Of a DNA stretch of 64,000 nucleotides, positions 1 to 64,000 are shown piece by piece. Position numbers and translations under genes: made by a program. This DNA is from Fuerstiella marisgermanici. GTDB lineage: Bacteria; Planctomycetota; Planctomycetia; Planctomycetales; Planctomycetaceae. Position 1 is the stretch's first letter, and each line of letters starts with the position of its first letter. The notes beneath the pieces are model-generated. The model was not told where the DNA came from, did no database searches, and worked only from the letters and a program-made list of their open reading frames with translations. Location: positions 744,001-808,000 of the forward strand of contig NZ_CP017641.1 of the NCBI RefSeq assembly GCF_001983935.1, written 5' to 3'.

Positions 1-704
1 TCCATCTGCCGGAACGACAGATTCCACACGTCGACAATCGTCAACTGTTGAGGAACCGCGTCTTTGTGACCTGTCAGGATTTTCAAGGCCATTGCGGCCT
101 GCAGCGATGCGATCACGCCGATAGCGGGGCCAAGTACGCCGGCTGTGTCGCAGGTTTCCGTCGAACCGGGTGGGGGAGGATTCTGCATCAGACAACGCAG
201 GCACGCCGTCCGGCCAGGAATCACAGGCATCATTTGGCCATGGCTGCCCGTGCAACCGGTGAAGATCCACGGGATGCCGGTCTCCAGCGAGACATCGTTA
301 ATTAGGTAGCGAATCTCAAAGTTGTCCGTCCCGTCCATGATCAGATCCACGCCCTCCGCGAATCCTCGAACGTTGTTGAAGTCGGCATCCGCAACGATTG
401 GTTCGATTTCAATTGACGAATTGATCCGCTGCAGACGGTTGACTGCTGCAATCGCTTTGGGCAGGTGAGCCGTCACGTCATCTTCAGTGAACAGCGTTTG
501 CCGCTGTAGGTTGCTGAGTTCCACGAAGTCGCGATCGACGATTCGTAGAAAACCAACGCCGGCCCGTGTGAGAGCATCAGCTAGTACACAACCTAATGCT
601 CCGCAGCCGACCAGCAGCACACGACGTTCGGCCAGCGCCTGCTGACCGGCCTGCCCGACGCCGTCGAACAGAATTTGTTTTTGATATCTTGAATCTGAAT
701 TCAT
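1..704 (-). CDS. ThiF/MoeB/HesA-family E1-like adenylyltransferase (partial, C-terminus off window)
   Basis: The reading frame opens at an ATG at 704 and runs off the left edge. Enzymes of this family adenylate the C-terminal glycine of a ubiquitin-like sulfur carrier (ThiS, MoaD). A GCGALG nucleotide-binding motif sits at residues 33-38, followed by LSNLQRQ with the conserved Arg, the DGTDNFEIRYLIND signature near 124-137, a CLRC zinc pair (Cys168, Cys171) and TCDTAG containing the position of the family's reactive Cys. About 234 residues are visible; the family is usually 245-390 residues long, so a C-terminal rhodanese domain may lie outside. It starts 21 bases after the Rieske gene stops, on the same strand. 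ThiF and MoeB cannot be separated from this part. Confidence 0.9.
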   Translation of the reverse strand, partial: MNSDSRYQKQILFDGVGQAGQQALAERRVLLVGCGALGCVLADALTRAGVGFLRIVDRDFVELSNLQRQTLFTEDDVTAHLPKAIAAVNRLQRINSSIEIEPIVADADFNNVRGFAEGVDLIMDGTDNFEIRYLINDVSLETGIPWIFTGCTGSHGQMMPVIPGRTACLRCLMQNPPPPGSTETCDTAGVLGPAIGVIASLQAAMALKILTGHKDAVPQQLTIVDVWNLSFRQM

Positions 705-724
705 GGCGCGAAGTGTACGAACTT

Positions 725-1030
725 CTACAGCTGAACGCACACCTTGCCGTCCTGCACACTGGCTTCGTAGCTGGTTTGACACAGCGTTTCGTTTAGACAG
801 TGTCGCCCGCTGGTGACGTCAAACTGCCATCCGTGCCAGGGACAGGTGACGATGCTGCCATCAAGAGCCCCCTTGCCCAACGGCCCACCAGCGTGAGGGC
901 AGATGCCGTCCAGCACGTGAAACGTTCCGTCGACGTTGAAGACGGCAAAGATGCGACCGTCAGCAACGACTTCAGCGGACTCGCCCGGCGGAACCGATTC
1001 GGCATCGATAAGGGGAATCACTTCCGGCAT
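725..1030 (-). CDS. Rieske-type [2Fe-2S] ferredoxin
   Basis: A 101-residue soluble Rieske protein. The cluster ligands are visible as C44-P-H46 and C63-PW-H66, with the typical HAGGPLGKG spacer and a CPWHGWQFD second box, as in the ferredoxins of aromatic-ring dioxygenases and small NirD-like proteins. It would pass electrons to an oxygenase or reductase. An ATG at 1084 is in frame, but the start at 1030 is preferred because it lies just after the stop of the upstream oxidoreductase (1035-1037) and gives the normal family N-terminus. The close spacing suggests co-transcription with the halogenase-like gene. The partner is inferred from position only. Confidence 0.88.
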   Translation of the reverse strand: MPEVIPLIDAESVPPGESAEVVADGRIFAVFNVDGTFHVLDGICPHAGGPLGKGALDGSIVTCPWHGWQFDVTSGRHCLNETLCQTSYEASVQDGKVCVQL

Positions 1031-1034
1031 TCGA

Positions 1035-2360
1035 TCACGCCATTGCCGGCTGCTGTACAGGTTCGTCAGTCGACGGCTCATCACCTGACGGCATAATGTT
1101 TCCCATCACCTTGAAGATGTCTGAAACACCCGGCTTGAAAACGTCGCCGACCAGAATGTCGACCATATTCGACTTGTACTCAGGATACTCTCTTAGGAAC
1201 GTGCCGAAGCTGAAGTCTTCTGCATAGAACGCGTAAACCAGCTTGCGAAAGTTTTCAATGCCCTGCTTGTACAGCGGCTGCCACTGCCCGAGTCGCGGGG
1301 CCGTCAGGTCGCCTCGCTGCAATGCATCGTGAATCGCATCAGCCGCGAATTCGCCACCCTTGAGCGCGAGATAGACACCGCTGGAATAGACCGGGTCGAT
1401 AAAGCCGAACGCATCGCCCACGGACAGCCAACCGTTTCCTGCCGTTTCGCTCGAATAGTAGGAGAAGTCTTTCGTGGTGAAGAAATCCGTGCAACGTTCG
1501 GCATCGACCAGTCGTTTTTCCAGAGCTGGGCAAAGTTGCAATTCGCGCTGATACACGGTTTCAGCGTCACCGTTTTCTTTTCCGAACATGTGTTCCATGT
1601 TGCCTACGCAGCCAATGCTGACCACGTTGTCCGGCAATGGAATAAACCAAAACCATGACTTGTTGTCGGACGTCTGCATGACCAGCGTCGCGCCACCGTC
1701 CTTGCCGGGGTCCCGATAGGCGTTCTTCCAGTAGGTCCAGATCGTGCCCTTCTTCAGGTGCGGATCGCGGTCTCGTTGCCCGCGGCGGTTACCGATAAAC
1801 GCAGTTTGTCCGCTTGCGTCCACCACGACTCGACTGCGAATTTCGCGTTCCGTGCGGCCGCCATCTTCGTTTAGCAATCGACACTTCACGCCGACCGCTA
1901 CATCACCTTCAAATACGACATCCGTGGCATGTCCAGACGTGTGAACGACGGCTCCCAGTTCTGTCGCGCGGTCCAGCAGCATTTGATCGAACACACCTCG
2001 TTCGACCTGCCACGTGACACTGGATTCATGATCGTTGTACATCTCAAAGTAGAACGGCGCAGATTCTTTCACGCCGTTGCTGACGAACTGCACGCTGTAC
2101 TTGCGCGGAAACGCGGAGGCCTTCATGCGATCCACCATTCCCAAGCGTTTCAGTGGCCAGTAGGTTTCCGGGATCAGCGACTCACCCACGTGAAATCGGG
2201 GCAGAGCGGCTCGTTCCAGCAGCAGGACGCTGTATCCATGTTCGGCGACTAAAGCAGCCGTCGTGGCACCTGCCGGACCGCCGCCGATGACAACGACATC
2301 GTACGAATCCTCGACAGGCGGAAGATAGTTGACCGGATTTTGTGGGTCGGGCTGAATCAT
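1035..2360 (-). CDS. FAD-dependent oxidoreductase of the flavin-dependent halogenase family
   Basis: A 441-residue flavoprotein. GGGPAG near residues 26-31 is the dinucleotide-binding motif. HVGESLIPE follows, then a conserved-looking Lys in FPRKYSVQF near residue 85. WFWFIP near residue 235 matches the WxWxIP motif of FADH2-dependent halogenases. GDAFGFIDPVYSSG near the C-terminal third is the second FAD-binding box. The family chlorinates or brominates aromatic rings through HOCl and an active-site Lys, but some members are monooxygenases or reductases. The ATG at 2360 was chosen because the 74 codons upstream look non-coding and the Rossmann motif follows normally. Neighbours (chorismate-lyase-like, Rieske, radical SAM) suggest an aromatic substrate; this is inference. 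Confidence 0.87.
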   Translation of the reverse strand: MIQPDPQNPVNYLPPVEDSYDVVVIGGGPAGATTAALVAEHGYSVLLLERAALPRFHVGESLIPETYWPLKRLGMVDRMKASAFPRKYSVQFVSNGVKESAPFYFEMYNDHESSVTWQVERGVFDQMLLDRATELGAVVHTSGHATDVVFEGDVAVGVKCRLLNEDGGRTEREIRSRVVVDASGQTAFIGNRRGQRDRDPHLKKGTIWTYWKNAYRDPGKDGGATLVMQTSDNKSWFWFIPLPDNVVSIGCVGNMEHMFGKENGDAETVYQRELQLCPALEKRLVDAERCTDFFTTKDFSYYSSETAGNGWLSVGDAFGFIDPVYSSGVYLALKGGEFAADAIHDALQRGDLTAPRLGQWQPLYKQGIENFRKLVYAFYAEDFSFGTFLREYPEYKSNMVDILVGDVFKPGVSDIFKVMGNIMPSGDEPSTDEPVQQPAMA

Positions 2361-2505
2361 AGCGTGGTGTCGCAGAAATGGGTGGAGGGAGGCAAATTTG
2401 CGGCGGGACGAACGTTGCCCGTGCTGGTGTTTTGCCTCAGCTCGGGCTGTTTTGCGAGCGTTAGGCGTCGTACGAGCAGATTCGCTGGACCACAATATAA
2501 TCGTT

Positions 2506-3048
2506 CTAGGTGAGAGGTGCAGAAATTTCCAATAAATCGACGGCCGGTGACCCATTGCAGAAAATCGTGGCCATACGCCCAAATGTCTCCTGGCCGACGT
2601 CCATCTGCAAATACCGGCTCAACCCGGCCCCGGCCTTGAATTTGACAATCGCGCCCAGGTCGATATGCCTTAAGACGTTATGTTGAATCAAGACTCGGCC
2701 TAGCGGGATCTCTTCCGATTCGATCTGTTCACGAACGGTGTCATTCACGAATCCGAAATTGAAACGCACAATCCCGAACTGGACGTTCTGTTCTGTGCCA
2801 TGCTTTTTTAACAGGATCTTACGGCAGTACAGGTCGCCAACGTACTTTGAGTCCACGACGACCACATCGACCGAACAATCATGGTAGCGTTCCATGTTCA
2901 CGGTCATGTGATGTTCGTGTACCAGCATGCGGTGATAGGGTTCTGGCGTCGCTTCGCGCGGAACGTGTTCTGCGGACAGATACAACGGCTCCCCTTCAGG
3001 TTCGGGAAACAAAGCGCACAGTTGGTCGAGCTCAATCAGAGGGTTCAC
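2506..3048 (-). CDS. Chorismate lyase-like (UbiC/DUF98-type) protein
   Basis: A 180-residue protein starting at GTG. It carries the pattern LVHEHHMTVNMERYHD, then YCRKILL and IPLGRVLIQHNVLRHIDLG. This resembles the chorismate lyase / 4-hydroxybenzoate synthetase-like families (UbiC, DUF98), where an Arg and a late Glu hold chorismate and pyruvate is released. A role making a hydroxybenzoate from chorismate is plausible, but activity cannot be shown from sequence. It lies between a radical SAM gene and a halogenase-like flavoprotein, all on the minus strand with gaps of about 150 bases, so it may supply their aromatic starter. Confidence 0.72.
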   Translation of the reverse strand: MNPLIELDQLCALFPEPEGEPLYLSAEHVPREATPEPYHRMLVHEHHMTVNMERYHDCSVDVVVVDSKYVGDLYCRKILLKKHGTEQNVQFGIVRFNFGFVNDTVREQIESEEIPLGRVLIQHNVLRHIDLGAIVKFKAGAGLSRYLQMDVGQETFGRMATIFCNGSPAVDLLEISAPLT

Positions 3049-3202
3049 AGACGGCAGGTTTCTGAGTTTGGATGAGAAAAACGGTCAGATGCGGGCCAGT
3101 TGCTCTCGCTACGCAAGCGGCTGGAAAACGCCTCCGTGTCGCCCATCGTCGTTTCATGCGACGAAGACTTTTCCGCGTGGCAGGATACTTGATTCACTAC
3201 GC

Positions 3203-4522
3203 CTACGTATACCGAACAGCCCGGTGTTCGGGCTCGAAGTATTCCGGCAACAGGCTGTCGACCTGCAGCAAACCTTTACGGGTTAATGTGATGTCGTCGC
3301 CGTCGACGGTTAAGTACCCAGCCGCCTGTTGGTTGCTGAAAGCGGTTGAGAACTCTTTCAGGATGTCCACACCGAACTTATCGCGAAACGGCTGCGCACT
3401 AATGTGGCCTTCTTTCATCTGCAACACGACCTCCCGAATCAGACTCTGGTGAGCAGTCGGCTGGAGCGCTCGGTTGATCGGCAGTTCGCCGTTGTTCACG
3501 GTTTCGATGTAGTCTTCGATCTTGTCCAGGTTCTGGTAGTGCACGCCCTGGAAATGGCCGAACGACGAAACTCCCGTGGCCAGCAGGTCGCAGCCACGCC
3601 ACACGCTGTCTCGGTACACGAAGTGGTCGGTTTCCGGATTGTGAATCATTTCGTTGCCGCTGGAAATGTGATAGCCAGCCTTCGAAAGTTCGTCCATCGC
3701 CTCGCTCACCCAGCGACGTTTGGTCGGCCAGTCGGCGACGGGCGATGAGTTGCCACTTTCCTTCATCTCTTTCGAGTAGACGGTGTTGAACGGCAGTTCC
3801 ATCTGATAGATCGTGATGTTGTCCGGCTTCATCTCGATCGCTTTTTCGACACACTGTTGCCAGTTGTCATCGGTCTCGCCCACCATCCCTGCGATCAGGT
3901 CGATGTTAACCTGTGGAAAACCAACGTCCTGAATCCAGTCGTAGGCTCTTAGCACTTCCGGCGACAAATGTGCTCTGCCGTTTTCTTCCAGGATCTTGTC
4001 GTCGAAGTTTTCCACACCCAGCGATACTCGAGTGATGCCGATGTCTTTCAGCGTCTGCAGCTTCTCAAGACTTAGCGTACCAGGTTCGCATTCAAACGTG
4101 ACTTCGCGAGCATTCTCCCATGTGACATGCTCGCTCATGCGTTCCCGCAACGAACGCAGCTGTTTGGAACTCAGGTAAGACGGAGTCCCGCCGCCGAAGT
4201 ACACGAATTCCAGTTCTCGCCCCTGAACAGCCGGCTTGTGGCTAATCGTTTCGATTTCGCGAATCAACGCCTGTACATACTCTTCAATCGCTTTCGCGTT
4301 CTGATTGGTATACACGCGAAAGTAGCAAAACTTGCAGCGCTTGCGACAGAACGGAATGTGAATGTACAAGCCCAGCGGCGTCTTCTCTGTTTCGGCTTTC
4401 GGCCGTTCAAAGGCTTCGAACACTTGCGGTACGTTGTCCGCGGTCCACAGCGAGAAGGGTGGGTAGTTGGAGATGAAGTAGCTGCCAACTTCTGTCGATG
4501 TAGAAACGTCAGTTGTAGTCAT
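3203..4522 (-). CDS. HemN/HemW-like radical SAM protein
   Basis: A 439-residue radical SAM enzyme. Cys59, Cys63 and Cys66 in [11 protein letters not shown] form the 4Fe-4S site. YFGGGTPS near residue 110 is the SAM-binding GGE-type region. ECEPGT and GVENFDD follow in the order of coproporphyrinogen III dehydrogenase relatives, and the C-terminal 80 residues look like a HemN C-terminal domain. The sequence CKFCYFRVY differs from the CxYCDF of housekeeping HemN and HemW, so it is probably a specialised relative (oxidase, methyltransferase or haem chaperone). Position next to chorismate-lyase-like and halogenase-like genes hints at a biosynthetic role. The exact reaction is unknown. Confidence 0.83.
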
Positions 4523-4676
4523 GGGCTGTTTTTCGGAGTGCGGATTTTTTGAAATGCGGTAATGGCGGGGGAAGTCGAGTGTGGCTGATGTGGAATGTGA
4601 AAATGACCAATGAGACCGAGGCGAAGTCGACGGAGCTTGTTCACTCCATCATTTGATACGATCCACTGGTCTTTCT

Positions 4677-5867
4677 CTAGGCAAAGCACCGCAGGCGGCC
4701 GTTGTGATCGTCTTCGCCCACCACCATACAGCCTTCACCGATGGCAATGCCAGCGTTCACTGCTTTTCCAGCGTTGAACTTCCAGACCTCGGCGCCGTCT
4801 GCGAGACTCAAACCGTAAATATTGCCGTCGCCGGAACCGAAGAAGACGCGGTCATCAACAATGGCGGGCGAACTTTCGATGCGGGCTTTCGTGGCAAACG
4901 TCCATCGCGCCTTGCCTGTTTTTCGGTCGACGGCGTGCATCAGTTTGTCGTGATTGCCCACCAGGACCAGGTCCTTCGTCACGGCCGCAGAAGAATGGTA
5001 GGGCAGCTCACGATCACCAACATATCGCCAATCAATTTCACCCGTCTTCCAGTTCACGGCGACAAGTTCGCCCGCGTGCGAACCCACGTACAGAAGGTCG
5101 CCCATGATCGCAGGCGATGCGATCAATTGTGATTCCAGCGGGACGTTGCGGACTTCCTCATGAGTTTTCAGGTCGATGACTCGAAGCTGAGTATCGCAGC
5201 CGGACAGAAATGTGAAGTTCTCAGCGACGGCCGGCGAGCAGTTGATCATGTCGTCCGTCTGGAAACTCCATGTTTCCTTGCCAGCCTCAGAAATGCCGTA
5301 CAGCTTGCTGTCGTGCGATGCCAGCAACAGTTCGTTGCCGTACTTTGCAACTCCGCCCGCGATTTCAGCATCTGATACGAACTTCCATAAACGCTTGCCT
5401 GTTTTGCGATCGACGGCGTGAAGGATTCCGTCTTCGTCGCCCACGTACACAGCACTGGCGGTCACCAGCGGAGCCGCCTTGAAGCCTGGCGCAAATTTCT
5501 TTTCGTCCGGATCGTCGATCGATCGATACTTCCAGATCTCTTTGCCGGTCGCTTTATGCAGGCAATACAGATAGCCTTGCAGAGCCGGAGCGTAAACGTG
5601 GTCGCCGACGATGGCACAAGTCGCAACCCAGCCGTCGCGCGACTTCAGTTCCCACTTCAGCTCGGGCTGTTTCGACAGCGTGGTTTTTGCGACGCCCTGT
5701 TGAGCGGGGCCGTGACGAAACGATGCCCAGCTCGATTCCGTCGGCGCGGCGAGTGGCGTCGGTTTGGTCTGATCTTCGGCGAAGGCCGGGACTCCGCCTG
5801 TTGCCATCAGCGTGGCACCTGCGGTCAAAGTCTTCAGGGCGTGTCGTCGTGTGAAAGTAGACGGCAT
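4677..5867 (-). CDS. Tat-exported PQQ-like beta-propeller repeat protein
   Basis: A 396-residue secreted protein. The N-terminus RRHALKTLTAGATL is a twin-arginine signal ending near AFAEDQ. The body is made of repeated blades with the pattern G-x-hydrophobic-hydrophobic-(A/S)-x-D-x-x-T-G-(K/E)-x-x-W (for example AVDRKTGKRLW, LHKATGKEIW, AVNWKTGEIDW), typical of BamB/quinoprotein propellers. No PQQ-ligand set or cytochrome domain is evident, so it is more likely a scaffold or structural propeller than a dehydrogenase. The ATG at 5867 begins the signal peptide; longer in-frame extensions look non-coding. Such Tat propellers are abundant in planctomycetes. Confidence 0.87.
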   Translation of the reverse strand: MPSTFTRRHALKTLTAGATLMATGGVPAFAEDQTKPTPLAAPTESSWASFRHGPAQQGVAKTTLSKQPELKWELKSRDGWVATCAIVGDHVYAPALQGYLYCLHKATGKEIWKYRSIDDPDEKKFAPGFKAAPLVTASAVYVGDEDGILHAVDRKTGKRLWKFVSDAEIAGGVAKYGNELLLASHDSKLYGISEAGKETWSFQTDDMINCSPAVAENFTFLSGCDTQLRVIDLKTHEEVRNVPLESQLIASPAIMGDLLYVGSHAGELVAVNWKTGEIDWRYVGDRELPYHSSAAVTKDLVLVGNHDKLMHAVDRKTGKARWTFATKARIESSPAIVDDRVFFGSGDGNIYGLSLADGAEVWKFNAGKAVNAGIAIGEGCMVVGEDDHNGRLRCFA

Positions 5868-6081
5868 GGTGGCTCCGGCGGGCTGAGGTGGGCGCGGCCT
5901 TGGCTTTGCGTTCGTTACGAAGGCAAAATTCAGGCGGATGGCTGTTCGCTCAATTATTACGGATTTGCCGATCGAGTCGAGTGGCGAGTCCCGTCTTTCC
6001 GCCAGAACGCCTGCCGCTGTTCTGCCACCCGCAGGGACTTCTGAGGCCGCCTGAGGTCCGCGACCTGGCCCCAACGACGCC

Positions 6082-6966
6082 CTACGCCGCTCGCCGCGTC
6101 CGCACCTTACTTTGTCGAGCCGTGTCGCTGTTGCGCTGGGCCCGTTTTTTGGCTCGCTGCTTTTCGACAAAGCGAGTCGCTTCCGGGCGAATACGCATAA
6201 ACGCGTTCCGCATGCGTACAGCGTCCGGAAATCGCTTGGCCCCATTGATCTCAATCGACTTTCTTAGCCACGCGATCATGGATTGCGGGACTCGTGTCTT
6301 CAGTTTCTGGTAGCCCGGCAGCGGCCATTCGTACGGCCATTCCGGCCACTGGCCAGCCAGCATTCGGTAGAAAACCAGACCCAGCGAAAACACGTCAGAT
6401 CGGCAGGAAGGCCGCCCCATCGCCTGTTCCGGAGCCATGTACCCGACTGTACCCGTGCCACACCCTTTAATGGTTTGACGAGCTACTTTCGCAATTCCGA
6501 AATCGGCCAAACGAGCCGATCCGTCCGCAAACAGGATTACGTTTTCCGGCTTGATGTCGCAATGAATCACTTTGCGTTCATGAGCGAACGCGACCGCTTC
6601 CATCAATTGGTCGATCAGCAGCATCGTGGTGTCAAACGACATGCGACGCGACAATCGGTCAAACAGCGTTTCCATGCCCAGCGGAAACGAAATCACAAGA
6701 CGTCCATTGATGATGCTGGCGTCTTTAATCTGCAGAATGCCCGGATGGTCGACGGTGGCCAGCAGGCGGCTTTCTTTTCGAAAGCTGGCCAGAAGCTGGT
6801 CATCCACCAGCGGCTCATGAGGAATTTTCAGGGCAACGCGAGTTCCCATGATTGTGTCCATGGCCTGAAACACGCTCGCAAAACCGCCTTCCCCAAGGCG
6901 TTTTTCGATCCGATATTTGCCAAGTTTCTGGCGAATGCGAAGCTTTGTGGATGGTACTGATGGCAT
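6082..6966 (-). CDS. Serine/threonine protein kinase, single domain
   Basis: A 294-residue Hanks-type kinase with no transmembrane segment. It has the Gly-rich loop LGEGGFASV near residue 22, the VALKIP lysine, HCDIKPENV as catalytic loop (Cys where most kinases have Arg, so a non-RD kinase), DFGIAK, and GTVGYMAPEQ as activation-segment end. The C-terminus is a short basic tail. The internal ATG at 6966 is preferred over an ATG at 7014 because the extension shows no kinase character. No neighbour points to a substrate. Non-RD kinases often lack activation-loop phosphorylation control; here that is inference. Confidence 0.88.
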   Translation of the reverse strand: MPSVPSTKLRIRQKLGKYRIEKRLGEGGFASVFQAMDTIMGTRVALKIPHEPLVDDQLLASFRKESRLLATVDHPGILQIKDASIINGRLVISFPLGMETLFDRLSRRMSFDTTMLLIDQLMEAVAFAHERKVIHCDIKPENVILFADGSARLADFGIAKVARQTIKGCGTGTVGYMAPEQAMGRPSCRSDVFSLGLVFYRMLAGQWPEWPYEWPLPGYQKLKTRVPQSMIAWLRKSIEINGAKRFPDAVRMRNAFMRIRPEATRFVEKQRAKKRAQRNSDTARQSKVRTRRAA

Positions 6967-7159
6967 AAGAGTTTGCGGGTGGGGTAGAAGAATGCGGCGG
7001 TCCGTCGACGGCAAACTGGTCGCTGTAGCAATTGTATCGGTCTATACCTCAAACTGATGTACGCAGGGCGATCAATTTTCTAACCTTCGTCCGGATATTC
7101 GGTGCCGTCCCCCGCAGAGTTTTTCATTGTTGGTTCAATGACTCATGTGTCGAACCTTT

Positions 7160-7193
7160 CTGACCGCCGTTCGCAGCTTTCGCTCGCGGTCAG
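7160..7193 (-). terminator. Possible hairpin at the end of the membrane hydrolase gene
   Basis: CTGACCGC at 7160-7167 pairs with GCGGTCAG at 7186-7193 around an 18-base loop. The stem overlaps the stop codon of the hydrolase gene and has no T-tract after it, so it is a weak terminator candidate. Confidence 0.3.
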
Positions 7194-8875
7194 ATTGGGG
7201 CCGGGTTGAAGTCGGCGTAGGCCGCTTTTAGTGCTTTTGTATCGTCGTCCGTCCACGCTTCCGGGGCCGTGACTTCGATCCACGCGTCGATGTATTCCGC
7301 GGGCGAATAATTGTGAGCGTAGCCCAGCGGAGCGGCAGTGGCCATCGGAACATCAAAGCCAACCTGCAGGAACGTGACGACGGGGAACCATCGAAAATAT
7401 GGCGACACGTCCGGAGCTTTCTCCGACGTTAACCAGTCGGGCTCACGGTACGCCAGCGATGGCGAAAACCACGACATCGGATCGCTGCCGTGTTGAATGT
7501 ACATGATCCTCATGACGCCCCACTTAGCGCCCGCCGGTACCGCAACGGCCTCTCGGCTCATAAATCGAACCAGATCGCCACCTCGAAACTGCGGTAGCCA
7601 TGCGGGCGTTTCAGATTGTCGATTACGAACCAGTTCCGGCCAAATGGTGCTCGGAAATGGCGGGCCACTCAGCACCGCCCCATCGATTGGATCGCCGATC
7701 AGGTCGTAAAAATCGAAGGCTGCTTCCGTGCCAAGCGAACCCAGACTTAGCCCGAAAACGTACAGCTTCGGTCGATCAGCTTTGTCCAGCGACGACCAAT
7801 GCGAATGCACTTCCCGAAACAAGGCTTTGGCCGCGTCTCGTGACCGATCCGGATCAATCATGATCGTCAACCAGCTTGGCAGATACGAATACTGCATCGA
7901 TACCGTGGCAATGTCTCCATCGTGCAGATAATCCAGCGGATCGACGGACGACGGGTCCAGCCAGCCAGTGCCGGTCGGCGTCGCGACAACCAAAACGCGG
8001 CGTTCAAACCCGCCCACGCGAATCAGTTCGTCCAGAGCCACCTTTGCTCGTCGGGCCAGCGAATCTTCCGTATTGTAACCGGCGTAAACACGAATTGGCG
8101 TCTTCGCAGGCCGCCCCGTCAAAATCGAAATGTCCTCGGCCGTCGGACCTTCCGCCACAAAGATCTTGCCATTCCTGCCGATGTCGCTCCAACGTATCAG
8201 CGAATCCGGACTTCCCGAAGCCATTGAACGTTCAGGCTGTGAGAGTTCGTCGTACGTGGCCTGGTCGATAGACGCAAACGCTTCGTCCGCCGCATGCAAC
8301 GCTGTTTTGACGATCAGCCCATCCACAAGGCTGATGATCATGAAGCTAAGCACAACCGTCGAAACGACCAGAGCCACTCGCGGCGGCATGACTTTTTTTA
8401 GTCGATTGGAGACCGAATGAATCAAAAACCCGATCGCTCGCGCGACAAGCAACAGCACAGTAGCAACAACAATTGCAGTCGTCAGAACGCTGAACGGGTA
8501 CGACGAGTCGACCCCCGACATGTGCATGCGATCGCGGATTGAATTTTGCCAGACGGTCATACGAGACAACGTCAGCGCAGAAACCAAGCCTGTAATGACC
8601 AGTAGGACCAACGACACACGCCGGGCGTTGGTGCTGTTCAGTTCACGCAACTGCATAAACCGCCACACGGCGATGGTCGCTTTCGCGATAGCGTAGCCGA
8701 CGATTAACGAGACCCCGCCAAGTATCCCTTGCAAAATCGGCGGGCGAGGCAAGAGCGACGGCGTTAGCGACGCGGAAAAGAACAGCAGCCCCAGTGCTGT
8801 CGACGCGACTGAAAAGGAGGCCACCAGTCGTCCGAACCAGGCTGTCAAAGCAGATCGAATTCTGTGTACGTGCAT
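7190..8875 (-). CDS. Membrane alpha/beta-hydrolase family protein (Abhydrolase_9 type)
   Basis: A 561-residue protein. Residues about 15-210 hold several hydrophobic helices, including SLTPSLLPRPPILQG and the G-rich helix after it, which is the signature of the Abhydrolase_9 N-terminal membrane domain. The second half is a catalytic domain with GLSLGSLG as nucleophile elbow (Ser), a later GDPIDGAVLSGPPF segment and HNYSPAEY near the C-terminus, where a catalytic His is likely. The family is known mainly from actinobacteria and scattered Gram-negatives and has no firm substrate; a lipid or ester hydrolase in the inner membrane is the usual guess. It is followed by a hairpin. Confidence 0.83.
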   Translation of the reverse strand: MHVHRIRSALTAWFGRLVASFSVASTALGLLFFSASLTPSLLPRPPILQGILGGVSLIVGYAIAKATIAVWRFMQLRELNSTNARRVSLVLLVITGLVSALTLSRMTVWQNSIRDRMHMSGVDSSYPFSVLTTAIVVATVLLLVARAIGFLIHSVSNRLKKVMPPRVALVVSTVVLSFMIISLVDGLIVKTALHAADEAFASIDQATYDELSQPERSMASGSPDSLIRWSDIGRNGKIFVAEGPTAEDISILTGRPAKTPIRVYAGYNTEDSLARRAKVALDELIRVGGFERRVLVVATPTGTGWLDPSSVDPLDYLHDGDIATVSMQYSYLPSWLTIMIDPDRSRDAAKALFREVHSHWSSLDKADRPKLYVFGLSLGSLGTEAAFDFYDLIGDPIDGAVLSGPPFPSTIWPELVRNRQSETPAWLPQFRGGDLVRFMSREAVAVPAGAKWGVMRIMYIQHGSDPMSWFSPSLAYREPDWLTSEKAPDVSPYFRWFPVVTFLQVGFDVPMATAAPLGYAHNYSPAEYIDAWIEVTAPEAWTDDDTKALKAAYADFNPAPI

Positions 8876-8961
8876 TGATTCCGTTTTTCGGATGAAGTTT
8901 CACCGACAGTTACCGCTTTCGTCTGTGTGTTGCAAGTGTTTCTCCCGGCACCCACAGGTTC

Positions 8962-10374
8962 TCATGCTTCGACCGCCGCCCGAATTATTTCCAATGCCTC
9001 CAAAATTCGATCAGCGTGCGTGCGGAACGACAGAATCGCCATTCGCAGGTAGACGTCGCCATTGATGCGAGTACTCGATAACAGAATTCGCTGGCTGTCG
9101 TTGATGCGTTTCAGAAACGCTAGCTGGTCAGCGTCATCGTCGTCTTTAAGCCGAAAGACGACAACCGTCAGATCCGGCGACCAGGGAACGTCGAGGCGAT
9201 CGTCGGCTCGCAGCGTTTTCCAGACCTTCAATGCGAGGTCCATTTTTTCATCGAGCTGCTGCCGGAACGCGTCTACACCGTGTAAGTGAAGAGGCAGCCA
9301 AAGCCGCAGACCACGGAAGTCTCGCGAGAGTTCCGGCGAAAGAGAGTCGAAGTCCGGCAGATCGCTCGCGTGATCAGCGGCGTGCTGGTTCAGGTCCTGC
9401 ATGTAGTCGGCTTCTTCTGAATACGTCTTCCGAAGGGCCTCTTTCGAACGCACCACGATCGCGCCGGTGCCTAACGGGACGAACAGAGACTTATGAGGGT
9501 CCAGCGTAATGGAAGCGGCGAGTTCAATGCCGGAAAGCCGCTGTCGACCTCGCGCGGTGAGTTGAAAGAGGCCGCCATAAGCTCCGTCAACGTGAAACCA
9601 GACGCCAAATTCACGAGCGATCGCGGCAATGTCCGCAAGCCGGTCGATCGTTCCGGTGTTCGTCGTTCCTGCGGCGGCGAATACGCAGACGGGAACCAGA
9701 CCGGCGTCACGATCTTCGTTGAGGCGTGTCTTGAGGTGTTCGACGTCAAGACGCAGGTCGGGAGTTGACCGGATGGTGCGTACGTGGTCGCGTCCAAGGC
9801 CTGCTGCGCGAGCTGCTTTGGTGATGGAGCCGTGCGCGTGTTCTCCGATGTAAACTGTCGCTCGGTCGACCTGCCCTTCGGCGTATAGCGTTCGAGCGGT
9901 CGTGAGCGCGATTGAGTTTGCCATCGAACCGCCAGGCGTCAACAGTGCCTGAGCGTCGTCCGGAAAACCGAACAGATCGCACATCCATCGCAGGACACTC
10001 TGCTCCATCGCGACCAGCGCGGGAGCAGACGTGACTTTGCCCGTGTACCGATTGAGAGCCGTCCCCAGAAACCCCGCCAGCGCAGACGTGAAGATTCCGC
10101 CGCCGGGAACGTACGCCAGATACCCCGGCCCCGCCGATTGATAACTTTGCTGCGCTGCGCGAGTGATAAGTTCAAGTAGTGGCGCCAGCTCCGTGGCCGA
10201 TTCGGGGGGAGCGGTCGATAGATCAGCGAGAAGCTCAGCACTCGGTGAATTCAGCGAAACGGGACCACCGTCCAATCCGTCGATGTTCGCGACCACCAGA
10301 TCAAGCACTTGCTGCGTGAGTGCCTGCATTTCAGCAGCGGTCGGTTCCAGGGGACTCATATCTGGTTGGGACAT
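8962..10374 (-). CDS. Pyridoxal-phosphate-dependent decarboxylase (group II, aromatic amino-acid/glutamate type)
   Basis: A 470-residue fold-type I PLP enzyme. LTPGGSMANSIAL is the cofactor phosphate loop, VHVDGAYGG contains the Asp that pairs with the pyridine nitrogen, and TLDPHKSLF carries the Schiff-base Lys near residue 295. The length and the N-terminal GPGYLAYVPGGG segment match DOPA/tyrosine/tryptophan decarboxylases. It should release CO2 from an L-amino acid to give an amine; which one cannot be told. It lies 66 bases downstream of the ZIP-like gene on the same strand. Confidence 0.88.
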   Translation of the reverse strand: MSQPDMSPLEPTAAEMQALTQQVLDLVVANIDGLDGGPVSLNSPSAELLADLSTAPPESATELAPLLELITRAAQQSYQSAGPGYLAYVPGGGIFTSALAGFLGTALNRYTGKVTSAPALVAMEQSVLRWMCDLFGFPDDAQALLTPGGSMANSIALTTARTLYAEGQVDRATVYIGEHAHGSITKAARAAGLGRDHVRTIRSTPDLRLDVEHLKTRLNEDRDAGLVPVCVFAAAGTTNTGTIDRLADIAAIAREFGVWFHVDGAYGGLFQLTARGRQRLSGIELAASITLDPHKSLFVPLGTGAIVVRSKEALRKTYSEEADYMQDLNQHAADHASDLPDFDSLSPELSRDFRGLRLWLPLHLHGVDAFRQQLDEKMDLALKVWKTLRADDRLDVPWSPDLTVVVFRLKDDDDADQLAFLKRINDSQRILLSSTRINGDVYLRMAILSFRTHADRILEALEIIRAAVEA

Positions 10375-10440
10375 ATCTCGATGTTGATTTTGCGGCGATC
10401 ATGTTTCGTTTTTGGACGCATGCACGTTGGCTAACTGGTC

Positions 10441-11151
10441 TTACCCGTCGAGCAACTTGCCAAGCAGTCCTAACAGGAAGCCCAACACTGATCCCAGCGC
10501 GGGGAGGCTGCTGTTTTTGAGTTTGGCCTGTGGAGCAATGTCGTCGAAGACCAGATACATAATTCCGGACGCTGCAAAGAGTTGCATCCAGCCGAGTAGT
10601 CTTTGCTGGTCGGCCAGCATCCAGTAACCGAACGCCCCCATCAACGGGCCGAGCAGTGCCGCGATGGAAAACCAGGTCAGGATACGTCGCGTTGGCAAAC
10701 CGCTTTCGCGTAGCTCACGATACGAATTGAATCCTTCCGGAAGGTTCTGCAGCGTGATGATCGACGCCAGTACCACAACGCCTGGGCCACCTGTTGCGAA
10801 TGTGGCTCCCAACGCAATCACTTCCGGGATGAAATCCGAAAGCATCGCAACCATCTGGGTGGACGAAGATTTGGAACGATCAAGTAAGATTTGCAGCAGC
10901 CAAAACCCAACGCCCCCTGCAGCGAAGGCTGTGACCGACTCCCAAACTTCCAGGTGCTTGATACCTTCTGGAATTAACACCAACGCGATTGCCGAAAACA
11001 GAGCACCACCGCCAAACGCGATCACTGAATGTCGAAACTCGGTGCGCAGCCAGTTGCTGCGGATGTGCTCAAACGAAGCCACAAAACCACCAATCGGCAT
11101 CGCGGCGCCGGCGATCGCCGTCAACAGAAGCAGTTCAACGACTGGCGACAT
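10441..11151 (-). CDS. ZIP-like membrane protein with degenerate metal site
   Basis: A 236-residue protein with about seven to eight hydrophobic helices in the order of ZIP (ZRT/IRT-like) transporters. The helix that normally reads HNxPEG here reads LQNLPEGFNSY, so the ligand His is Gln or Leu while Asn-Pro-Glu-Gly are kept. The next helix, which should contain HEIPE, reads IAALLGPLMGAFGYW and lacks those ligands. It may still be a permease, but ordinary Zn/Fe transport is doubtful. It sits between a DUF3124 gene and a PLP decarboxylase on the same strand; no functional link is evident. Confidence 0.75.
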   Translation of the reverse strand: MSPVVELLLLTAIAGAAMPIGGFVASFEHIRSNWLRTEFRHSVIAFGGGALFSAIALVLIPEGIKHLEVWESVTAFAAGGVGFWLLQILLDRSKSSSTQMVAMLSDFIPEVIALGATFATGGPGVVVLASIITLQNLPEGFNSYRELRESGLPTRRILTWFSIAALLGPLMGAFGYWMLADQQRLLGWMQLFAASGIMYLVFDDIAPQAKLKNSSLPALGSVLGFLLGLLGKLLDG

Positions 11152-11181
11152 TCTCGCACGCTTTCAGTAGATCCAACAAAC

Positions 11182-11829
11182 CTATTCCTCTTCGGTCGGT
11201 TTGCCGTCGGCCCAGTCAGGAACCACTTCGCTGATCACTGAGCCGCGTCGAGCGAAAGAAATTCCCTGTTGCGAATTAGTGTCGATCATAACAGCTTCGA
11301 TAATTGGTTCGGTAACCGGTGTCCTGGCATACCATTCGACAAGAAAATTCGCACCGCTGCCTCCAGACGCATCGTCTCGTTTGATGATCACTTCCGTTGT
11401 CCCCAAAGCCGGTAACCGGACGGGTTTGGCGAGATACGATTTGACCTTCTTGCCTTTCGTATCGAAGTATTCGACCGACTTAACGACGATCTCATCGGTC
11501 AGGCTGGTGTTGCGCACACTAAGAGTGATCGCCAGCAGATGCGGCTTGCCATCGCCGTGGTAGATATGGGAATAGGCCGGAACATACACCACCTGGCCTT
11601 CCACCGGATTTGCTGCCAGGTGGTAGAGGTCACCGTGAGCGGGTTCATCATCCGCCAGTTCTTCCGGCGGGCTGTGAGTCAACGAATCCTGAAACGAATC
11701 CAGACGACGATCCACGTAGACTGCGTAGACAATAAGTGGCACAACGAACAATACGACAACTCCGGCGATCAGCCATTTGAGTTGCCGAATGAACGTATCA
11801 ACTTCAGCGACAGTCACTTTTTTTGCCAT
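11182..11829 (-). CDS. DUF3124 domain membrane-anchored protein
   Basis: A 215-residue protein with one N-terminal helix (about residues 18-40), then a periplasmic domain with [18 protein letters not shown] and [15 protein letters not shown], which match the DUF3124 family. The family function is unknown; it is found in membrane-attached proteins of bacteria and cyanobacteria. The gene follows the TsdA-like cytochrome by 53 bases and precedes the ZIP-like gene by 30, so the three may be one transcript. The C-terminus is acidic (KPTEEE). Confidence 0.82.
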
Positions 11830-11882
11830 TTGTGGTCCTTCGATCCGGCTGCTACCGCTTCTTATTGAAGTGCGGCCGAGCG

Positions 11883-12728
11883 TTATTCACGCTTGCCGTT
11901 GTACTCTCCCAGCTGATCGTTTTTTGGCAAGTGTTCGGACAGCACGAATTTTGGCCGCTTGTGGCTGTTAATAAATGCGGCAATGTCGAGTGCTTCCTGC
12001 GCGGTGAGTGTGGCGTCATCGAGCGGCATCGCGACCTTCAGCCAGGACGCAAGCTTCGGGTTGCGACTTAGACCGGCACCATCATTATACGACATGTCGC
12101 CCCACACCGGAGGACCTTCTTCGGTGCCGACTCCACCCGCGCCGTGACAGTCGGCGCATCGATTGGCGTACAACTTTTCGCCGCGTTCAACGTTCGGTTT
12201 CAGTCCGTCCAGATCCAGTGTTGGAGTGTGGTTTGGGCCGAGTGGTTTTTGGCCGTTCATCTTGATCGAGCTACCTTCTGATAGCCACGTAATGTACGTC
12301 GTGATGGCGACCGATACGCGACTGCCGTTAGGCGGCCGCACACCATTTTGACTTCGCATAAAGCAGTTCAGCACGCGGTCCTCAAGCGTGATGACTCGTT
12401 CTTCGCGAGGTGACCACGCGGGATAAGCGGACGCGGTCCCCAAAAAACTTCCAGCCCTGGCGTGACGGCCTGAATTCAGGTGGCAGGACGTGCAATTCAG
12501 CGAGTTGCCAACGTACTTCCGCGAGAGCGGGTGCTGAGCGGTATTTGCGACGATCTCCTCCCCCAACCGCACAACCTTGCCAAGTTCGCCCGGCGGATAC
12601 GGTTTCGCGTTGGAAGGTTCTAATTCTTCGGCGCGTGTTGACCCCGCCAGGCTGGCTGTGACGACGATTGCGACGACTAAGGCCCGAGGCAGCGCATAGC
12701 GTTTGTGTAGCGTTTGTTGTCTGTTCAT
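11883..12728 (-). CDS. Dihaem cytochrome c, thiosulfate dehydrogenase (TsdA)-like
   Basis: A 281-residue exported cytochrome. A signal peptide ends near STRAEE. Haem 1 is at C79-T-S-C82-H83. The segment [15 protein letters not shown] with Cys122 resembles the region in TsdA that supplies the unusual Cys axial ligand of haem 1. Haem 2 is CADCH around residue 190. TsdA couples thiosulfate and tetrathionate in the periplasm. Length and order of domains fit; substrate is inferred. No sox genes are visible nearby. It is the first gene of a likely three-gene run with DUF3124 and ZIP-like genes. Confidence 0.83.
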
Positions 12729-12755
12729 TTTCGCATTCTCAAACTGGACGAACGC

Positions 12756-14864
12756 TTATTCTACGTTCGGTTTGCGCCAGTTGAAAAGCGAAGACGAAAT
12801 GCGGTGCAGGACGCCCGGTTCGTCCTTCCGCGTGGTCAGTGATGGGTGGCGGAGTTGAGGCAGATACTGTTTCGAGTGGGCAGAGCTGCGTTGAACGTGG
12901 CGATTTGAGGCGCGTGCGGCGTTCCTGGACTGCACGGTCGCACGTGCTGTTGAGCTTGTCTGTGTGCTGGTTGTGGCTTTCTGCGCGCCGTCGTCGGAAT
13001 GAGAAACGGTAACGACTTGTGTTGCTGTTGTTGTTGTTTTCCTCGCGGTGGCCAGCGGAGCGTCGCAGACTCCCTGCTTGCCGTAGCCGTTGTGAAGTTT
13101 GCCGCAATGAGGACACACGGGGCCATCGGCAGGGACAACCGCTTTGCCATTTTCGACGTCTGCCATTTTAAAGCGATAAACGTGCTCGAACCCAACCTGA
13201 CGACTATCGTGCACGGATGCATTGTTTTGCACGGTTGCATCATCGGGTGCGAAGGAATTCGGGACGGCGTTTAAACTCTGAACGCGTGATTTCGTGTCGG
13301 CTAACTCAATCGCTTCCAGCGGCGACAAGACGTCGTCAAACGATTCGGTCGTGGACAAATTCAAATGCGAATTTGCAACGGGTTCGTCATCGCCGAACTG
13401 TGGCACGAAAGTGATTGGTGAGTCGTCCTCGAATCTTGATGTCGTGGCCTGGGATTCATAGGTGACTGATTCTGATTCCTGATGAAACCGTTCGACAGGA
13501 ATGCCGTCCAGCGTTGGCAACGGAGGCAGACTTTCGGTTGTGGCGTCCGCGTCCGATATTTCCAGCTCCATCCTGAAACCATCCGGTTGGAAAACGTTTG
13601 ATTGCGTCGGAAAGTCTTGCGAATCTGCTTCGGGCTCCGGCTGGAAATAGCGTGGCTGCGATTCCGGCTTCGGTGTGGGTGGCGTGAAAGCTTTCGGTGG
13701 TGGCGAAAATGGCCGTGATTGACGTGGTCGTTGGACGGGGACCGGCGGCACAGGAGATTCATGCGGTGCGAACGACTGATCTGCCACGATGTTGGACGTA
13801 CGTTGGGCGAGCTGAGCCGCTTGAAATTCGGCCATGCGTGACGATTCGAGTCGCGACTGAGCAAGCCGTGCTTCCGCCTCATCCAGCGCCTTCTTGTAGG
13901 CGACGATCGCCTGTTCGGCGACTTGCGTGCGTTCTGTCTGAACAGTCAACTGCTGCAGGCGAGCATCCGTCTGTGATTTCAATTCGCGAAACTCGGCCAC
14001 CAGGCGGCTTAGTTCTGTTTCCAACTGAGCCACCGCCTGATTACTTCGGGCGAGTTCATCGGTGGCGGCTCTTGCTTCTTTGAGTTCTGTTTCCTTAAGT
14101 TCGGCTCGTTGTCGACGATTTTTTCGGCGGTCGAGTTCTGCGGCTTTCTGACGTTCTGCAGCGTGCTGAAGTTCGAGTAGCTGTTGGAACCGATCCTGAA
14201 TACCCTGCATTTGCTGTGCGACAGCGGAACTGTCAACGTTTACCGTCACGGGATGCACGGTGACCGGTGCATAGATGCTGCTCGGCGCAAACGGGCCGGT
14301 TCCGGCAGGCGGCGTTGACGTCGAATGTCGTGCCACATGCGAAGTCGTGGTACCGGAGCGAACTGGTTTAGTCGGTTGAGCGGTCGTGGTGGGAGACGGA
14401 TCACCGAACGGGTTGTCCGCCGGTGCCGTGTCGTTTTGTTTGGTCGCAGGTGGAGCGGGGCTAAACGGATCGTGGCTGGCCGAAGGCTCCGACGTCACTT
14501 GTTCACTGCGCTGCGGAGTCCACGGGTTTGTGGTTTCGTTACCAGCTTGAACGATTGTCGGAACGGCGGCTGGACGCGCCAAAACGGCGGACTTCGCAAG
14601 ACCATTGCCTGCACTGCTGGAATTGACGGCCTGCAGTTTTGGGTAGCGGACCGTTTGAAAATCGGAAGGATAGAATTCAGCGTACTTCTGTCCCTGCGCG
14701 ATCGCGGCGACCGTGTACTGCTCTGAGCTTGCGTTCGCAGTTGGCGGATTGGCGGCGTGATGTGGTTTTAATCTGGGAAACAGCATCAGCAATCCCAGCC
14801 CGCCAACGACCAGTGTCGCCGTCAGTAGCAGCATGGAACCAGTTTGGAATTGCGAGGTCTTCAT
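12756..14864 (-). CDS. Large membrane-anchored coiled-coil, Pro/Thr-rich protein
   Basis: A 702-residue protein of unknown function. Residues about 11-30 form one membrane helix. Residues 60-230 are low-complexity, rich in Pro, Thr and Ser. Residues about 230-370 are a long charged coiled coil (repeated RAELKETELKEA-type heptads), then another Pro-rich stretch, and near residue 620 a small Cys motif CPHCGKLHNGYGKQGVC. The architecture suggests an envelope spacer or scaffold. The ATG at 14864 directly precedes the membrane helix; an ATG at 14936 would add 24 unlikely residues. No homologous function is recognised. Confidence 0.75.
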   Translation of the reverse strand: MKTSQFQTGSMLLLTATLVVGGLGLLMLFPRLKPHHAANPPTANASSEQYTVAAIAQGQKYAEFYPSDFQTVRYPKLQAVNSSSAGNGLAKSAVLARPAAVPTIVQAGNETTNPWTPQRSEQVTSEPSASHDPFSPAPPATKQNDTAPADNPFGDPSPTTTAQPTKPVRSGTTTSHVARHSTSTPPAGTGPFAPSSIYAPVTVHPVTVNVDSSAVAQQMQGIQDRFQQLLELQHAAERQKAAELDRRKNRRQRAELKETELKEARAATDELARSNQAVAQLETELSRLVAEFRELKSQTDARLQQLTVQTERTQVAEQAIVAYKKALDEAEARLAQSRLESSRMAEFQAAQLAQRTSNIVADQSFAPHESPVPPVPVQRPRQSRPFSPPPKAFTPPTPKPESQPRYFQPEPEADSQDFPTQSNVFQPDGFRMELEISDADATTESLPPLPTLDGIPVERFHQESESVTYESQATTSRFEDDSPITFVPQFGDDEPVANSHLNLSTTESFDDVLSPLEAIELADTKSRVQSLNAVPNSFAPDDATVQNNASVHDSRQVGFEHVYRFKMADVENGKAVVPADGPVCPHCGKLHNGYGKQGVCDAPLATARKTTTTATQVVTVSHSDDGAQKATTSTQTSSTARATVQSRNAARASNRHVQRSSAHSKQYLPQLRHPSLTTRKDEPGVLHRISSSLFNWRKPNVE

Positions 14865-15122
14865 ATCACCAGCCGACACCAATAAAGCATCCAAACAACC
14901 GAAACGCCGCGCGCAGCACGACACCATTGGCCTCATCGACAGTCGCTAGATTCGGACTAAAGCGGATATCCGGAAAATTGCGAAAAGTCTCACCAGACTC
15001 CGCATTTTTACAGCCGCAAGACAGCACTCTTGCCGATGGATACGCCGACGAAGCTGGAATCGGCCAATTCTGCGGGTCGAACTCAGCAACGATCGGGCTG
15101 AGCTGTTCTTCGGTCTCGCGCG

Positions 15123-15446
15123 CTACTTCTTCGGTTTGGCGAACCAGGCGATGGCGATAATGACCGCAATCACAGGAAACATGGCTCGCGCCCGTGGCAG
15201 CGCAATGGCGGCCACCACGCCGCTGACGAGGACCCAGTTCGACGACAGCTTCTTCCAGGCAGCAGGCCGTTCTTTTGTGGGCAGTACCAGCCAGAAGGCC
15301 GACAGCAGAATCCCAACGCGCACCAAAGCGCCCTGCAGCCCTTCGCGCTCAGGATACTTTGCCAGCACGACCGCTCCGGCAAGGCACGCGAGCGCCATCA
15401 GTCCGACGTGGATTCGTTTTCTTCTAAGCTGGTCGTCGTCGGGCAT
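15123..15446 (-). CDS. Small integral membrane protein, unknown
   Basis: A 107-residue protein beginning MPDDDQLRRKR. It has four short hydrophobic stretches (HVGLMALACLAGAVVL, RVGILLSAFWLVLP, WVLVSGVVAAIALP and FPVIAVIIAIAWF) and a basic C-terminus. The order charged N-terminus, four helices, KPKK tail is credible for a real small membrane protein. An in-frame ATG nine codons upstream (15473) is possible. It precedes the coiled-coil gene on the same strand. No family is recognised. Confidence 0.68.
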   Translation of the reverse strand: MPDDDQLRRKRIHVGLMALACLAGAVVLAKYPEREGLQGALVRVGILLSAFWLVLPTKERPAAWKKLSSNWVLVSGVVAAIALPRARAMFPVIAVIIAIAWFAKPKK

Positions 15447-15491
15447 CACGGGAGTGTGGCAGGCGGGCGGCAAAAGACAATTGGCCTGACC

Positions 15492-16622
15492 TTACTTCTG
15501 TCCGGAAACACCAAAGATCAGCAATGTCGACGTCTGGTATTCCTGATCCGGCTTCAAAATGATCGAAGGAAAGTTCGGCTGGTTGACGGAATCGGGATAG
15601 TGCTGAGTTTCAAGGCAGACGGCACTTCGGTGAGCATAAGTCTTCCCGTTTTTACCTTGCTGCCCTTTCAGGAAGTTGCCGGAATAGAATTGGATGCCGG
15701 GTTCCTTCGTCATGATTCGCAGCCTTCGGCCGGACGCTTTGTGCAGCAGCGTGGCCGCATGATTGTATGGCTTGCTGTCATCCTGTTTGGCGTTCAGTAC
15801 GAAGTTGTGGTCATAGCCAAGTGCGGACGTGTCGGTCAGTTTTTCGATCCGAGCTCCAATCCGCTTTGGCTTAGTGAAGTCCAGCGGTGTGCCGGCAACG
15901 GGTTCGATTTTTCCAGTCGGTATCAGAGTGTCGTCGGCGGGCGTGTACTTGTCGGCGTTCAGCGTCAGTACGTGGTCGAGCACTGTGTCGCTACCGGCAC
16001 CTGCCAGATTAAAGTAAGCGTGGTTGGTGAGGTTTACCGGAGTCGGCTGATCGGTCGTCGCTTTGTAGGAGATGCTGATGCGGTTGGCATTCTTTGCAAG
16101 AAAGTAGACGACCTGACACTTCAGGTTTCCGGGATAGCCTTCCTCCCCGTCGGGACTTGTGTACTTGAAACGGACGCCCTGCCCCTTGTCGTTCGAATAC
16201 GCTTTGGCATCCCACACGACTTTGTCCAGGCTGCGTTCCACACCGCCGTGCAGATGGTTCGGCCCATCGTTTGTGGCGACGGTATAGTCTTTGCCACCGA
16301 TCGAGAATTTGCCTTTCGCGATGCGGTTGCAGACTCGCCCCGTGGTACAGCCGAAGTACTGGTTATCTTCGGATTCGTAGCCCGCCACGCTGTCCCAACC
16401 CAGAATCACGTCTTCTGATTTACCGTTCTTACCCGGCACATGCAGTTCCACGAGCGTGGCACCGCGAGCCATGACTTTTGCGGTCAGTCCCTTTTCGTTT
16501 TTCAGCGTGTAGAGCTGAACGGCGGTGCCATCCTTCGTCTTGCCGAAATCCTGAACTTCAGGATCAGCCGCCGATGTCGAAACGGAAGCACAAACAGCCA
16601 GCAGAGCACAAATTTGTTTCAT
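15492..16622 (-). CDS. galM: Aldose 1-epimerase (mutarotase), exported
   Basis: A 376-residue GalM-type enzyme that interconverts alpha and beta anomers of aldoses. DGPNHLHGG and TNHAYFNL hold the two active-site His residues, and EPGIQFYSGNF the catalytic Glu. The first 18 residues (ICALLAVCASVSTSAAD) form a signal peptide, so the enzyme probably acts in the periplasm, as is common in planctomycetes that digest polysaccharides. It ends 45 bases before the start of the small membrane protein gene. It is divergent from the Gfo/Idh gene at 16897, with which it could share the 274-base intergenic control region. Confidence 0.92.
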   Translation of the reverse strand: MKQICALLAVCASVSTSAADPEVQDFGKTKDGTAVQLYTLKNEKGLTAKVMARGATLVELHVPGKNGKSEDVILGWDSVAGYESEDNQYFGCTTGRVCNRIAKGKFSIGGKDYTVATNDGPNHLHGGVERSLDKVVWDAKAYSNDKGQGVRFKYTSPDGEEGYPGNLKCQVVYFLAKNANRISISYKATTDQPTPVNLTNHAYFNLAGAGSDTVLDHVLTLNADKYTPADDTLIPTGKIEPVAGTPLDFTKPKRIGARIEKLTDTSALGYDHNFVLNAKQDDSKPYNHAATLLHKASGRRLRIMTKEPGIQFYSGNFLKGQQGKNGKTYAHRSAVCLETQHYPDSVNQPNFPSIILKPDQEYQTSTLLIFGVSGQK

Positions 16623-16896
16623 TGTCGATTCGCCTGAAATGGTGGTCGCTGAACGGAATCACAGGGACGCGTGCCAGGGAAGAATTATTCCGTCATTGTT
16701 CGCCGGGAACAAGCGAGGCCGATTTTTCCTGCTGAATTGCTAACCGCGGGCGACCCGTTTAGTATTTCAGCACAGGCAACTCAGGAAAACGGTTGTCAAT
16801 GTGGCCTTTCCGCCCTTGTCCATTGGCACGTGGTGGTTCTGCGCCCAACGCCGTTTCTTTTGAATTCATTACCATCCATTCGGAGATTACGAGCCC

Positions 16897-18231
16897 ATGC
16901 CCACCGACAACAACACACCGTCGCGAAGAAACTTTCTAAAAACGTCCGCCACTGCGGCTGCAGCGGGCTCCGTCTTGAGCAGTCTAAATGCCGTCCAGGC
17001 GGCTCACACGTCGTACGATGAAACCATCCGACTGGGCATGATCGGTTGCGGCGGTCGCTGCACAGGTGCGGCTAACCAGGCCATGAATACCGAAGGCCCG
17101 ACCAAACTGATCGCCATGTGCGACGCTTTCGAAGATCGTCTGCAGGGCAGTTTGAAAACTCTGACCAAAGCACACAAAGACAAAATCGATGTGCCGGCCG
17201 AACGACAGTTTGTGGGCTTCGAAGGTTACAAGCAACTGCTTGCAACCGACATCGATCTTGTGCTGATCGCGACGCCTCCTGGTTTTCGCCCGGTTCACTT
17301 CGAAGCAGCCGTTAAGGCGGGTAAACACATCTTTGCCGAAAAGCCAGTCGCCGTCGACGCGGCCGGAATTCGTCGCTTTATGAAAGCCGTCGAAGAATCA
17401 AAGAAGAAGGATCTGCTTGTTCAGATCGGCCTTCAACGACGCCACGAACCAGCGTACAAAGAAACCATCAAGCGTCTGCAGGATGGAGCGATCGGTGACA
17501 TCGTGGCGGCTCGAGCGTACTGGAACGGTGGCGGCGTGTGGACTCGCAATCGCCAACCTGGCCAGACCGAAATGGAATACCAGATGCGAAACTGGTACTA
17601 CTTCAACTGGTTGTGCGGCGATCACATTGTGGAACAACATATTCACAATCTGGACGTCATCAACTGGCTGATGGGCTCAACCCCAGTGAAGGCTCAGGGG
17701 CAAGGCGGACGTCAGGTTCGTACCAGCAAAGAGCATGGTGAAATCTACGACCATCACATGGTGGAATTCACCTACGGTGACACCGACTACGGCAAGGACA
17801 CAATGATGCTTAGCCAATGTCGGCATATTCCCAAAACGTGGGGCAAGGTCGATGAGTTCTGTCACGGCAGCAACGGTTCGTGCCACATCGGCAAAGCACA
17901 AATCTTCGACAGCAAAGGCAACGAAACCTGGAGCTACGGCCGAGGCGGCCGCGATGGTCATCAGCAGGAACATCACGACCTGTTTGCCGATTTGCGAGCG
18001 GGCAAGCTGCCGAACGAAGGCGAATACGGCGCGACCAGCACGATGACATCGATTCTGGGCCGCATGTGTACCTACAGCGGTCAGGAAATCAGCTGGGAAG
18101 ACGCCTGGAATTCAGACGTCGTCATTTCGCCAATCGACAAGTTCACCGGCATGAGTGACACTCCTCCTGTGCTTCCCAACGAAGACATGACGTACCCAAT
18201 CGCGATGCCTGGCCAGACAAAAGTGATCTAG
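16897..18231 (+). CDS. Tat-exported Gfo/Idh/MocA-family oxidoreductase
   Basis: A 444-residue NAD(P)-dependent sugar-dehydrogenase-like protein. RRNFLKTSATAAAAG is a twin-arginine signal followed by ALNAVQA-like cleavage context. MIGCGGRCTGA is the Rossmann motif and AEKPVAVD the conserved EKP box. The C-terminal half is the alpha/beta substrate-binding domain. Such exported members, common in planctomycetes, act on unusual or polymeric sugars; which one is not visible. A well-formed terminator follows at 18272. The gene is divergent from the exported aldose epimerase. Confidence 0.9.
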   Translation: MPTDNNTPSRRNFLKTSATAAAAGSVLSSLNAVQAAHTSYDETIRLGMIGCGGRCTGAANQAMNTEGPTKLIAMCDAFEDRLQGSLKTLTKAHKDKIDVPAERQFVGFEGYKQLLATDIDLVLIATPPGFRPVHFEAAVKAGKHIFAEKPVAVDAAGIRRFMKAVEESKKKDLLVQIGLQRRHEPAYKETIKRLQDGAIGDIVAARAYWNGGGVWTRNRQPGQTEMEYQMRNWYYFNWLCGDHIVEQHIHNLDVINWLMGSTPVKAQGQGGRQVRTSKEHGEIYDHHMVEFTYGDTDYGKDTMMLSQCRHIPKTWGKVDEFCHGSNGSCHIGKAQIFDSKGNETWSYGRGGRDGHQQEHHDLFADLRAGKLPNEGEYGATSTMTSILGRMCTYSGQEISWEDAWNSDVVISPIDKFTGMSDTPPVLPNEDMTYPIAMPGQTKVI

Positions 18232-18271
18232 TCTGCGTTTAACGCAAACGCGACTCATCAATGGCACCAAT

Positions 18272-18304
18272 AAAAGCCCGGCTTTGAACAGAGCCGGGCT
18301 TTTT
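18272..18304 (+). terminator. Rho-independent terminator after Gfo/Idh gene
   Basis: AAAAGCCCGGCT (18272-18283) pairs perfectly with AGCCGGGCTTTT (18292-18303) around an 8-base loop, and the T-run ends the stem. It lies 40 bases after the stop at 18231. Confidence 0.9.
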
Positions 18305-18442
18305 GCATACCCGCCCCGTCTAACGTAAGGTTCAACTGACGTCCTGACAGTCACCGCCACAGCTTTTCCCCAACAAGAAGACGCGCAACTTCACTTATCA
18401 CGGAATGCAGATGTTCGCAGGCAGGGGGAAACTGAGGAAGTA

Positions 18443-18940
18443 CTATTCTGGCGATGGCGTTTCAAGCCCATAGATTTGGTTGAAGTTCATCAGGCGGTGC
18501 CCAATAACGGCCCCATCTGCCAGGTCAATAACAATCGCCATGAATACGTTTTTGGTGGTTGAGTTGATCATGACGTGTTCGTAACGCTCGGCCATGCGGT
18601 AGCCCCAGTCTACTTCTCCAGCTGAGCAATCGTGACCATCAAAGTCCGCAGCAGGGATCGCATCGAAATACGGCCAAAAGTCAACGACTGGCTCCACGTC
18701 ATTGGCCAGTCGTTCGATTGGTTTAACGAAAGTGTTTCGGAACTTCGTTTCATCAAGGCGTGTCACATTCATTGTGTAGTGCCCGTAAACGAAAGATGCA
18801 GCGAAGGTCGCCACCAATCCAACAGCGAATAGCAATCTTCGAGTTGAGAAGCGAATACGAGTGTACCTTTTAATTCCAGGGGGCCCAACGGAAGGTATGC
18901 CGCAGGGCCGTGTGTAAGAACAATGTTGGCCGACCGTCAT
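18443..18940 (-). CDS. Small anchored protein, unknown
   Basis: A 165-residue protein with a basic N-terminus, then RFSTRRLLFAVGLVATF, a membrane-helix motif very common in small planctomycete proteins. The remaining 110 residues are probably outside the membrane and include two Trp/Tyr-rich patches. No known domain is recognised. Its ATG overlaps the stop of the upstream broken gene by four bases (ATGA), which suggests translational coupling in the intact ancestor. Confidence 0.65.
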   Translation of the reverse strand: MTVGQHCSYTRPCGIPSVGPPGIKRYTRIRFSTRRLLFAVGLVATFAASFVYGHYTMNVTRLDETKFRNTFVKPIERLANDVEPVVDFWPYFDAIPAADFDGHDCSAGEVDWGYRMAERYEHVMINSTTKNVFMAIVIDLADGAVIGHRLMNFNQIYGLETPSPE

Positions 18941-19338
18941 GGGCCACCAAACGCAGACGCGTCATCTGCGCCGCCGAGCAGCATCGCCACTGCCCATGAG
19001 ATACGGTCGATCCAGTCGGCAAGAGTCTTAGCGTCATGTTCAGTAATCAGACCATTGCGTTGGAGCATTCCATCAACGTGACAACCCCAGTGGCGAGCAA
19101 AGGTGCACATGCCGAACAACGCTGCTACAAGTTCGTGGTCAAGACTGTCGGCGTCGCGCAGATGTGGCGACAGGACTCGCAACGCAGCAATAACTTCGTC
19201 GAAGTTTCATTCGTCAAGTCCCGAGTACGGTCGAAGCATTCCAAGAAATCCGTGAGTCCCAGGTGGATCACCGGTCTTCGCATGAACGCAGCCGTGAAGA
19301 AGGATAAGCTCGCGCGCGTTTTCCGGCGTCATTACCAT
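18937..19338 (-). pseudogene. Small conserved-looking gene interrupted by an in-frame TGA
   Basis: From an ATG at 19338 the frame encodes 43 residues beginning MVMTPENARELILLHG and ending RPYSGLDE, then a TGA at 19207-19209. The same frame continues without shift for 90 residues (NFDEVIAALRVLSPHL to DDASAFGGP) to a stop overlapping the next gene's ATG. The two halves read as one acidic helical protein of about 133 residues, with no other lesion. The fragment after the TGA could be started at a TTG at 19182. A nonsense mutation is the simplest reading; a sequencing error or readthrough is possible. No domain name is known to me. Confidence 0.65.
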
Positions 19339-19568
19339 CTGTCAGGTCGGCTAATGGTGACTCGCACGACAGACCTGTCGTGTCCGCAAAGTTGAAAGCT
19401 GCAAGTTACGAAAGCATAAGCCTCGGCTGTATAGGTTTCAATCGCTTTCAGTTGACCGGCATTTGGCTCCGTCTCCGAGACAGATTGATTTGGGCCATGG
19501 GTTCGCCGGTTTAAATTGAGGCGCTGCTCCGCAGTTGGAGGCCGGCACTTTTGCCCAGCGGCGGCGTT

Positions 19569-21479
19569 CTATGTGGTTTCGCCGAACAGTGAATCTCGAG
19601 CGATGTCCTGTTTTAGCAATTGTGCGCGAACCTGAAACTGCTGTTTCTCGGCTGCTTTCTGCAGCCGAGCCAGCGGGCGTGAAAAGTCGGACACAGCTTC
19701 ATCACTGGCACCGGCTTCTCGAACAATGGCAACGCCCAACCACGCACCGAAACGAACGATCACAGCATCCTCGGCCGACACAAACGTCTGAACGGAACCC
19801 GGCTGTCCCTGACGAGCGCAGCGGCCTGCCAGTTGCCTGTCCATGCGGTCGGATAGTTGGCATTCCGCGATGATCACGTGCAAACCGCCCAGTTGCTGAA
19901 CGTCGTCTGCGACGCTGATGTCCGTACCGCGGCCTGCCAGGTTGGTTGAAATCGTAATGGCAGATTTTTGGCCCGCCAAAGCGACAATGTCTGCTTCTTC
20001 CGCGGTCTGCAAACCGTTCAGCAGCCGGAATTCCAGTCCGATCGTTTTCAAACGAGTCGCGACGTCCTGACTATCGGTGATGGATTGCGTGCCGACCAGG
20101 ACGGGCTGCCCAGTTGCATGGCGTCGCTGAGTTTCGCTCACAATGGCATCCAGCTTCGCCTCACGAGTTTTGAAGAATCGCGTCGGCAGGTGCGATCTCT
20201 GCGATGGCCGGTGCAACGGGATCGCGGCCACTTTGCTGCGAAACACATGAGCGAACTCAGCCTCACACCCGACGGCCGTTCCGGTCATACCGCAAAGCGT
20301 TTGATAGCGGCGGAAGAAGCGTTGGCGAGAAATCTGGGCGAGCGATTCCTTCTCGGGCGTCACGGGAAGTTGTTCGCGAACTTCGATCGCCTGGTGCAGC
20401 CCATCCTGCCATGAACGATCTTCAAATATCCGTCCCGTTGACTGATCGACAATTCTCACTTCGTCGTCGGCAATGATGTAATGAACGTCGCGGCGAAACA
20501 GGTACTTGGCTCGTAATGCCTGTTCGACGTACGACGTCCACGGCCGTAGCAGCACACTGGCCGGCACATCGACATCGTCCGCATAGCAGCGAGTTCGGCC
20601 GGTATCCGTCAGAGTGACGTGGTTGATCGTATAGTCATGCGCGAAGTGTTGATCCCGCTGTAATTCTTCCACCAGTCGGAAGGCGGCGTTGTGCGCGTCG
20701 AGGTCAGAAGCTGGGCCTGTTCCTGCCATACTTAACACCAGCGGAGACGCGGCATCGTCGATCATCACGCTGTCCGCCTCGTCCACGACCGCAAACACCA
20801 GGCCGCGTTGGATGGTCGTGCGTGCGGTTGGCTTGCTGGAACGCAGTTGCTGCAGCAGACTGGCGCCCAGCGGTGCCGCAGATTCCGAACGCAAAGTCAG
20901 CTGGTCGCGCAGATAGTCGAATCCGAATTCATGTCCTGTGCCATAGGTGACGTCGCAGTCGTAAGCCATTCGCTTCACGTCTGTCTCACCCTGTTCCGGC
21001 GTCAGTCCCACAGTCATACCCAGCTGCTGAAGCACGGGTTGAGCAAGCTCACAGTCGCGTTCGGCCAGATAGCTATTCGGCGTCATCACGTGAACGCCCT
21101 TCCCGGCCAAAGCGAAGTAGGCGGCGGCCGTGATAGCGACGAATGTCTTGCCTTCGCCGGTGTGCATTTGAGCGATGCGGCCATGAGCCAGTTGAATGGC
21201 GGCCAGCATCTGCACGTCATACAGGTTGATCCCGTGACTGCGACGCACCGCTTCGCACGCCAAAGCGACGCCCGCCACGATCATTTCGGGTGAGTCGACG
21301 GTGGCACCGCACAGCAATTCACTACGCAGGTTCCCTGCTTCTGCGATGAGTGCCTTGGCGGAACAATCAGACAGAGTTTCTGTGAGGCCGCGAATGTGCG
21401 GCACCATTTTTTCGGCACTACGCGACTGCCGAGGTGCTCTGCGCCGGAACGGGATGACGTCGGTCGTGGCCATGTACAC
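19569..21479 (-). CDS. SecA-like accessory preprotein translocase ATPase (short form)
   Basis: A 636-residue DEAD-type motor closely related to SecA. It has MHTGEGKT (Walker A, residues 105-112), TPNSYLAERD, YGTGHEFGFDYLRD, VVDEADSVMID (Walker B, DEAD at 233-236), then GMTGTA and TNLAGRGTDI in the second motor domain and a final GRCARQGQPGS arginine-finger motif. Housekeeping SecA is about 830-1000 residues; the helical-wing and zinc-binding C-terminal parts are missing or much reduced here. It follows the TolC-type gene by 40 bases, so an accessory export role linked to that outer-membrane channel is inferred. The start may be the second ATG at 21473. Confidence 0.88.
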   Translation of the reverse strand: MYMATTDVIPFRRRAPRQSRSAEKMVPHIRGLTETLSDCSAKALIAEAGNLRSELLCGATVDSPEMIVAGVALACEAVRRSHGINLYDVQMLAAIQLAHGRIAQMHTGEGKTFVAITAAAYFALAGKGVHVMTPNSYLAERDCELAQPVLQQLGMTVGLTPEQGETDVKRMAYDCDVTYGTGHEFGFDYLRDQLTLRSESAAPLGASLLQQLRSSKPTARTTIQRGLVFAVVDEADSVMIDDAASPLVLSMAGTGPASDLDAHNAAFRLVEELQRDQHFAHDYTINHVTLTDTGRTRCYADDVDVPASVLLRPWTSYVEQALRAKYLFRRDVHYIIADDEVRIVDQSTGRIFEDRSWQDGLHQAIEVREQLPVTPEKESLAQISRQRFFRRYQTLCGMTGTAVGCEAEFAHVFRSKVAAIPLHRPSQRSHLPTRFFKTREAKLDAIVSETQRRHATGQPVLVGTQSITDSQDVATRLKTIGLEFRLLNGLQTAEEADIVALAGQKSAITISTNLAGRGTDISVADDVQQLGGLHVIIAECQLSDRMDRQLAGRCARQGQPGSVQTFVSAEDAVIVRFGAWLGVAIVREAGASDEAVSDFSRPLARLQKAAEKQQFQVRAQLLKQDIARDSLFGETT

Positions 21480-21519
21480 AAACAGCTTTCAACGTTCAGC
21501 TCTCAGTTGTGACCGCTAC

Positions 21520-24500
21520 TTACCTCGTCTGACTCACCGGCCTCGCCCATGTTGTTGGATGTGCGGGCATCGGTCGCACCACACCGCTGGCGTCATAGGT
21601 GGGCGACGTCGGCGGATTGCTGGCCTGGCTGGCCTGGCTGGCCTTTGCGACCGGTTGACCATAATTGGCGGCCGTACCGACCACGGCCTGCGTTCGATCC
21701 TCTGGTCGAGAAGGATTGGCGGCATCAAACGCAGAGTCGAGGCGATTGTCGATCCACTGCTGTTCAGCCTGCTGAATGTTGGGTCGCTGATGACGTGACT
21801 GCAGCAGGATTCCGATCTCCTTTTTCAAAGCGACCAGCGCGATGGCATGATCGACCTGTGCCTGCACGAAAGCTGCTTCTTCATCAGCACGGCGTTCGTA
21901 AGAATCCAACAGGTCCTCAAGCAACAGCGTCGCCGAATCTTCTGATGCCGGCAGCACTTCGAAACGGTCCTGCAGGTACCGGGATTCGTTGTCGGCGGCG
22001 GACATCGACTGATAGCGGCTTAGCATTTCTGAATACGCTGTGGCCACTTCGCGGTTCGCGATCTCGACGTCGGTCAGCAATTTTTCGACGGTCGCTCGAA
22101 ACACATTGACCGCTCGCTTCAGTTCCCATTGTCGCTGTTCCAGCCGAGCCCGCGCCGCGCGGTTTTCAATTGGGAACTCAAACTCCAGCCCCACGGTGTA
22201 GCCCGGACGGTTGTCGCCGTATTGACCCCGCAGAGCTTCACCAAGGTTCGAACGTCCTGCGAGGTCTGCGACATAAGTTTCGACAAGGAAATCCAACCGA
22301 GGCAGCAATTCCTGACGGCTGACGCCAAGTCGCACTGCTGCGCCTCGCATCTGCCGAATCGCTTCTGAAATGTCCGGACGGTTCAGCAACGCGGTTTGCA
22401 GAACGCTTCGCAGATCGGCCGTTTCTGTCACGATACTGGGTGCTTCCATCGGTGTCAGTTCGACAGGCCCGCCGTTCGTCATGTCTGGTGAATTGACCAG
22501 CAAACGCAACTGAGCTTCTGCATCTTTGAATCGTGCAACCGTGCGTTGAATCCTCGTTTGCGAACGGGCCACAGCCGCGCGGGCGCGGAGAACCTGACGA
22601 GGAATCGTGTCGACCTGCTGACGCCCTTCAAGCCGTGCCAGCACATTTTGAGCGGCCATGAGCAGCTTTTGTCGCTGGAAGAATTCGGCACGGGCTCGGT
22701 GCAACGCCCAATAGGCCTTGGTCACTTCAATCAAGTGGTCCTGCAAAGCACCGACGACTTCATCTTCTGATGAGTTGGCCTGAATTCTGGCCAGGACAAT
22801 GTCACTTTCGTTGTAACTTCGCCCCGCGCCGTCCAGCAATGGCTGGCGGTAGCTGAGTTCCAGACGGGAAGTCGCCTGGTTGTTGGGGACGAAAAAGCTT
22901 GAGTTCTGATTTTCGTGCCCCAGTTGTTGACTGATTTGCAGTTCACCGCCGTATCTATTTCTCTGGCGGAGTCCGCCCTTCGATCGGGCTTTTCGCACAA
23001 TCAGTCGATCTTCACCATTACCGGTGGTCAGCGTGTTGCCGACGGGATCGTTAAGGTCGTCGTATTTGGTTTCCAGAAATGCCGTCCAGTCGAAGGCGGC
23101 GGCTTCCTGAGTGATTACGCGATACTGAACTTCCGGCTCAGTTTGAATCGCGGACACCTGCGGAGAATACAGCAGTGCATTTTGCAGAAGCGACCCAACT
23201 TCAACCGCGATCGAAGACGGCGCGTGTCCGGTTGGTTGACTCACATTAAAATCCCACCAGGGCTTGAACCCGGGCGGAAGTTCACGAAGGTGGGGAATGA
23301 CGTTTGGATTGCCATCGGACTGACCCGCCAAATCGGCGCGAGCGTGATACTGAGCCATCCACTGGAGACCATCTCGTTCCGAGGTCGCTCGGAAACCTGA
23401 CGTGCCCGGTGCCGGGCCGAGAAAAGAATGTCCACCGAGCGGCTGACCAATGCCCGCGCTGCTATCTGTGATGATCGTTTCTGAACCGACCGGCGCTGGA
23501 GCCTGCATTTCGGACGAATAGTGCGAATGCGCGCCCGGCTGGCCTTGTGCGGGACCATCGACAATCACCGTCGGCGGAACACCGCCGTTGTTCATGACGC
23601 CGCCGTGAATTTCGCCGCCATGAATTTCGCCAACGTGACCGTGGCCGCCATTGATTGAGCCAGACGGCAACGAATAGCCGCCCTGCAACGGCACCCCGTG
23701 CACTGGCGGCGGAGGCACTGACCCCGGAGCCTGGACCTGCGGCACCTGTTGCGTGGATTGTTGTGGCTGAAATGCGTTCTGCTGTGGAAACGTATTGTGC
23801 GGCTGGAACGTAGCCGGAGGCTGCCCCAAGCCATGCGGAGACGGCCCAAACGAATTGGCAGGCGCTGGTGATGCCGGTTCGACCGCCAGCGGCGGCGCGT
23901 TGCTCCTTGGCGTCACGGGCACCGGCGCTGCTGGCACCGGCGTTGTGCCTGGGTCAGGAGCTGGCTGCGGTGTCAGTTCTGATGTCTCAGGAATCGCAAG
24001 ACCGAACGGGCCACCTGGCGGCGGTGTATTGCCGTCCGGTCCAGCATTTGTCGCAGGTGGCTGCGGTGCTGCCTGCGGATCAAGCAGCCCGACCTTCAAT
24101 GAACTTCTATTCGGCGAAGCAGGTGCCCACCGGCGTGGCTGGATGGTCGGCCCGTTTGTGTTTGGTGAGTCAGGTTGGCCGATCCGGTTTTGAGTCGAGG
24201 CCGGATTATTATTGCTCAAAGGCTGAGGAGCAGAGAATGGCACTGGCGAATTCGCTTGTGCCCTGCGCTGATCGGCCTGCTCTTGATTTTGGTTTTGCTG
24301 CGGAATGGCAGACTGCGGGAACCTGTCAGTTGCTTTGGGTGACGCTGCGTCGGTGGATGGTGTGCTGCCCGGAAAAAGACGCCAGCCCGGGTGTGGCGAC
24401 GGCTTGTCGGCTGCGGCCGGCGATGGAGTCTGAGCCTGACCCTGAGTCTTAGCCGGGGGCGGCTCAGGCGGTGCAGCGGGTTCTGGATTCTGCGATACCA

Positions 24501-24897
24501 GCGACGCAATGGTTTCAAGGTCGGTATGTTCGTATAGGGCCGGTCCCTGCGGCGATTCCTGTCGCGGCCTAATCACGAGCTCGTTGTTCCTCGCGGCCCC
24601 ATTCCGTCGAACGATCTGGAGTCCGGGAACGGGCTGATCCGGCGACGTCTGCGTAGGCGTTGTTTCTGATGTGTTGGCTGCTGCGAAGTCAGGCAACTTC
24701 AGCCGAATTGACGTTGCTTGAGAATTTTGGTCTTCGGACGCCGCAGACAGGTCACCGGACGGCAGCGAATGGAAGAATATGGCAAAAAGTGAGGCCACTA
24801 GCAATCCGGCGCAAATTCGGCGCCGCTGCAAGCGCACTCCGTCCAAACGGAATTCGTCGCATTTCGTTTCGAATTCATCGGTTGAATTGGTTTGCAT
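21520..24897 (-). CDS. TolC-family outer-membrane efflux protein with long Pro-rich N-terminal region
   Basis: A 1125-residue protein. A hydrophobic helix lies near residues 26-45. Residues about 50-560 are low-complexity, rich in Pro, Gln, Gly and Ala, with a short His-Gly repeat (HGGEIHGG) near 420. The final 550 residues carry the two repeated alpha-helical blocks of TolC-type channels, for example SRLELSYRQPLLDGAGRSYNESDI and RLEQRQWELKRAVN. Ordinary TolC is about 470 residues, so the N-terminal half is an unusual addition. The ATG at 24897 is chosen; another lies at 24933. It probably forms an operon with the downstream SecA-like gene. Confidence 0.87.
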   Translation of the reverse strand: MQTNSTDEFETKCDEFRLDGVRLQRRRICAGLLVASLFAIFFHSLPSGDLSAASEDQNSQATSIRLKLPDFAAANTSETTPTQTSPDQPVPGLQIVRRNGAARNNELVIRPRQESPQGPALYEHTDLETIASLVSQNPEPAAPPEPPPAKTQGQAQTPSPAAADKPSPHPGWRLFPGSTPSTDAASPKATDRFPQSAIPQQNQNQEQADQRRAQANSPVPFSAPQPLSNNNPASTQNRIGQPDSPNTNGPTIQPRRWAPASPNRSSLKVGLLDPQAAPQPPATNAGPDGNTPPPGGPFGLAIPETSELTPQPAPDPGTTPVPAAPVPVTPRSNAPPLAVEPASPAPANSFGPSPHGLGQPPATFQPHNTFPQQNAFQPQQSTQQVPQVQAPGSVPPPPVHGVPLQGGYSLPSGSINGGHGHVGEIHGGEIHGGVMNNGGVPPTVIVDGPAQGQPGAHSHYSSEMQAPAPVGSETIITDSSAGIGQPLGGHSFLGPAPGTSGFRATSERDGLQWMAQYHARADLAGQSDGNPNVIPHLRELPPGFKPWWDFNVSQPTGHAPSSIAVEVGSLLQNALLYSPQVSAIQTEPEVQYRVITQEAAAFDWTAFLETKYDDLNDPVGNTLTTGNGEDRLIVRKARSKGGLRQRNRYGGELQISQQLGHENQNSSFFVPNNQATSRLELSYRQPLLDGAGRSYNESDIVLARIQANSSEDEVVGALQDHLIEVTKAYWALHRARAEFFQRQKLLMAAQNVLARLEGRQQVDTIPRQVLRARAAVARSQTRIQRTVARFKDAEAQLRLLVNSPDMTNGGPVELTPMEAPSIVTETADLRSVLQTALLNRPDISEAIRQMRGAAVRLGVSRQELLPRLDFLVETYVADLAGRSNLGEALRGQYGDNRPGYTVGLEFEFPIENRAARARLEQRQWELKRAVNVFRATVEKLLTDVEIANREVATAYSEMLSRYQSMSAADNESRYLQDRFEVLPASEDSATLLLEDLLDSYERRADEEAAFVQAQVDHAIALVALKKEIGILLQSRHQRPNIQQAEQQWIDNRLDSAFDAANPSRPEDRTQAVVGTAANYGQPVAKASQASQASNPPTSPTYDASGVVRPMPAHPTTWARPVSQTR

Positions 24898-25290
24898 AAG
24901 ACAAGCCGGCATTTCTAATGACGCGAGCCTCAACCTTGGTCGAGCGATCGCTCGGCAACGCTCCCATTCTGGGACGTCGAAGAGATACGCGCAGGACGCC
25001 AGGAGAACCGAACGGACACGTAACGGGTTCTCAGGAAAATCCTGTTACTCCGAACTTCGTCACGATCACTTCAGTCGGTACACGAATTTCAGTCGGCAGT
25101 AACCGCTAGAGCCGGAACAAGAAACAGCCTTTGCGCCATTTACCCAGGTTACACGCGGGAATGTCAGATAGGCAAAAACTGCCGCAGGCAACATGAGGGC
25201 CGCCCCTACCTGAAACCCGCTGCTTGCTCACGCTCGACGCGACGGCTAAGGTCTTGGGCTCGCAAGCCAGGTCCGCAAAAAGGGAGCAGC
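24898..25290. other. Divergent intergenic region with a 14-bp palindrome
   Basis: This 393-base gap separates the minus-strand TolC-type gene from the plus-strand DUF1223 gene and should hold both promoters. A perfect palindrome CGAGCGATCGCTCG lies at 24941-24954. AGGGAGCAGC just before 25291 is a ribosome-binding site. Short open frames here look non-coding. Confidence 0.5.
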
Positions 25291-26088
25291 ATGATGTCAG
25301 AGACGCGCCGCACAGGATCAAAATGCATCGTCCTATTGGCATTCACTTTGTTTAGCCACATGCTGTCGCACAGCCTCGCCGTTTGCGACGAAACCGTTGC
25401 ACCTGCCGAGAAGGGGTTTGCTGTTGTCGAACTGTTTACGTCTCAGGGCTGCAGCAGTTGCCCGTCAGCCGACAAAAACCTTCAGCGAATCACAACGCTG
25501 GCGGCGAAAAACAACTCACCGGTTTACACGCTGTCTTTCCATGTTGACTACTGGAACGACCTGGGCTGGGAAGATCCCTTTAGCATTGCCACCGCAACAC
25601 TGCGGCAACGCAGATATGCGAGTGTATTCAAAGCGAAGCGGATTTATACGCCGCAGATCGTCGTCAACGGACAAACGCAGTTCCTCGGTTCTGATCGCGA
25701 GCGTTCAGACGCATCCATTGCCAGCGAACTCCGGACAGCCGGGGAAAGTTCACTGACACTGACTGCCACCGTTGTCGACGACCAGGTTGTGGTTAAGTGG
25801 ACGACCGACGACGCTTTGGCGGACCTGCTGAACGTGGCTTTGGTGCAAAAGGAAGCCGAACGTTCGGTCGACGCCGGTGAGAATGGCGGTCGAACTCTGA
25901 AGCACGTGAACGTCGTACGGAACTTCAAGGTCGTTCGTACTTTTCCAGCAGCCGACGTGGTTTTGGAAACGCCGAAGGGGTTTGCTGCCTCCGACTACCA
26001 CGTCGTGGCGTTTCTCCAAACAGCTCGCAATGGAAAAATACACTGCGCTGCGCAGGTCGCGATTGAAGAATCCGCCGCTGGTCGATGA
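25291..26088 (+). CDS. DUF1223 thioredoxin-like secreted protein
   Basis: A 265-residue exported protein. A signal peptide covers about residues 10-32 (LLAFTLFSHMLSHSLAV). ELFTSQGCSSCPSADKNL contains a CxxC pair in a thioredoxin-like fold, followed by LSFHVDYWNDLGWEDPF and YTPQIVVNGQ, all hallmarks of DUF1223. The family is thought to be periplasmic thiol proteins, but no substrate is proven. The strong AGGGAG upstream supports the start at 25291. It is convergent with the M28 peptidase gene, only seven bases apart. Confidence 0.88.
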   Translation: MMSETRRTGSKCIVLLAFTLFSHMLSHSLAVCDETVAPAEKGFAVVELFTSQGCSSCPSADKNLQRITTLAAKNNSPVYTLSFHVDYWNDLGWEDPFSIATATLRQRRYASVFKAKRIYTPQIVVNGQTQFLGSDRERSDASIASELRTAGESSLTLTATVVDDQVVVKWTTDDALADLLNVALVQKEAERSVDAGENGGRTLKHVNVVRNFKVVRTFPAADVVLETPKGFAASDYHVVAFLQTARNGKIHCAAQVAIEESAAGR

Positions 26089-26095
26089 GCTCGTT

Positions 26096-27961
26096 TTAAC
26101 GAGGGGCCGCAAGTTTTAACTTCAATTCCACTTGCTCTTTCCCGCGTTGCACGAGAATTGTGAGCTCATCGTTCTGTTGGGCGCCGCCGAGAACTTTCAG
26201 CAGATCGCCATAGCTGTCTATATCGGTGTCATTGACTTTTATGATAGCGTCGCCCACCTGCAAACCGCTCGCTTTAGCCGGTCCGTCCTGTCGCACAGAC
26301 TGGATGGGAACGCCGGGCTGGTCGCCGTCTGCAGTCAGGTTCGGGACGATTCCCATGTACGGAAGCTTTTTCCGCTGCGACCGCCTGTTGACTGCCTGGA
26401 ACTCGGGGGCCTTTGGCAATGCATCAATGCTGCGAAGCAGGGTTTCTGTGTAGTCTGTCACAGCGACCACGCCTTCTACGTTGATGCGTTCGAAGTCGTC
26501 GTCCGGAGTGTGATACCAATCGGTGAGACCTGTGAAACAAAACATCACGGGGATCTGTTTTTGGAAGAACGGCAAATGATCGCTACCCGCGAACGGGTGA
26601 GCGACCATCTTTGTGTCCAATGGTGATTTGTCATCGGCCGCTTCTGCGATGGCTCGAAATTCAACCGCCGTGTCGACACCATTGACTGTGACCACGTTGT
26701 TCCGCAGTGTGCCGATCATGTCGTAGTTCAACATTGCCACCGTTTTTTCCAGCGGGAACACGGGGGATTTGACGTAATGCTTGCTTCCGAGCAGACCTCG
26801 TTCTTCGCCGGAAAAACAGATGAACACGATGCGGCGTTTAGGCTTTGGCCCGGACGTCATGCGGCGAACAATCTCCAGAACGGCTGCGGTACCGGTCGCG
26901 TTGTCATCTGCGCCGTTGTGAATTTCGCCGTTGCGTTTGGGAGTTTTTGAACCTCGACCACCGTAGCCGATATGATCGTAGTGAGCTCCCACGACGATTG
27001 TTTCGTCGGCCAAATCTCCTTCACCTTCCAGCACGCCGATCAGGTTGTGAGCGGCCACGGATTTTGTGTCGAACTTTGTTGTCACATCTGCCGACCAGCC
27101 GGTCATGGGCTGCGACAACGGCGTTAGAGTTTTGTCGATGTATTCGCAGGCGGCCTGTAGGCTCTCAATTTTAACAGCCGCTTCGTCCTCGCCGTCCACC
27201 TGTGGCACCTGCAGTGGATTCGCCTTCAGTAATTCATCTAAGACGCTTTGCTTGATGTGGATGAATGGGACGCCGGCTGATGCGCTGCCGAATCCGTGCG
27301 GTGGAGACAAATCGTCACGTTCTGATCGCTTGGTTGTTACGGCATCATTCACAAAGATGACGCCCGCAGCTTTGTGCTGGACGGCAAGTTGCAGTTTGCG
27401 GTCGATGTAAGCGTGGGTGCTGGTGTTGGTTCCCTGAAACGCGCCGCCCTTGACGTCCTGCTGAGGTTCGCGACGGATCATCACCAATATCTTGCCTTCG
27501 ACATCGTGTCCGGCGTACTCATCGTAGTTGTCGCCTTCAGAAGAAATTCCGTAACCGATGAAGTACAGCTCGCCCGAAGCTGTTCCGTTTGCACCGCGCT
27601 GCAGTGGCTGATATTCGGATGTGATTTTTAGTTTCGTCTCACGCCCATCGACATGCTTCAGGACGGCCTCTGTTGCATCGTTGATTGCAGCGGTTTCCGG
27701 ATTGACCTCAAACGTTTGTTTAAAGGTTCCGTCCGGCATGCCTGGCTTCAGCCCGTGCTTTTTGTATTCGGCCAGGATGCGTTCGGCCGCTAGGTGAATG
27801 CCACGCGTTTCGACGCCGCGACCTTCCAGTGCGTCGGACGCAAAGTATTCGATGTCCGCCCCGACGCGTTCCACCATGACTTCTCGAGATTCAGCAGCTA
27901 GTGCACCATGTGTCAGGCACGCGCAAACGGCTGTCAGCAACAGCGGGCGAGCGATTTTCAT
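26096..27961 (-). CDS. M28-family aminopeptidase with PDZ domain, exported
   Basis: A 621-residue zinc peptidase. A signal peptide occupies residues 1-22. A PA-type insert precedes the catalytic domain, where GAHYDHIGYG, HNGADDNATG, CFSGEERGLLG and FAGSDHLPF supply the His, Asp, Glu-Glu, Asp and His residues of the two-zinc site. A C-terminal PDZ domain (about residues 525-615, GVPIQSVRQDGPAKASGLQVGD) follows. It probably removes N-terminal residues from peptides in the periplasm. No operon partner is evident. Confidence 0.92.
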   Translation of the reverse strand: MKIARPLLLTAVCACLTHGALAAESREVMVERVGADIEYFASDALEGRGVETRGIHLAAERILAEYKKHGLKPGMPDGTFKQTFEVNPETAAINDATEAVLKHVDGRETKLKITSEYQPLQRGANGTASGELYFIGYGISSEGDNYDEYAGHDVEGKILVMIRREPQQDVKGGAFQGTNTSTHAYIDRKLQLAVQHKAAGVIFVNDAVTTKRSERDDLSPPHGFGSASAGVPFIHIKQSVLDELLKANPLQVPQVDGEDEAAVKIESLQAACEYIDKTLTPLSQPMTGWSADVTTKFDTKSVAAHNLIGVLEGEGDLADETIVVGAHYDHIGYGGRGSKTPKRNGEIHNGADDNATGTAAVLEIVRRMTSGPKPKRRIVFICFSGEERGLLGSKHYVKSPVFPLEKTVAMLNYDMIGTLRNNVVTVNGVDTAVEFRAIAEAADDKSPLDTKMVAHPFAGSDHLPFFQKQIPVMFCFTGLTDWYHTPDDDFERINVEGVVAVTDYTETLLRSIDALPKAPEFQAVNRRSQRKKLPYMGIVPNLTADGDQPGVPIQSVRQDGPAKASGLQVGDAIIKVNDTDIDSYGDLLKVLGGAQQNDELTILVQRGKEQVELKLKLAAPR

Positions 27962-28078
27962 TTGTATCTTTCACGGAGGCGAAACGAGGAATGCCAGGGA
28001 TGAACAACGCATCGGAAATAGTATTTTATAGCCTGCCAACAGAAAAACGATGCCCGAAAGTTGAGTTCTTAGCCGTTG

Positions 28079-29356
28079 TTACTTCGCCAGAAGACTCGGC
28101 AGCCACAGGCTAAACGCCGGCACAAACGTGATCAACAGCAACGTGATCAGCAACGGGATCAGAAAAGGGACCGTGCCGCGAATCACTCGCTGAACCGAAG
28201 CGCCCGTCACGGAACTTAGCACGTACAGCACCAGGCCTACCGGTGGAGTCAACAGACCCAGCACCAGGTTCAGGATCATCACGATACCCAGTTGCAGCGG
28301 ATCGATTCCGAATTCCAATGCCGCTGGCAGCAGCACGGGAACAGTGATCAGCAACCCTGCGACGGGTTCGAGCAGCATTCCCGTTACCAGCAAGGCGACG
28401 TTGATGAGCAGAAGGAACACATAAGGATTGTCTGTGAGCGCCAGCATGGCTTCCGTCACGGCTTGAGGTCCCTGTTCTCGTGCGATCACCCAGCCGAACA
28501 GGCCTGCCGCGGACACGATCAGCATGATGGAACCGGTTGTGGAAGCCGTCTTCACCAAGACTCCGTGAAACGCTTTCAACGACAGTGATCGGTAGCAGAC
28601 GCTAAGAAACACAACCCACATTACGGCGGCGGCTGCAGCTTCCGTCGGAGTAAACACGCCGCCCAGGATCCCGCCCAAAATAATCACCGGCGTTAACAGC
28701 ACGGGCAATGCTGCACCAACAGCCGTTTTCAATGGCACGCGAGGAGCCGCATCTTCGTCTCGTAAAGGATTGCGCCGGGCATCCACGAAGACAAAGATGC
28801 ATAGAATGGCAGTCAACACAAACGCCGGCATCACACCCGCAAAGAACAGCGCGCCCACCGGGACACTCGCCGACACTGCATACACGATCGCGGGGATACT
28901 GGGCGGCATGATGGGGCCGATCAACGAAGACGCGCCTGTTAGCCCCAAAGCGAAGCCTTCGTCGTAGCCTCGCTTCTTCATCGCGGGAACCAGTACCGAA
29001 CCCAGCCCGGCCGCGTCGGCGATCGCTGCTCCGCTCATCCACGAAAACAGCAGGCTGCTGATTACGTTGACGTATCCCAGGCTGCCGGGAATCTTCCCGA
29101 ACAAGCACAGCAGCAAACGAAACAACCGATCGGCCAGTCCCCCCGCGTTGCTAAGGTAGCCGGTCATAATGAACAGTGGCACGGCCAGCAGCGGGAACGA
29201 ATTCACCGACGCCATACAGCGCTGCAGAGCGACTCCCAACGTGATATCCGGAGACCACGCCACGTACACCAGGCATGGCAGCAACATGCTGATGGCAACC
29301 GGAACGCGGATGAACAGCAGCACCAGCATCGCAATCACTAACGCCGCCAGAATCAT
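28079..29356 (-). CDS. dctM: TRAP transporter large permease (DctM)
   Basis: A 425-residue membrane protein with about 12 helices, from LAALVIAMLVLLFIRVPVAIS to the final LLLITFVPAFSLWLP. GLTGASSLIGPIMPPSIPAIVYA and the later repeat VLGLLTPPVGLVLYVLSSVTG are the signature loops of DctM. It carries the Na+-driven translocation path for a carboxylate-type substrate delivered by DctP. Its ATG at 29356 overlaps the dctQ stop by four bases, so the two are translationally coupled; a longer upstream extension in this frame is only the shadow of dctQ. Confidence 0.94.
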   Translation of the reverse strand: MILAALVIAMLVLLFIRVPVAISMLLPCLVYVAWSPDITLGVALQRCMASVNSFPLLAVPLFIMTGYLSNAGGLADRLFRLLLCLFGKIPGSLGYVNVISSLLFSWMSGAAIADAAGLGSVLVPAMKKRGYDEGFALGLTGASSLIGPIMPPSIPAIVYAVSASVPVGALFFAGVMPAFVLTAILCIFVFVDARRNPLRDEDAAPRVPLKTAVGAALPVLLTPVIILGGILGGVFTPTEAAAAAVMWVVFLSVCYRSLSLKAFHGVLVKTASTTGSIMLIVSAAGLFGWVIAREQGPQAVTEAMLALTDNPYVFLLLINVALLVTGMLLEPVAGLLITVPVLLPAALEFGIDPLQLGIVMILNLVLGLLTPPVGLVLYVLSSVTGASVQRVIRGTVPFLIPLLITLLLITFVPAFSLWLPSLLAK

Positions 29357-29955
29357 TCGCCCCGCTCCAGTTCCAGATGAAAGCCTTCTTCTTCGACGAT
29401 CGCGTTGTGCACCGTTGGTCGCCCCGTGGCCAGCACCTGCAACAGGTTGACGATGGAATGAACGGCCATCATCAGCAATCCGATTCCCACCGCGCCATAC
29501 CACCAGCTCATCGGAATCCCCAGTGACGGCGATCCCACTTTGCCCACGTACCAGACAAATCTCATTCCACCAAACAGCAGCAATAAGCACGTCCCGGCCA
29601 CGATAACGTGGCTCAAACTTTCCAGCCACGCCTGGCCACGGATACTCAGCCGGTGCGACAGCACGTCAACCGTGATGTGCCTGCCTTCGCCCATAACAAA
29701 CGCTGCCGCCATGAACGTCATCCAAATCAAAGCCAGTCGAGCCACCTCTTCGCTCCACGAAAACGGCGCGCCGAAAAAATAACGAGCGAACACCTGAGCT
29801 CCCATTGTGCTGACAATAAGAAACAGAAACAGCGCCGCTAAAGTCTGCTCGGCAATACTCATCCACCGGGCGCACTGCGCAAACGGTGGAGCGTGCACAG
29901 TGCCACTGTCGGACGCAACTGTGGCGGCGGTCTGGTTGTAATCCGATTGGTGCAT
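29353..29955 (-). CDS. dctQ: TRAP transporter small permease (DctQ)
   Basis: A 200-residue protein with four helices. RYFFGAPFSWSEEVARLALIWMTF is the DctQ family signature, with GEGRHITVDVL between helices. It partners DctM in the inner membrane. The start at 29955 is an ATG that begins the normal family N-terminus; earlier in-frame codons cross the intergenic repeat. It lies 157 bases after dctP and overlaps dctM, giving the common order dctP-dctQ-dctM. Confidence 0.93.
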   Translation of the reverse strand: MHQSDYNQTAATVASDSGTVHAPPFAQCARWMSIAEQTLAALFLFLIVSTMGAQVFARYFFGAPFSWSEEVARLALIWMTFMAAAFVMGEGRHITVDVLSHRLSIRGQAWLESLSHVIVAGTCLLLLFGGMRFVWYVGKVGSPSLGIPMSWWYGAVGIGLLMMAVHSIVNLLQVLATGRPTVHNAIVEEEGFHLELERGE

Positions 29956-30003
29956 TGCTGATTGAATTCGAATAGGGAAATGCGCGGTCTGTGTAGGGAT
30001 CTT

Positions 30004-30063
30004 ACCACGGAGGGCACTGAGAATACGCCGTCCGGAACTCCGTGTTCTCCGTGCCTCTGTGGT
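30004..30063. repeat. Dispersed inverted-repeat element, copy 1
   Basis: The left arm from ACCACGGAGGGCACTGAGAA pairs with the right arm ending CGTGCCTCTGTGGT around a short GC-rich centre. It lies in the dctP-dctQ gap. A second copy with the same ends is at 59071-59142. The form is that of a small non-coding palindromic repeat. Confidence 0.7.
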
Positions 30064-30112
30064 GAAACTGTTCGACGTTGCGGCATTCTGGTAAACGACG
30101 GACGGGGTGTTC

Positions 30113-31129
30113 TTATTCCGGCTCTGACGTAATCTGGTTGTACAGCTCACTGAACGCATAGCCGCTTGAAAAGTATTCGGCTGCTCGCTTGCGGAAGGCG
30201 TCGACGTCGACATCTTCGACAATCTGCATTGTGCCGTCCTTGCGCCATTCTTCGATGAGCCATTGTTCGTCCTCGACGGTGCCGCGGTAGACATCTTCGC
30301 CGAGTTCTTTGACCACCTTCATTAACGCCGCCTGCTGGTCAGTGTCCATTCTTTGCCACGTGCGTTCATTCATTAAAATCTGAATCGACGACTGAATGTG
30401 TCCGCTTAAATTCAGGCACTTTTGCACTTCGTGAAAGCCCATCGCCTTGATAACGGGGACGGGGTTTTCCTGGCCGTCCGCGATCCCCTGCTGCAAAGCC
30501 AGATAGACTTCGCCGAACGAAATCGGCATCGGGCTGGCTCCTAAAGCGGCGCCTGATGCCTGCCACACGCTGGCTCCTGGCATTCGCAGACGAAAGCCGT
30601 CCAGGTCGGTCGGATTGCGAATCGGAATGTTCGAGGTGATGTGCCGTGAGCCATACGCCCAGGTATCCAGCACGCGCACGTCGAAGCGTTTGCGAAGTTC
30701 GTCCCAGTGCGGTGCCATGTCTTCGCCGCGAGCCGTCTCCAGCATTTGATCCAGATCGCGCGACGCGTACGCGGCATCCAGAACTCCCAGCGGCGGATGC
30801 CACATCGCCAGAAACGAAGGGCCCGAAATCGCGAGGTCCAGTTCTCCAGCGACAAGCTGTTCCAACAGTTCGGCTTCGGTGCCCAGTTGAGCGGCCGGGT
30901 ACACGGTCACATCCAGATCGCTCGTGACCTGCTTCAAGCGTTGGGCCAAATGAGCGGTCCCGTAAGCGTGCGTGGGCGAACTCACTTCATAAACGTGAGC
31001 CATCCGAAGCCGCAACGGCTTGTCGCTGGCCTCTTCCGACTGACACCCGGATAGCAACAGCACTAACACGAGGACCGGTGAGACAACCGAACGATGCAGC
31101 ATCCAGTTTGGCAGGCGTGTTCGGTTCAT
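30113..31129 (-). CDS. dctP: TRAP transporter substrate-binding lipoprotein (DctP)
   Basis: A 338-residue binding protein. The N-terminus MNRTRLPNWMLHRSVVS plus LVLVLLLSGC is a lipoprotein signal with Cys as the acylated residue. LRMAHVYEVSSPTHAYGT, YPAAQLGTEAELLEQL, GSRHITSNIPIRNPTDL and LRMPGASVWQASGAALGASP follow the DctP/SiaP order, including the conserved Arg in GFRLRMPG that binds the substrate carboxylate. The exact acid (sialate, gluconate or other) is not visible. The ATG at 31129 is chosen over an earlier one because it begins the lipoprotein signal. Confidence 0.92.
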   Translation of the reverse strand: MNRTRLPNWMLHRSVVSPVLVLVLLLSGCQSEEASDKPLRLRMAHVYEVSSPTHAYGTAHLAQRLKQVTSDLDVTVYPAAQLGTEAELLEQLVAGELDLAISGPSFLAMWHPPLGVLDAAYASRDLDQMLETARGEDMAPHWDELRKRFDVRVLDTWAYGSRHITSNIPIRNPTDLDGFRLRMPGASVWQASGAALGASPMPISFGEVYLALQQGIADGQENPVPVIKAMGFHEVQKCLNLSGHIQSSIQILMNERTWQRMDTDQQAALMKVVKELGEDVYRGTVEDEQWLIEEWRKDGTMQIVEDVDVDAFRKRAAEYFSSGYAFSELYNQITSEPE

Positions 31130-31283
31130 GCACCAGGCTTTCGGGGTTGTCGGGGAAAACGTCGACTGAGCACCGTACAGAGTCAACAGGCTATGAGCAA
31201 CGAATGCGAGAACTACAATTGAAGGCACGGACATTTTGGGCTTCGTTACCAACTTGAGGTGCAAGTGTAACGCATTGTGGAAC

Positions 31284-31994
31284 TCATTTCCGCTTCACAA
31301 GCATCTCGTGCGAAAGCGCCAGCAGGTCCACGGCGACATCGGCGACGATGGTGCGGCCTTTGGTGAGCCATGCGGCGGCGAAGGCCCAGAGGACAATCCA
31401 TTCGCCCCAGAATAAAAAATTGTACTCGTTTAGCCAGTGCTTCCATGCCTTCGGCAACAGCAGCAAATAGGCGCCCATCGCCATCATACTCAGCAGGATC
31501 ACGATGCCGCTTGTGCGGTAGATGAAGTTGCGTTCGGCCACGTGAGGTGTCTCGTCTTCTTCCGCAGTGCCAGGTCGTGGAAAGTGAAACAGCGAATAAA
31601 CGGCCAAAGTCAGAAAGAACACGCCGCCGCTGACCGAATGCAGATAGCCGGCGATGGTCTTCTGGACCAGTGGATCGCTGTTCGGATCCAGGGGACAAAG
31701 CGCAATGCCGAGTGCTGATATGCAGCCGATGTTAGCCGTCCAGTCTTCGAGGCGGTCCTGGCCTCGATAGCAGAACAGAAAAATGCCGATGCCGCACAGT
31801 GTGCCGACAAACACGTCGCGTAAACCGGTGTGGTAGTAGCTGCTCATGTTGTCCTGGAACTCAATCCCCAGCAGCCAGCCGCCCGGGCCCAGGACCACGG
31901 GCAGCAGCAAACCGCTCATCCCAATTGCTCGTCGAATCCCAATGTACGACAGCACCAGCGAATGCGTTTTCTGCGGCAGATCCGGGATCTTCAC
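31284..31994 (-). CDS. Multi-pass membrane protein, unknown (DUF998-like)
   Basis: A 236-residue protein with about six to seven hydrophobic helices. EFQDNMSSYYHTGLRDVFVGTL near residue 45 and the spacing of helices resemble DUF998-type proteins, but I am unsure. No catalytic motif is seen. Its ATG at 31994 overlaps the stop of the upstream kinase gene (ATGA), so the two are translationally coupled, suggesting that the kinase and this membrane protein work together. Confidence 0.75.
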   Translation of the reverse strand: MKIPDLPQKTHSLVLSYIGIRRAIGMSGLLLPVVLGPGGWLLGIEFQDNMSSYYHTGLRDVFVGTLCGIGIFLFCYRGQDRLEDWTANIGCISALGIALCPLDPNSDPLVQKTIAGYLHSVSGGVFFLTLAVYSLFHFPRPGTAEEDETPHVAERNFIYRTSGIVILLSMMAMGAYLLLLPKAWKHWLNEYNFLFWGEWIVLWAFAAAWLTKGRTIVADVAVDLLALSHEMLVKRK

Positions 31995-33103
31995 GAGGCG
32001 GTTCCGCTAAGCAGATACCACGTGAGTTCAAAGAGCATGCACAACATAAACCCGAGCAGCAGCCAGAAGGCAGATGTGGCGTTGAATGCCTTGCGGTTAC
32101 TCGAATGCAGCAGTCGGGCGAGTGCTGTGGTCTTGTAAACGGACACCTCCTGTCCCAACAGATGGGCTCGCAGATCAGAAACCATTTCGTCCATTGTGGC
32201 GTAACGATCGTCTGGTTCTTTCAATAACGCTTTCAGGCAGATCGCATTCAGTTCCGGATAGACGGTGCCTCGTGGCATGACGTCGGCGGGAGCTCGGACG
32301 GGGTCTTCCAGAATTTTGCGTTTGATCTCCTTAAAATTGCGCCCCGACATGAAGCTTTTGTTTGTGAGGATTTCGTACAGAATGATCCCCATGTTGTAGA
32401 TGTCGGTCCGCCCATCCACGTTGCCGGTTTCTCGCGCCTGTTCGGGCGACATGTAGAACGGCGTCCCCTGAACATCGCCGCGCCCCGTCAGCCGGCCGGA
32501 CACTGTCTTCTGACCGGATCGCACAAGAACTTCCACTTCATCGGTGTCGTCCATGTCCCAGACCTTGGCCAGTCCCCAGTCCAGCAAAGTGACTTCTCCG
32601 TACTCACCGACCATAATGTTGGCGGGTTTTAAGTCGCGATGAACGACTCCCATGGTGTGAGCGTACGCCAGGCATTGGCCCACTCGGATGAGCACACTGA
32701 TGAGCTGATCGAGCGGGTACTTTTCTTTCGTCGCCTTGTCGCCTTCGGAGATCCGGTCCATGATGTCGCACAGGTCACGGCCGCCGAGCTTCTTCATCGT
32801 AAAGTAGACGTTGCCTTCGCGGTCACGACTGATTTCGTAGACCGGCACCGTAACGGGGTGCGGAATCTGAGCCGTGACCCGAGCCTCGCGCAAAAAGCGT
32901 TTGCGATAGACTTCCAGATTCGCGAGCTGCGGCAGCAGCGTCTTCATCACCACGACTCGGCCGAGGTTTTCATCGAAGCACGTTTGCAGCATCGCTTCGC
33001 CGCCCTGGGTCAGCGGTTCGAAATCGCGATACCGCATGAAGCCATTCTTGACGTGCTGCGGGAGGTCCTGATCCGTTTCAGAGAGCGTGATCTGCTTGGT
33101 CAC
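31991..33103 (-). CDS. Membrane-anchored serine/threonine protein kinase
   Basis: A Hanks-type kinase of about 370 residues. VVMKTL supplies the ATP-binding Lys, HRDLKPANI the catalytic loop, LDWGLAKV (DWG in place of DFG) the metal-binding motif, and GTPFYMSPEQA the activation-segment end. A single C-terminal helix (FWLLLGFMLCMLFELTWYLL) anchors it. The start is uncertain: GTG at 33103 begins the credible domain, while GTG at 33184 would add 27 low-quality residues. It overlaps the next membrane-protein gene by four bases. Confidence 0.87.
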   Translation of the reverse strand: MTKQITLSETDQDLPQHVKNGFMRYRDFEPLTQGGEAMLQTCFDENLGRVVVMKTLLPQLANLEVYRKRFLREARVTAQIPHPVTVPVYEISRDREGNVYFTMKKLGGRDLCDIMDRISEGDKATKEKYPLDQLISVLIRVGQCLAYAHTMGVVHRDLKPANIMVGEYGEVTLLDWGLAKVWDMDDTDEVEVLVRSGQKTVSGRLTGRGDVQGTPFYMSPEQARETGNVDGRTDIYNMGIILYEILTNKSFMSGRNFKEIKRKILEDPVRAPADVMPRGTVYPELNAICLKALLKEPDDRYATMDEMVSDLRAHLLGQEVSVYKTTALARLLHSSNRKAFNATSAFWLLLGFMLCMLFELTWYLLSGTAS

Positions 33104-33539
33104 GATGGCGTCGTCTTGAATTGAAGGATGGCTGGTGCGGCAACGCTTTGGAGAAGGGCCCCGTCGGTTCCCGTGCTGACTCACGGCCGCATTTCAGAAG
33201 ACTAGGCACTTCCCCCACGGCTGTACAGCGCATTGAGGATAACCCGGGCGATCCGGCGCGTACGTTTCGCTGCCGTCGAAGTGGGGAACGGCGGAAGCAC
33301 TATACGACTGGTGATTATCGGGGCGGGGAACTGCCTATGCCCTATGCAGAAATAACGTCAGCAACGTCACCACGCGTTTCTTTTAACAGGGAGTTATCGC
33401 GGTCGGCACGTACGGCAAGGATCGACGATCTTGTGCTGATTTAAGCGATCTATGGTTCGATGTCACCATTCGTGAGTCGCAGGATGCAGCCTCAACGCAG
33501 TGACTTCGAGTATTCCCTCACTCAAAAGGCGTCATTGGC
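33104..33539. other. Divergent intergenic region
   Basis: This 436-base gap separates the minus-strand kinase from the first plus-strand gene of the signalling island. I see no RNA gene, repeat or clear terminator in it. Both promoters should lie here, but no confident -10/-35 pair was found. Confidence 0.45.
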
Positions 33540-35084
33540 ATGCATCGACAACTAAATATCCTTCTGATCGAAGACGATGAAGCATTTGCTTTGTTGGTCA
33601 CCCGAACACTCAAACGGCTGAAAAGCCAGCACGAAGTTTGCGCCGTTACACGACTAAGTGACGCAATTTGCCAGTTGGGTAATCGCAAGTTCGACCTGGT
33701 TCTTACGGACCTGAGCCTGCCCGATGCCGTCCGGCTCGAGAGCGTGCGAACTGTCCGGGCCGCTCATCCGGAACTGCCGCTGGTTGTGCTGACGCTGTTG
33801 GAATCGTCGGAGCTGATTTCGGAGGCATTGCAAACCGGGGCGCAGGACTTTATCGTCAAAGATTCGATGACGCCGGAGTCGCTGGAACGGTCGATTCAAA
33901 ATGCGGTCGAGCGGCAGAAGTTGGTGGCAGAGAACACCGTTTTGATTGAGAGGCTGAGATCCCAGCAGCAGGAACTGAACGGGAAGAACGCTCGGCTGAA
34001 GCAACTGATTGAGACCGCTCACCGATTTGCCGACAACGTATCTCACGAATTTCGAACGCCGCTGACTGTGATTCGCGAATACGCCGCGCTCGTCCGCGAG
34101 GGACTGCTGGGCGAAGTTAACGAGCAGCAATCGGAATTCATGGATGTCATCATCTATCGAGTCGACGACCTGAATCGAATGGTGGATGATATGCTGGATT
34201 CCAGCAAGCTGGAAGCAGGCATCATGGGAACCTACCGGGTTTCGACGGACGCTGCTGACATTATCCGATCGCCGCTGGAAGGGCTGCAACTGAAAGCTCA
34301 GGTTCGGGGTGTGAAACTAAGCTGCGACATTGCCCCCGATTTGCCTCGCGTGTATTGCGATCCCGAGAAGGCTGGCCGAGTTGTCACAAATCTCGCCGCC
34401 AATGCGATCAAGTTTACGGAAGACGGTCAGGGCCACGTGCATGTCGAGATCCGGCCCAAGCTGGACGACGGTGACGTGGAAATCAGCATTTCCGATAATG
34501 GCCCGGGTATCAACCCAGACGACTTAAAAAGAATGTTCAAGCGGTTCCAGCAATTGGGGACTTGTACCCAGTCAAGTACTAAAGGTTTCGGCCTGGGCCT
34601 GAACATTGCTCGCGAACTTGTTGATCTCAACTACGGAACGATCGCCGTCGAGAGCAAAGTGGAATGTGGCACGACCTTTCGATTTACCGTACCTGTCGAC
34701 AACTGGCCAGAAATTGTCAGCCGCTATTGCAACCGTCTGTCGGTAGCGTCTGAAAATTCGCGTGTCGCAGTAGTACACGTTGCTGCGGTCGGCGATTTTA
34801 CGGAGGCGGGTTGCCGTGACACAGAATCGTTCTGGCGGTTCACTCAACGGCAGACCGACTTGATCCGGCGGTTAGGATCCAGCGATTGGGTTCTTCTGGT
34901 GGCTTGTGGTCCAGACGAAATTGAAATGGTGATAGATCGCTTTCGGTCGGAACATGCGGAAGTCAGTCGCAATCGGCCGCTGCCTCTTCCAGCGCTGGAG
35001 TTTCAAAATTCAGGCTGTTTCCTCGCCAGCGATGTTCAGACAATCCAAGAGGTCGCATGCCCCGAGGCGGAGTGCCTTGTTTGA
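33540..35084 (+). CDS. Hybrid receiver-histidine kinase with degenerate cyclase-like C-terminus
   Basis: A 514-residue cytoplasmic signalling protein. Residues 1-125 are a receiver with phospho-acceptor Asp near 56 (LVLTDLSLP). A coiled coil leads to HisKA (SHEFRTPLTVI, His near 168), then HATPase with NLAANAIKF, DNGPGI and GFGLGLNIA, ending near 400. The last 110 residues contain RQTDLIRRLGSSDWVLLVACGPDEIEMVIDRF, which looks like a GGDEF-type fold without the GGDEF signature. Such a tail is unusual. It is the first gene of a plus-strand run and has no membrane helix, so input must come from another kinase or from protein contacts. Confidence 0.86.
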   Translation: MHRQLNILLIEDDEAFALLVTRTLKRLKSQHEVCAVTRLSDAICQLGNRKFDLVLTDLSLPDAVRLESVRTVRAAHPELPLVVLTLLESSELISEALQTGAQDFIVKDSMTPESLERSIQNAVERQKLVAENTVLIERLRSQQQELNGKNARLKQLIETAHRFADNVSHEFRTPLTVIREYAALVREGLLGEVNEQQSEFMDVIIYRVDDLNRMVDDMLDSSKLEAGIMGTYRVSTDAADIIRSPLEGLQLKAQVRGVKLSCDIAPDLPRVYCDPEKAGRVVTNLAANAIKFTEDGQGHVHVEIRPKLDDGDVEISISDNGPGINPDDLKRMFKRFQQLGTCTQSSTKGFGLGLNIARELVDLNYGTIAVESKVECGTTFRFTVPVDNWPEIVSRYCNRLSVASENSRVAVVHVAAVGDFTEAGCRDTESFWRFTQRQTDLIRRLGSSDWVLLVACGPDEIEMVIDRFRSEHAEVSRNRPLPLPALEFQNSGCFLASDVQTIQEVACPEAECLV

Positions 35085-35251
35085 CAACCGCGACAAAACT
35101 TCTGTCCGGATGATTCGGCTGTTCAGAAATCTCAAAACGTTCCGCCACGACTCATCGCAAACGTTTCCGTCCAAACCTGCAACGGTTGTTGCGTCATCAA
35201 GAGCAACTTCCGACAACTCGGGCAGCCAGGCCGCCCCAACGAAACTCCATC

Positions 35252-37129
35252 ATGCCAGATTCAAAAAAACATTGGCTCAACGCTCTGCTGACGGTGGCGA
35301 CACGCCATCGTACCCTAACGGTGGCCCTGAATACGATTGCGGTGGCGGTTGTTTCATTGCTGTTCTACCTGTACGCCAGCAATATGGACGCTCAACGCGT
35401 TCAACTGGAGTTCGAGCGGGAGGCTGACCGAGTTGCCAATCGCCTGTCCGATAATCTGGAGGTTTATAAGGAAGTCGTTCATAGTATTAGTAGTTTCTAT
35501 GCCGGCAGCGAGAACGTTTCGCGGTCCGAGTTCAATAAGTTTGTCCGTCGTGCCCTGTCAAGGCACGACGGAATTCACGCATTGGAATGGGTGCCAAAAG
35601 TACCTGCCGCCGACAGAGAACTGATGGAACAAACGGCGCGGAACGATGGCCTCACAGGCTTTCACTTCCAACGTTGGGAAGGCAAGGAGGTGTGGGTCGC
35701 TGAGGATTCGCATTGGGCGGACAACTATTTCCCAGTGTTCTTCATGCAGCCGCAAGCTGGTAACGAGGGAGTCTGGGGCATCGATCTTGGCTCCAATTCG
35801 GTTCGTCGTCAGGCACTGGAAACGGCAGCATCCACTGGTCAGGCAGTTGCCACGTCCGGCATTCAGTTGGCTCATGAAACCGGGACGCGAGCAGGCTTCT
35901 TACTGTTCGTTCCGATCTATCAAAGTGGCACCGATTACGATCAAGCTGCTAAGCGACAGGAGAACCTGTTGGGGTTTGCCCTAGGCGTGTTCCGTATCGA
36001 TGACATCGCTAACGATGCCGTCGAAGGAAATAACACTCAGGGGCTATTGCTTCAAATCACCGAGGATGCCGGCCACGAGGTGTATAGCTCAACGAACTCC
36101 AGCCCTGATGAGTCGCCGGCCAGTCGCTTCCGGTACTCCAGAGAGCTGAGTTTTGCTAGCCGGGGGTGGCTGTTGAATTTTTCCAGCAGCCCGTCGTGGG
36201 ATAAAGCCCGCAGTGTTGCGTTGGGCCTTCCAATAATTCTGGTCGGAAGTCTGGTGGCATTGCTGCTCGGGTTGCTGCTATGTCAGGTGATCAACCGCGC
36301 CAAGCGTGTTGAGCAACTCGTCGGTGAACGAACAGCCGAACTTGAGACGGCGAATCGCGTGGTCCGACAGCACAGCCAAAGTCTGGCGGAGGCCAAGCAT
36401 GTGCTGGAACAGAGCAATCAACAACTCGAAGAGTTCGCCTACGCGGCTTCTCACGACCTTCAAACACCTCTGCGTGGCGTCTCCAACTTTGCCGCTTTTC
36501 TTCAGGAAGAATACTCCGACACTCTGGACGAAACGGCCAACGGCTATATCGATCGGATTATCAGCAGTGCCGATCGCATGCGACAGTTGATACTGGATCT
36601 GCTCGAATATTCTCGCGTCGAATCGAAGATCGACGGACTCTGTTCCGCGTCGCTGAACGACGTGTTCGACGACGCGGTTGAACTGCTTCGAACAGAAATC
36701 GAAGCCGCTGACGCCGTCGTCACCCGTGACGATCTTCCTGTGGTGGCCTGCGATGCCAAACAAATGGCACAACTATTTCGTAATCTGATTTCGAATGGTC
36801 TGAAGTACCGAAGCGACCGCCCACCGGAGATTCATGTTGCGGCAACCGATGGAGACGTTTGGTCGATCGACATCCGTGACAATGGAATCGGAATCGAACC
36901 ACGTTTTCATGACCGAATATTTGACATTTTCCGGCGTCTGCATACTCAACAGGAATACAGCGGCACAGGCATTGGTCTGGCTCTTTGTCGAAGGATTGTG
37001 CAGCGGCATAGCGGCACCATTTCCGTGGAGTCCGCACTGGGGGAAGGAAGCTGTTTCTCATTCACGATTCCCAAAACGCAGGTCAAGTCGCCCGTCGAAG
37101 ATTGCCGCCCGGAACTGACTTTCGCCTAA
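35252..37129 (+). CDS. CHASE-domain sensor histidine kinase
   Basis: A 625-residue membrane kinase. Helix 1 is near residues 20-42. A CHASE sensing domain covers about 75-230 (FVRRALSRHDGIHALEWVPKV is its core, with GIDLGSNSVRRQAL and GFLLFVPIY later). Helix 2 is near 322-345. HisKA (SHDLQTPLRG, His near 400) and HATPase (NLISNGLKY, DNGIGIEP, GTGIGLALCRR) follow. CHASE domains bind small extracellular ligands such as cytokinins in plants. The ATG at 35252 was chosen for its normal N-terminus. It is followed after 40 bases by a binding-protein gene. Confidence 0.9.
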   Translation: MPDSKKHWLNALLTVATRHRTLTVALNTIAVAVVSLLFYLYASNMDAQRVQLEFEREADRVANRLSDNLEVYKEVVHSISSFYAGSENVSRSEFNKFVRRALSRHDGIHALEWVPKVPAADRELMEQTARNDGLTGFHFQRWEGKEVWVAEDSHWADNYFPVFFMQPQAGNEGVWGIDLGSNSVRRQALETAASTGQAVATSGIQLAHETGTRAGFLLFVPIYQSGTDYDQAAKRQENLLGFALGVFRIDDIANDAVEGNNTQGLLLQITEDAGHEVYSSTNSSPDESPASRFRYSRELSFASRGWLLNFSSSPSWDKARSVALGLPIILVGSLVALLLGLLLCQVINRAKRVEQLVGERTAELETANRVVRQHSQSLAEAKHVLEQSNQQLEEFAYAASHDLQTPLRGVSNFAAFLQEEYSDTLDETANGYIDRIISSADRMRQLILDLLEYSRVESKIDGLCSASLNDVFDDAVELLRTEIEAADAVVTRDDLPVVACDAKQMAQLFRNLISNGLKYRSDRPPEIHVAATDGDVWSIDIRDNGIGIEPRFHDRIFDIFRRLHTQQEYSGTGIGLALCRRIVQRHSGTISVESALGEGSCFSFTIPKTQVKSPVEDCRPELTFA

Positions 37130-37169
37130 CTATCCCCCTTCATACTTACCGCCCCAGGGAGCACCGAAC

Positions 37170-38426
37170 TTGCCGACCTCGCGACGAAAATTCCTCAAAA
37201 CTGCTGCTGCTTCCGGCCTCATCATGGGCAAGGCGCCCTATGGTTTTGCTCGCCAGCGTCGAGTCCTGAGGGTACTCGGAACACATGTCACTCTTCAGGA
37301 ACCTTTGCGGCGACAGGCCGAGAAGGATCTTGGAATCGAGATTCAGTTTTCACCGGGCGGAAGCGCTCGAGTGCTGCATCAGGCGGCCACACGCCCGCAG
37401 TCCTTCGATCTATACGAACAGTGGTCGAACAGCATGAACATCCTGTGGCAGGCCGGCTCCATTCAGGCCCTTGACACCGACCGACTGACTTACTGGGACG
37501 AAATTAACGACCTGACTCGAACAGGCAAGCTAACGCCCAGAGCAAAAGTCGGAGCGGGCGATGCGCCGAATAAGCTGCTCTACGTTCAGCGGGATAACAG
37601 CATTGGCTCGAACGAAACACGTCGAGTCAGCTTTCTTCCGTACGTCCACAACGTCGATTCATTTGGCTACAACGCAGCGGTTGTGCCAAGGGGGAAAGCC
37701 TACGAAACAGAAAGCTGGAGTTGGCTGCTGGACGACCGATGGAGAGGCCGCGTTGCTCTTGTTAATGAGCCCACAATCGGCCTGTTTGACGCGGCGCTCG
37801 CGGTTCAGGCCGCCGGCTTAGTAAAGTTTGAAGACATCGGCAACCTGACCAGAGCCGAAGTTGATTCGCTGTTTAAGGTGTTGGTCGAACTACGGCGAGC
37901 TGGCCACTTTCGCGGAATCTGGAACAGCGTACCGAACTCCGTCAACCTAATGGCGAGAGGCGAAGCTGTGGTCGAAAGCATGTTTTCACCTGCCGTGTTT
38001 GCACTCAGGGGCAAGGGAATTGACTGCGTCTACGCTTCGCCCAAAGAAGGCTATCGCGCCTGGCATGGAGTGATGTGTTTGTCAGCGGCTACCAATGGAC
38101 CCGCCAAAGACGCCGCCTACGAATTCATGAACTGGTGGCTGTCCGGTTGGCCCGGCGCATTCATTGCCCGCCAGGGCTACTACATCTCCAATCCCGAACG
38201 GTCACGCAAGCACCTTCGCCCCGAAGAGTGGGAGTACTGGTACGAAGGAAAACCGGCAGCCACCGACTTGAACGGAACGGACGAGAAGACCGTAGTTCGC
38301 AAAGGCGAAGTACGCGATGGCGGATCTTACCTGCGGCGTTTTAGCAACATAGCCGTTTGGAACACAGTCATGGACACGTACGAGTATTCACTGCCCAATT
38401 GGAATCAGTTTCTGTCGGCAACCTGA
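37170..38426 (+). CDS. Tat-exported polyamine-type extracellular solute-binding protein
   Basis: A 418-residue periplasmic protein related to PotD/PotF-like binding proteins. SRRKFLKTAAASGLIMG is a twin-arginine signal. VTLQEPLRRQAEKDLGIEIQFSPGGSARVLHQAA and the later FGYNAAVVP, SWSWLLDDRWRGRVAL, and AYEFMNWWLSGW segments fit the family. It starts at TTG (37170) preceded by CAGGGA. No ABC permease or ATPase is in the window; both neighbours are histidine kinases on the same strand. It may act as a ligand-presenting partner of a kinase. That is inference; an orphan transport component is the alternative. Confidence 0.87.
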   Translation: MPTSRRKFLKTAAASGLIMGKAPYGFARQRRVLRVLGTHVTLQEPLRRQAEKDLGIEIQFSPGGSARVLHQAATRPQSFDLYEQWSNSMNILWQAGSIQALDTDRLTYWDEINDLTRTGKLTPRAKVGAGDAPNKLLYVQRDNSIGSNETRRVSFLPYVHNVDSFGYNAAVVPRGKAYETESWSWLLDDRWRGRVALVNEPTIGLFDAALAVQAAGLVKFEDIGNLTRAEVDSLFKVLVELRRAGHFRGIWNSVPNSVNLMARGEAVVESMFSPAVFALRGKGIDCVYASPKEGYRAWHGVMCLSAATNGPAKDAAYEFMNWWLSGWPGAFIARQGYYISNPERSRKHLRPEEWEYWYEGKPAATDLNGTDEKTVVRKGEVRDGGSYLRRFSNIAVWNTVMDTYEYSLPNWNQFLSAT

Positions 38427-38519
38427 TGTGATGAGACCACCAGTATCAAATTGCCCGAAGCCAGTGCGTCAGAGTCATCAGATGCGGGCGTGGTCAACCG
38501 CTTATTCGGCGAGAATCCC

Positions 38520-40358
38520 ATGAACTCACTTCGATCAAAAATCTATGTCGGTTTTGCCGTCATCGTCGCTCTCCTGGCGGTGGTTGGACTGATCGGCTAT
38601 TCCGGCGTCAGTCGACTTTACAGCCTATCCAGCGAAATGCATCGCATATCCGCGGTCAATGCCGTCGTGCTGACAATCGATCGCGATGTTCAGGAGCTGC
38701 AGTTGCGAGTCGGCCGCTATATAGCTGCTGGAAACGAATCGCTGCGAGACGACATCGTCTCGCTAAACGATCGATTGGTGGCAGTTATTAACGACCGCGC
38801 GACAGGCGAGACCGATCCGGAGTTGCAGAGCTTGTTTAAGAGAATGTCAGAGCATCTCCCCGAATACAAACTGCATTTCGATTCGGTCATTGAAGAACGA
38901 CAGGTCCGATCCGACCTCGTACAAAACCAATTGCCTCACCAGTCTGCAATCATTGAACTGAACCTTAGCACGCTGTCCGCAGGGTCTAAGAATCAACAAT
39001 CGAAGAACGAACAAAATCTTGCCGTGTTGCGTTGCGAATCGCTCTTCTCTCAGGCGGAGAAGCTGCTGCTTCGATACTACGTGGCGGCGGACTCTAAGTT
39101 TGTAAACGAAGCTTTGGATCATTTGGATTCGGCCGTCGCCAGCTTACAGACGGTCGAATTCCAACCTGAAGACCGTGTCATTCGCCAAAAGGCCGTCGCG
39201 GCGCTGCGGGAATACAAACGGATTGGCGTCCGAGCCATTCAGGCGACTCGCAGCTATCTGTTTCTGGTCAATGTCGTGATGGCGGGCGAAGCTTCCGAGG
39301 TGACCTATTACTCCGACAAGCTGCGCCAGCTATCGGCGGAACGTCGGCAGTCGATTTCTGCAGATATTGCGAGCACCGTAACCCGCGTGCGTCAGATGAC
39401 CGGTTTGGGAATTGGCATCGCCGTCATTCTGGCGGTGCTCATCGCCGGACGACTTGCGGTCCTGATTTTGCAGCCAGTCACGCGTCTGACATCTACATTC
39501 GAACGGCTCGCTGCAGGTGAAACTGTTGTTGAGATTCCCGAAACGCATCGCAGGGACGAAATCGGACAAATGGCAATGGCTGCGGGCGTCTTCAGCAGCA
39601 GGAATTTGGAGCAAAAGCAATTGCTGACTAAGTCAGAACAGTTGTCCGCAGAACTTGTCACGAAAGCTGAAGAACTAGAGGCCACTAACTCTGAATTGGA
39701 TAGTTTCGTCTATGTTGCATCACACGATTTGAAATCGCCGTTGCGTGCCATCCGACAATTGGCGATGTGGATTGACGAAGATTCTGGGCACCTTCTTCCC
39801 GAAGCATCAGTGAAACATTTCCGTACTATGCAGTCGCGCGTCCGGCGAATGGAACGGTTGCTTGATGATCTACTGAACTTTTCACGGGTCGGACGAACAA
39901 ACAGCATGCCTGAAAAAGTAGATCTTGCGGAGACGTTTCGTGGCATTGTCGAGATGACAGACAATCCGCATGGCATTTCAATCCGTATCGACGATGCATT
40001 GCCCACAATTTTTACGGAACGAATTCCTTTGGAGCATGTGCTGATGAACCTGTTGGGGAACGCCATCAAACACAACGACAAAAAGGAACACGGCGTGGTG
40101 GAAGTGACCTGCCGGCAGCATGATGACGGCTTTCTGATTCAGGTTTGCGATAACGGCCCCGGCATTGACCCGCAGCATCACGACCGCGTATTTCAAATGT
40201 ACCAGCGTGTTGGTGACCCAAATGTCGAAGGCAGTGGCATGGGACTGGCGATAGTGAAAAAGCAGGCACAACGGCAGGGCGGCGCGATTCGGGTGGATTC
40301 GAACGAAGGCCCCGGCGTAACTTTTTGTCTGACGTGGCCCGCCACTCTTGCCCGTTGA
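38520..40358 (+). CDS. HAMP-domain sensor histidine kinase
   Basis: A 612-residue membrane kinase. Helix 1 is residues 8-30 and helix 2 about 290-312 (GLGIGIAVILAVLIAGRLAVLIL), enclosing a helical sensor region of about 260 residues. HAMP (PVTRLTSTFERLAAGETVVEIP) follows, then HisKA (SHDLKSPLRA, His near 402) and HATPase (NLLGNAIKH, DNGPGIDP, GSGMGLAIVKK). ATG at 38520 is preferred to an earlier TTG at 38451. The sensor region resembles four-helix-bundle or CHASE3 types; I cannot decide. It follows the binding-protein gene by 93 bases, which fits joint ligand sensing. Confidence 0.89.
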   Translation: MNSLRSKIYVGFAVIVALLAVVGLIGYSGVSRLYSLSSEMHRISAVNAVVLTIDRDVQELQLRVGRYIAAGNESLRDDIVSLNDRLVAVINDRATGETDPELQSLFKRMSEHLPEYKLHFDSVIEERQVRSDLVQNQLPHQSAIIELNLSTLSAGSKNQQSKNEQNLAVLRCESLFSQAEKLLLRYYVAADSKFVNEALDHLDSAVASLQTVEFQPEDRVIRQKAVAALREYKRIGVRAIQATRSYLFLVNVVMAGEASEVTYYSDKLRQLSAERRQSISADIASTVTRVRQMTGLGIGIAVILAVLIAGRLAVLILQPVTRLTSTFERLAAGETVVEIPETHRRDEIGQMAMAAGVFSSRNLEQKQLLTKSEQLSAELVTKAEELEATNSELDSFVYVASHDLKSPLRAIRQLAMWIDEDSGHLLPEASVKHFRTMQSRVRRMERLLDDLLNFSRVGRTNSMPEKVDLAETFRGIVEMTDNPHGISIRIDDALPTIFTERIPLEHVLMNLLGNAIKHNDKKEHGVVEVTCRQHDDGFLIQVCDNGPGIDPQHHDRVFQMYQRVGDPNVEGSGMGLAIVKKQAQRQGGAIRVDSNEGPGVTFCLTWPATLAR

Positions 40359-40748
40359 AAAAATTTATGGTTGGCCCAATCGATCGTTGCGGGACCACGG
40401 CCGCAGTTCCGGTTCGTCCATGAATCTGCATCGGCAGCTTCGCTGGTTTTCAACTTGCGTAGTACTTTGGGTCACTGGTGCGGAATTTCGGCATTTTACC
40501 CAGCCTGTAGTCATCACCCTTGTGGCACGCATCTTTAGCGGCGATTGGCAAATTCGATTGCTGTGTGGATAGATTCGCCCGGCTCACGACAATCGCCAGC
40601 GCACACTTCAATTGTCTGGCTTAGTTCAGCTCGAAACACGTATCGAAAGCCTCTGGAACACGCTGGCAGCTAATACTGCCGCCCCATTTTCACGGCACTC
40701 AAATACACCCATCAGAGTCGCCAACCCCCAAAATCCGAATGAGTTTCC
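40359..40748. other. Intergenic region inside the signalling island
   Basis: A 390-base gap between two co-directional genes. Two short open frames here have no credible composition or ribosome-binding site. No hairpin terminator or repeat is seen. Confidence 0.45.
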
Positions 40749-41648
40749 ATGCCAACAGTTCGCAATCACATCACGCTCACGTCACAGTCGCCGAACCCGC
40801 CAGACCAATTGGTAAGTCCGGTGACGTCCATCCGTGCTCTGGTCGTCGAAGACGACGAGTTGGACGCTCAGATTGTTCAGCGGGCACTCAGAAATACGGA
40901 ACAGGTTGCGTATCACGTCGAACATGTACGCAATCTGTCTAATGCCTATAAGAGAATCTTTAATTCATCGTTTGACGTTGTGCTCCTTGATCTGGGCCTG
41001 CCTGATGGTTTCGAACTGAACGGCCTGAGCCGGCTTGTTAGCCTGCTGGAAGTGCCCGTCATTGTGCTGACTGGCAATGAGGGCAGTGAAATTGCTGTCG
41101 AGGCGTTGGCCTGTGGAGCACATGATTTTGTGGCAAAGTCAGAGAATCTGAGCGTGATTCTGCCGCGTGTTATTTCATATACTATTCAAAGGCACAGAAC
41201 TCAGGCAGAACTGGCTCGCACTGAACAACTGCTGTCGGTTCAGGGAGAATTCGCAAAACTCCAATCGGCAAATATTCAGCAACGCCTGGATTCGGCCAGT
41301 CTTCTGGCGACGTTTGCTTCTGATTCAAAGCAGTGCATCGCGCTGATTCAGTCGGAAGGGGTGATCGAGTGGGCAAACGACTCGTTCGAGGCTCGCTATT
41401 CGGCGAATCCTGGCGAGCTAAATCACAGATCACTGGATCAGATTTTAACAGATCTTCAGGGCAGGCAATGGCACGAAGAGCTTCAGATCGCCATGGATGC
41501 TTCTGAATCCTTTGAACTCGTGTGGAGGTCGGAGAATGGCTCCGGCGATGAGCTCTGGAATCGCATTGAACTTGTTCCGACACAACAGCCGTCGACCACT
41601 AACCAGCGGTTCTTGTTCTCCCTCACTGTAGACGTGATACCTCGTTAG
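40749..41648 (+). CDS. Response regulator with PAS-like output region
   Basis: A 299-residue cytoplasmic protein. After an unstructured start, residues about 28-150 form a receiver (VVEDDELDAQ acidic pocket, VVLLDLGLPDG with the phospho-Asp, VIVLTGN and DFVAKSE with the conserved Thr and Lys). A coiled coil leads to a PAS-like domain (about 185-295: CIALIQSEGVIEWANDSFEARYS). There is no DNA-binding or cyclase domain, so it probably relays signals by protein contact. It lies between membrane kinases and the Rcp1-like regulator on the same strand. Confidence 0.83.
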   Translation: MPTVRNHITLTSQSPNPPDQLVSPVTSIRALVVEDDELDAQIVQRALRNTEQVAYHVEHVRNLSNAYKRIFNSSFDVVLLDLGLPDGFELNGLSRLVSLLEVPVIVLTGNEGSEIAVEALACGAHDFVAKSENLSVILPRVISYTIQRHRTQAELARTEQLLSVQGEFAKLQSANIQQRLDSASLLATFASDSKQCIALIQSEGVIEWANDSFEARYSANPGELNHRSLDQILTDLQGRQWHEELQIAMDASESFELVWRSENGSGDELWNRIELVPTQQPSTTNQRFLFSLTVDVIPR

Positions 41649-41785
41649 ATGGCGATTTCAGGCGGCAGAATGCAACGTCAATATGACAGGATTGGCGGCG
41701 AACGAGAGACAATGTCCGAGTCTGACTTCTGCAGATAAGGTGCGAAACAGCTAGTCAAGTCTGTTCAAGTAAGAAGATAACTGCC

Positions 41786-42214
41786 ATGACAGAACAAAAC
41801 GCTACAGTCCTGATCGTTGAAGACGACGAAGTCGATGTGGAATTGGTCACGCGTGGGCTGAAGAAACGTAGTCTTCCGTTCGGTATTCACGCAATGACAG
41901 ACGGCAGTACAGCATTGGAATTCATGCGTCGGAAGATGCCAACTGATGAGCAACAACGCTTGATCGTATTACTCGACCTGAACATGCCGCGAATGAATGG
42001 CCATGAATTTCTGGCAGAGCTCCGCCGTGATGAATCGCTCCGGAAGACGATCGTGTTCGTTCTCACGACATCGTCTCTTGAGGCAGACAGGTCCCAGGCT
42101 TACGACAACAATGTCGCGGGATACTTCGTGAAGTCCAATATGGATGGACTGTTGGATATGCTGGGCATCTACGCGGACCACGTTGAGTTCCCGTCACTTT
42201 CTTCCGCCGGTTGA
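41786..42214 (+). CDS. Single-domain response regulator (Rcp1-like)
   Basis: A 142-residue stand-alone receiver. VLIVEDDEVDVELV gives the acidic pocket, IVLLDLNMPRMNG the phospho-acceptor Asp, FVLTTSS the conserved Thr/Ser and GYFVKSN the Lys. The longer beta4 region and LNMPRMNG motif match regulators paired with phytochrome-type kinases (Rcp1 group). No output domain is present, so it acts by protein interaction. It precedes the FixL-like kinase on the same strand by 325 bases; pairing is inferred. Confidence 0.9.
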   Translation: MTEQNATVLIVEDDEVDVELVTRGLKKRSLPFGIHAMTDGSTALEFMRRKMPTDEQQRLIVLLDLNMPRMNGHEFLAELRRDESLRKTIVFVLTTSSLEADRSQAYDNNVAGYFVKSNMDGLLDMLGIYADHVEFPSLSSAG

Positions 42215-42539
42215 GCCAATGCAATTGTTGTTGCAACTGCCTGTGGACCGAACACTGATACGTCCACATGGGGCGGTCGACCGTTGCTGACGCCATGTTT
42301 TCGGCTGAAAATTGTCTGGCGGTGTCATACACTGCCGCACTCGGCACAGCAACTATTCCCAAGCGTTCATGCACCAACAACTTCCATTGTGGCATGCCCA
42401 CGTGAGCCCACTCTTGCTAAAGGCTCAAGGAACGGACACCGCACATGTCCATCCATGAAGAACGTGTGCGCGAACACGCCTGAGTCTGAAACCGGCGGGG
42501 ATCATCAGCCTGTCAGGTCTCACCCATGGAGTTGCGCAA
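42215..42539. other. Intergenic region upstream of the FixL-like kinase
   Basis: A 325-base gap with no recognisable RNA, repeat or terminator. It should hold the kinase promoter. Confidence 0.4.
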
Positions 42540-44057
42540 ATGAAGACAGATCTTCCCAACCTGCGGAACATTGACGACCATCTGCTGTTGCGCGCCGTGT
42601 TGAACAATGCTGTTGACGGCATCATTACGATCGATGAATCCGGAATCATGGCGGCCGTGAATCCGGCCGCTGAAGAGTTGTTCGGATATTCAGCTCAGGA
42701 AATGATTGGGCAGAACGTCAAGATGCTCATGCCATCTCCCTATCATGAGTCTCATGATCGTTACCTTGCAAACTATGCAAGAACGAATAAACCGCAGATC
42801 ATTGGAGTTGGCCGTGACGTGCGGGGGCGGCGGAAAGACGGGACCAGCTTCCCACTTTATTTGGCGGTCAGCGAAGTTCGTTCCGGGGATCGACGCATCT
42901 TTACCGGGTTTCTGCACGACCTGACCGAATTGCGGAAAGCCGAAGACCAGGCCACGAGACTTGGCCGAATCATTGAAAGCAGTTTGAACGAGATTTATAT
43001 CTTTGACCTGGAGACGTTCCGCTTCGTGTTTATGAACCACGGCGCTGCAGATAACCTGGGCTACACGATTGACGAGTTGATGCATATGTCTCCCTTGCAT
43101 GTCAAGCCTGAATTCACTCGTGAATCGCTAGAGGAAAAAATTGAACCGTTGCTGTCAGGAGAAAAGACCGTTGTGCAGTTCAATACTGTTCATCTACGGC
43201 GCGACAAATCCCGATACGACGTGGCAGTTCGCCTGCACACGACTAGCTGGTTTGATCGCCCCGCAATCGTGGCCATCGTTGAGGACATTTCCGAAAAGTG
43301 CGAGTCTCAACGACGCCTTCTGCAATCCGAACGGCTGGCGGCGATCGGTCAGGTTGTGACAGGACTGGCTCATGAAAGTCGGAATGCGTTGCAACGGTCG
43401 CAAGCGTGTCTGGATATGTTGACATTGGACCTGGAAGGGCAACCCGAACAGTTGGAGCTGACCAACAGAATTCGCCGCGCCATGGACGACCTGCACCGTC
43501 ATTATGAGGAAGTTCGCAACTACGCGGCACCGATTAACCTTGAATGGCGTCGCACAGATATACGAAATCTCATTCAACAGACATGGCAACATCTGGAATC
43601 TGTCAGAAGCGAACACCGGTGTGAAATCGTAGTGCCTGACGGCGCTGAGGACTCAACCTGTGACGTGGATAGCCATCGTCTGGAGCAGGTCTTCCGCAAC
43701 ATCATGGAAAATGCTCTGGCGGCGTGTCCTGATGCAGGCCGATTGACTGTGTCCTGCATCGAAGTCACAGAGGCCCATCAACCGTGCCTGCGCATTGCGT
43801 TTCAGGACAGCGGGCCGGGATTTACAGCGGAAAGTGCAGAGAACGTTTTTGTCCCATTCTTCTCAACGCGGCAAAAGGGGACAGGGTTGGGAATGGCCAT
43901 CTGCAAACGCATCGTGGAAGCTCACAATGGCAGAATAGAAGTGGGCAACCACGCAGACGGCGGGGGAGAAGTTGTCGTTGTGCTGCCGCGGAAGCGGGCC
44001 AGTATCGAATTGCGAGACGTCGCGCCAGATCTGCCCAGCCCACGCCACTCGTCGTAA
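42540..44057 (+). CDS. FixL-like haem-PAS sensor histidine kinase
   Basis: A 505-residue cytoplasmic kinase. PAS-1 (residues about 12-130) reads like the oxygen-sensing domain of FixL: LFGYSAQEMIGQNVKMLMP, then SHDRYLANY with His72 at the haem-ligand position, and IIGVGR with Arg92 at the distal position. The His-to-Arg spacing of 20 equals His200-Arg220 of Bradyrhizobium FixL. PAS-2 (about 140-255) follows, then HisKA (GLAHESRNALQ, His278) and HATPase (NIMENALAAC, DSGPGF, GTGLGMAICKR). It probably senses O2, CO or NO. The output regulator is unknown; an Rcp1-like receiver lies just upstream. Confidence 0.88.
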   Translation: MKTDLPNLRNIDDHLLLRAVLNNAVDGIITIDESGIMAAVNPAAEELFGYSAQEMIGQNVKMLMPSPYHESHDRYLANYARTNKPQIIGVGRDVRGRRKDGTSFPLYLAVSEVRSGDRRIFTGFLHDLTELRKAEDQATRLGRIIESSLNEIYIFDLETFRFVFMNHGAADNLGYTIDELMHMSPLHVKPEFTRESLEEKIEPLLSGEKTVVQFNTVHLRRDKSRYDVAVRLHTTSWFDRPAIVAIVEDISEKCESQRRLLQSERLAAIGQVVTGLAHESRNALQRSQACLDMLTLDLEGQPEQLELTNRIRRAMDDLHRHYEEVRNYAAPINLEWRRTDIRNLIQQTWQHLESVRSEHRCEIVVPDGAEDSTCDVDSHRLEQVFRNIMENALAACPDAGRLTVSCIEVTEAHQPCLRIAFQDSGPGFTAESAENVFVPFFSTRQKGTGLGMAICKRIVEAHNGRIEVGNHADGGGEVVVVLPRKRASIELRDVAPDLPSPRHSS

Positions 44058-44279
44058 CCGCAGATAGAGCTGCGGCGTCGCTTCCTGGACCCGACAATGG
44101 GTAACACAAAGGCCTGACCGGTCCGGCGATTCGTGGCCCCGGTAGAATTTAGTTGAACCGTTTCTGTGCCTCTTGGGTTTCAGCAAATCTCGTTGCCTTG
44201 TGGCCGCGGAACAAGCGTCTCGGGCTATGAGGGCTGTTTGTTACGAGCCCGAACCGTCCACAACAAAAGGTAAACTGCT

Positions 44280-44738
44280 CTATGTTTGTGACGGTGGAAG
44301 TGTCACGACGTAGAACCAGTAGTTGCGAATCTCTCGAAGAATCTCTCCGAACTTTACAATATCCACTGGCTTGGTGACGTAGGAGTTGGCCTTGTATTTG
44401 TAGCTCGCGAGCACGTCTCGTTCATCATCTGAGGTTGTAAACACCACAATCGGGATTGTGTCCAATAAAGGATCTTCCTTCACTGCCGCCAACACTTCTC
44501 TGCCATTCATTCGGGGCATGTTCAAATCGAGAAGAATTAGATCGGGACGAACCGCGTCCGCAAATTCGTCCTCACGATTAAGAAATTTCATGGCATCAAT
44601 GCCGTCAGCGACTCGCACAAGCGTGTTAAGAATCCGGTCCTTTTCCAGTGTTCGGTTAATGAGATTGACGTCGTCAATATCGTCTTCGACAAGCAGGATG
44701 TCGATGGGACGCGGTGACGGCAATGCCGAATCAGTCAT
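44280..44738 (-). CDS. Single-domain response regulator (Rcp1-like), partner of the interrupted kinase
   Basis: A 152-residue receiver. LLVEDDIDDVNLINR, LILLDLNMPRMNGREVL (phospho-Asp), VVFTTSDDERDVL and ANSYVTKPVD (Lys) supply all receiver motifs. The NWFYV-like C-terminal extension (REIRNYWFYVVTLP) is typical of Rcp1-type regulators. Its ATG overlaps the stop of the ETR1-like kinase gene by four bases (ATGA), so the two were translationally coupled and are the likely cognate pair. With the kinase broken by an insertion sequence, its input is now uncertain. Confidence 0.91.
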   Translation of the reverse strand: MTDSALPSPRPIDILLVEDDIDDVNLINRTLEKDRILNTLVRVADGIDAMKFLNREDEFADAVRPDLILLDLNMPRMNGREVLAAVKEDPLLDTIPIVVFTTSDDERDVLASYKYKANSYVTKPVDIVKFGEILREIRNYWFYVVTLPPSQT

Positions 44739-45545
44739 GCCTGGGCTCCTTGTGAATCCATGTTCAGAGTGAAATAGAATGTGGTTCCGGATTTACCATC
44801 TGAGTCAACCCAGATCCTACCTCCGAACCGTTCAACGATACGCTTACAGATAGCCAGTCCAATGCCCGTTCCGCTGTATGCAGTCCGTCCATGCAGGCGC
44901 TGGAAGATCTCAAATACCTTGTCGAAGTAACGTGGTTCAATGCCGAGGCCGTTATCTTTGACGAAGCATTCCACCTGTGAATCGACAACGCGGTTGCCAA
45001 TATGGACTGTCGGTCTTGCCTCATCGCAGTACTTGATTGCGTTGCTAATAAGGTTCTGGAAAAGGCGTGTTAGCTGTCCGGCATCCGCGACCACTGCTGG
45101 AAACGTATCGCACTTGATGACAGAATTGCTCTCTTGAATCGTCAGTTCAAGATTTTCTAACGCGGCTTGCAGGCACTCGTTTGCATCCACAAGGGAGAGC
45201 GGTCTACCAAGTGTCGTCACACGAGAAAATGTCAGCAGGTCGCCCACGAGAACCTTAAGACGCTCTGCACCATCGATAACAACATCGATATCGCGGCGTG
45301 CATCTGGATTCAGGTTTTCCGCGTCCTCCAGCAACAACTGGGCGTACGAAGTGATTTTTCGCAGTGGTTCCTGAAGATCATGAGACGCGACGTACGCGAA
45401 CTGCTCCAATTCACGATTACTCGTGGTCAATTGATCGTTTAACCGGGTAAGTTCAGCTTCTCGCCGTTTGTGCTCCGTAACATCGTGTGCTTCTTTGATG
45501 AGGAACACGACATTGTTGCAATTGTCCTCCACCGGAGTCACAGAA
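44735..45545 (-). pseudogene. C-terminal fragment of an ETR1-like histidine kinase (HisKA + HATPase)
   Basis: This is the 3' part of the kinase broken by the insertion sequence at 45546-47116. It begins in the second PAS domain (VTPVEDNCNNVVFLIKEAHD), then HisKA of the phytochrome type (ASHDLQEPLRKITSYAQLL) and a complete HATPase (NLISNAIKY, DNGLGIEP, GTGIGLAICKR). A frame starting inside the insertion sequence (GTG at 45619) could express it as an input-less kinase. Removing the element and one copy of the 8-bp duplication joins it in frame to the fragment at 47117-48287. Confidence 0.88.
45538..45545. repeat. Target-site duplication, left copy
   Basis: TCACAGAA immediately left of the insertion sequence; identical to 47117-47124. 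Eight bases is the normal duplication length of the IS66 family. Confidence 0.93.
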
Positions 45546-47116
45546 GTAGCTGTCCATTTCAGCTTGGAGACTGGTCTTTTTCTGTCGGTTAGATTTTGAT
45601 ACGACAGGTGGATGGACACGGATGTCAGTCAGATCATCGCTGTGGAAGTGAAGCAGCTTGTGCTTAGCCTGCAGCGTGAGGTTGCGGAGCTGCGGGACGA
45701 GAACCGGCGGCTGCGTGATCGGATTGAAGAGCTCGAAGGTAAGAACCCCACAGAGCGACTCGACGAGGCGTTTTCGGTGACGGCGGAAGAGAGACGCCGC
45801 GCTGAAACGGGCCGCCGAAAAGGTCGCAAAAAACAATCCTCGGCGCGTCGCGGTCGTCGCACAACCGAGCAGAAAGCGGACAACGCCGAACGACGCGAAC
45901 TCATTCTGCCGGAAGGTTACAACGTCGCAGAGTGCCGTTTCGTTCGGGAACGTTTCGTCTGGAGAGTGATCAACGGCCAAGCCGTGCAGGTCGTCTATGA
46001 AATCTATCACGGCCCCAACGGCGAGAAATCCGAAATTCCGGGCGTGTGGCCGCGGTCCGAATTCGGCATTGAAGTTCATATCGCGCTGGCTCGCATTGTG
46101 ACCATCACGGGACTGTCGATCGACAAGACGTGTGCATTGATTGAATTCTTCTGGAATCTGCCGCTCGGCAAATCCCAGGCGGACGCTCTGTTGAATCAAC
46201 TGGCACGGCGTTGGGAACAGGAATTCGAATCTCTGTGTGACCTGATGGCGTTCAGTGCGATTGTGCATGCAGACGAAACCAGTTGGAGTATCAACAGCGT
46301 GTGGGCTTTTTTGTCGGAGAAGGCGCGCGTGCTGATCTTCGGATGCCGCAAAGACGGCGACACACTGGCTCAGATCCTGTCGAAAGAATTGTTTGGAGGC
46401 GTGCTTGTTTCGGACGATGCGGCCGTGTACCGAGGTTTCAGTCACGCACAGAAATGCTGGGCTCACCTGCTGCGGAAGGCCATCCGTCTGACGCTGCTGA
46501 AGCCGGACAACGAAGAGTACCAGCGACTGCTCGACGGCCTGCTGGAAATTTTCTACGCGGCCAAACGCCACGCCGCCGATGGTCGTCTTGGCGATGCCGG
46601 TCGTGCGGCGAAGGTCGATGAACTTGATAACACGCTGGCGGCTCTGCTGGTGCGTTACTGCGCCGAGGATTCCGATGTTCGGGCGGCCGACTTCGGCAAG
46701 GATTTTGACAACCTGGTCTCAGAACTGATTCGGCTGATGACGGAAGAGGAGTTGTTTTGTTTTGTGACAAGCCCGGCCGCGCCAGCAACGAACAACGAAG
46801 CGGAACGCAGTCTTCGCGGCGCGGCCATGGACCGTCGCACAGGTCGAACGAGCAAAACATCGAAGGGAGCCCGTCGCCGCAGCATTCTTACAAGCGTCCT
46901 GGAATCGCTGAATCTCCATCTGAAAACACCAACGCTCAGTTCCGTGGTGGCCGAGGTCATGACGTGGCAGCAGGATGGATTCAGTCTGTTTGATCGACTG
47001 AAACTTGAAGTCGGCCTGACCTCCGCGCCGCCCGGTCAGTCGCGACTGTCCAAACTCGTCCCCGCCAACTGAACACCACACCTCACGCTGCGCACCACGC
47101 GGAAATGGACAGCTAC
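45546..47116 (+). mobile_element. Complete IS66-family insertion sequence (single-transposase, ISBst12-like)
   Basis: A 1571-bp element. The left end GTAGCTGTCCATTTC (45546-45560) is the exact reverse complement of the right end GAAATGGACAGCTAC (47102-47116); the next nine or so bases also match partly. It is flanked by the 8-bp duplication TCACAGAA and carries one gene, the IS66-type transposase; tnpA and tnpB helper genes of classical IS66 are absent. The perfect duplication and intact gene suggest a recent insertion. It disrupts a histidine kinase gene. Confidence 0.95.
45612..47072 (+). CDS. tnpC: IS66-family transposase (TnpC type)
   Basis: A 486-residue DDE transposase. An N-terminal leucine-zipper-like coiled coil (residues 12-45) is followed by a basic segment. 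Catalytic residues are visible as Asp221 (HADETSW), Asp268/269 (SDDAAVY) and Glu396 (TNNEAERSLRG), and CWAHLLRK lies between them as in IS66 relatives. The gene fills almost the whole element and appears intact. AGGTGG directly precedes the ATG. A long minus-strand frame across this gene is only its shadow. Confidence 0.94.
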   Translation: MDTDVSQIIAVEVKQLVLSLQREVAELRDENRRLRDRIEELEGKNPTERLDEAFSVTAEERRRAETGRRKGRKKQSSARRGRRTTEQKADNAERRELILPEGYNVAECRFVRERFVWRVINGQAVQVVYEIYHGPNGEKSEIPGVWPRSEFGIEVHIALARIVTITGLSIDKTCALIEFFWNLPLGKSQADALLNQLARRWEQEFESLCDLMAFSAIVHADETSWSINSVWAFLSEKARVLIFGCRKDGDTLAQILSKELFGGVLVSDDAAVYRGFSHAQKCWAHLLRKAIRLTLLKPDNEEYQRLLDGLLEIFYAAKRHAADGRLGDAGRAAKVDELDNTLAALLVRYCAEDSDVRAADFGKDFDNLVSELIRLMTEEELFCFVTSPAAPATNNEAERSLRGAAMDRRTGRTSKTSKGARRRSILTSVLESLNLHLKTPTLSSVVAEVMTWQQDGFSLFDRLKLEVGLTSAPPGQSRLSKLVPAN

Positions 47117-47124
47117 TCACAGAA
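47117..47124. repeat. Target-site duplication, right copy
   Basis: TCACAGAA directly right of the insertion sequence; identical to 45538-45545. Confidence 0.93.
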
Positions 47125-48287
47125 ATGTCTATTTCGATCAACGCACCATCCTTTGCAACGTGCGTCCCTTCGAAGAAATCTCGCTTACCTGACGCCGCCA
47201 GCTTCACGGCCTGCTTCATGCGGTCTTGAACTTCGGGCGAATGGGCCATCCACGGGGCTTCCCAACAAGGACAGTTCGCGATCTCGCCGGCATCAACACC
47301 CGTAGTCTGCAATGCTGTTTGGTTCATTTCCAGGACCATACCTTCGACATCAAGCAGGCCAATAAGATTCTCACTGTTATCGATAACACCTCGTAATTTC
47401 GATGCGGATTCTGAAAGGGCACGCGTGTGCTGGCGTTGAGCCTCTTCAGCATTTTTGCGTTCACTGAGGTCCATGATCGAACATAAGACGGCGCTGCCAT
47501 CGTCCGTGTCGATGGGAGTCAGCCCAACTTCCACTGGGATCTTTCGTCCGGACTTATGCAGTCCATGTAGATCCTGACCCTCGCCCATTTTTCGCGTTGT
47601 CGGCTGCCTGGAAAAATTTGCGCGATGTTTGGGATGTGTTGAACGTTCTGGTTCTGGCACCAGCGTGTCGATCGATGCTCCGACTAGCTCGTCGGATGCA
47701 TATCCAAAGATGTCTTTCACAGCCGGGTTAACAAGCAGGATGATGCCTTTGTGATCGACAACGATCTGCCCAATGGGGGACGCTTCCACAATTGCCATCG
47801 CTTGCTGCCGCGATTTTTCAAGCTCTTTCGAGCGTAGCGCGATTTCAGCTTCGAGCTGCTCGGGGCTGCGAAATGCAAGTGCCTTTGGAATCGTTTGGCT
47901 CAATACGATTGCGGTCGCTATCGATACGATGGCTGTTCCAAGTTTTAGAAGCCCCGCCAATCCGTACGCCGGCCACCAGAATATAATCGCTTCCATCAAG
48001 TGTGTCGTGCCACAGAACACAATGAACGCACTGAACAACCAGAAGAGTCGGGAGAAGGGGACATCCCGGATACGCGTGAAGTAAATAAGCATCGAGGGAA
48101 CGGCGAGATACGACAGCCAGATCCCAATATCTGAAAAGATATGCAGCCAGCCGAGCCACGGCATCCAGTTCCCGCACATCCATCGAGCCGGATAGCTGGA
48201 TGTGTCGAATATCCAATCAACACCGACCAATGCGCCTGCAACTGCACTCAGGCCAAGGGCAACAATGGTGAGTTTAAATGGATTCAA
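47117..48287 (-). pseudogene. N-terminal fragment of an ETR1-like (ethylene-binding-domain) histidine kinase
   Basis: Numbered from a TTG at 48287, helix 1 is near 6-24. The next three helices match the ethylene-binding domain of plant ETR1: SDIGIWLSY (Asp53, Tyr60), then FSAFIVFCGTTHL with Cys92 and His96 at the Cu(I)-ligand positions, spaced four apart as Cys65-His69 in ETR1, and a third helix. A PAS domain (about 170-285) and the first half of a second PAS follow, stopping at the insertion sequence. Joined to 44735-45537 the frame is exact, giving about 657 residues: EBD-PAS-PAS-HisKA-HATPase. A GTG at 48395 would lengthen it by 36 residues; the start is uncertain. Confidence 0.87.
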
Positions 48288-48395
48288 AGGACCTGCGTTT
48301 CCAGTCGTTGGAGGAGGACCGAGCGATCGCGCTGGCGCGTATTCTCCAGCAAAGTCGCTCCAGTTGCAATCAGCCTGAACGGTGGCACCAACCAC

Positions 48396-49231
48396 CGCTG
48401 TCTAAGTGGTCGAAGCCCCATCCAGTCGGACGTTCCTGGAGGTCGAGGTTTTGTGTTGGCTCGGTCGAGCAGGTTATGTTTCGTCGCCGCAATAATCTTG
48501 TGGTTGAAGCTTCAGCACTTCACTATCACCAACGATATTCGAAGACCGTTTGGGACATAATAATTCGCGATATCCGAAGCATCTGGTGAGGTGGTTTGAT
48601 TAAAAACAAGGAACAGACTTCCTGCGGAGCTTCGGCCAACTGCATACTTAATCGGATCTTGAGAAACTGCCGCAATACACATAGCTGGAAGAACCTCCGA
48701 CGGATCGAAATCCGTTCAGCAACTTCGGTACGGTAAAATTCAGTATGCGTCATACGTTGTAACACCTCCGGCCGTCGTTCAGGGAGCGTAAGAGAATTCG
48801 CTCACGGCAGGCGAAGACTGTGCAAGTATGACCTGCGGCATTTTCGCAGAATCACCTACGGTACAATTGCCGTGAGGGGGAACGCTCACGTTTGTAGGCA
48901 GGCGGCAGGTTGACGGCACGGTGGAGTTCCTGGGGCTCTGGGGCGTGGTGTGCAGCGTGCAGCTACTTGCGTTCAAATCACCGCGTGCAGCTCAGTTTTG
49001 TGATAAAGCGGATTGGCACGTGTTACCAGCGATGCATACCGAAATGGCATTTAGGTTTGCCAGGATTTACAGGGACGAATCAAACTTTTCGACACGAAGT
49101 TAAGCGATGTGACCAATGATAGTTTGTCAGGTGAAGTCCGACCGGATTCCGCTGGCTTGCTGAAGTTCAATCAGCGTCCTGCCCGTTGCTATCACGCAGC
49201 ACACCGTCCCGCCTGCAGAGGAACCATAACT
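48396..49231. other. Long intergenic region between divergent signalling genes
   Basis: About 830 bases. Several open frames of 60-80 codons on both strands have no domain, ribosome-binding site or coding-like composition. No tRNA, repeat or terminator is recognised. It should carry the promoter of the ETR1-like kinase and that of the receiver at 49232. A decayed gene remains possible. Confidence 0.4.
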
Positions 49232-49801
49232 ATGACTGCTCTTAGCCCACGGCTCAGACGGAAACGTCGTGAACCGAATCGCTGCGGCTTACCTGTGACG
49301 CGGCAACAATATCGTATTCTATGTGTGGATGATGATGATGATCTCACACGCATCATTAAAGCTCGTTTGCGTAAATACAAAGTTGAAGTGACTCGTGCCG
49401 CCGGTGGCAAGGAAGGTCTGAAGCACGTCCACAGTCATCGCCCCAGCGCCATCATTACTGATTTAGGAATGCCGAACGGCGACGGAGAATTCCTGCTGCG
49501 ACGGCTAAAGAGCCGTGCAAGCACTGCTTCGATTCCGGTCGTGGTGGTTTCCGGAGTCAGCGATGAACGCCGGATAGCGAGAGTCCAAAGCATGGGGGCT
49601 GCGGCGATCCTGCATAAACCGTTGAAGTTTGATGCCCTTTTCGCAGAACTTGCATCTCATCTCGATTGGACCAGCGCCGATGCAGCGACGTCGACATCCG
49701 ATAGCCCCGAACACAATTTCACGTTTCGTTTTCAGGATAAGGTGTTTCGCACCAACGCAGCTGAACCGCCTAATCACCCGCCGCACTTTGACGTGCGGTA
49801 A
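49232..49801 (+). CDS. Response regulator, receiver with extensions
   Basis: A 189-residue protein. A basic N-terminal tail (about 30 residues) precedes the receiver: RILCVDDDDDLTRI, AIITDLGMPNGDG with the phospho-Asp, VVVVSGVSD and AAILHKPLKF with the Lys. The C-terminal 40 residues are Ser/Thr/Pro-rich and of no known domain. The ATG at 49232 has GAGGA nine bases upstream, which decides the start over longer frames. It is not DNA-binding by sequence. It lies just before another receiver gene. Confidence 0.85.
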   Translation: MTALSPRLRRKRREPNRCGLPVTRQQYRILCVDDDDDLTRIIKARLRKYKVEVTRAAGGKEGLKHVHSHRPSAIITDLGMPNGDGEFLLRRLKSRASTASIPVVVVSGVSDERRIARVQSMGAAAILHKPLKFDALFAELASHLDWTSADAATSTSDSPEHNFTFRFQDKVFRTNAAEPPNHPPHFDVR

Positions 49802-49864
49802 CCAGTATTTCTGTAGTCTATGACTGTCCTGGCCATATCACAGGAATTCGAAGGTTTGTCCGCC

Positions 49865-50239
49865 ATGGAATCATTTCGATCACCCACCGTTCTGATCGTC
49901 GACGACGATCGCGACGTTCGGCTTGGAACGCGCTTGCGCCTTCAGGCCGCCGGCTACAGAACGCTGGAAGCAGAAAATGGTTTGTTGGGAATTGCCGCTG
50001 CCATCGAGCACAGTCCTGACTTGGTATTACTGGATGTGCGAATGCCGACGATGGATGGACTGACCGCCCTGAAATTACTCCGCAACAATGAAATCACAAA
50101 GAACACGCCCATCATAATGCTGTCCGCCAGTCACGTCGATCAGACCGAAGCTCTGGATAGCGGGGCTAGATTTTTTCTGGCGAAGCCCTACCACGGCCCA
50201 CAAATGTTGGCAGCTGTGGAGGCGGCGATTGTCGCCTGA
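49865..50239 (+). CDS. Single-domain response regulator (CheY-like)
   Basis: A 124-residue receiver: VLIVDDDRDVRLG, LVLLDVRMPTMDG (phospho-Asp), IIMLSAS and ARFFLAKPY (Lys). It ends with a normal final helix and no output domain. ATG at 49865 is preferred because it gives the usual length and has GAAGG upstream; an ATG at 49820 is in frame. It follows the previous receiver gene by 63 bases, so both may be co-transcribed. Its kinase is unknown. Confidence 0.88.
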   Translation: MESFRSPTVLIVDDDRDVRLGTRLRLQAAGYRTLEAENGLLGIAAAIEHSPDLVLLDVRMPTMDGLTALKLLRNNEITKNTPIIMLSASHVDQTEALDSGARFFLAKPYHGPQMLAAVEAAIVA

Positions 50240-50440
50240 CTCCCCCCCTGGTTAACTAGACATTGCAATCATCAGAACAAGGAGTAGCGCGACACACACG
50301 GTAATTTCAATCGGTCTCAACTACGTCACGGACGGCTATGGTCCCCATACACCCACCTGTACTTCCCACCTACTTTTCAAAACTTGCCAACGCCACAGCG
50401 AACTCGCTGATCCCACGTCGTAGGCAAAGGAGAACGATCT

Positions 50441-50887
50441 ATGAAACTTTCAATTGCCGCTGCGCTGTTGTGTCTTGCCTCTGTCTCGAATGTGTCTGCT
50501 GCCGAAATTCGCTGGAATGGGCAGGTCTATGAAACACAGACAGTCACGCCTGTTACTGTGGATGCTTATGGCCGCATTATGCCAGGCCAGCCAATTACAG
50601 TGCTGATCCCGGTCCGTCAGGAGAACCGTTCGTCAGTGATGTCGACACCGCGTATGGAAACTGATGTGGCGTTGCCGCATAAGTCGATACCCGGAGTTCG
50701 CTTCGCGGATCTCAAACGCCCGGATTCTAAAACTTCTAACGTATCAGACGGACGGGAAATTACTGGCAGGGCACCGTCGCGAACATACACCGCACCAAAT
50801 CAGGAATCGCAACTGACCGACATGCGATCCACTGACCGGCGTCCGACAGTTCTTGACTCGCGTCTTGACGCACGCCGCGTCTACTAA
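50441..50887 (+). CDS. Small exported protein, unknown
   Basis: A 148-residue protein with a clear signal peptide (KLSIAAALLCLASVSNVSAA) and a strong AAAGGAG ribosome-binding site at 50426-50432. The mature part begins EIRWNGQVYETQTVTPVTVDAYG, then becomes Arg/Thr/Ser-rich and looks disordered. No domain is recognised. Its place among signalling genes may mean it is secreted in response to them, but nothing shows this directly. Confidence 0.75.
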   Translation: MKLSIAAALLCLASVSNVSAAEIRWNGQVYETQTVTPVTVDAYGRIMPGQPITVLIPVRQENRSSVMSTPRMETDVALPHKSIPGVRFADLKRPDSKTSNVSDGREITGRAPSRTYTAPNQESQLTDMRSTDRRPTVLDSRLDARRVY

Positions 50888-51203
50888 AGCGTTGTTCTGT
50901 CAGATCTGCGAACCGCGCGCAAAGCATTTGGCACGATCAGCGGGAACGGTTCCCGCTGGTCGTCGCATTGCGTGGCGACCGGCTCTGTTCACGCCCTGTC
51001 GCCCATCGATTGGGCGTGCATAACGCGCGCCCGATCGTGCCACCTGAGCTCTGAGCGATGGCCGTCACTTGTGCAGCGGCTCAGTCTTTGCTGCTACGCC
51101 ATTCTTTGGGCCAGCCTTCTTTTCAGTTGCCGGATCGCTGCCTGCGCATTTTTCTGATCTGCCTTCCACCTACACCTTCCTGCCTTATTCAGAAGTTGAA
51201 ACT
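50888..51203. other. Intergenic region with consecutive hairpins
   Basis: GATCAGCGGGAAC (50935-50947) and GTTCCCGCTGGTC (50949-50961) form a nearly perfect hairpin. GTCGC/GCGAC (50961-50980) and GCCCA/TGGGC (51001-51015) form two more. No T-tract follows any of them. They could be a structured 3' end or leader. No protein gene is seen. Confidence 0.45.
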
Positions 51204-51695
51204 ATGTACGGAAAGATTCTGATTGCCGACGACGACCTTGGACTTGCGGAAGTCCTTGCAATGCGTTGCGAAGCTGCCGGACTTGAAACCATCGTCGTCG
51301 ACAACGCACAGTGTGCCTTGCTGGCGATTCTCTCTGAACAACCGGATGTGGCTGTTCTTGACCTGAATATGCCAGCAGCCAACGACGGTGACGTATTGGA
51401 ATTGCTCGCGACTGATCCGGAGTTGTCACAGACTCCCGTCATCATATTGACGGGGCAAAAAGATCATGAGACCATCGAGCGTTGTCGCAGCCTGATGGTT
51501 CACTATATCCCAAAGCAACGCAACGTCTGGATCAGGCTGAAGAGGACCATTGAGCAACTGCTTACGCGGCGTGAATGTTCGGGCAAGCCTCGAAACGCCG
51601 AGTTCTCAAGCACAAGCGGCATCCTGCACCATGGATTTCAGAAACCTAGCGGGGACAAGCTGGTGTTGAGGGCGATGAACTCAGTCCGGAGTTGA
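51204..51695 (+). CDS. Response regulator, single receiver with C-terminal tail
   Basis: A 163-residue protein. ILIADDDLGLAEVL, VAVLDLNMPAAND (phospho-Asp) and VIILTGQKD are receiver motifs. The usual KP motif is changed to VHYIPKQRNVWI, though a Lys is still there. The last 45 residues are Ser/Arg-rich with no known domain. ATG at 51204 gives the normal receiver start; the longer frame is non-coding. It follows the hairpin-rich gap. Confidence 0.82.
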   Translation: MYGKILIADDDLGLAEVLAMRCEAAGLETIVVDNAQCALLAILSEQPDVAVLDLNMPAANDGDVLELLATDPELSQTPVIILTGQKDHETIERCRSLMVHYIPKQRNVWIRLKRTIEQLLTRRECSGKPRNAEFSSTSGILHHGFQKPSGDKLVLRAMNSVRS

Positions 51696-51795
51696 CCTGA
51701 ACCGCAGTGCTGACGTAGATTTGAACCATCGAGAACCAGCGATCCGCTGGATTTCGCACTCATTGACGCAATTGCGAAAGCATTGTGCCTCAAAA

Positions 51796-51823
51796 TACCC
51801 GCGGCACGCTGCTGCCGCGGGTA
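51796..51823 (+). terminator. Strong GC hairpin between receiver and C39-like gene
   Basis: TACCCGCGGCA (51796-51806) pairs perfectly with TGCCGCGGGTA (51813-51823). No T-run follows. It may end transcription of the receiver gene or shape the leader of the next one, whose GTG start lies at 51846. Confidence 0.5.
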
Positions 51824-51845
51824 GCCAATGGGAGAGTGGTTCGCC

Positions 51846-52799
51846 GTGAATGATCTTGCCACAGCAGTCTTAACCCTGATCGTGATCGGCATCTTTGCGG
51901 TGTTGGCAGGTTGGCAAATCAGTAAACGGCATACGGAGCGACGCGTCCATCTTGTTGCAGTTGCCGCTCTGTTTTTGATGGCGGGTTATCTGACGCATCT
52001 ATGGAACCGCCCCGTGCTGGCGCAGCTGGTTCCTGTTTCCAGTCTTGTGATTCTGGCCAACTGGCTCCCGATTTGGGGCAGCTTTTTCGCCGGTATCTAC
52101 CTCGCCATGACGTGCGTGAATCCCTGGCGAAGAGGTTTCGTCGGTTCGTTTGCGTTGGGGCTATGTGCCTATTCTGCCGTTCAGCCGCTGCTTGGTACGG
52201 GCCCTGTTTGTGAGGCCGATTCGCCTTCTACGGCGGACCTTCAGTTTCAAACAACGCCCTTCACATGCTCTGCCGCATGTGCCGCGTCACTTCTGCGGTT
52301 GCATGGAATCGAGGCGACTGAAAGCGAACTTGCGGAATTGTGCCTGACTCGTGAAGGCACACATTGGATGGGACTTTTTCGCGGGCTGAAACTCAAGACA
52401 GAAGATACCGCGTGGGACGTGTCGGTGGCAGCGTTTGATCGGAACCGTTTGTTGCAACGCAGCGCAGCACCGTGTGTGTTGGCTGTAGACGTTGACATCA
52501 CGGGATTTGAAAAAGGGGTTGACCATGGCTTCTGCTCAGATGCTGGTCATTCCGTCGTCTATCTTCAGCGGTATAGCGATGATTGCATCACAGTATTTGA
52601 TCCATCGCCGGACTTTGGCGTTGACCACTGGGACCACCGGATTCTGAAGTGCATTAAAAGGGGTGTGACTATCTCACTTATCCCGCGCGATCCGACGAGT
52701 CCAGAATCACTGCTGACGGCTCGCCGAATCGCGGCAGCTGTGGCGCGGCGACCTCGGTCCGTTGCATATGCTAACGCCGTTGCTGACCGCCGGTGGTAA
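51846..52799 (+). CDS. Membrane protein with C39-peptidase-like domain
   Basis: A 317-residue protein. Three to four helices occupy the first 115 residues. The second part resembles a C39 (double-glycine leader) peptidase: QTTPFTCSAACAASLLRLHG with the catalytic Cys, AGHSVVYL with the His, and VFDPS with the Asp/Asn, in the right order. C39 domains normally form the N-terminus of peptide-exporting ABC transporters; here there is no ATPase. GGGAGAG at 51830-51836 supports GTG at 51846 over the ATG at 51828. It may process secreted peptides, but the substrate is not visible. Confidence 0.78.
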   Translation: MNDLATAVLTLIVIGIFAVLAGWQISKRHTERRVHLVAVAALFLMAGYLTHLWNRPVLAQLVPVSSLVILANWLPIWGSFFAGIYLAMTCVNPWRRGFVGSFALGLCAYSAVQPLLGTGPVCEADSPSTADLQFQTTPFTCSAACAASLLRLHGIEATESELAELCLTREGTHWMGLFRGLKLKTEDTAWDVSVAAFDRNRLLQRSAAPCVLAVDVDITGFEKGVDHGFCSDAGHSVVYLQRYSDDCITVFDPSPDFGVDHWDHRILKCIKRGVTISLIPRDPTSPESLLTARRIAAAVARRPRSVAYANAVADRRW

Positions 52800-52811
52800 A
52801 CCATCGGTGCG

Positions 52812-53069
52812 CTAATCGTTCGGCTGACTTTTCGTGCGGCTTGTTACGGTCTCGTCGATGCCGCTCGATTTGCTGGTCTCAAACCATTTCCAGGGCATCA
52901 GTGCCCTCAAAAACGGTGGCCGCAGTCTGAAAACGCAGCAAAAGCAGTGCGGGCAACGATGGATACGGATGGCCATCATCGCGAGCAAAAAGTGGATAGG
53001 CGTGAGGTTCCTTAGGGGCACCGGCTTCAGGCCGTCCCGACAAAAAACGCAGTGGTAGAATGCTTTCAT
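52812..53069 (-). CDS. Small Cys-rich zinc-ribbon-like protein
   Basis: An 85-residue protein. CVFC near the N-terminus and CPHC about 30 residues later (HRCPHCFCCVFRL) form two CxxC pairs, the usual layout of a small zinc ribbon, with a hydrophobic stretch (PIHFLLAMMAI) between them. The size and Arg/Pro-rich segments resemble small planctomycete ribbon proteins, but I do not recognise a family. The ATG at 53069 is preferred to the earlier start. It may be a chance frame. Confidence 0.45.
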   Translation of the reverse strand: MKAFYHCVFCRDGLKPVPLRNLTPIHFLLAMMAIRIHRCPHCFCCVFRLRPPFLRALMPWKWFETSKSSGIDETVTSRTKSQPND

Positions 53070-53335
53070 CGTAGACGACATTAATACTCAAACAAGATGC
53101 GGCCCGCTCCTCGTCTTCTGTCCGACAGTCGTTTGAAAATCGGGCGTGCGAGTTGGCCCACTTTGGCCCCCCTTAGGCTATCAGAAGATAGTCCCATGGG
53201 CAGGTTCTAACAATCAATCGGTCCAGTTCCCAGCCCAAATCTCAAATTTGGAGCCGCTAAGAAATTCACTGGCTTTCCGCGATGTGGGCATACCCGCACA
53301 TGACTCGATCTTTGCCGCATTTCACCGTATCGGTA

Positions 53336-53851
53336 TTACTCTGTTAGTCGCGCCAGAACTTCGTTAGCGTCGCCTTGCGAAAGCCCCCGCAGAACGAGCT
53401 TCAATTGAGTTTCGCCTTCAATCGGAAAAGCGACAACGGCGATTGGACGATCATTGATGACTGCGACGATTTCTCGAACCTTGGGCCGCCGCGTGAGCGA
53501 CTCAATTTTTGCAAGGCCCGCTTCAGACAGCAGCAGCACCACCTCAGTTGGGCCCGACTTGTGATCACAGCGAAACGCAGAAAAATGCTGAGCTTCCAAA
53601 ATTGCACTCGGCGCGATGAATCGTTTGGCCCGGTCAGGCAGCGTGACTTCGACTCTTTCAGCATCTGGCCTGGACAGCACTTCGTGGAGCCTTAGTGATG
53701 AAGTCGGCGACACGGGTTCCTGCCCGAACCGTGGAAACACGTAACGGTAGTTTCCGACGAATACACCGAGGAACAGCAGCAGAAATATGGCCAATGTCCA
53801 CCACCGCCCCCGCGGCGGTGCCGACTCTTGCTGGTCCGTGTTATTTGACAT
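53336..53851 (-). CDS. Membrane-anchored protein with SecD-P1-head-like domain
   Basis: A 171-residue protein. One helix (TLAIFLLLFLGVFVGNYRYVF) follows a short basic N-terminus. The C-terminal 100 residues read like the periplasmic P1 head of SecD: LLSEAGLAKIESLTRR, then EIVAVINDRPIAVVAFPI and LVLRGLSQGDANEVLARL. No SecD transmembrane core is present. It starts just downstream of the groEL terminator. The function is unknown; a link to protein export or folding stress is speculation. Confidence 0.72.
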   Translation of the reverse strand: MSNNTDQQESAPPRGRWWTLAIFLLLFLGVFVGNYRYVFPRFGQEPVSPTSSLRLHEVLSRPDAERVEVTLPDRAKRFIAPSAILEAQHFSAFRCDHKSGPTEVVLLLSEAGLAKIESLTRRPKVREIVAVINDRPIAVVAFPIEGETQLKLVLRGLSQGDANEVLARLTE

Positions 53852-53873
53852 GACGTGACACTCCTGAGTTCCA

Positions 53874-53904
53874 CAAAAAAAGCCCGACACTTCCGTGTCG
53901 GGCT
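53874..53904 (-). terminator. Rho-independent terminator after groEL
   Basis: On the minus strand AGCCCGACAC pairs perfectly with GTGTCGGGCT (53881-53904) around a 4-base loop, followed by a T-run (53880-53875). It lies 84 bases after the groEL stop. Confidence 0.93.
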
Positions 53905-53987
53905 TCGATTCTCAAGTGCCCCGCTGACGTGTCAATGTTGGATCATGTCAGCGCGATCCAGAGGCCTGGAAATGCCTATCGGAGGGC

Positions 53988-55604
53988 TTAGTACATTTCC
54001 TCATCGTGATCATGTCCACCCTTTTTGTCAGCTTTCGGAGCTTCCGCAATCAGAGCGTCGCTCGTCAGCAGCAGGGTCGAAACGCTGGCCGCGTTTTGCA
54101 GAGCAGTACGAGTCACTTTGGTTGGGTCAATTACGCCACCCTTGACCATGTCTTCGTACTTGCCTGTTGCCGCGTTGTAGCCGTTGTTTCCAGTTTCGTT
54201 AGAAACCTTTTCACAGACAACAGCTCCGTCAACACCGGCGTTGTCTGCAATCTGAGTCAGCGGAGCTTTGCAGGCGCGAATGATGATGTCGAAACCGACT
54301 TTTTCGTCGTGAGACAACTTTGAAGGTTTGACGCTTGTTGAAGCTCGAAGCAAAGCAACGCCGCCGCCGGGAAGAATTCCTTCTTCAACAGCCGCGCGAG
54401 TTGCGTGCAGAGCGTCTTCAACGCGAGCTTTCTTTTCCTTCATTTCGCTTTCTGTAGCGGCTCCGACGTTAACCTGAGCAACTCCACCAGCGAGCTTCGC
54501 GATTCGTTCTTCCAGCTTTTCGCGATCGTAATCACTGCTGCTGTTTTCCATCTCGCGACGAATTTGCTCGATGCGAGCTGTGATGTCAGCCTTCTTGCCG
54601 CCACCTTCGATGATCGTCGTGTTGTCTTTGTCGACGACGATCTTCTTGGCCTGGCCAAGGTCTGCCAGTTCGATGTTTTCCAGCTTAGTGCCGAGGTCTT
54701 CGAAGATGGCCTGTCCACCAACCATGATAGCGATGTCCTGCAGCATTGCTTTGCGGCGATCGCCGTAGCCTGGAGCTTTCACAGCCGCGATCTTGAAGGT
54801 ACCACGCAGCTTGTTGATAACCAGCGTTGCGAGTGCTTCGCCTTCGACATCTTCTGCAATGATCAGCAGTGGCTTGCCGGAGTTAACGACCTTTTCCAGT
54901 ACTGGAACGAGGTCTTTGATGTTGCTGATCTTCTTTTCGTGAATCAGCACGTAAGCGTCTTCCATCACGCATTCCATGCCTTCGGAATCGGTGACGAAGT
55001 ATGGAGAAAGGTAACCACGATCGAACTGCAAACCTTCGACAACGTCGAAGTTCGTTTCGAGGCTCTTGCCTTCTTCGACGGTGATGACGCCATCTTTGCC
55101 AACGGCTTCCATGGCGTCCGCCAGGATGCTGCCGATTTCCGTGTCGTTGTTTGCCGCCACGCTGCCGACCTGAGCGATCGCTTTTTTGGTCCGGCATTCG
55201 GTTGCCATTCCTTTAAGCTGAGCTGTAATGTCTTCAACCGCTTTGTCCATGCCTCGCTTCATTTCCAGCGGGCTGACACCAGCAACAACAGCCTTCAGGC
55301 CTTCTTTATAGATCGCTTCTGCCATGACAGTGGCGGTCGTTGTGCCGTCACCGGCAACGTCCGACGTCTTGCTGGCCACTTCGCGGACCATGCGGGCACC
55401 CATGTCTTCGAACTTGTCAGTCAGTTCGATTTCACGAGCCACAGTCACACCGTCTTTTGTAACGGTTGGTGAGCCAAAGCTTTTTTCGATAATCACGTTG
55501 CGACCGCGTGGCCCCAATGTGACTTTGACAGCTCGTGCCAGCTTGGAAACGCCACGACGCATGGCTTCCTGAGCTTCCTGATCGAAGGCAATAATTTTCG
55601 ACAT
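53988..55604 (-). CDS. groEL: Chaperonin GroEL (60 kDa)
   Basis: A 538-residue chaperonin. [31 protein letters not shown] and [15 protein letters not shown] are conserved GroEL motifs with the ATP-site Asp residues. It forms the double heptameric ring that folds proteins with GroES. The C-terminus ends [10 protein letters not shown], not the Gly-Gly-Met repeats of E. coli. It follows groES by 157 bases and is followed by a terminator. No CIRCE inverted repeat was found around the operon, so control by HrcA is not supported. Confidence 0.98.
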
Positions 55605-55761
55605 AGTGGGGATTTCTCCGGATTTCGATTGGTGTTAAGAAAAAAGTGTCTCGTGTTTTGTCGATGCCCTTTGTTGACTCGCTGTGCAGTACAAGGACCA
55701 AACCCGGCCAACATGCAGCACTCACGGCAAAGACGCATGACGTTTTTTGACCACTGACTGT

Positions 55762-56073
55762 TTACAGTGTGGCCAGAATGTCGCTTTCGCGAAGCAGCAG
55801 GTAATCGTCATCACCAACGGTGATTTCGTCGCCCGCGTAAGAACTGAAGATGACCTTGTCGCCTTCTTTGACCGTCAAAGCGACTCGTTCACCCTTGTCG
55901 TTGACGTGACCGTCACCGATCGCAATGACTTCACCCTGAGCGGGTTTGTTCTGCGCTGCATCAGGCAGCACAATGCCGCCCGCCGTGGTTTCTTCCGCTT
56001 CGGCTCGCTTAAGAACCACGCGATCACCCAATGGCACAATGCGAGTACCACCGGAAGATGCTTTCTTCGCCAT
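55762..56073 (-). CDS. groES: Co-chaperonin GroES (10 kDa)
   Basis: A 103-residue co-chaperonin. [26 protein letters not shown] includes the mobile loop that binds GroEL, and [14 protein letters not shown] the beta-barrel core. Length is normal with a short basic N-terminal extension ([10 protein letters not shown]). It is the first gene of the groES-groEL pair, with its promoter expected in the 390 bases upstream. Confidence 0.97.
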
Positions 56074-56465
56074 TACATTTACTCCTGACCAACAAATTCA
56101 AAATGACACCGCAGGACGGCTGGATTGCCGGTGTGACAATGTCATACGAAAGCCAACTGAACGCCCAGTTGACCCGCCAGTTTCCTCACCAGTGACCGCA
56201 CATTTGACGGTTCGACAGGACAGAAAACGGCTTGCCCAGCTTCACAGGCGAATGGTGTGCCACTCTGTGGCGGTGTGCTGTAAGTCGTTGAGCGGAATGC
56301 ATTTAGGTTATAGTAGTTTTAGGCTGGTGCTCACGTTCTGGCAGGTATCCCGTCCCTGCCCTGCCGTTTTGACAAACCGAAAGAAGCCACTCTGCGGCCG
56401 CCTTCGAAAGCGCCGGCGCCGGAGCGCCGCATTCTTTCGTTGCCATTCGATGGCGACGTGCGGCA
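56074..56465. other. Divergent control region upstream of groES
   Basis: This 392-base gap lies between groES (minus) and the TPR-like gene (plus). I searched by eye for CIRCE (TTAGCACTC/GAGTGCTAA) and found none. A TATAAC-like -10 occurs on the minus strand near 56310, without a clear -35. Confidence 0.4.
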
Positions 56466-57425
56466 GTGATTGATAAACTCCTAAGCACTCTCTCGCTCAC
56501 CGACCGTGGAATTCTGCTGCTTGTTATGCTGTCCATTCGCGCCTTGCGTTATGGCTCTTTGAAAACAGGCAGTCTCGTGTACACGTTCGACTATCTCTTC
56601 TTTATCCGGCCCTGTACGGCACCTCGAGGCGACTGGAAACTAATTCGGAAGCAGCCATACCAGCTTCTGCCGATTGAAGTTCCGTTTGACCTGTGTGGAA
56701 ACCGTCTGCAGCCCGCCGCTGAACTGTTCGCCGAAGGCGAAATCGACGCCGCGCTTAAGTTTGTGCGAATGGTCGCTGTGGCTGAGGCGACTCAACCATG
56801 CCAATTGTGGCCGCTACATCTGGTGGCCGTCATGCTGCTGCTGGAATGCGGCCGCTCCGATGATGCGTGGAACCAGTTGCAACAAGCCTTAGCCGTTCGC
56901 AACGAAACGGAATCACCGGTTGGTCGCTCTGACGCGCAGCAGTCGATTGCGCCCCGGGAATGGTTGGTGATGGCGACTGCGGCGCTTGCGGTGAATGACT
57001 TTGAAGGTGCCGAACGCTATGCGTCTGAATGCGTGGCGATTTTCGATCAGCGTCCGTCGGTGGCTGGCTGCGAACTACTAAGCGATTGCCGAGCCGACGC
57101 GATGACGGTGTTTGCCGCTATCCGTCTTTCACAGCACAAAATTCGAGAAGCAGAAATGCTGCTGCAACTCGCGCATGACGCTTACACGCAGGTCGGCGAT
57201 ATGCAGCAGCTTGCCGTCACATTGGTTCTATTGGCCGATGTGGAGCAGCTTTCAGGCAGCCCGGTTTCTGCCAGCTATCTATTGTCTGAGGCCGATCAGC
57301 TTCTGGCGGAAGAGTGCGACACCTCGCGGCATTTCCGGATCCATGTCATTCGCGAAGCGATCGCCTCAAGGCGGCTGCGGAGAGGTTCATCACTCGCCCG
57401 GCATAACTCTCTCTGCCTTAACTAA
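56466..57425 (+). CDS. TPR-like helical-repeat protein, unknown
   Basis: A 319-residue protein starting at GTG. After a hydrophobic segment, residues about 80-300 form repeated helical pairs with TPR-like Ala/Leu spacing (AAELFAEGEIDAALKFVRMV, AVNDFEGAERYASECVAIF, REAEMLLQLAHDAYTQVGD). TPRs mediate protein contacts; no enzyme domain is present. The 3' end overlaps the convergent symporter gene by eight bases. An ATG at 56526 is an alternative start. Confidence 0.75.
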   Translation: MIDKLLSTLSLTDRGILLLVMLSIRALRYGSLKTGSLVYTFDYLFFIRPCTAPRGDWKLIRKQPYQLLPIEVPFDLCGNRLQPAAELFAEGEIDAALKFVRMVAVAEATQPCQLWPLHLVAVMLLLECGRSDDAWNQLQQALAVRNETESPVGRSDAQQSIAPREWLVMATAALAVNDFEGAERYASECVAIFDQRPSVAGCELLSDCRADAMTVFAAIRLSQHKIREAEMLLQLAHDAYTQVGDMQQLAVTLVLLADVEQLSGSPVSASYLLSEADQLLAEECDTSRHFRIHVIREAIASRRLRRGSSLARHNSLCLN

Positions 57426-58890
57426 CAGACTTTGCCGGCAGGAAGATAGCGACCACCTGACCGACAGCAAATGTCGTTATCGATCCGATAAACGCCAGCC
57501 ACGGCCATGCGATATTCCAGTCGTAACTCGGCAACACGAACTGGATCGCCAGCAGCGTGGCGAGACCAAACCCAGCCCCGATCAGAGCCGACGCCTGTCC
57601 GGCTCGTGTTGTAAGAACGCCCAGCGAAAACACGCCCAGCAGCAGTCCGGCCGAATAGCCAGCGATGGTCAGCGCGCTTCTTACCACGGTCGCATCCAGA
57701 TTGATGGCCCACATGCCGATGCCTACTTGAATCAACCCGAACGCCACTGTCAGGCCTCGCGTTGAGTTCAGCTGGGTGCGTGGTCCGGGCGGTTGCTTGA
57801 ACGTCGGCAGGCAGAAGTCGTTCCAGAATGCGGACGCCGACGCGTTGAGTGAACTGGAAAGAGTCGACATTGCGGCCGACAAAATTGCAGCCAGCATCAG
57901 GCCAATCAGTCCCGTGTTTTTCGGAAAGTGATGCACAATGAAATCAGCGAACACCTGATCCGCTTCGCCTGGAGCAACATTGCCGGATTGAGAATAAAAG
58001 CACGCCAATTCGACGCCGATAAACAGGAACAGAGCAAACTGAAACAGCACCACCAGCGAACTCAGGAACACGGCTCGCCCGGCTTCCCGTTCGCTGCGAG
58101 CACTCAGGTAGCGTTGCACCATCATGTGGTCGGTTCCGTGAGTTCCGATCGTCAGAAACGCTCCGCCAATCAGTCCGGCCCAGATGTTGTACGGATCGGA
58201 AAGCGTGAATTGGAATTCGAAAATTCGATCCTTGCCGGTGGCCTGAGCGAATTCACTTAGTTCCGTCCATCCGCCGGGAATGTTGTTCGCAATGATAAAG
58301 ACGGACGCTGCTCCGCCGAGCATGTAGATCACAAACTGAATGCAGTCGTTCCACACGACGGATCTTAGCCCGCCGAATACGGTGTAGATGATCGTGATGA
58401 TTCCCATCACCAGCACACACACTTCAAAGGGCCAGCCGAGTAGCGTGTGAACGACCAGTCCGGCCAGAAACAGCCGCAATCCGTCGCCCAGGTTTCTAGT
58501 CACCAAAAACAGCAGCGACGCCGCGATTCTTGTGGCGCCGCCAAATCGTTTTTCCAACACCTGATAGGCGGTGAAAAGCTTGCCCTGAAAGTACAACGGC
58601 AGAAACACGCGGACAACAATGCCTCGGCCCAACACGTAGCCCATTGCGATTTGAATCCACCGCATGCCTACTTCGCCGTAGGCTGCTCCTGGAATGCTAA
58701 GAACGGTGGCCGTGCTGGTTTCTGTTGCGACAATCGATCCCAAAATCGCCCACCAGGGCAGAGATCGGCCGCCCAGAAGATAGGATTCTGCGTCGTTGTT
58801 TTTTCGTCCAGACCAAAACCCGATCACGATCGCTGCCAGCAGCAGCGAGATCATGACGGCAGCGTCGATGTTTCCAAGATTTGCAATCAC
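57418..58890 (-). CDS. Sodium:solute symporter (SSS family)
   Basis: A 490-residue permease with about 13 helices. NIDAAVMISLLLAAIVIG is the typical first helix; LGGRSLPWWAILGSIVATETSTATVLSIPG, YTVFGGLRSVVWND and GLMLAAILSAAMSTLSSSLNASAS are SSS hallmarks, the last containing Na+-site Ser residues. GTG at 58890 is chosen as it gives the family's first helix; ATG at 58854 is possible, and the far upstream part crosses a tandem duplication. It is divergent from the murQ operon, so uptake of an amino sugar is a reasonable guess but not shown. Confidence 0.9.
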   Translation of the reverse strand: MIANLGNIDAAVMISLLLAAIVIGFWSGRKNNDAESYLLGGRSLPWWAILGSIVATETSTATVLSIPGAAYGEVGMRWIQIAMGYVLGRGIVVRVFLPLYFQGKLFTAYQVLEKRFGGATRIAASLLFLVTRNLGDGLRLFLAGLVVHTLLGWPFEVCVLVMGIITIIYTVFGGLRSVVWNDCIQFVIYMLGGAASVFIIANNIPGGWTELSEFAQATGKDRIFEFQFTLSDPYNIWAGLIGGAFLTIGTHGTDHMMVQRYLSARSEREAGRAVFLSSLVVLFQFALFLFIGVELACFYSQSGNVAPGEADQVFADFIVHHFPKNTGLIGLMLAAILSAAMSTLSSSLNASASAFWNDFCLPTFKQPPGPRTQLNSTRGLTVAFGLIQVGIGMWAINLDATVVRSALTIAGYSAGLLLGVFSLGVLTTRAGQASALIGAGFGLATLLAIQFVLPSYDWNIAWPWLAFIGSITTFAVGQVVAIFLPAKSVS

Positions 58891-58981
58891 AGGACAGGCA
58901 CTTGTTGCGATAGAAGGTATTGCGGTGCAGGAAAAACGGAGTCGGCGAGTTGTAATCGGTCGGCCCGTAAACCGATACTCC

Positions 58982-59049
58982 ACCGTCTGAATTGCAGCGT
59001 GCGGTTGCAAAGCTTACCGTCTGAATTGCAGCGTGCGGTTGCAAAGCTT
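58982..59049. repeat. Perfect 34-bp tandem duplication
   Basis: Two identical adjacent 34-base units, 58982-59015 and 59016-59049, each beginning ACCGTCTGAATTGCAGCG and ending GCAAAGCTT. They lie upstream of the symporter start. Confidence 0.95.
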
Positions 59050-59070
59050 CGAGCACCGTGCGATTTTCTA

Positions 59071-59142
59071 AACCACGGAAGACACAGAATACACGGAAGT
59101 CGACCCCGTCATCTTTCCGCGTATTCTGTGTCTTCTGTGGTT
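59071..59142. repeat. Dispersed inverted-repeat element, copy 2
   Basis: The 28-base left arm starting AACCACGGAAGACACAGAAT is repeated in inverse at 59115-59142 with only two mismatches. The ends match copy 1 at 30004-30063. It sits in the control region between the symporter and murQ. Confidence 0.85.
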
Positions 59143-59174
59143 AAATTGAACTCACTTCATAAAACACCCGCTCA

Positions 59175-60110
59175 ATGCCTGCCGCCTCGCCGAACATCGA
59201 CCTCAATCGCCTGACGACCGAAGCCGTTAATCCGGCTTCCGCAAAAATCGACACGTTGTCGCCGCTGGAGATTGTGCGGCTGATGAATGCCGAGGACATG
59301 ACGGTGCCTCAAGCGGTCGCTCGCGAAGAGGCGTCGATTGCGCAGGCCATCGAAGTGATCACCGAACGTATTCGAAGTGGCGGGCGACTGATTTATATCG
59401 GTGCCGGTACATCCGGTCGGCTGGGGGTTCTGGATGCGTCTGAATGTCCGCCGACGTTTAGCACACCGCCGGAGATGGTGGTGGGCCTGATTGCTGGTGG
59501 CGATTCTGCGTTGCGAAAAGCGGCCGAAGGTGTCGAAGATCACCCGGAAGCTGCCGTCGAAGATCTACAGAAAATTCAGCTTAACGAGAAGGATGTGTTG
59601 GTCGGAATTGCGGCCAGCGGTCGCACCCCGTATGTCATCGGAGGTCTGGAATTCGCACGCCGCGTCGGTGCGTTTGCGATCGGATTTTCGTGTAACGAAT
59701 CTTCGCCACTCGTCGACGTTTCTGACTTGATGATCACACCGGTCGTAGGGCCCGAGATCATTACGGGGTCGACTCGCATGAAATCCGGCACAGCAACGAA
59801 GCTTGTTTTGAACATGCTCACCACGGGCACAATGGTGCAGCTTGGCAAGACGTTCGGCAACCTGATGGTCGATCTGCGTGCCAGCAATACGAAGCTGGTC
59901 GCTCGCACCCGTCGGTTGGTGATTCAGTTGACCGGTGTTTCTGAAGAACGTGCCGAAGAAGTGCTGCAGGCCTGTGACGGCGAACTGAAAACGGCTGTCG
60001 TGGTGCTGAAGAGCAACGTTGATCCGGCCGCTGCGCGAGCCATCCTTCGTGAATGCGGCCAACAGCTGCGACCGGCCATCGACGGCACAGCGGAAAGCTG
60101 TAACGCGTGA
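59175..60110 (+). CDS. murQ: N-acetylmuramic acid 6-phosphate etherase
   Basis: A 311-residue enzyme that splits the lactyl ether of MurNAc-6-phosphate to give GlcNAc-6-phosphate and D-lactate during cell-wall recycling. IYIGAGTSGRLGVLDASECPPTF is the SIS sugar-phosphate site and signature. GIAASGRTPYVIGGLEFA and EIITGSTRMKSGTATKL follow, with the catalytic Glu residues expected here. Length is normal. Its stop overlaps the GTG of the next kinase gene by four bases. Confidence 0.96.
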   Translation: MPAASPNIDLNRLTTEAVNPASAKIDTLSPLEIVRLMNAEDMTVPQAVAREEASIAQAIEVITERIRSGGRLIYIGAGTSGRLGVLDASECPPTFSTPPEMVVGLIAGGDSALRKAAEGVEDHPEAAVEDLQKIQLNEKDVLVGIAASGRTPYVIGGLEFARRVGAFAIGFSCNESSPLVDVSDLMITPVVGPEIITGSTRMKSGTATKLVLNMLTTGTMVQLGKTFGNLMVDLRASNTKLVARTRRLVIQLTGVSEERAEEVLQACDGELKTAVVVLKSNVDPAAARAILRECGQQLRPAIDGTAESCNA

Positions 60111-61072
60111 CGGCTTCTCATGACAACCTGGTCATTGGAGTGGACGCGGGCGGCACGAAAACCACGGCGTGGATTGCTCCACTGGACGCGCCCCCCGGCG
60201 ATGAACCAGCGTGTGCGAAGCCTCTTGCCGTGGGGGCGGCGAGTGGCGGAAACATGCGTGCCATCGGGTTTGAAGCGGCAGCCACCGCGGTGCGTGAAGC
60301 GATTGATTCCGCGTTTGCGGCGGCTGGATTGTCGGTTCAACCTGTTGCGGGATTCTGTCTTTCGGCCGCTGGAGCAGGTCGCAGCGCTGAACAGCAACAA
60401 TGGCAACAGTGGGCCGAAGTGCAGCAGGTTGCGAGTCAGGTTCTGGTGACCGGCGACGCCGAACCGATTCTGGCGGCGGCCTCAGCCGACAACGTTGGCA
60501 TCGCTCTGATCAGCGGGACGGGCTCACTCGCGTGGGCACGCAATTTCGCTGGCGAAATTCAACGCGCCGGCGGGTGGGGCTATCTGTTCGGGGACGAAGG
60601 CAGCGGTTACGCGATTTCAATTGCAGGCTTAAAAGCGGCCGCGCGAGCGATCGACGGTCGCGGTGAACAAACGGCACTCGTGTCCGCCTGGCTGGACCGA
60701 TTGGGCGTGAGTATCGGTACCGACCTGATCGAAGCCGTTTATGGTTCGCAGTTGTCTCGCGCGGCGATCGCAGCACACGCAGACGTGGTGTTCGATGTCG
60801 CGGATGCGGGCGACGAAGTGGCCATTCAAATTACTTCCGATGCGGCGCGAGATCTGGCGGAAATGGTAAAGCGCCTGGCGCAGCGGCCCGGCTTCTTGCA
60901 CGATGATTTCGCGCTCGGCATGGCTGGGGGAGTTCTTGTGAAACAGCCAAAGTTTCGAATTCAAGTGGCGGACTTAGCTGGCGTCGAACCTGGCCGCGTG
61001 AAGTTGGTTGAAGCCCCGGTTGCGGGCGCCGTTGCTCTTGCCAGAGGCTTGGCAGCAGGTTCGCGCCGATGA
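60107..61072 (+). CDS. BadF/BcrA-type ATPase, N-acetylglucosamine (or MurNAc) kinase
   Basis: A 321-residue ASKHA-fold kinase. IGVDAGGTKTTAWIA is the phosphate-1 motif, TGDAEPILAAAS and ISGTGSLAWARN the phosphate-2 and connecting motifs, and GWGYLFGDEGSGYAI the signature of the GlcNAc-kinase-like group. It would phosphorylate an amino sugar, which suits its place directly after murQ. GTG start overlaps the murQ stop; its own stop overlaps the PfkB gene's ATG. Which sugar is used cannot be told. Confidence 0.9.
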   Translation: MTASHDNLVIGVDAGGTKTTAWIAPLDAPPGDEPACAKPLAVGAASGGNMRAIGFEAAATAVREAIDSAFAAAGLSVQPVAGFCLSAAGAGRSAEQQQWQQWAEVQQVASQVLVTGDAEPILAAASADNVGIALISGTGSLAWARNFAGEIQRAGGWGYLFGDEGSGYAISIAGLKAAARAIDGRGEQTALVSAWLDRLGVSIGTDLIEAVYGSQLSRAAIAAHADVVFDVADAGDEVAIQITSDAARDLAEMVKRLAQRPGFLHDDFALGMAGGVLVKQPKFRIQVADLAGVEPGRVKLVEAPVAGAVALARGLAAGSRR

Positions 61073-61935
61073 CGGTGTTAGGCATAGGCACGGTCGTCGT
61101 CGATCACGTGGTGGAACTGTCTGGTTTTCCTGAGGCGGACACGAAGGCAGCGGCCGTTCACCATTGGCGGCAGCTTGGCGGCCCGGTCCCGGTTGCACTG
61201 TCGACGGCTGCGTTCTACGGATCGCAGTGTCATTTTCTGGGACGCTGGGCCAACGACGATCATGGTCGGCTGATTGAACGCACGCTCGTGGAACGGCAGA
61301 TCGTCTTCGAACAACCGGCAGCCGAATCGCATTGGTCGACCGGGTTCGCTCACGTTTGGGGCGACACAACAACCGGGTCGCGCACGATTGCGTTTTCTCG
61401 CGGTGAATTTCCGGTGCCGGACGAAGCGGACATCGACGAGGCAGTGTTGGCAAACTGCCGCTTGCTGCATCTGGACGGCTGGGCAATCGGCGCGGCGTTG
61501 AAGGCGGCGACGATTGTCAAACGGAATGGTGGGCGAGTCGTGTTGGATGCCGGTTCGGTTAAGCCGGGGCTGAAGGATCTGTTGCCGTTGGTGGACGTGT
61601 TGATTGCTTCTGCCCTGTTTCGCAGAAGTCATTTCGGCACTGAGACTGTCGCCGCGACGGATATGCGAGGCCTTGTGCGTGGCAGCGTTATCGCGACCGA
61701 TGGAGCGAACGGAGCGTCCTGGATTACACCGGACGAAATCCTTCACGAACCCGCGTTGGCGATCACGGCGGTGGATACCAACGGAGCGGGCGACATCTTC
61801 AGTGGCAGCGTTCTGCACGGACTGGATCGCAACTGGTCTCGCGGAAAGATCCTGAAATTCGCAAACCGAGTTGCGGGGCACGCTTGCACTCAGCGAGGCA
61901 ACGATTCCTGGCCTGCAGATGCAGCAGATTCATGA
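61069..61935 (+). CDS. PfkB/ribokinase-family sugar kinase
   Basis: A 288-residue kinase. GIGTVVVDHVVEL and LGGPVPVALSTAAFYG form the sugar-binding N-terminus. DTNGAGDIFSG contains the catalytic Asp and the anion hole (GAGD). It begins in a four-base ATGA overlap with the previous gene, so it is translationally coupled to murQ and the BadF-type kinase. The sugar could be an amino sugar, fructose or ribose derivative. It closes the three-gene operon. Confidence 0.92.
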   Translation: MTVLGIGTVVVDHVVELSGFPEADTKAAAVHHWRQLGGPVPVALSTAAFYGSQCHFLGRWANDDHGRLIERTLVERQIVFEQPAAESHWSTGFAHVWGDTTTGSRTIAFSRGEFPVPDEADIDEAVLANCRLLHLDGWAIGAALKAATIVKRNGGRVVLDAGSVKPGLKDLLPLVDVLIASALFRRSHFGTETVAATDMRGLVRGSVIATDGANGASWITPDEILHEPALAITAVDTNGAGDIFSGSVLHGLDRNWSRGKILKFANRVAGHACTQRGNDSWPADAADS

Positions 61936-62076
61936 TGCGGTCGCTTCGCGTTGCTGACGCGGTGGAATCCCTGGTGTTGAGCTGCAGCGGGGTTTAGAAT
62001 TTCCTGCTACGGAGCAGTCGCTCATAGCCAGCAATGGAACTTTCGATCTCACACTTCCCCTGACGAATTGTCTGCG

Positions 62077-63165
62077 ATGATTATTCAATGCGAAGCCTGC
62101 TCGAAGAAATTGAAGGTTCCGGACTCATCTGCAGGCAAGAAAGCCAAGTGCCCCGGCTGCGGCGAAGTCATCTATATTGGTTCGCCAGCAGCGAGCCCCG
62201 ATGCGGCGCCCAAAAAGCGGCGTGCGGCTGGAGGTGGCAACGCCGAAAGACGGTCTGCTGACCGGCCAACCGCCAGAAAGCGGCGGTCGCAGTCAGGTGC
62301 TGGTGAAGGCGGCGAGTCGCGTCGTCGATCGGCGTCCGGTCAGCAGGGCGCACCGCGTCGACCGAAACGGCGCCCAGCACGCCAGCGACCTGTTGAGCCC
62401 GATCCATACGATGATGACTTGTTCGACGATCTTCCGTACGGCGACGACGATGTCGTCGAGGACTACGACGAGCTCGACAATCCGTATGCTGCTCCGAAAG
62501 CGACTGGGCGAGCCAAAAAGAGATCATCTGGAAAGCGGTCTTCTGAGGGACTTCGGACCGTCGGAAAAGGCCTGATTCTTCAGGGGTCCTGTGTGATTGC
62601 GATAATCGTGCTATTTGTCCTTCTGTTGTTCGCAGTGGCGGCCACCAGAAATACACCGGCTGCCCTGACGGTGGTCAACGGCTTTCGAGTACTACTGTAC
62701 ATCGTGACAGCTGCGATGGTGGTGAGCGAATTCATGTGCCTGGCGGCTCCGGCTGAATCGGGCACCAAGGCGCTGATTTATGGTGCTGTTGCTGGGACCG
62801 TCCTGAGTACCGCCAATCAGATTTATACTCAGTTTTTGGGGCCGCCGCCGTTTGTTCTGCAGATCGTCGCCAGCCTGGCCGTTCTTGCGCGAGCCATCCT
62901 GTTTCCGCTGTTTCTGCGTTCGATTGCGAGTTACGCTGGGTACCACAATCATGCGAAGAGTGCGTTGACTATCATCATCGGGTTGCCAACGAGTGCGGTA
63001 CTGGTTTTCGCGGTCGCCCTGGCAATGCCTGGCTTGAGGGGGGCTGGAGCCATTTTTGCCATGATGGCGGTGCTATTGCTTCTGGCGGCCAGTGTCGCCA
63101 TGTTAGTCTTCGCGGTAATGTACGTATTCCTGCTGTTTCGCTTGGGGCGAGACCTTCGACGGTAG
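62077..63165 (+). CDS. Zinc-ribbon membrane protein, unknown
   Basis: A 362-residue protein. Residues 1-30 form a zinc ribbon with two CxxC pairs (CEACSKKLKV and CPGCGEVIYI) spaced like the MJ0042 type. Residues about 45-165 are Arg/Lys/Ser-rich and then acidic. Five or so hydrophobic helices follow to the C-terminus (from VIAIIVLFVLLLFAVAA). A TTG at 62068 is in frame, but the ATG at 62077 is more likely. It is a paralogue in layout of the protein at 63427. The role is not known. Confidence 0.8.
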   Translation: MIIQCEACSKKLKVPDSSAGKKAKCPGCGEVIYIGSPAASPDAAPKKRRAAGGGNAERRSADRPTARKRRSQSGAGEGGESRRRSASGQQGAPRRPKRRPARQRPVEPDPYDDDLFDDLPYGDDDVVEDYDELDNPYAAPKATGRAKKRSSGKRSSEGLRTVGKGLILQGSCVIAIIVLFVLLLFAVAATRNTPAALTVVNGFRVLLYIVTAAMVVSEFMCLAAPAESGTKALIYGAVAGTVLSTANQIYTQFLGPPPFVLQIVASLAVLARAILFPLFLRSIASYAGYHNHAKSALTIIIGLPTSAVLVFAVALAMPGLRGAGAIFAMMAVLLLLAASVAMLVFAVMYVFLLFRLGRDLRR

Positions 63166-63426
63166 AAGAATCTCTCAAACCTGTTGCCGAATTTTGTGAC
63201 TCAAATGGTCGCTATGGATTTCGGCGGCGGTTCAGGTCCGAACGCAGCGTGGCCATGCCGATAGTCTGCGAAGGCAATCGCACGTAACATGACGGCCGGA
63301 AATACGCAGATAAATTTGGCGCAGGATGCACACGCCCACGAACTCAAAAAAACAAATCACACTAAGCCAAGCGTCGATCACAGACAGCCTGCGACCAACT
63401 AAGCTAGCGAGAACCGGAATCACATC

Positions 63427-64000
63427 ATGGCAACGATAATTCAGTGCCCCAACTGTTCAAAAAAACTGAAGGTTGGCGATATCGCTCCCGGCAAAAAGGT
63501 CCGCTGCCCAGCCTGCAAAGAGCCTTTCGTTCCTGTTGCCGCTGGAACTAAGCCAGCCGCCGCTAAACCGGCTGCAGCTGCTGCCGCGCCCAGTGCAAAG
63601 GCAGCGGCACCGAAGGCAGAAACAGCGAAGCCGACCGCTAAGAAGGCGGCACCTCAGGCAAAAGCAAAGCCGAAGGCAAAACCGGCAGCCAAGCCGAAAC
63701 CCAAACGCAAGCCAGCCCCGGTGACAGACGACTACGTCGATTTCGGCGACGACGAAATGTACGACGACGATGGATATGGGGACGACGGCTACGACGATGA
63801 TGGCTTCGATGACGGCGGCGGATTTGATGAGGCCCCTCGTCGGCCCAAATCGTCGAAAGGTGGCGGTAAAGGCGGCAAGGCGTCGGCGAAGAAAGGAAAA
63901 GGAAAGGCGAAGTCTGGAGAAAAATCTAAAGCACCGCTGTTTATCGGACTCGGCGTTTTAGCTGTGGCACTAATCGGTGGTGGTGTGTTCTTTCTGATGC
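63427..64000 (+). CDS. Zinc-ribbon, Ala/Lys/Pro-rich membrane protein (partial)
   Basis: The frame opens at ATG 63427 and runs off the window after 191 residues. Its first 33 residues are a zinc ribbon with CPNCSKKLKV and CPACKEPFV, very close to the start of the preceding gene's product. An Ala/Lys/Pro-rich linker (residues 42-99), an Asp/Tyr/Gly-rich acidic stretch (101-135) and a Lys/Gly-rich basic stretch follow, then a membrane helix (LFIGLGVLAVALIGGG). The function is unknown; the C-terminal domain lies beyond the edge. Confidence 0.82.
   Translation, partial: MATIIQCPNCSKKLKVGDIAPGKKVRCPACKEPFVPVAAGTKPAAAKPAAAAAAPSAKAAAPKAETAKPTAKKAAPQAKAKPKAKPAAKPKPKRKPAPVTDDYVDFGDDEMYDDDGYGDDGYDDDGFDDGGGFDEAPRRPKSSKGGGKGGKASAKKGKGKAKSGEKSKAPLFIGLGVLAVALIGGGVFFLM

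Follow-up and report, generated by a model that had tools for sequence, protein, structure and literature searches.

A short SecA paired with a TolC-type protein in Fuerstiella marisgermanici: one half of a split operon and a candidate motor for the export of LEPR giants

Loci that encode a "secondary SecA_DEAD" protein together with HlyD and M50-HlyD genes have already been described, and their role was left "completely unknown" (Kamneva, Poudel and Ward 2015, PMC4452313). The SecA_DEAD proteins of these loci lack the SecA_SW domain or keep only a fragment of it, their partners are HlyD, GAF-HlyD, M50-HlyD and sometimes outer-membrane efflux (OEP) proteins, and some of the SecAs are encoded apart from partners that may lie elsewhere in the genome (PMC4452313). 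One carrier named there is Methylobacterium extorquens AM1, with the locus at META1p2399-2402. Here, we describe a related arrangement in Fuerstiella marisgermanici, in a stretch of 64,000 nucleotides (the window) where a short SecA-like gene follows an OEP gene (Table 1). The window SecA likewise lacks SecA_SW, the wing/scaffold domain of canonical SecAs, and falls outside the canonical SecA clade. HlyD and M50 genes are not its neighbors, as reference proteins of both kinds had no match among the ORFs within the 64-kb window; a HlyD-HlyD-M50 triplet lies at 2.645-2.650 Mb, ~1.9 Mb from the pair. Unlike in the described loci, the OEP and SecA genes have stayed paired with the HlyD-HlyD-M50 half elsewhere, the OEP carries a Pro-rich front of ~490 aa, and giant proteins with a LEPR-XLL motif emerge as a likely substrate, the term LEPR being absent from the main text of PMC4452313.

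Table 1. Features of the SecA-OEP pair, in window positions
Feature	Position	Strand	Remark
Short SecA-like ATPase, 636 aa	19569..21479	-	NBD1, preprotein-binding domain, NBD2, scaffold helix start only
Walker A TGEGKT, residues 107-112	21144..21161	-	hand-computed from frame
DEAD motif, residues 233-236	20772..20783	-	hand-computed from frame
Intergenic gap, 40 bases	21480..21519	-	OEP gene to SecA GTG start
TolC-type outer-membrane efflux protein (OEP), 1137 aa	21520..24933	-	from TTG 24933
Pro/Ala/Gly/Gln-rich OEP front, ~490 residues (61 to ~553)	23275..24753	-	hand-computed
OEP core	21799..23289	-	hand-computed; alignment to five-gene-locus OEP

A sequence-only reading of this DNA had proposed a SecA-like motor with its ATPase motifs retained, and all five motif types are present (TGEGKT, DEAD, GMTGTA, GRGTD and QLxGRxxRQG). 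In profile searches the protein matches SecA_DEAD (E 6.8e-86) and SecA_PP_bind (4e-26), and the better stretch of its P-loop_SecA match covers model positions 2-102 of 205. The same reading had the C-terminal zinc region missing. This is correct in that the profile search found no SEC-C, but it understates the loss: SecA_SW gave no match either, and the housekeeping SecA of the genome has both. Alignment to that housekeeping protein stops where the scaffold starts, so the short SecA, as judged from its sequence, is without the entire wing/scaffold domain as well as the zinc tail, and presumably, by homology, without the two-helix finger. The structure model is of low confidence (mean pLDDT 60.4) and gives no reliable view of the preprotein domain. 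Its fold matches include SecA-N68 (5k9t), a solved C-terminal truncation of E. coli SecA in which the ATPase lobes and the preprotein domain are likewise retained; SecA-N68 is a laboratory construct, whereas the window short form is a natural gene.

The short SecA is not the only SecA in the genome, which has four SecA loci; the window copy is of the short type. In the SecA tree, the 11 housekeeping rows form a single clade (support 100/99) apart from the window type, which clusters with the SecAs of intact operons. The separate placement and the absent SecA_SW and SEC-C rule out a housekeeping SecA. The accessory SecA2 of Gram-positives and mycobacteria resembles the window protein as a second SecA besides the housekeeping copy, and SecA2 models partly match. 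The scores, however, fall below every curated cut-off (357.8-528.2 bits for the NCBIfam SecA2 models against 725-1100), and the window SecA lacks the wing/scaffold and adjoins a TolC-type gene, which rules out a Gram-positive SecA2.

The TolC-type protein is an OEP family member by its PF02321 domain (E 6e-18, 65.7 bits against a cut-off of 22, in two stretches), and its core shares 37% identity over 497 columns with the OEP of a five-gene locus in the same genome (L008). The very long Pro-rich front that had been noticed is borne out, at 18% P, 11% A, 10% G, 9% Q and 9% S, as is the spacing of 40 bases between the genes. The frame had been given a start at 24897; this is an ATG at residue 13 and a possible alternative start, but the frame opens upstream at the TTG.

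Conservation of the pair, and its linkage to HlyD or M50 genes, had been proposed as checks. Both came out positive. The OEP-SecA pair recurs with intact frames in five relatives (G001-G004 and G012), with window-type SecA identities of 64-68%, and the pairing is therefore not due to chance; in a sixth (G005), the SecA runs to the contig end and the OEP frame is short (554 aa). In three other genomes (G033, G019 and G013) we find a complete row of OEP-SecA-HlyD-HlyD-M50, and in a fourth (G024) the row is interrupted by a contig end. By gene order and similarity, the two window genes correspond to the front half of this operon, which is split in the window genus and intact in related genera. 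Contigs end within ~1.2 kb of the SecA in G001, G005 and G012, so the absence of HlyD and M50 genes beside the pair is established only for the window genome (G000), G002, G003 and G004, the four in which the distant triplet is intact. The HlyD, HlyD and M50 proteins of the relatives' rows score higher against this 2.648-Mb set than against the L008 operon. The M50 gene of the set is present in 6/7 pair-bearing genomes (absent from G012) and in G007, where a fragment is all that is left of the SecA, and is missing from G006, which also lacks the pair. Taken as sequence evidence, this indicates that the OEP-SecA and HlyD-HlyD-M50 halves descend from one five-gene operon.

The sequence-only reading proposed no substrate; the neighbors of related loci suggest what such an operon could carry. 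On alphaproteobacterial plasmids, SecA and M50 loci have an upstream giant gene with the motif [LMY]EPRxLLxAD in 8/8 cases examined (11 encountered). These plasmids hold the same gene kinds as the planctomycete loci, which rules out a planctomycete-only system and, with it, the suggestion that the route is specific to the planctomycete envelope. Among planctomycete genomes outside the window's class, an M50 gene is found in 41/43 with a strong LEPR match (E<=0.01; the model is weak, at 24 residues, and 4/14 control genomes match at E 0.5 and 1/14 at E 0.1), the exceptions being G142 and G271, and in 0/28 of the LEPR-negative genomes examined, half of which belong to one family (f42). A family-level Fisher comparison (8/8 vs 0/10) is only a guide, because it treats hand-picked sets as independent and families f43 and f52 contain both kinds of genome. 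All 28 LEPR-positive genomes checked outside the class encode a second SecA besides the housekeeping copy, and in 25 of them it lies within ~0.7 kb of the M50 gene. We conclude that giant proteins combining a LEPR-XLL motif with a basic N-terminus are a likely substrate class, new here.

The association is looser inside the window's own class, where LEPR occurs in 37/64 genomes with a short SecA and 2/10 without (p 0.04), and the latter ten include eight with an M50 match. LEPR genes adjoin short SecAs in planctomycetes too. A LEPR-like ORF is found at 6/26 SecA loci with M50 and 3/66 without (p 0.014), a count in which L073, L074 and L083 are related and the search pattern missed the LESRQLL giant of L328; taken alone, this adjacency is weak. 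In a sample of 80 M50 loci, planctomycete by title apart from one labelled only 'bacterium' and many ending at contig edges, SecA adjoins in 7 and a SecA fragment in an eighth (L196), and a LEPR-like ORF is present in 4. FG-GAP/ASPIC proteins were rejected as a general cargo, as two are encoded upstream of the L008 operon yet the family was found in only 3 of the loci that were clustered.

We consider it probable that the pair encodes the motor and outer-membrane tunnel of a SecA-driven, type-I-like machine, most likely exporting LEPR giants. Domains, motifs, operon structure, the split and co-occurrence are read from the sequences; substrate, leader binding, cleavage, conduit and SecYEG involvement are suggested by genome context. 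The 2.645-2.650 Mb triplet would supply a HlyD adaptor, a second HlyD-type adaptor and an M50 protease fused to HlyD. The cargo would be very large surface or secreted proteins in which a LEPR-XLL-type motif comes after a basic N-terminal stretch. Their leader may be recognized by the M50 protein, perhaps via a PqqD-like front, and the unfolded chain threaded by the short SecA with its two nucleotide-binding lobes and preprotein clamp. Leader cleavage by the M50 protease would take place at the membrane or within it, and the HlyD adaptors and OEP would form a conduit across the periplasm and outer membrane, with the Pro-rich front as a flexible periplasmic tether. Type I secretion (HlyB-HlyD-TolC) shares the HlyD-type adaptors, the TolC-type channel and, on this proposal, large adhesin-like cargo; here, however, the five genes include a SecA-type motor and M50 protease in place of an ABC ATPase, and the proposed cargo tag is N-terminal. 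None of the five L008 gene products has an ABC domain, although at L008:16773-17771 there is a gene that looks, by eye, like an ABC-type permease. The earlier proposal of a dedicated secretion route distinct from SecA2 is thus supported by context, since the pair is conserved, the SecA is not the only one and HlyD/M50 genes exist, though as a kind the route is not new (PMC4452313).

The retained NBD1, preprotein domain and NBD2, together with the match to the SecA-N68 truncation, would also suit an accessory SecA2 whose clients, LEPR proteins or others, enter the ordinary SecYEG channel, leaving HlyD, M50 and OEP to a second step only. We regard this as possible but doubtful: the missing wing/scaffold domain is tied to SecYEG contact in a passage of PMC4452313, and the second SecA directly adjoins the M50 gene in 25/28 genomes. 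Less likely still, the pair, separated as it is from HlyD and M50, would be a decaying remnant of the broken operon with no function of its own. In G007 the SecA is reduced to a fragment, no OEP adjoins it and the M50 frame is broken, and the HlyD frames of the G001 triplet are broken too. A broken frame in a draft genome may nonetheless be an assembly error, and the intact frames and retained motifs of the pair in the window genome, G001-G004 and G012, along with the four intact triplets, make a remnant very improbable.

The M50 protein bears on what the same machine would carry. HExxH and NPLxRxDG are conserved across the family. PqqD matches 5/14 members, and both M50 proteins scanned match the daptide metalloprotease (178.9 and 191.2 bits) and YydH/LiaK (32.9 and 42.4 bits) models, as would fit maturation of small RiPP-like peptides, with LEPR giants merely frequent neighbors. 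These scores lie under the curated cut-offs of 300 and 225, however, and no precursor gene was noticed next to the cassettes of the annotated loci. The best 50 fold matches of the M50 structure model (mean pLDDT 82.9) include HlyD-family and efflux adaptors and no PqqD or M50 entries. With a giant upstream in every plasmid locus examined and LEPR and M50 co-occurring in distant families, peptide cargo appears improbable.

The association of LEPR giants with M50 genes is not confined to loci with a SecA. LEPR-type giants stand beside SecA-less M50 cassettes at 7/9 proteobacterial loci with a readable N-terminus, and G216 has LEPR matches and M50 with no short SecA; SecA is thus not strictly needed, and a strict tie between LEPR and short SecA is ruled out. 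On balance we lean towards SecA-M50-HlyD-OEP as a general Gram-negative route for giant proteins, in which LEPR-XLL may be an N-terminal export and cleavage signal of two flavors, the SecA-driven and SecA-less versions using LEPRxLLSAD and LEPRxx(F/Y)DA. If so, the LEPR-XLL domain gains a function, the export of 3,400 to 12,900-residue proteins by some Gram-negative cells could be explained, and SecA would count among the motors that power type-I-like secretion. The role left open in 2015 becomes testable once a likely substrate class can be recognized by its tag. The open-licence literature (subscription papers and preprints being outside its scope) yielded no link of LEPR-XLL to a SecA/M50 machine, and nothing on DUF4347 with HlyD or on a giant protein with HlyD, TolC and M50; papers found under other LEPR spellings concern leptin receptor and further unrelated topics, and passages of LEPR-XLL papers name no export route. 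The LEPR-XLL motif (NCBIfam NF012209) opens the giants beside cassettes and four frames of 730 to 9,818 aa in the window genome, none near any of its SecA loci. One of these four carries DUF4347, the annotated domain of the giants beside three SecA-less proteobacterial cassettes.

The pairing of a gene for a short SecA-like ATPase with one for a TolC-type OEP carrying a Pro-rich front (see table) had been recognised from sequence, and frames, domains, motifs and composition all confirm it. Profile searches of the SecA-like protein matched SecA_DEAD, SecA_PP_bind and part of P-loop_SecA, and all ATPase motifs looked for were found. The C-terminal zinc region had been described as missing; profile search indeed gave no SEC-C match, but the extent of the loss was understated, as SecA_SW, the wing/scaffold domain, was likewise unmatched. 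Both domains are matched in the 1183-aa housekeeping SecA of the same genome. Alignment, with which a low-confidence model agrees, indicates that the protein stops within the first long helix of the scaffold, and the SecA-N68 truncation was among the fold matches. Pro makes up 18% of the OEP front (residue 61 to about residue 553), and P, Q, G, A and S jointly 56%. Pro-rich fronts occur in the window genus and also, 160 to 285 residues long, in operon forms of relatives (genomes G033, G019, G013 and G024), while the front is nearly absent from another F. marisgermanici OEP (locus L008), making it a trait of this branch; a role as periplasmic tether is a guess. Elsewhere in the window we recognised by eye a GroEL-like chaperonin gene (53988-55604).

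Features of the pair, its genome and associated small genes (G-numbers, compared planctomycete genomes; L-numbers, fetched loci)
Feature	Location	Strand	Details
TolC-type OEP gene	21520-24933	-	1137 aa with the TTG start; 1125 aa if the ATG at 24897 is used
SecA-like gene	19569-21479	-	636 aa; starts 40 bases after OEP gene
Window SecA copy in the genome	0.764 Mb		
Housekeeping SecA	2.60 Mb		
Two further short SecA copies	5.158 and 5.468 Mb		the latter is L008
Separate HlyD-HlyD-M50 triplet	2.645-2.650 Mb		L020
DUF3467-type gene, planctomycete loci	L073:2672-3010; L303, L304, L305, L324, L328		
DUF3467-type gene, plasmid loci	L245, L247, L249, L250, L251		

The pair belongs to a published kind. 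In the proposal of Kamneva, Poudel and Ward (2015; PMC4452313), SecA is the ATPase and an M50 protein a possible membrane pore; they stated that partner genes may be elsewhere in the genome, and termed the broader role completely unknown. The dedicated secretion route proposed in the sequence-only reading is partly supported, and as a kind it was already in print. The operon split and the OEP front peculiar to this branch are new here, as is, most importantly, a link to proteins bearing an N-terminal LEPR-XLL-type motif, which offers testable cargo for an orphan machine.

That reading would not have held for a sole SecA; the 8.92-Mb, single-contig genome carries four SecA_DEAD loci. L008 lies within a five-gene row of OEP, SecA, HlyD, a second HlyD-type protein (in which no GAF domain was matched) and M50-HlyD, an M50 protease fused to HlyD. 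Ahead of this operon (L008:109-6441) are two TPR/FG-GAP/UnbV_ASPIC proteins and a LuxR-type regulator. A SecA tree with 60 rows, L055 being present twice, places the 11 housekeeping SecAs in one clade (100/99) and window-type SecAs with operon types in a 14-row clade (100/100); the tree being midpoint-rooted, the short SecAs overall need not be a single clade. A third SecA kind (L131, L132, L134; 812-835-aa frames) branches as sister of the housekeeping clade (100/100) and occurs in some relatives, among them G006 and G007 of the window genus.

We fetched the surroundings of 80 short-SecA places from 58 genomes, including that of F. marisgermanici. The pair is conserved: five genomes (G001-G004 and G012) share it, their OEPs measuring 983 to 1166 aa, and in a sixth, G005, the OEP frame is 554 aa long and the SecA runs off the contig. 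The linked HlyD or M50 genes sought in the earlier reading are not beside the pair in F. marisgermanici, G002, G003 or G004 (at least 4 kb fetched downstream; contigs of G001, G005 and G012 end within about 1.2 kb of SecA), but they do adjoin related SecAs elsewhere. Close relatives of the window SecA stand in complete OEP-SecA-HlyD-HlyD-M50 rows in G033, G019 and G013; the G024 row is cut by a contig end in the second HlyD, and the G018 contig starts at SecA. F. marisgermanici itself has a separate HlyD-HlyD-M50 triplet, against which the HlyD, HlyD and M50 of the relatives' rows score higher than against the L008 set. Triplet-type M50 proteins of 55-59% identity were present in G001-G005 and G007; none was found in G012 (86% complete) or in G006, which has no pair; G007 has only a SecA fragment, with no OEP adjoining. 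G002, G003 and G004 have the triplet intact; in G001 its HlyD frames are broken, and G007 also has broken frames. The 17-20 kb of sequence retrieved around the triplet for G001, G002, G003 and G007 showed no adjoining SecA or OEP match, and the G004 contig carries the triplet and nothing else. The simplest reading of this gene order is that one ancestral operon split in the window genus, with both halves retained.

Proteins of some planctomycete SecA loci have N-termini reading LExRxxL. LEPR-XLL is the NCBIfam name for the motif (NF012209), which scored above cut-off in one of six such proteins scanned (L112). Plasmids were searched with one M50 protein (83 records, 40 of them listed) and one short SecA (132 records, 40 listed, many being housekeeping SecAs). 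We examined eight alphaproteobacterial records with SecA and M50 in one row: Mesorhizobium ciceri, Rhodobacteraceae M382, Methylosinus C49, Pseudosulfitobacter, Pontibrevibacter, Pseudohalocynthiibacter, Ensifer and Rhizobium WSM1274. Upstream in every one of them is a giant gene encoding a protein that begins with a basic stretch and [LMY]EPRxLL(S/N/A)AD, a count that leaves out three both-gene records (NZ_CP140808, NZ_CP123586 and R. johnstonii NZ_CP140822, which starts at the record's origin). YEPR, the leader in Pseudohalocynthiibacter, was recognised by eye. In 7/8 records the giant frame ends adjoining the cassette, with at most one DUF3467-type gene between. M382 differs: behind its LEPR gene (3,472 aa), which may be broken, come a small ORF and, across the record's origin, another giant frame. 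Record annotation calls the giants of Pseudosulfitobacter, Pontibrevibacter, M382 and Thalassospira LEPR-XLL proteins. The DUF3467-type gene (about 100-180 aa) occurs in or beside the cassette or short SecA in both planctomycetes and alphaproteobacteria, and is a possible extra machine part, perhaps a chaperone. A SapC-family gene lies in or near three alphaproteobacterial cassettes (L248:16866-17687; L252:16870-17691, by eye; L271:12069-12848).

Nine proteobacterial records with M50 genes lacking an adjoining SecA had a readable neighbour N-terminus. Seven of them have a giant starting LE(P/A)Rxx(F/Y)DA (Burkholderia anthina, Eleftheria, Tistrella, Cupriavidus, Azospirillum, Niveispirillum and Variovorax; L253, L254, L255, L256, L258, L269, L270); in Tistrella, some 4.5 kb separate giant and M50 gene. 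No such giant is present in Phyllobacterium or Magnetospirillum. The giant of an E. coli plasmid, its N-terminus not read, stands outside this count. There are two tag flavours, LEPRxLLSAD and, with SecA-less cassettes, LE(P/A)Rxx(F/Y)DA. Thalassospira has the first (IEPRILLSAD), with SecA neither annotated nor found near its cassette. The tag accordingly goes with the M50-HlyD-OEP cassette; its flavour may track SecA.

A LEPR search over 343 planctomycete genomes gave matches at E<=0.1 in 62 outside the window's class. There, an M50-HlyD protein is present in 41/43 genomes with LEPR at E<=0.01 (28/28 + 13/15) and in 6/19 with weaker matches. The strong-LEPR genomes without it are G142 and G271. 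G271 has strong matches, one in a 13,664-aa frame, and no M50 cassette was found; either this is an exception in need of explanation, or the cassette falls in the part missing from a genome that is 91% complete. Among 28 LEPR-negative genomes, chosen by completeness from about 200 and covering ten families (14 from family f42), none had M50-HlyD at E 1e-40, and each had one SecA match. The 28 LEPR-positive genomes tested each carry another SecA in addition to the housekeeping one, and in 25 of them (not G098, G252 or G302) it lies some 0.7 kb or less from the M50 gene. Some of these second SecAs occupy stop-free frames as long as 1445 codons, and so not every one need be short.

Inside the window's class the LEPR link is weaker. 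Among the 74 genomes listed (G035 and G358 counted as short-SecA carriers), LEPR occurs in 37/64 with short SecA versus 2/10 without (G216 and G242; p 0.04, Fisher p-values being guides only because the genomes are related). At a laxer E<=0.5, which also matches 4/14 control genomes, the first 58 genomes gave 47/53 versus 0/5. Best M50 scores are 701-1018 bits in 20 class genomes with short SecA; of the ten without, eight reach 390-792 bits and two lack an M50 match. Relatives of M50 thus survive in such genomes, for the most part with no LEPR. G216 combines a 792-bit M50 and four LEPR matches with no short SecA. Several M50-HlyD paralogues of other types are also encoded by F. marisgermanici and may have different functions.

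Because the M50 family keeps HExxH and NPLxRxDG, its protein is probably an active intramembrane protease. PqqD matches 5/14 family members, and the M50 model has a small strand-helix domain ahead of the membrane part. In the working we propose, the leader would be bound at this front (PqqD-like or strand-helix) domain, the short SecA would thread the chain, the M50 protease would cleave the leader, and the chain would pass through the HlyD adaptors and then the OEP. Domain content, gene order, the split and co-occurrence were read from sequence; we infer every transport step.

LEPR-like ORFs lie beside short SecA and M50 at L073, L074, L083, L096, L112, L304, L305 and L325, and beside short SecA with no M50 in the fetched stretch at L312 and L328; L304, L305 and L312 were fetched owing to a nearby LEPR match and serve as examples, not countable cases. 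The L305 order (LEPR giant, DUF3467-like gene, HlyD, HlyD, M50, SecA) is close to the alphaproteobacterial one. In G020, a LEPR frame of 9,375 aa opens some 1.2 kb beyond the L125 OEP, and LEPR matches lie at most 10 kb from M50 in G213, G291, G192, G343, G313, G275 and G330. A LEPR match in a 221-aa frame also lies about 7.5 kb from the triplet's M50 gene in G001, a relative in the window genus (L313, G001:C39). F. marisgermanici has four LEPR matches, in frames of 9,818, 4,615, 2,584 and 730 aa, none of the four near SecA loci. A domain scan of the three shorter frames found Ig-like, RHS, thrombospondin-C and VWA domains (4,615 aa), DUF4347, cadherin and bacterial Ig domains (2,584 aa) and a cyclophilin domain (730 aa). 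LEPR frames of the window genus (L146, L147, L150, L154, L157, L158) share a further common stretch, such as RLLLDEALSAVRSGLRDD, ahead of the motif, which may be a genus-specific part of the leader.
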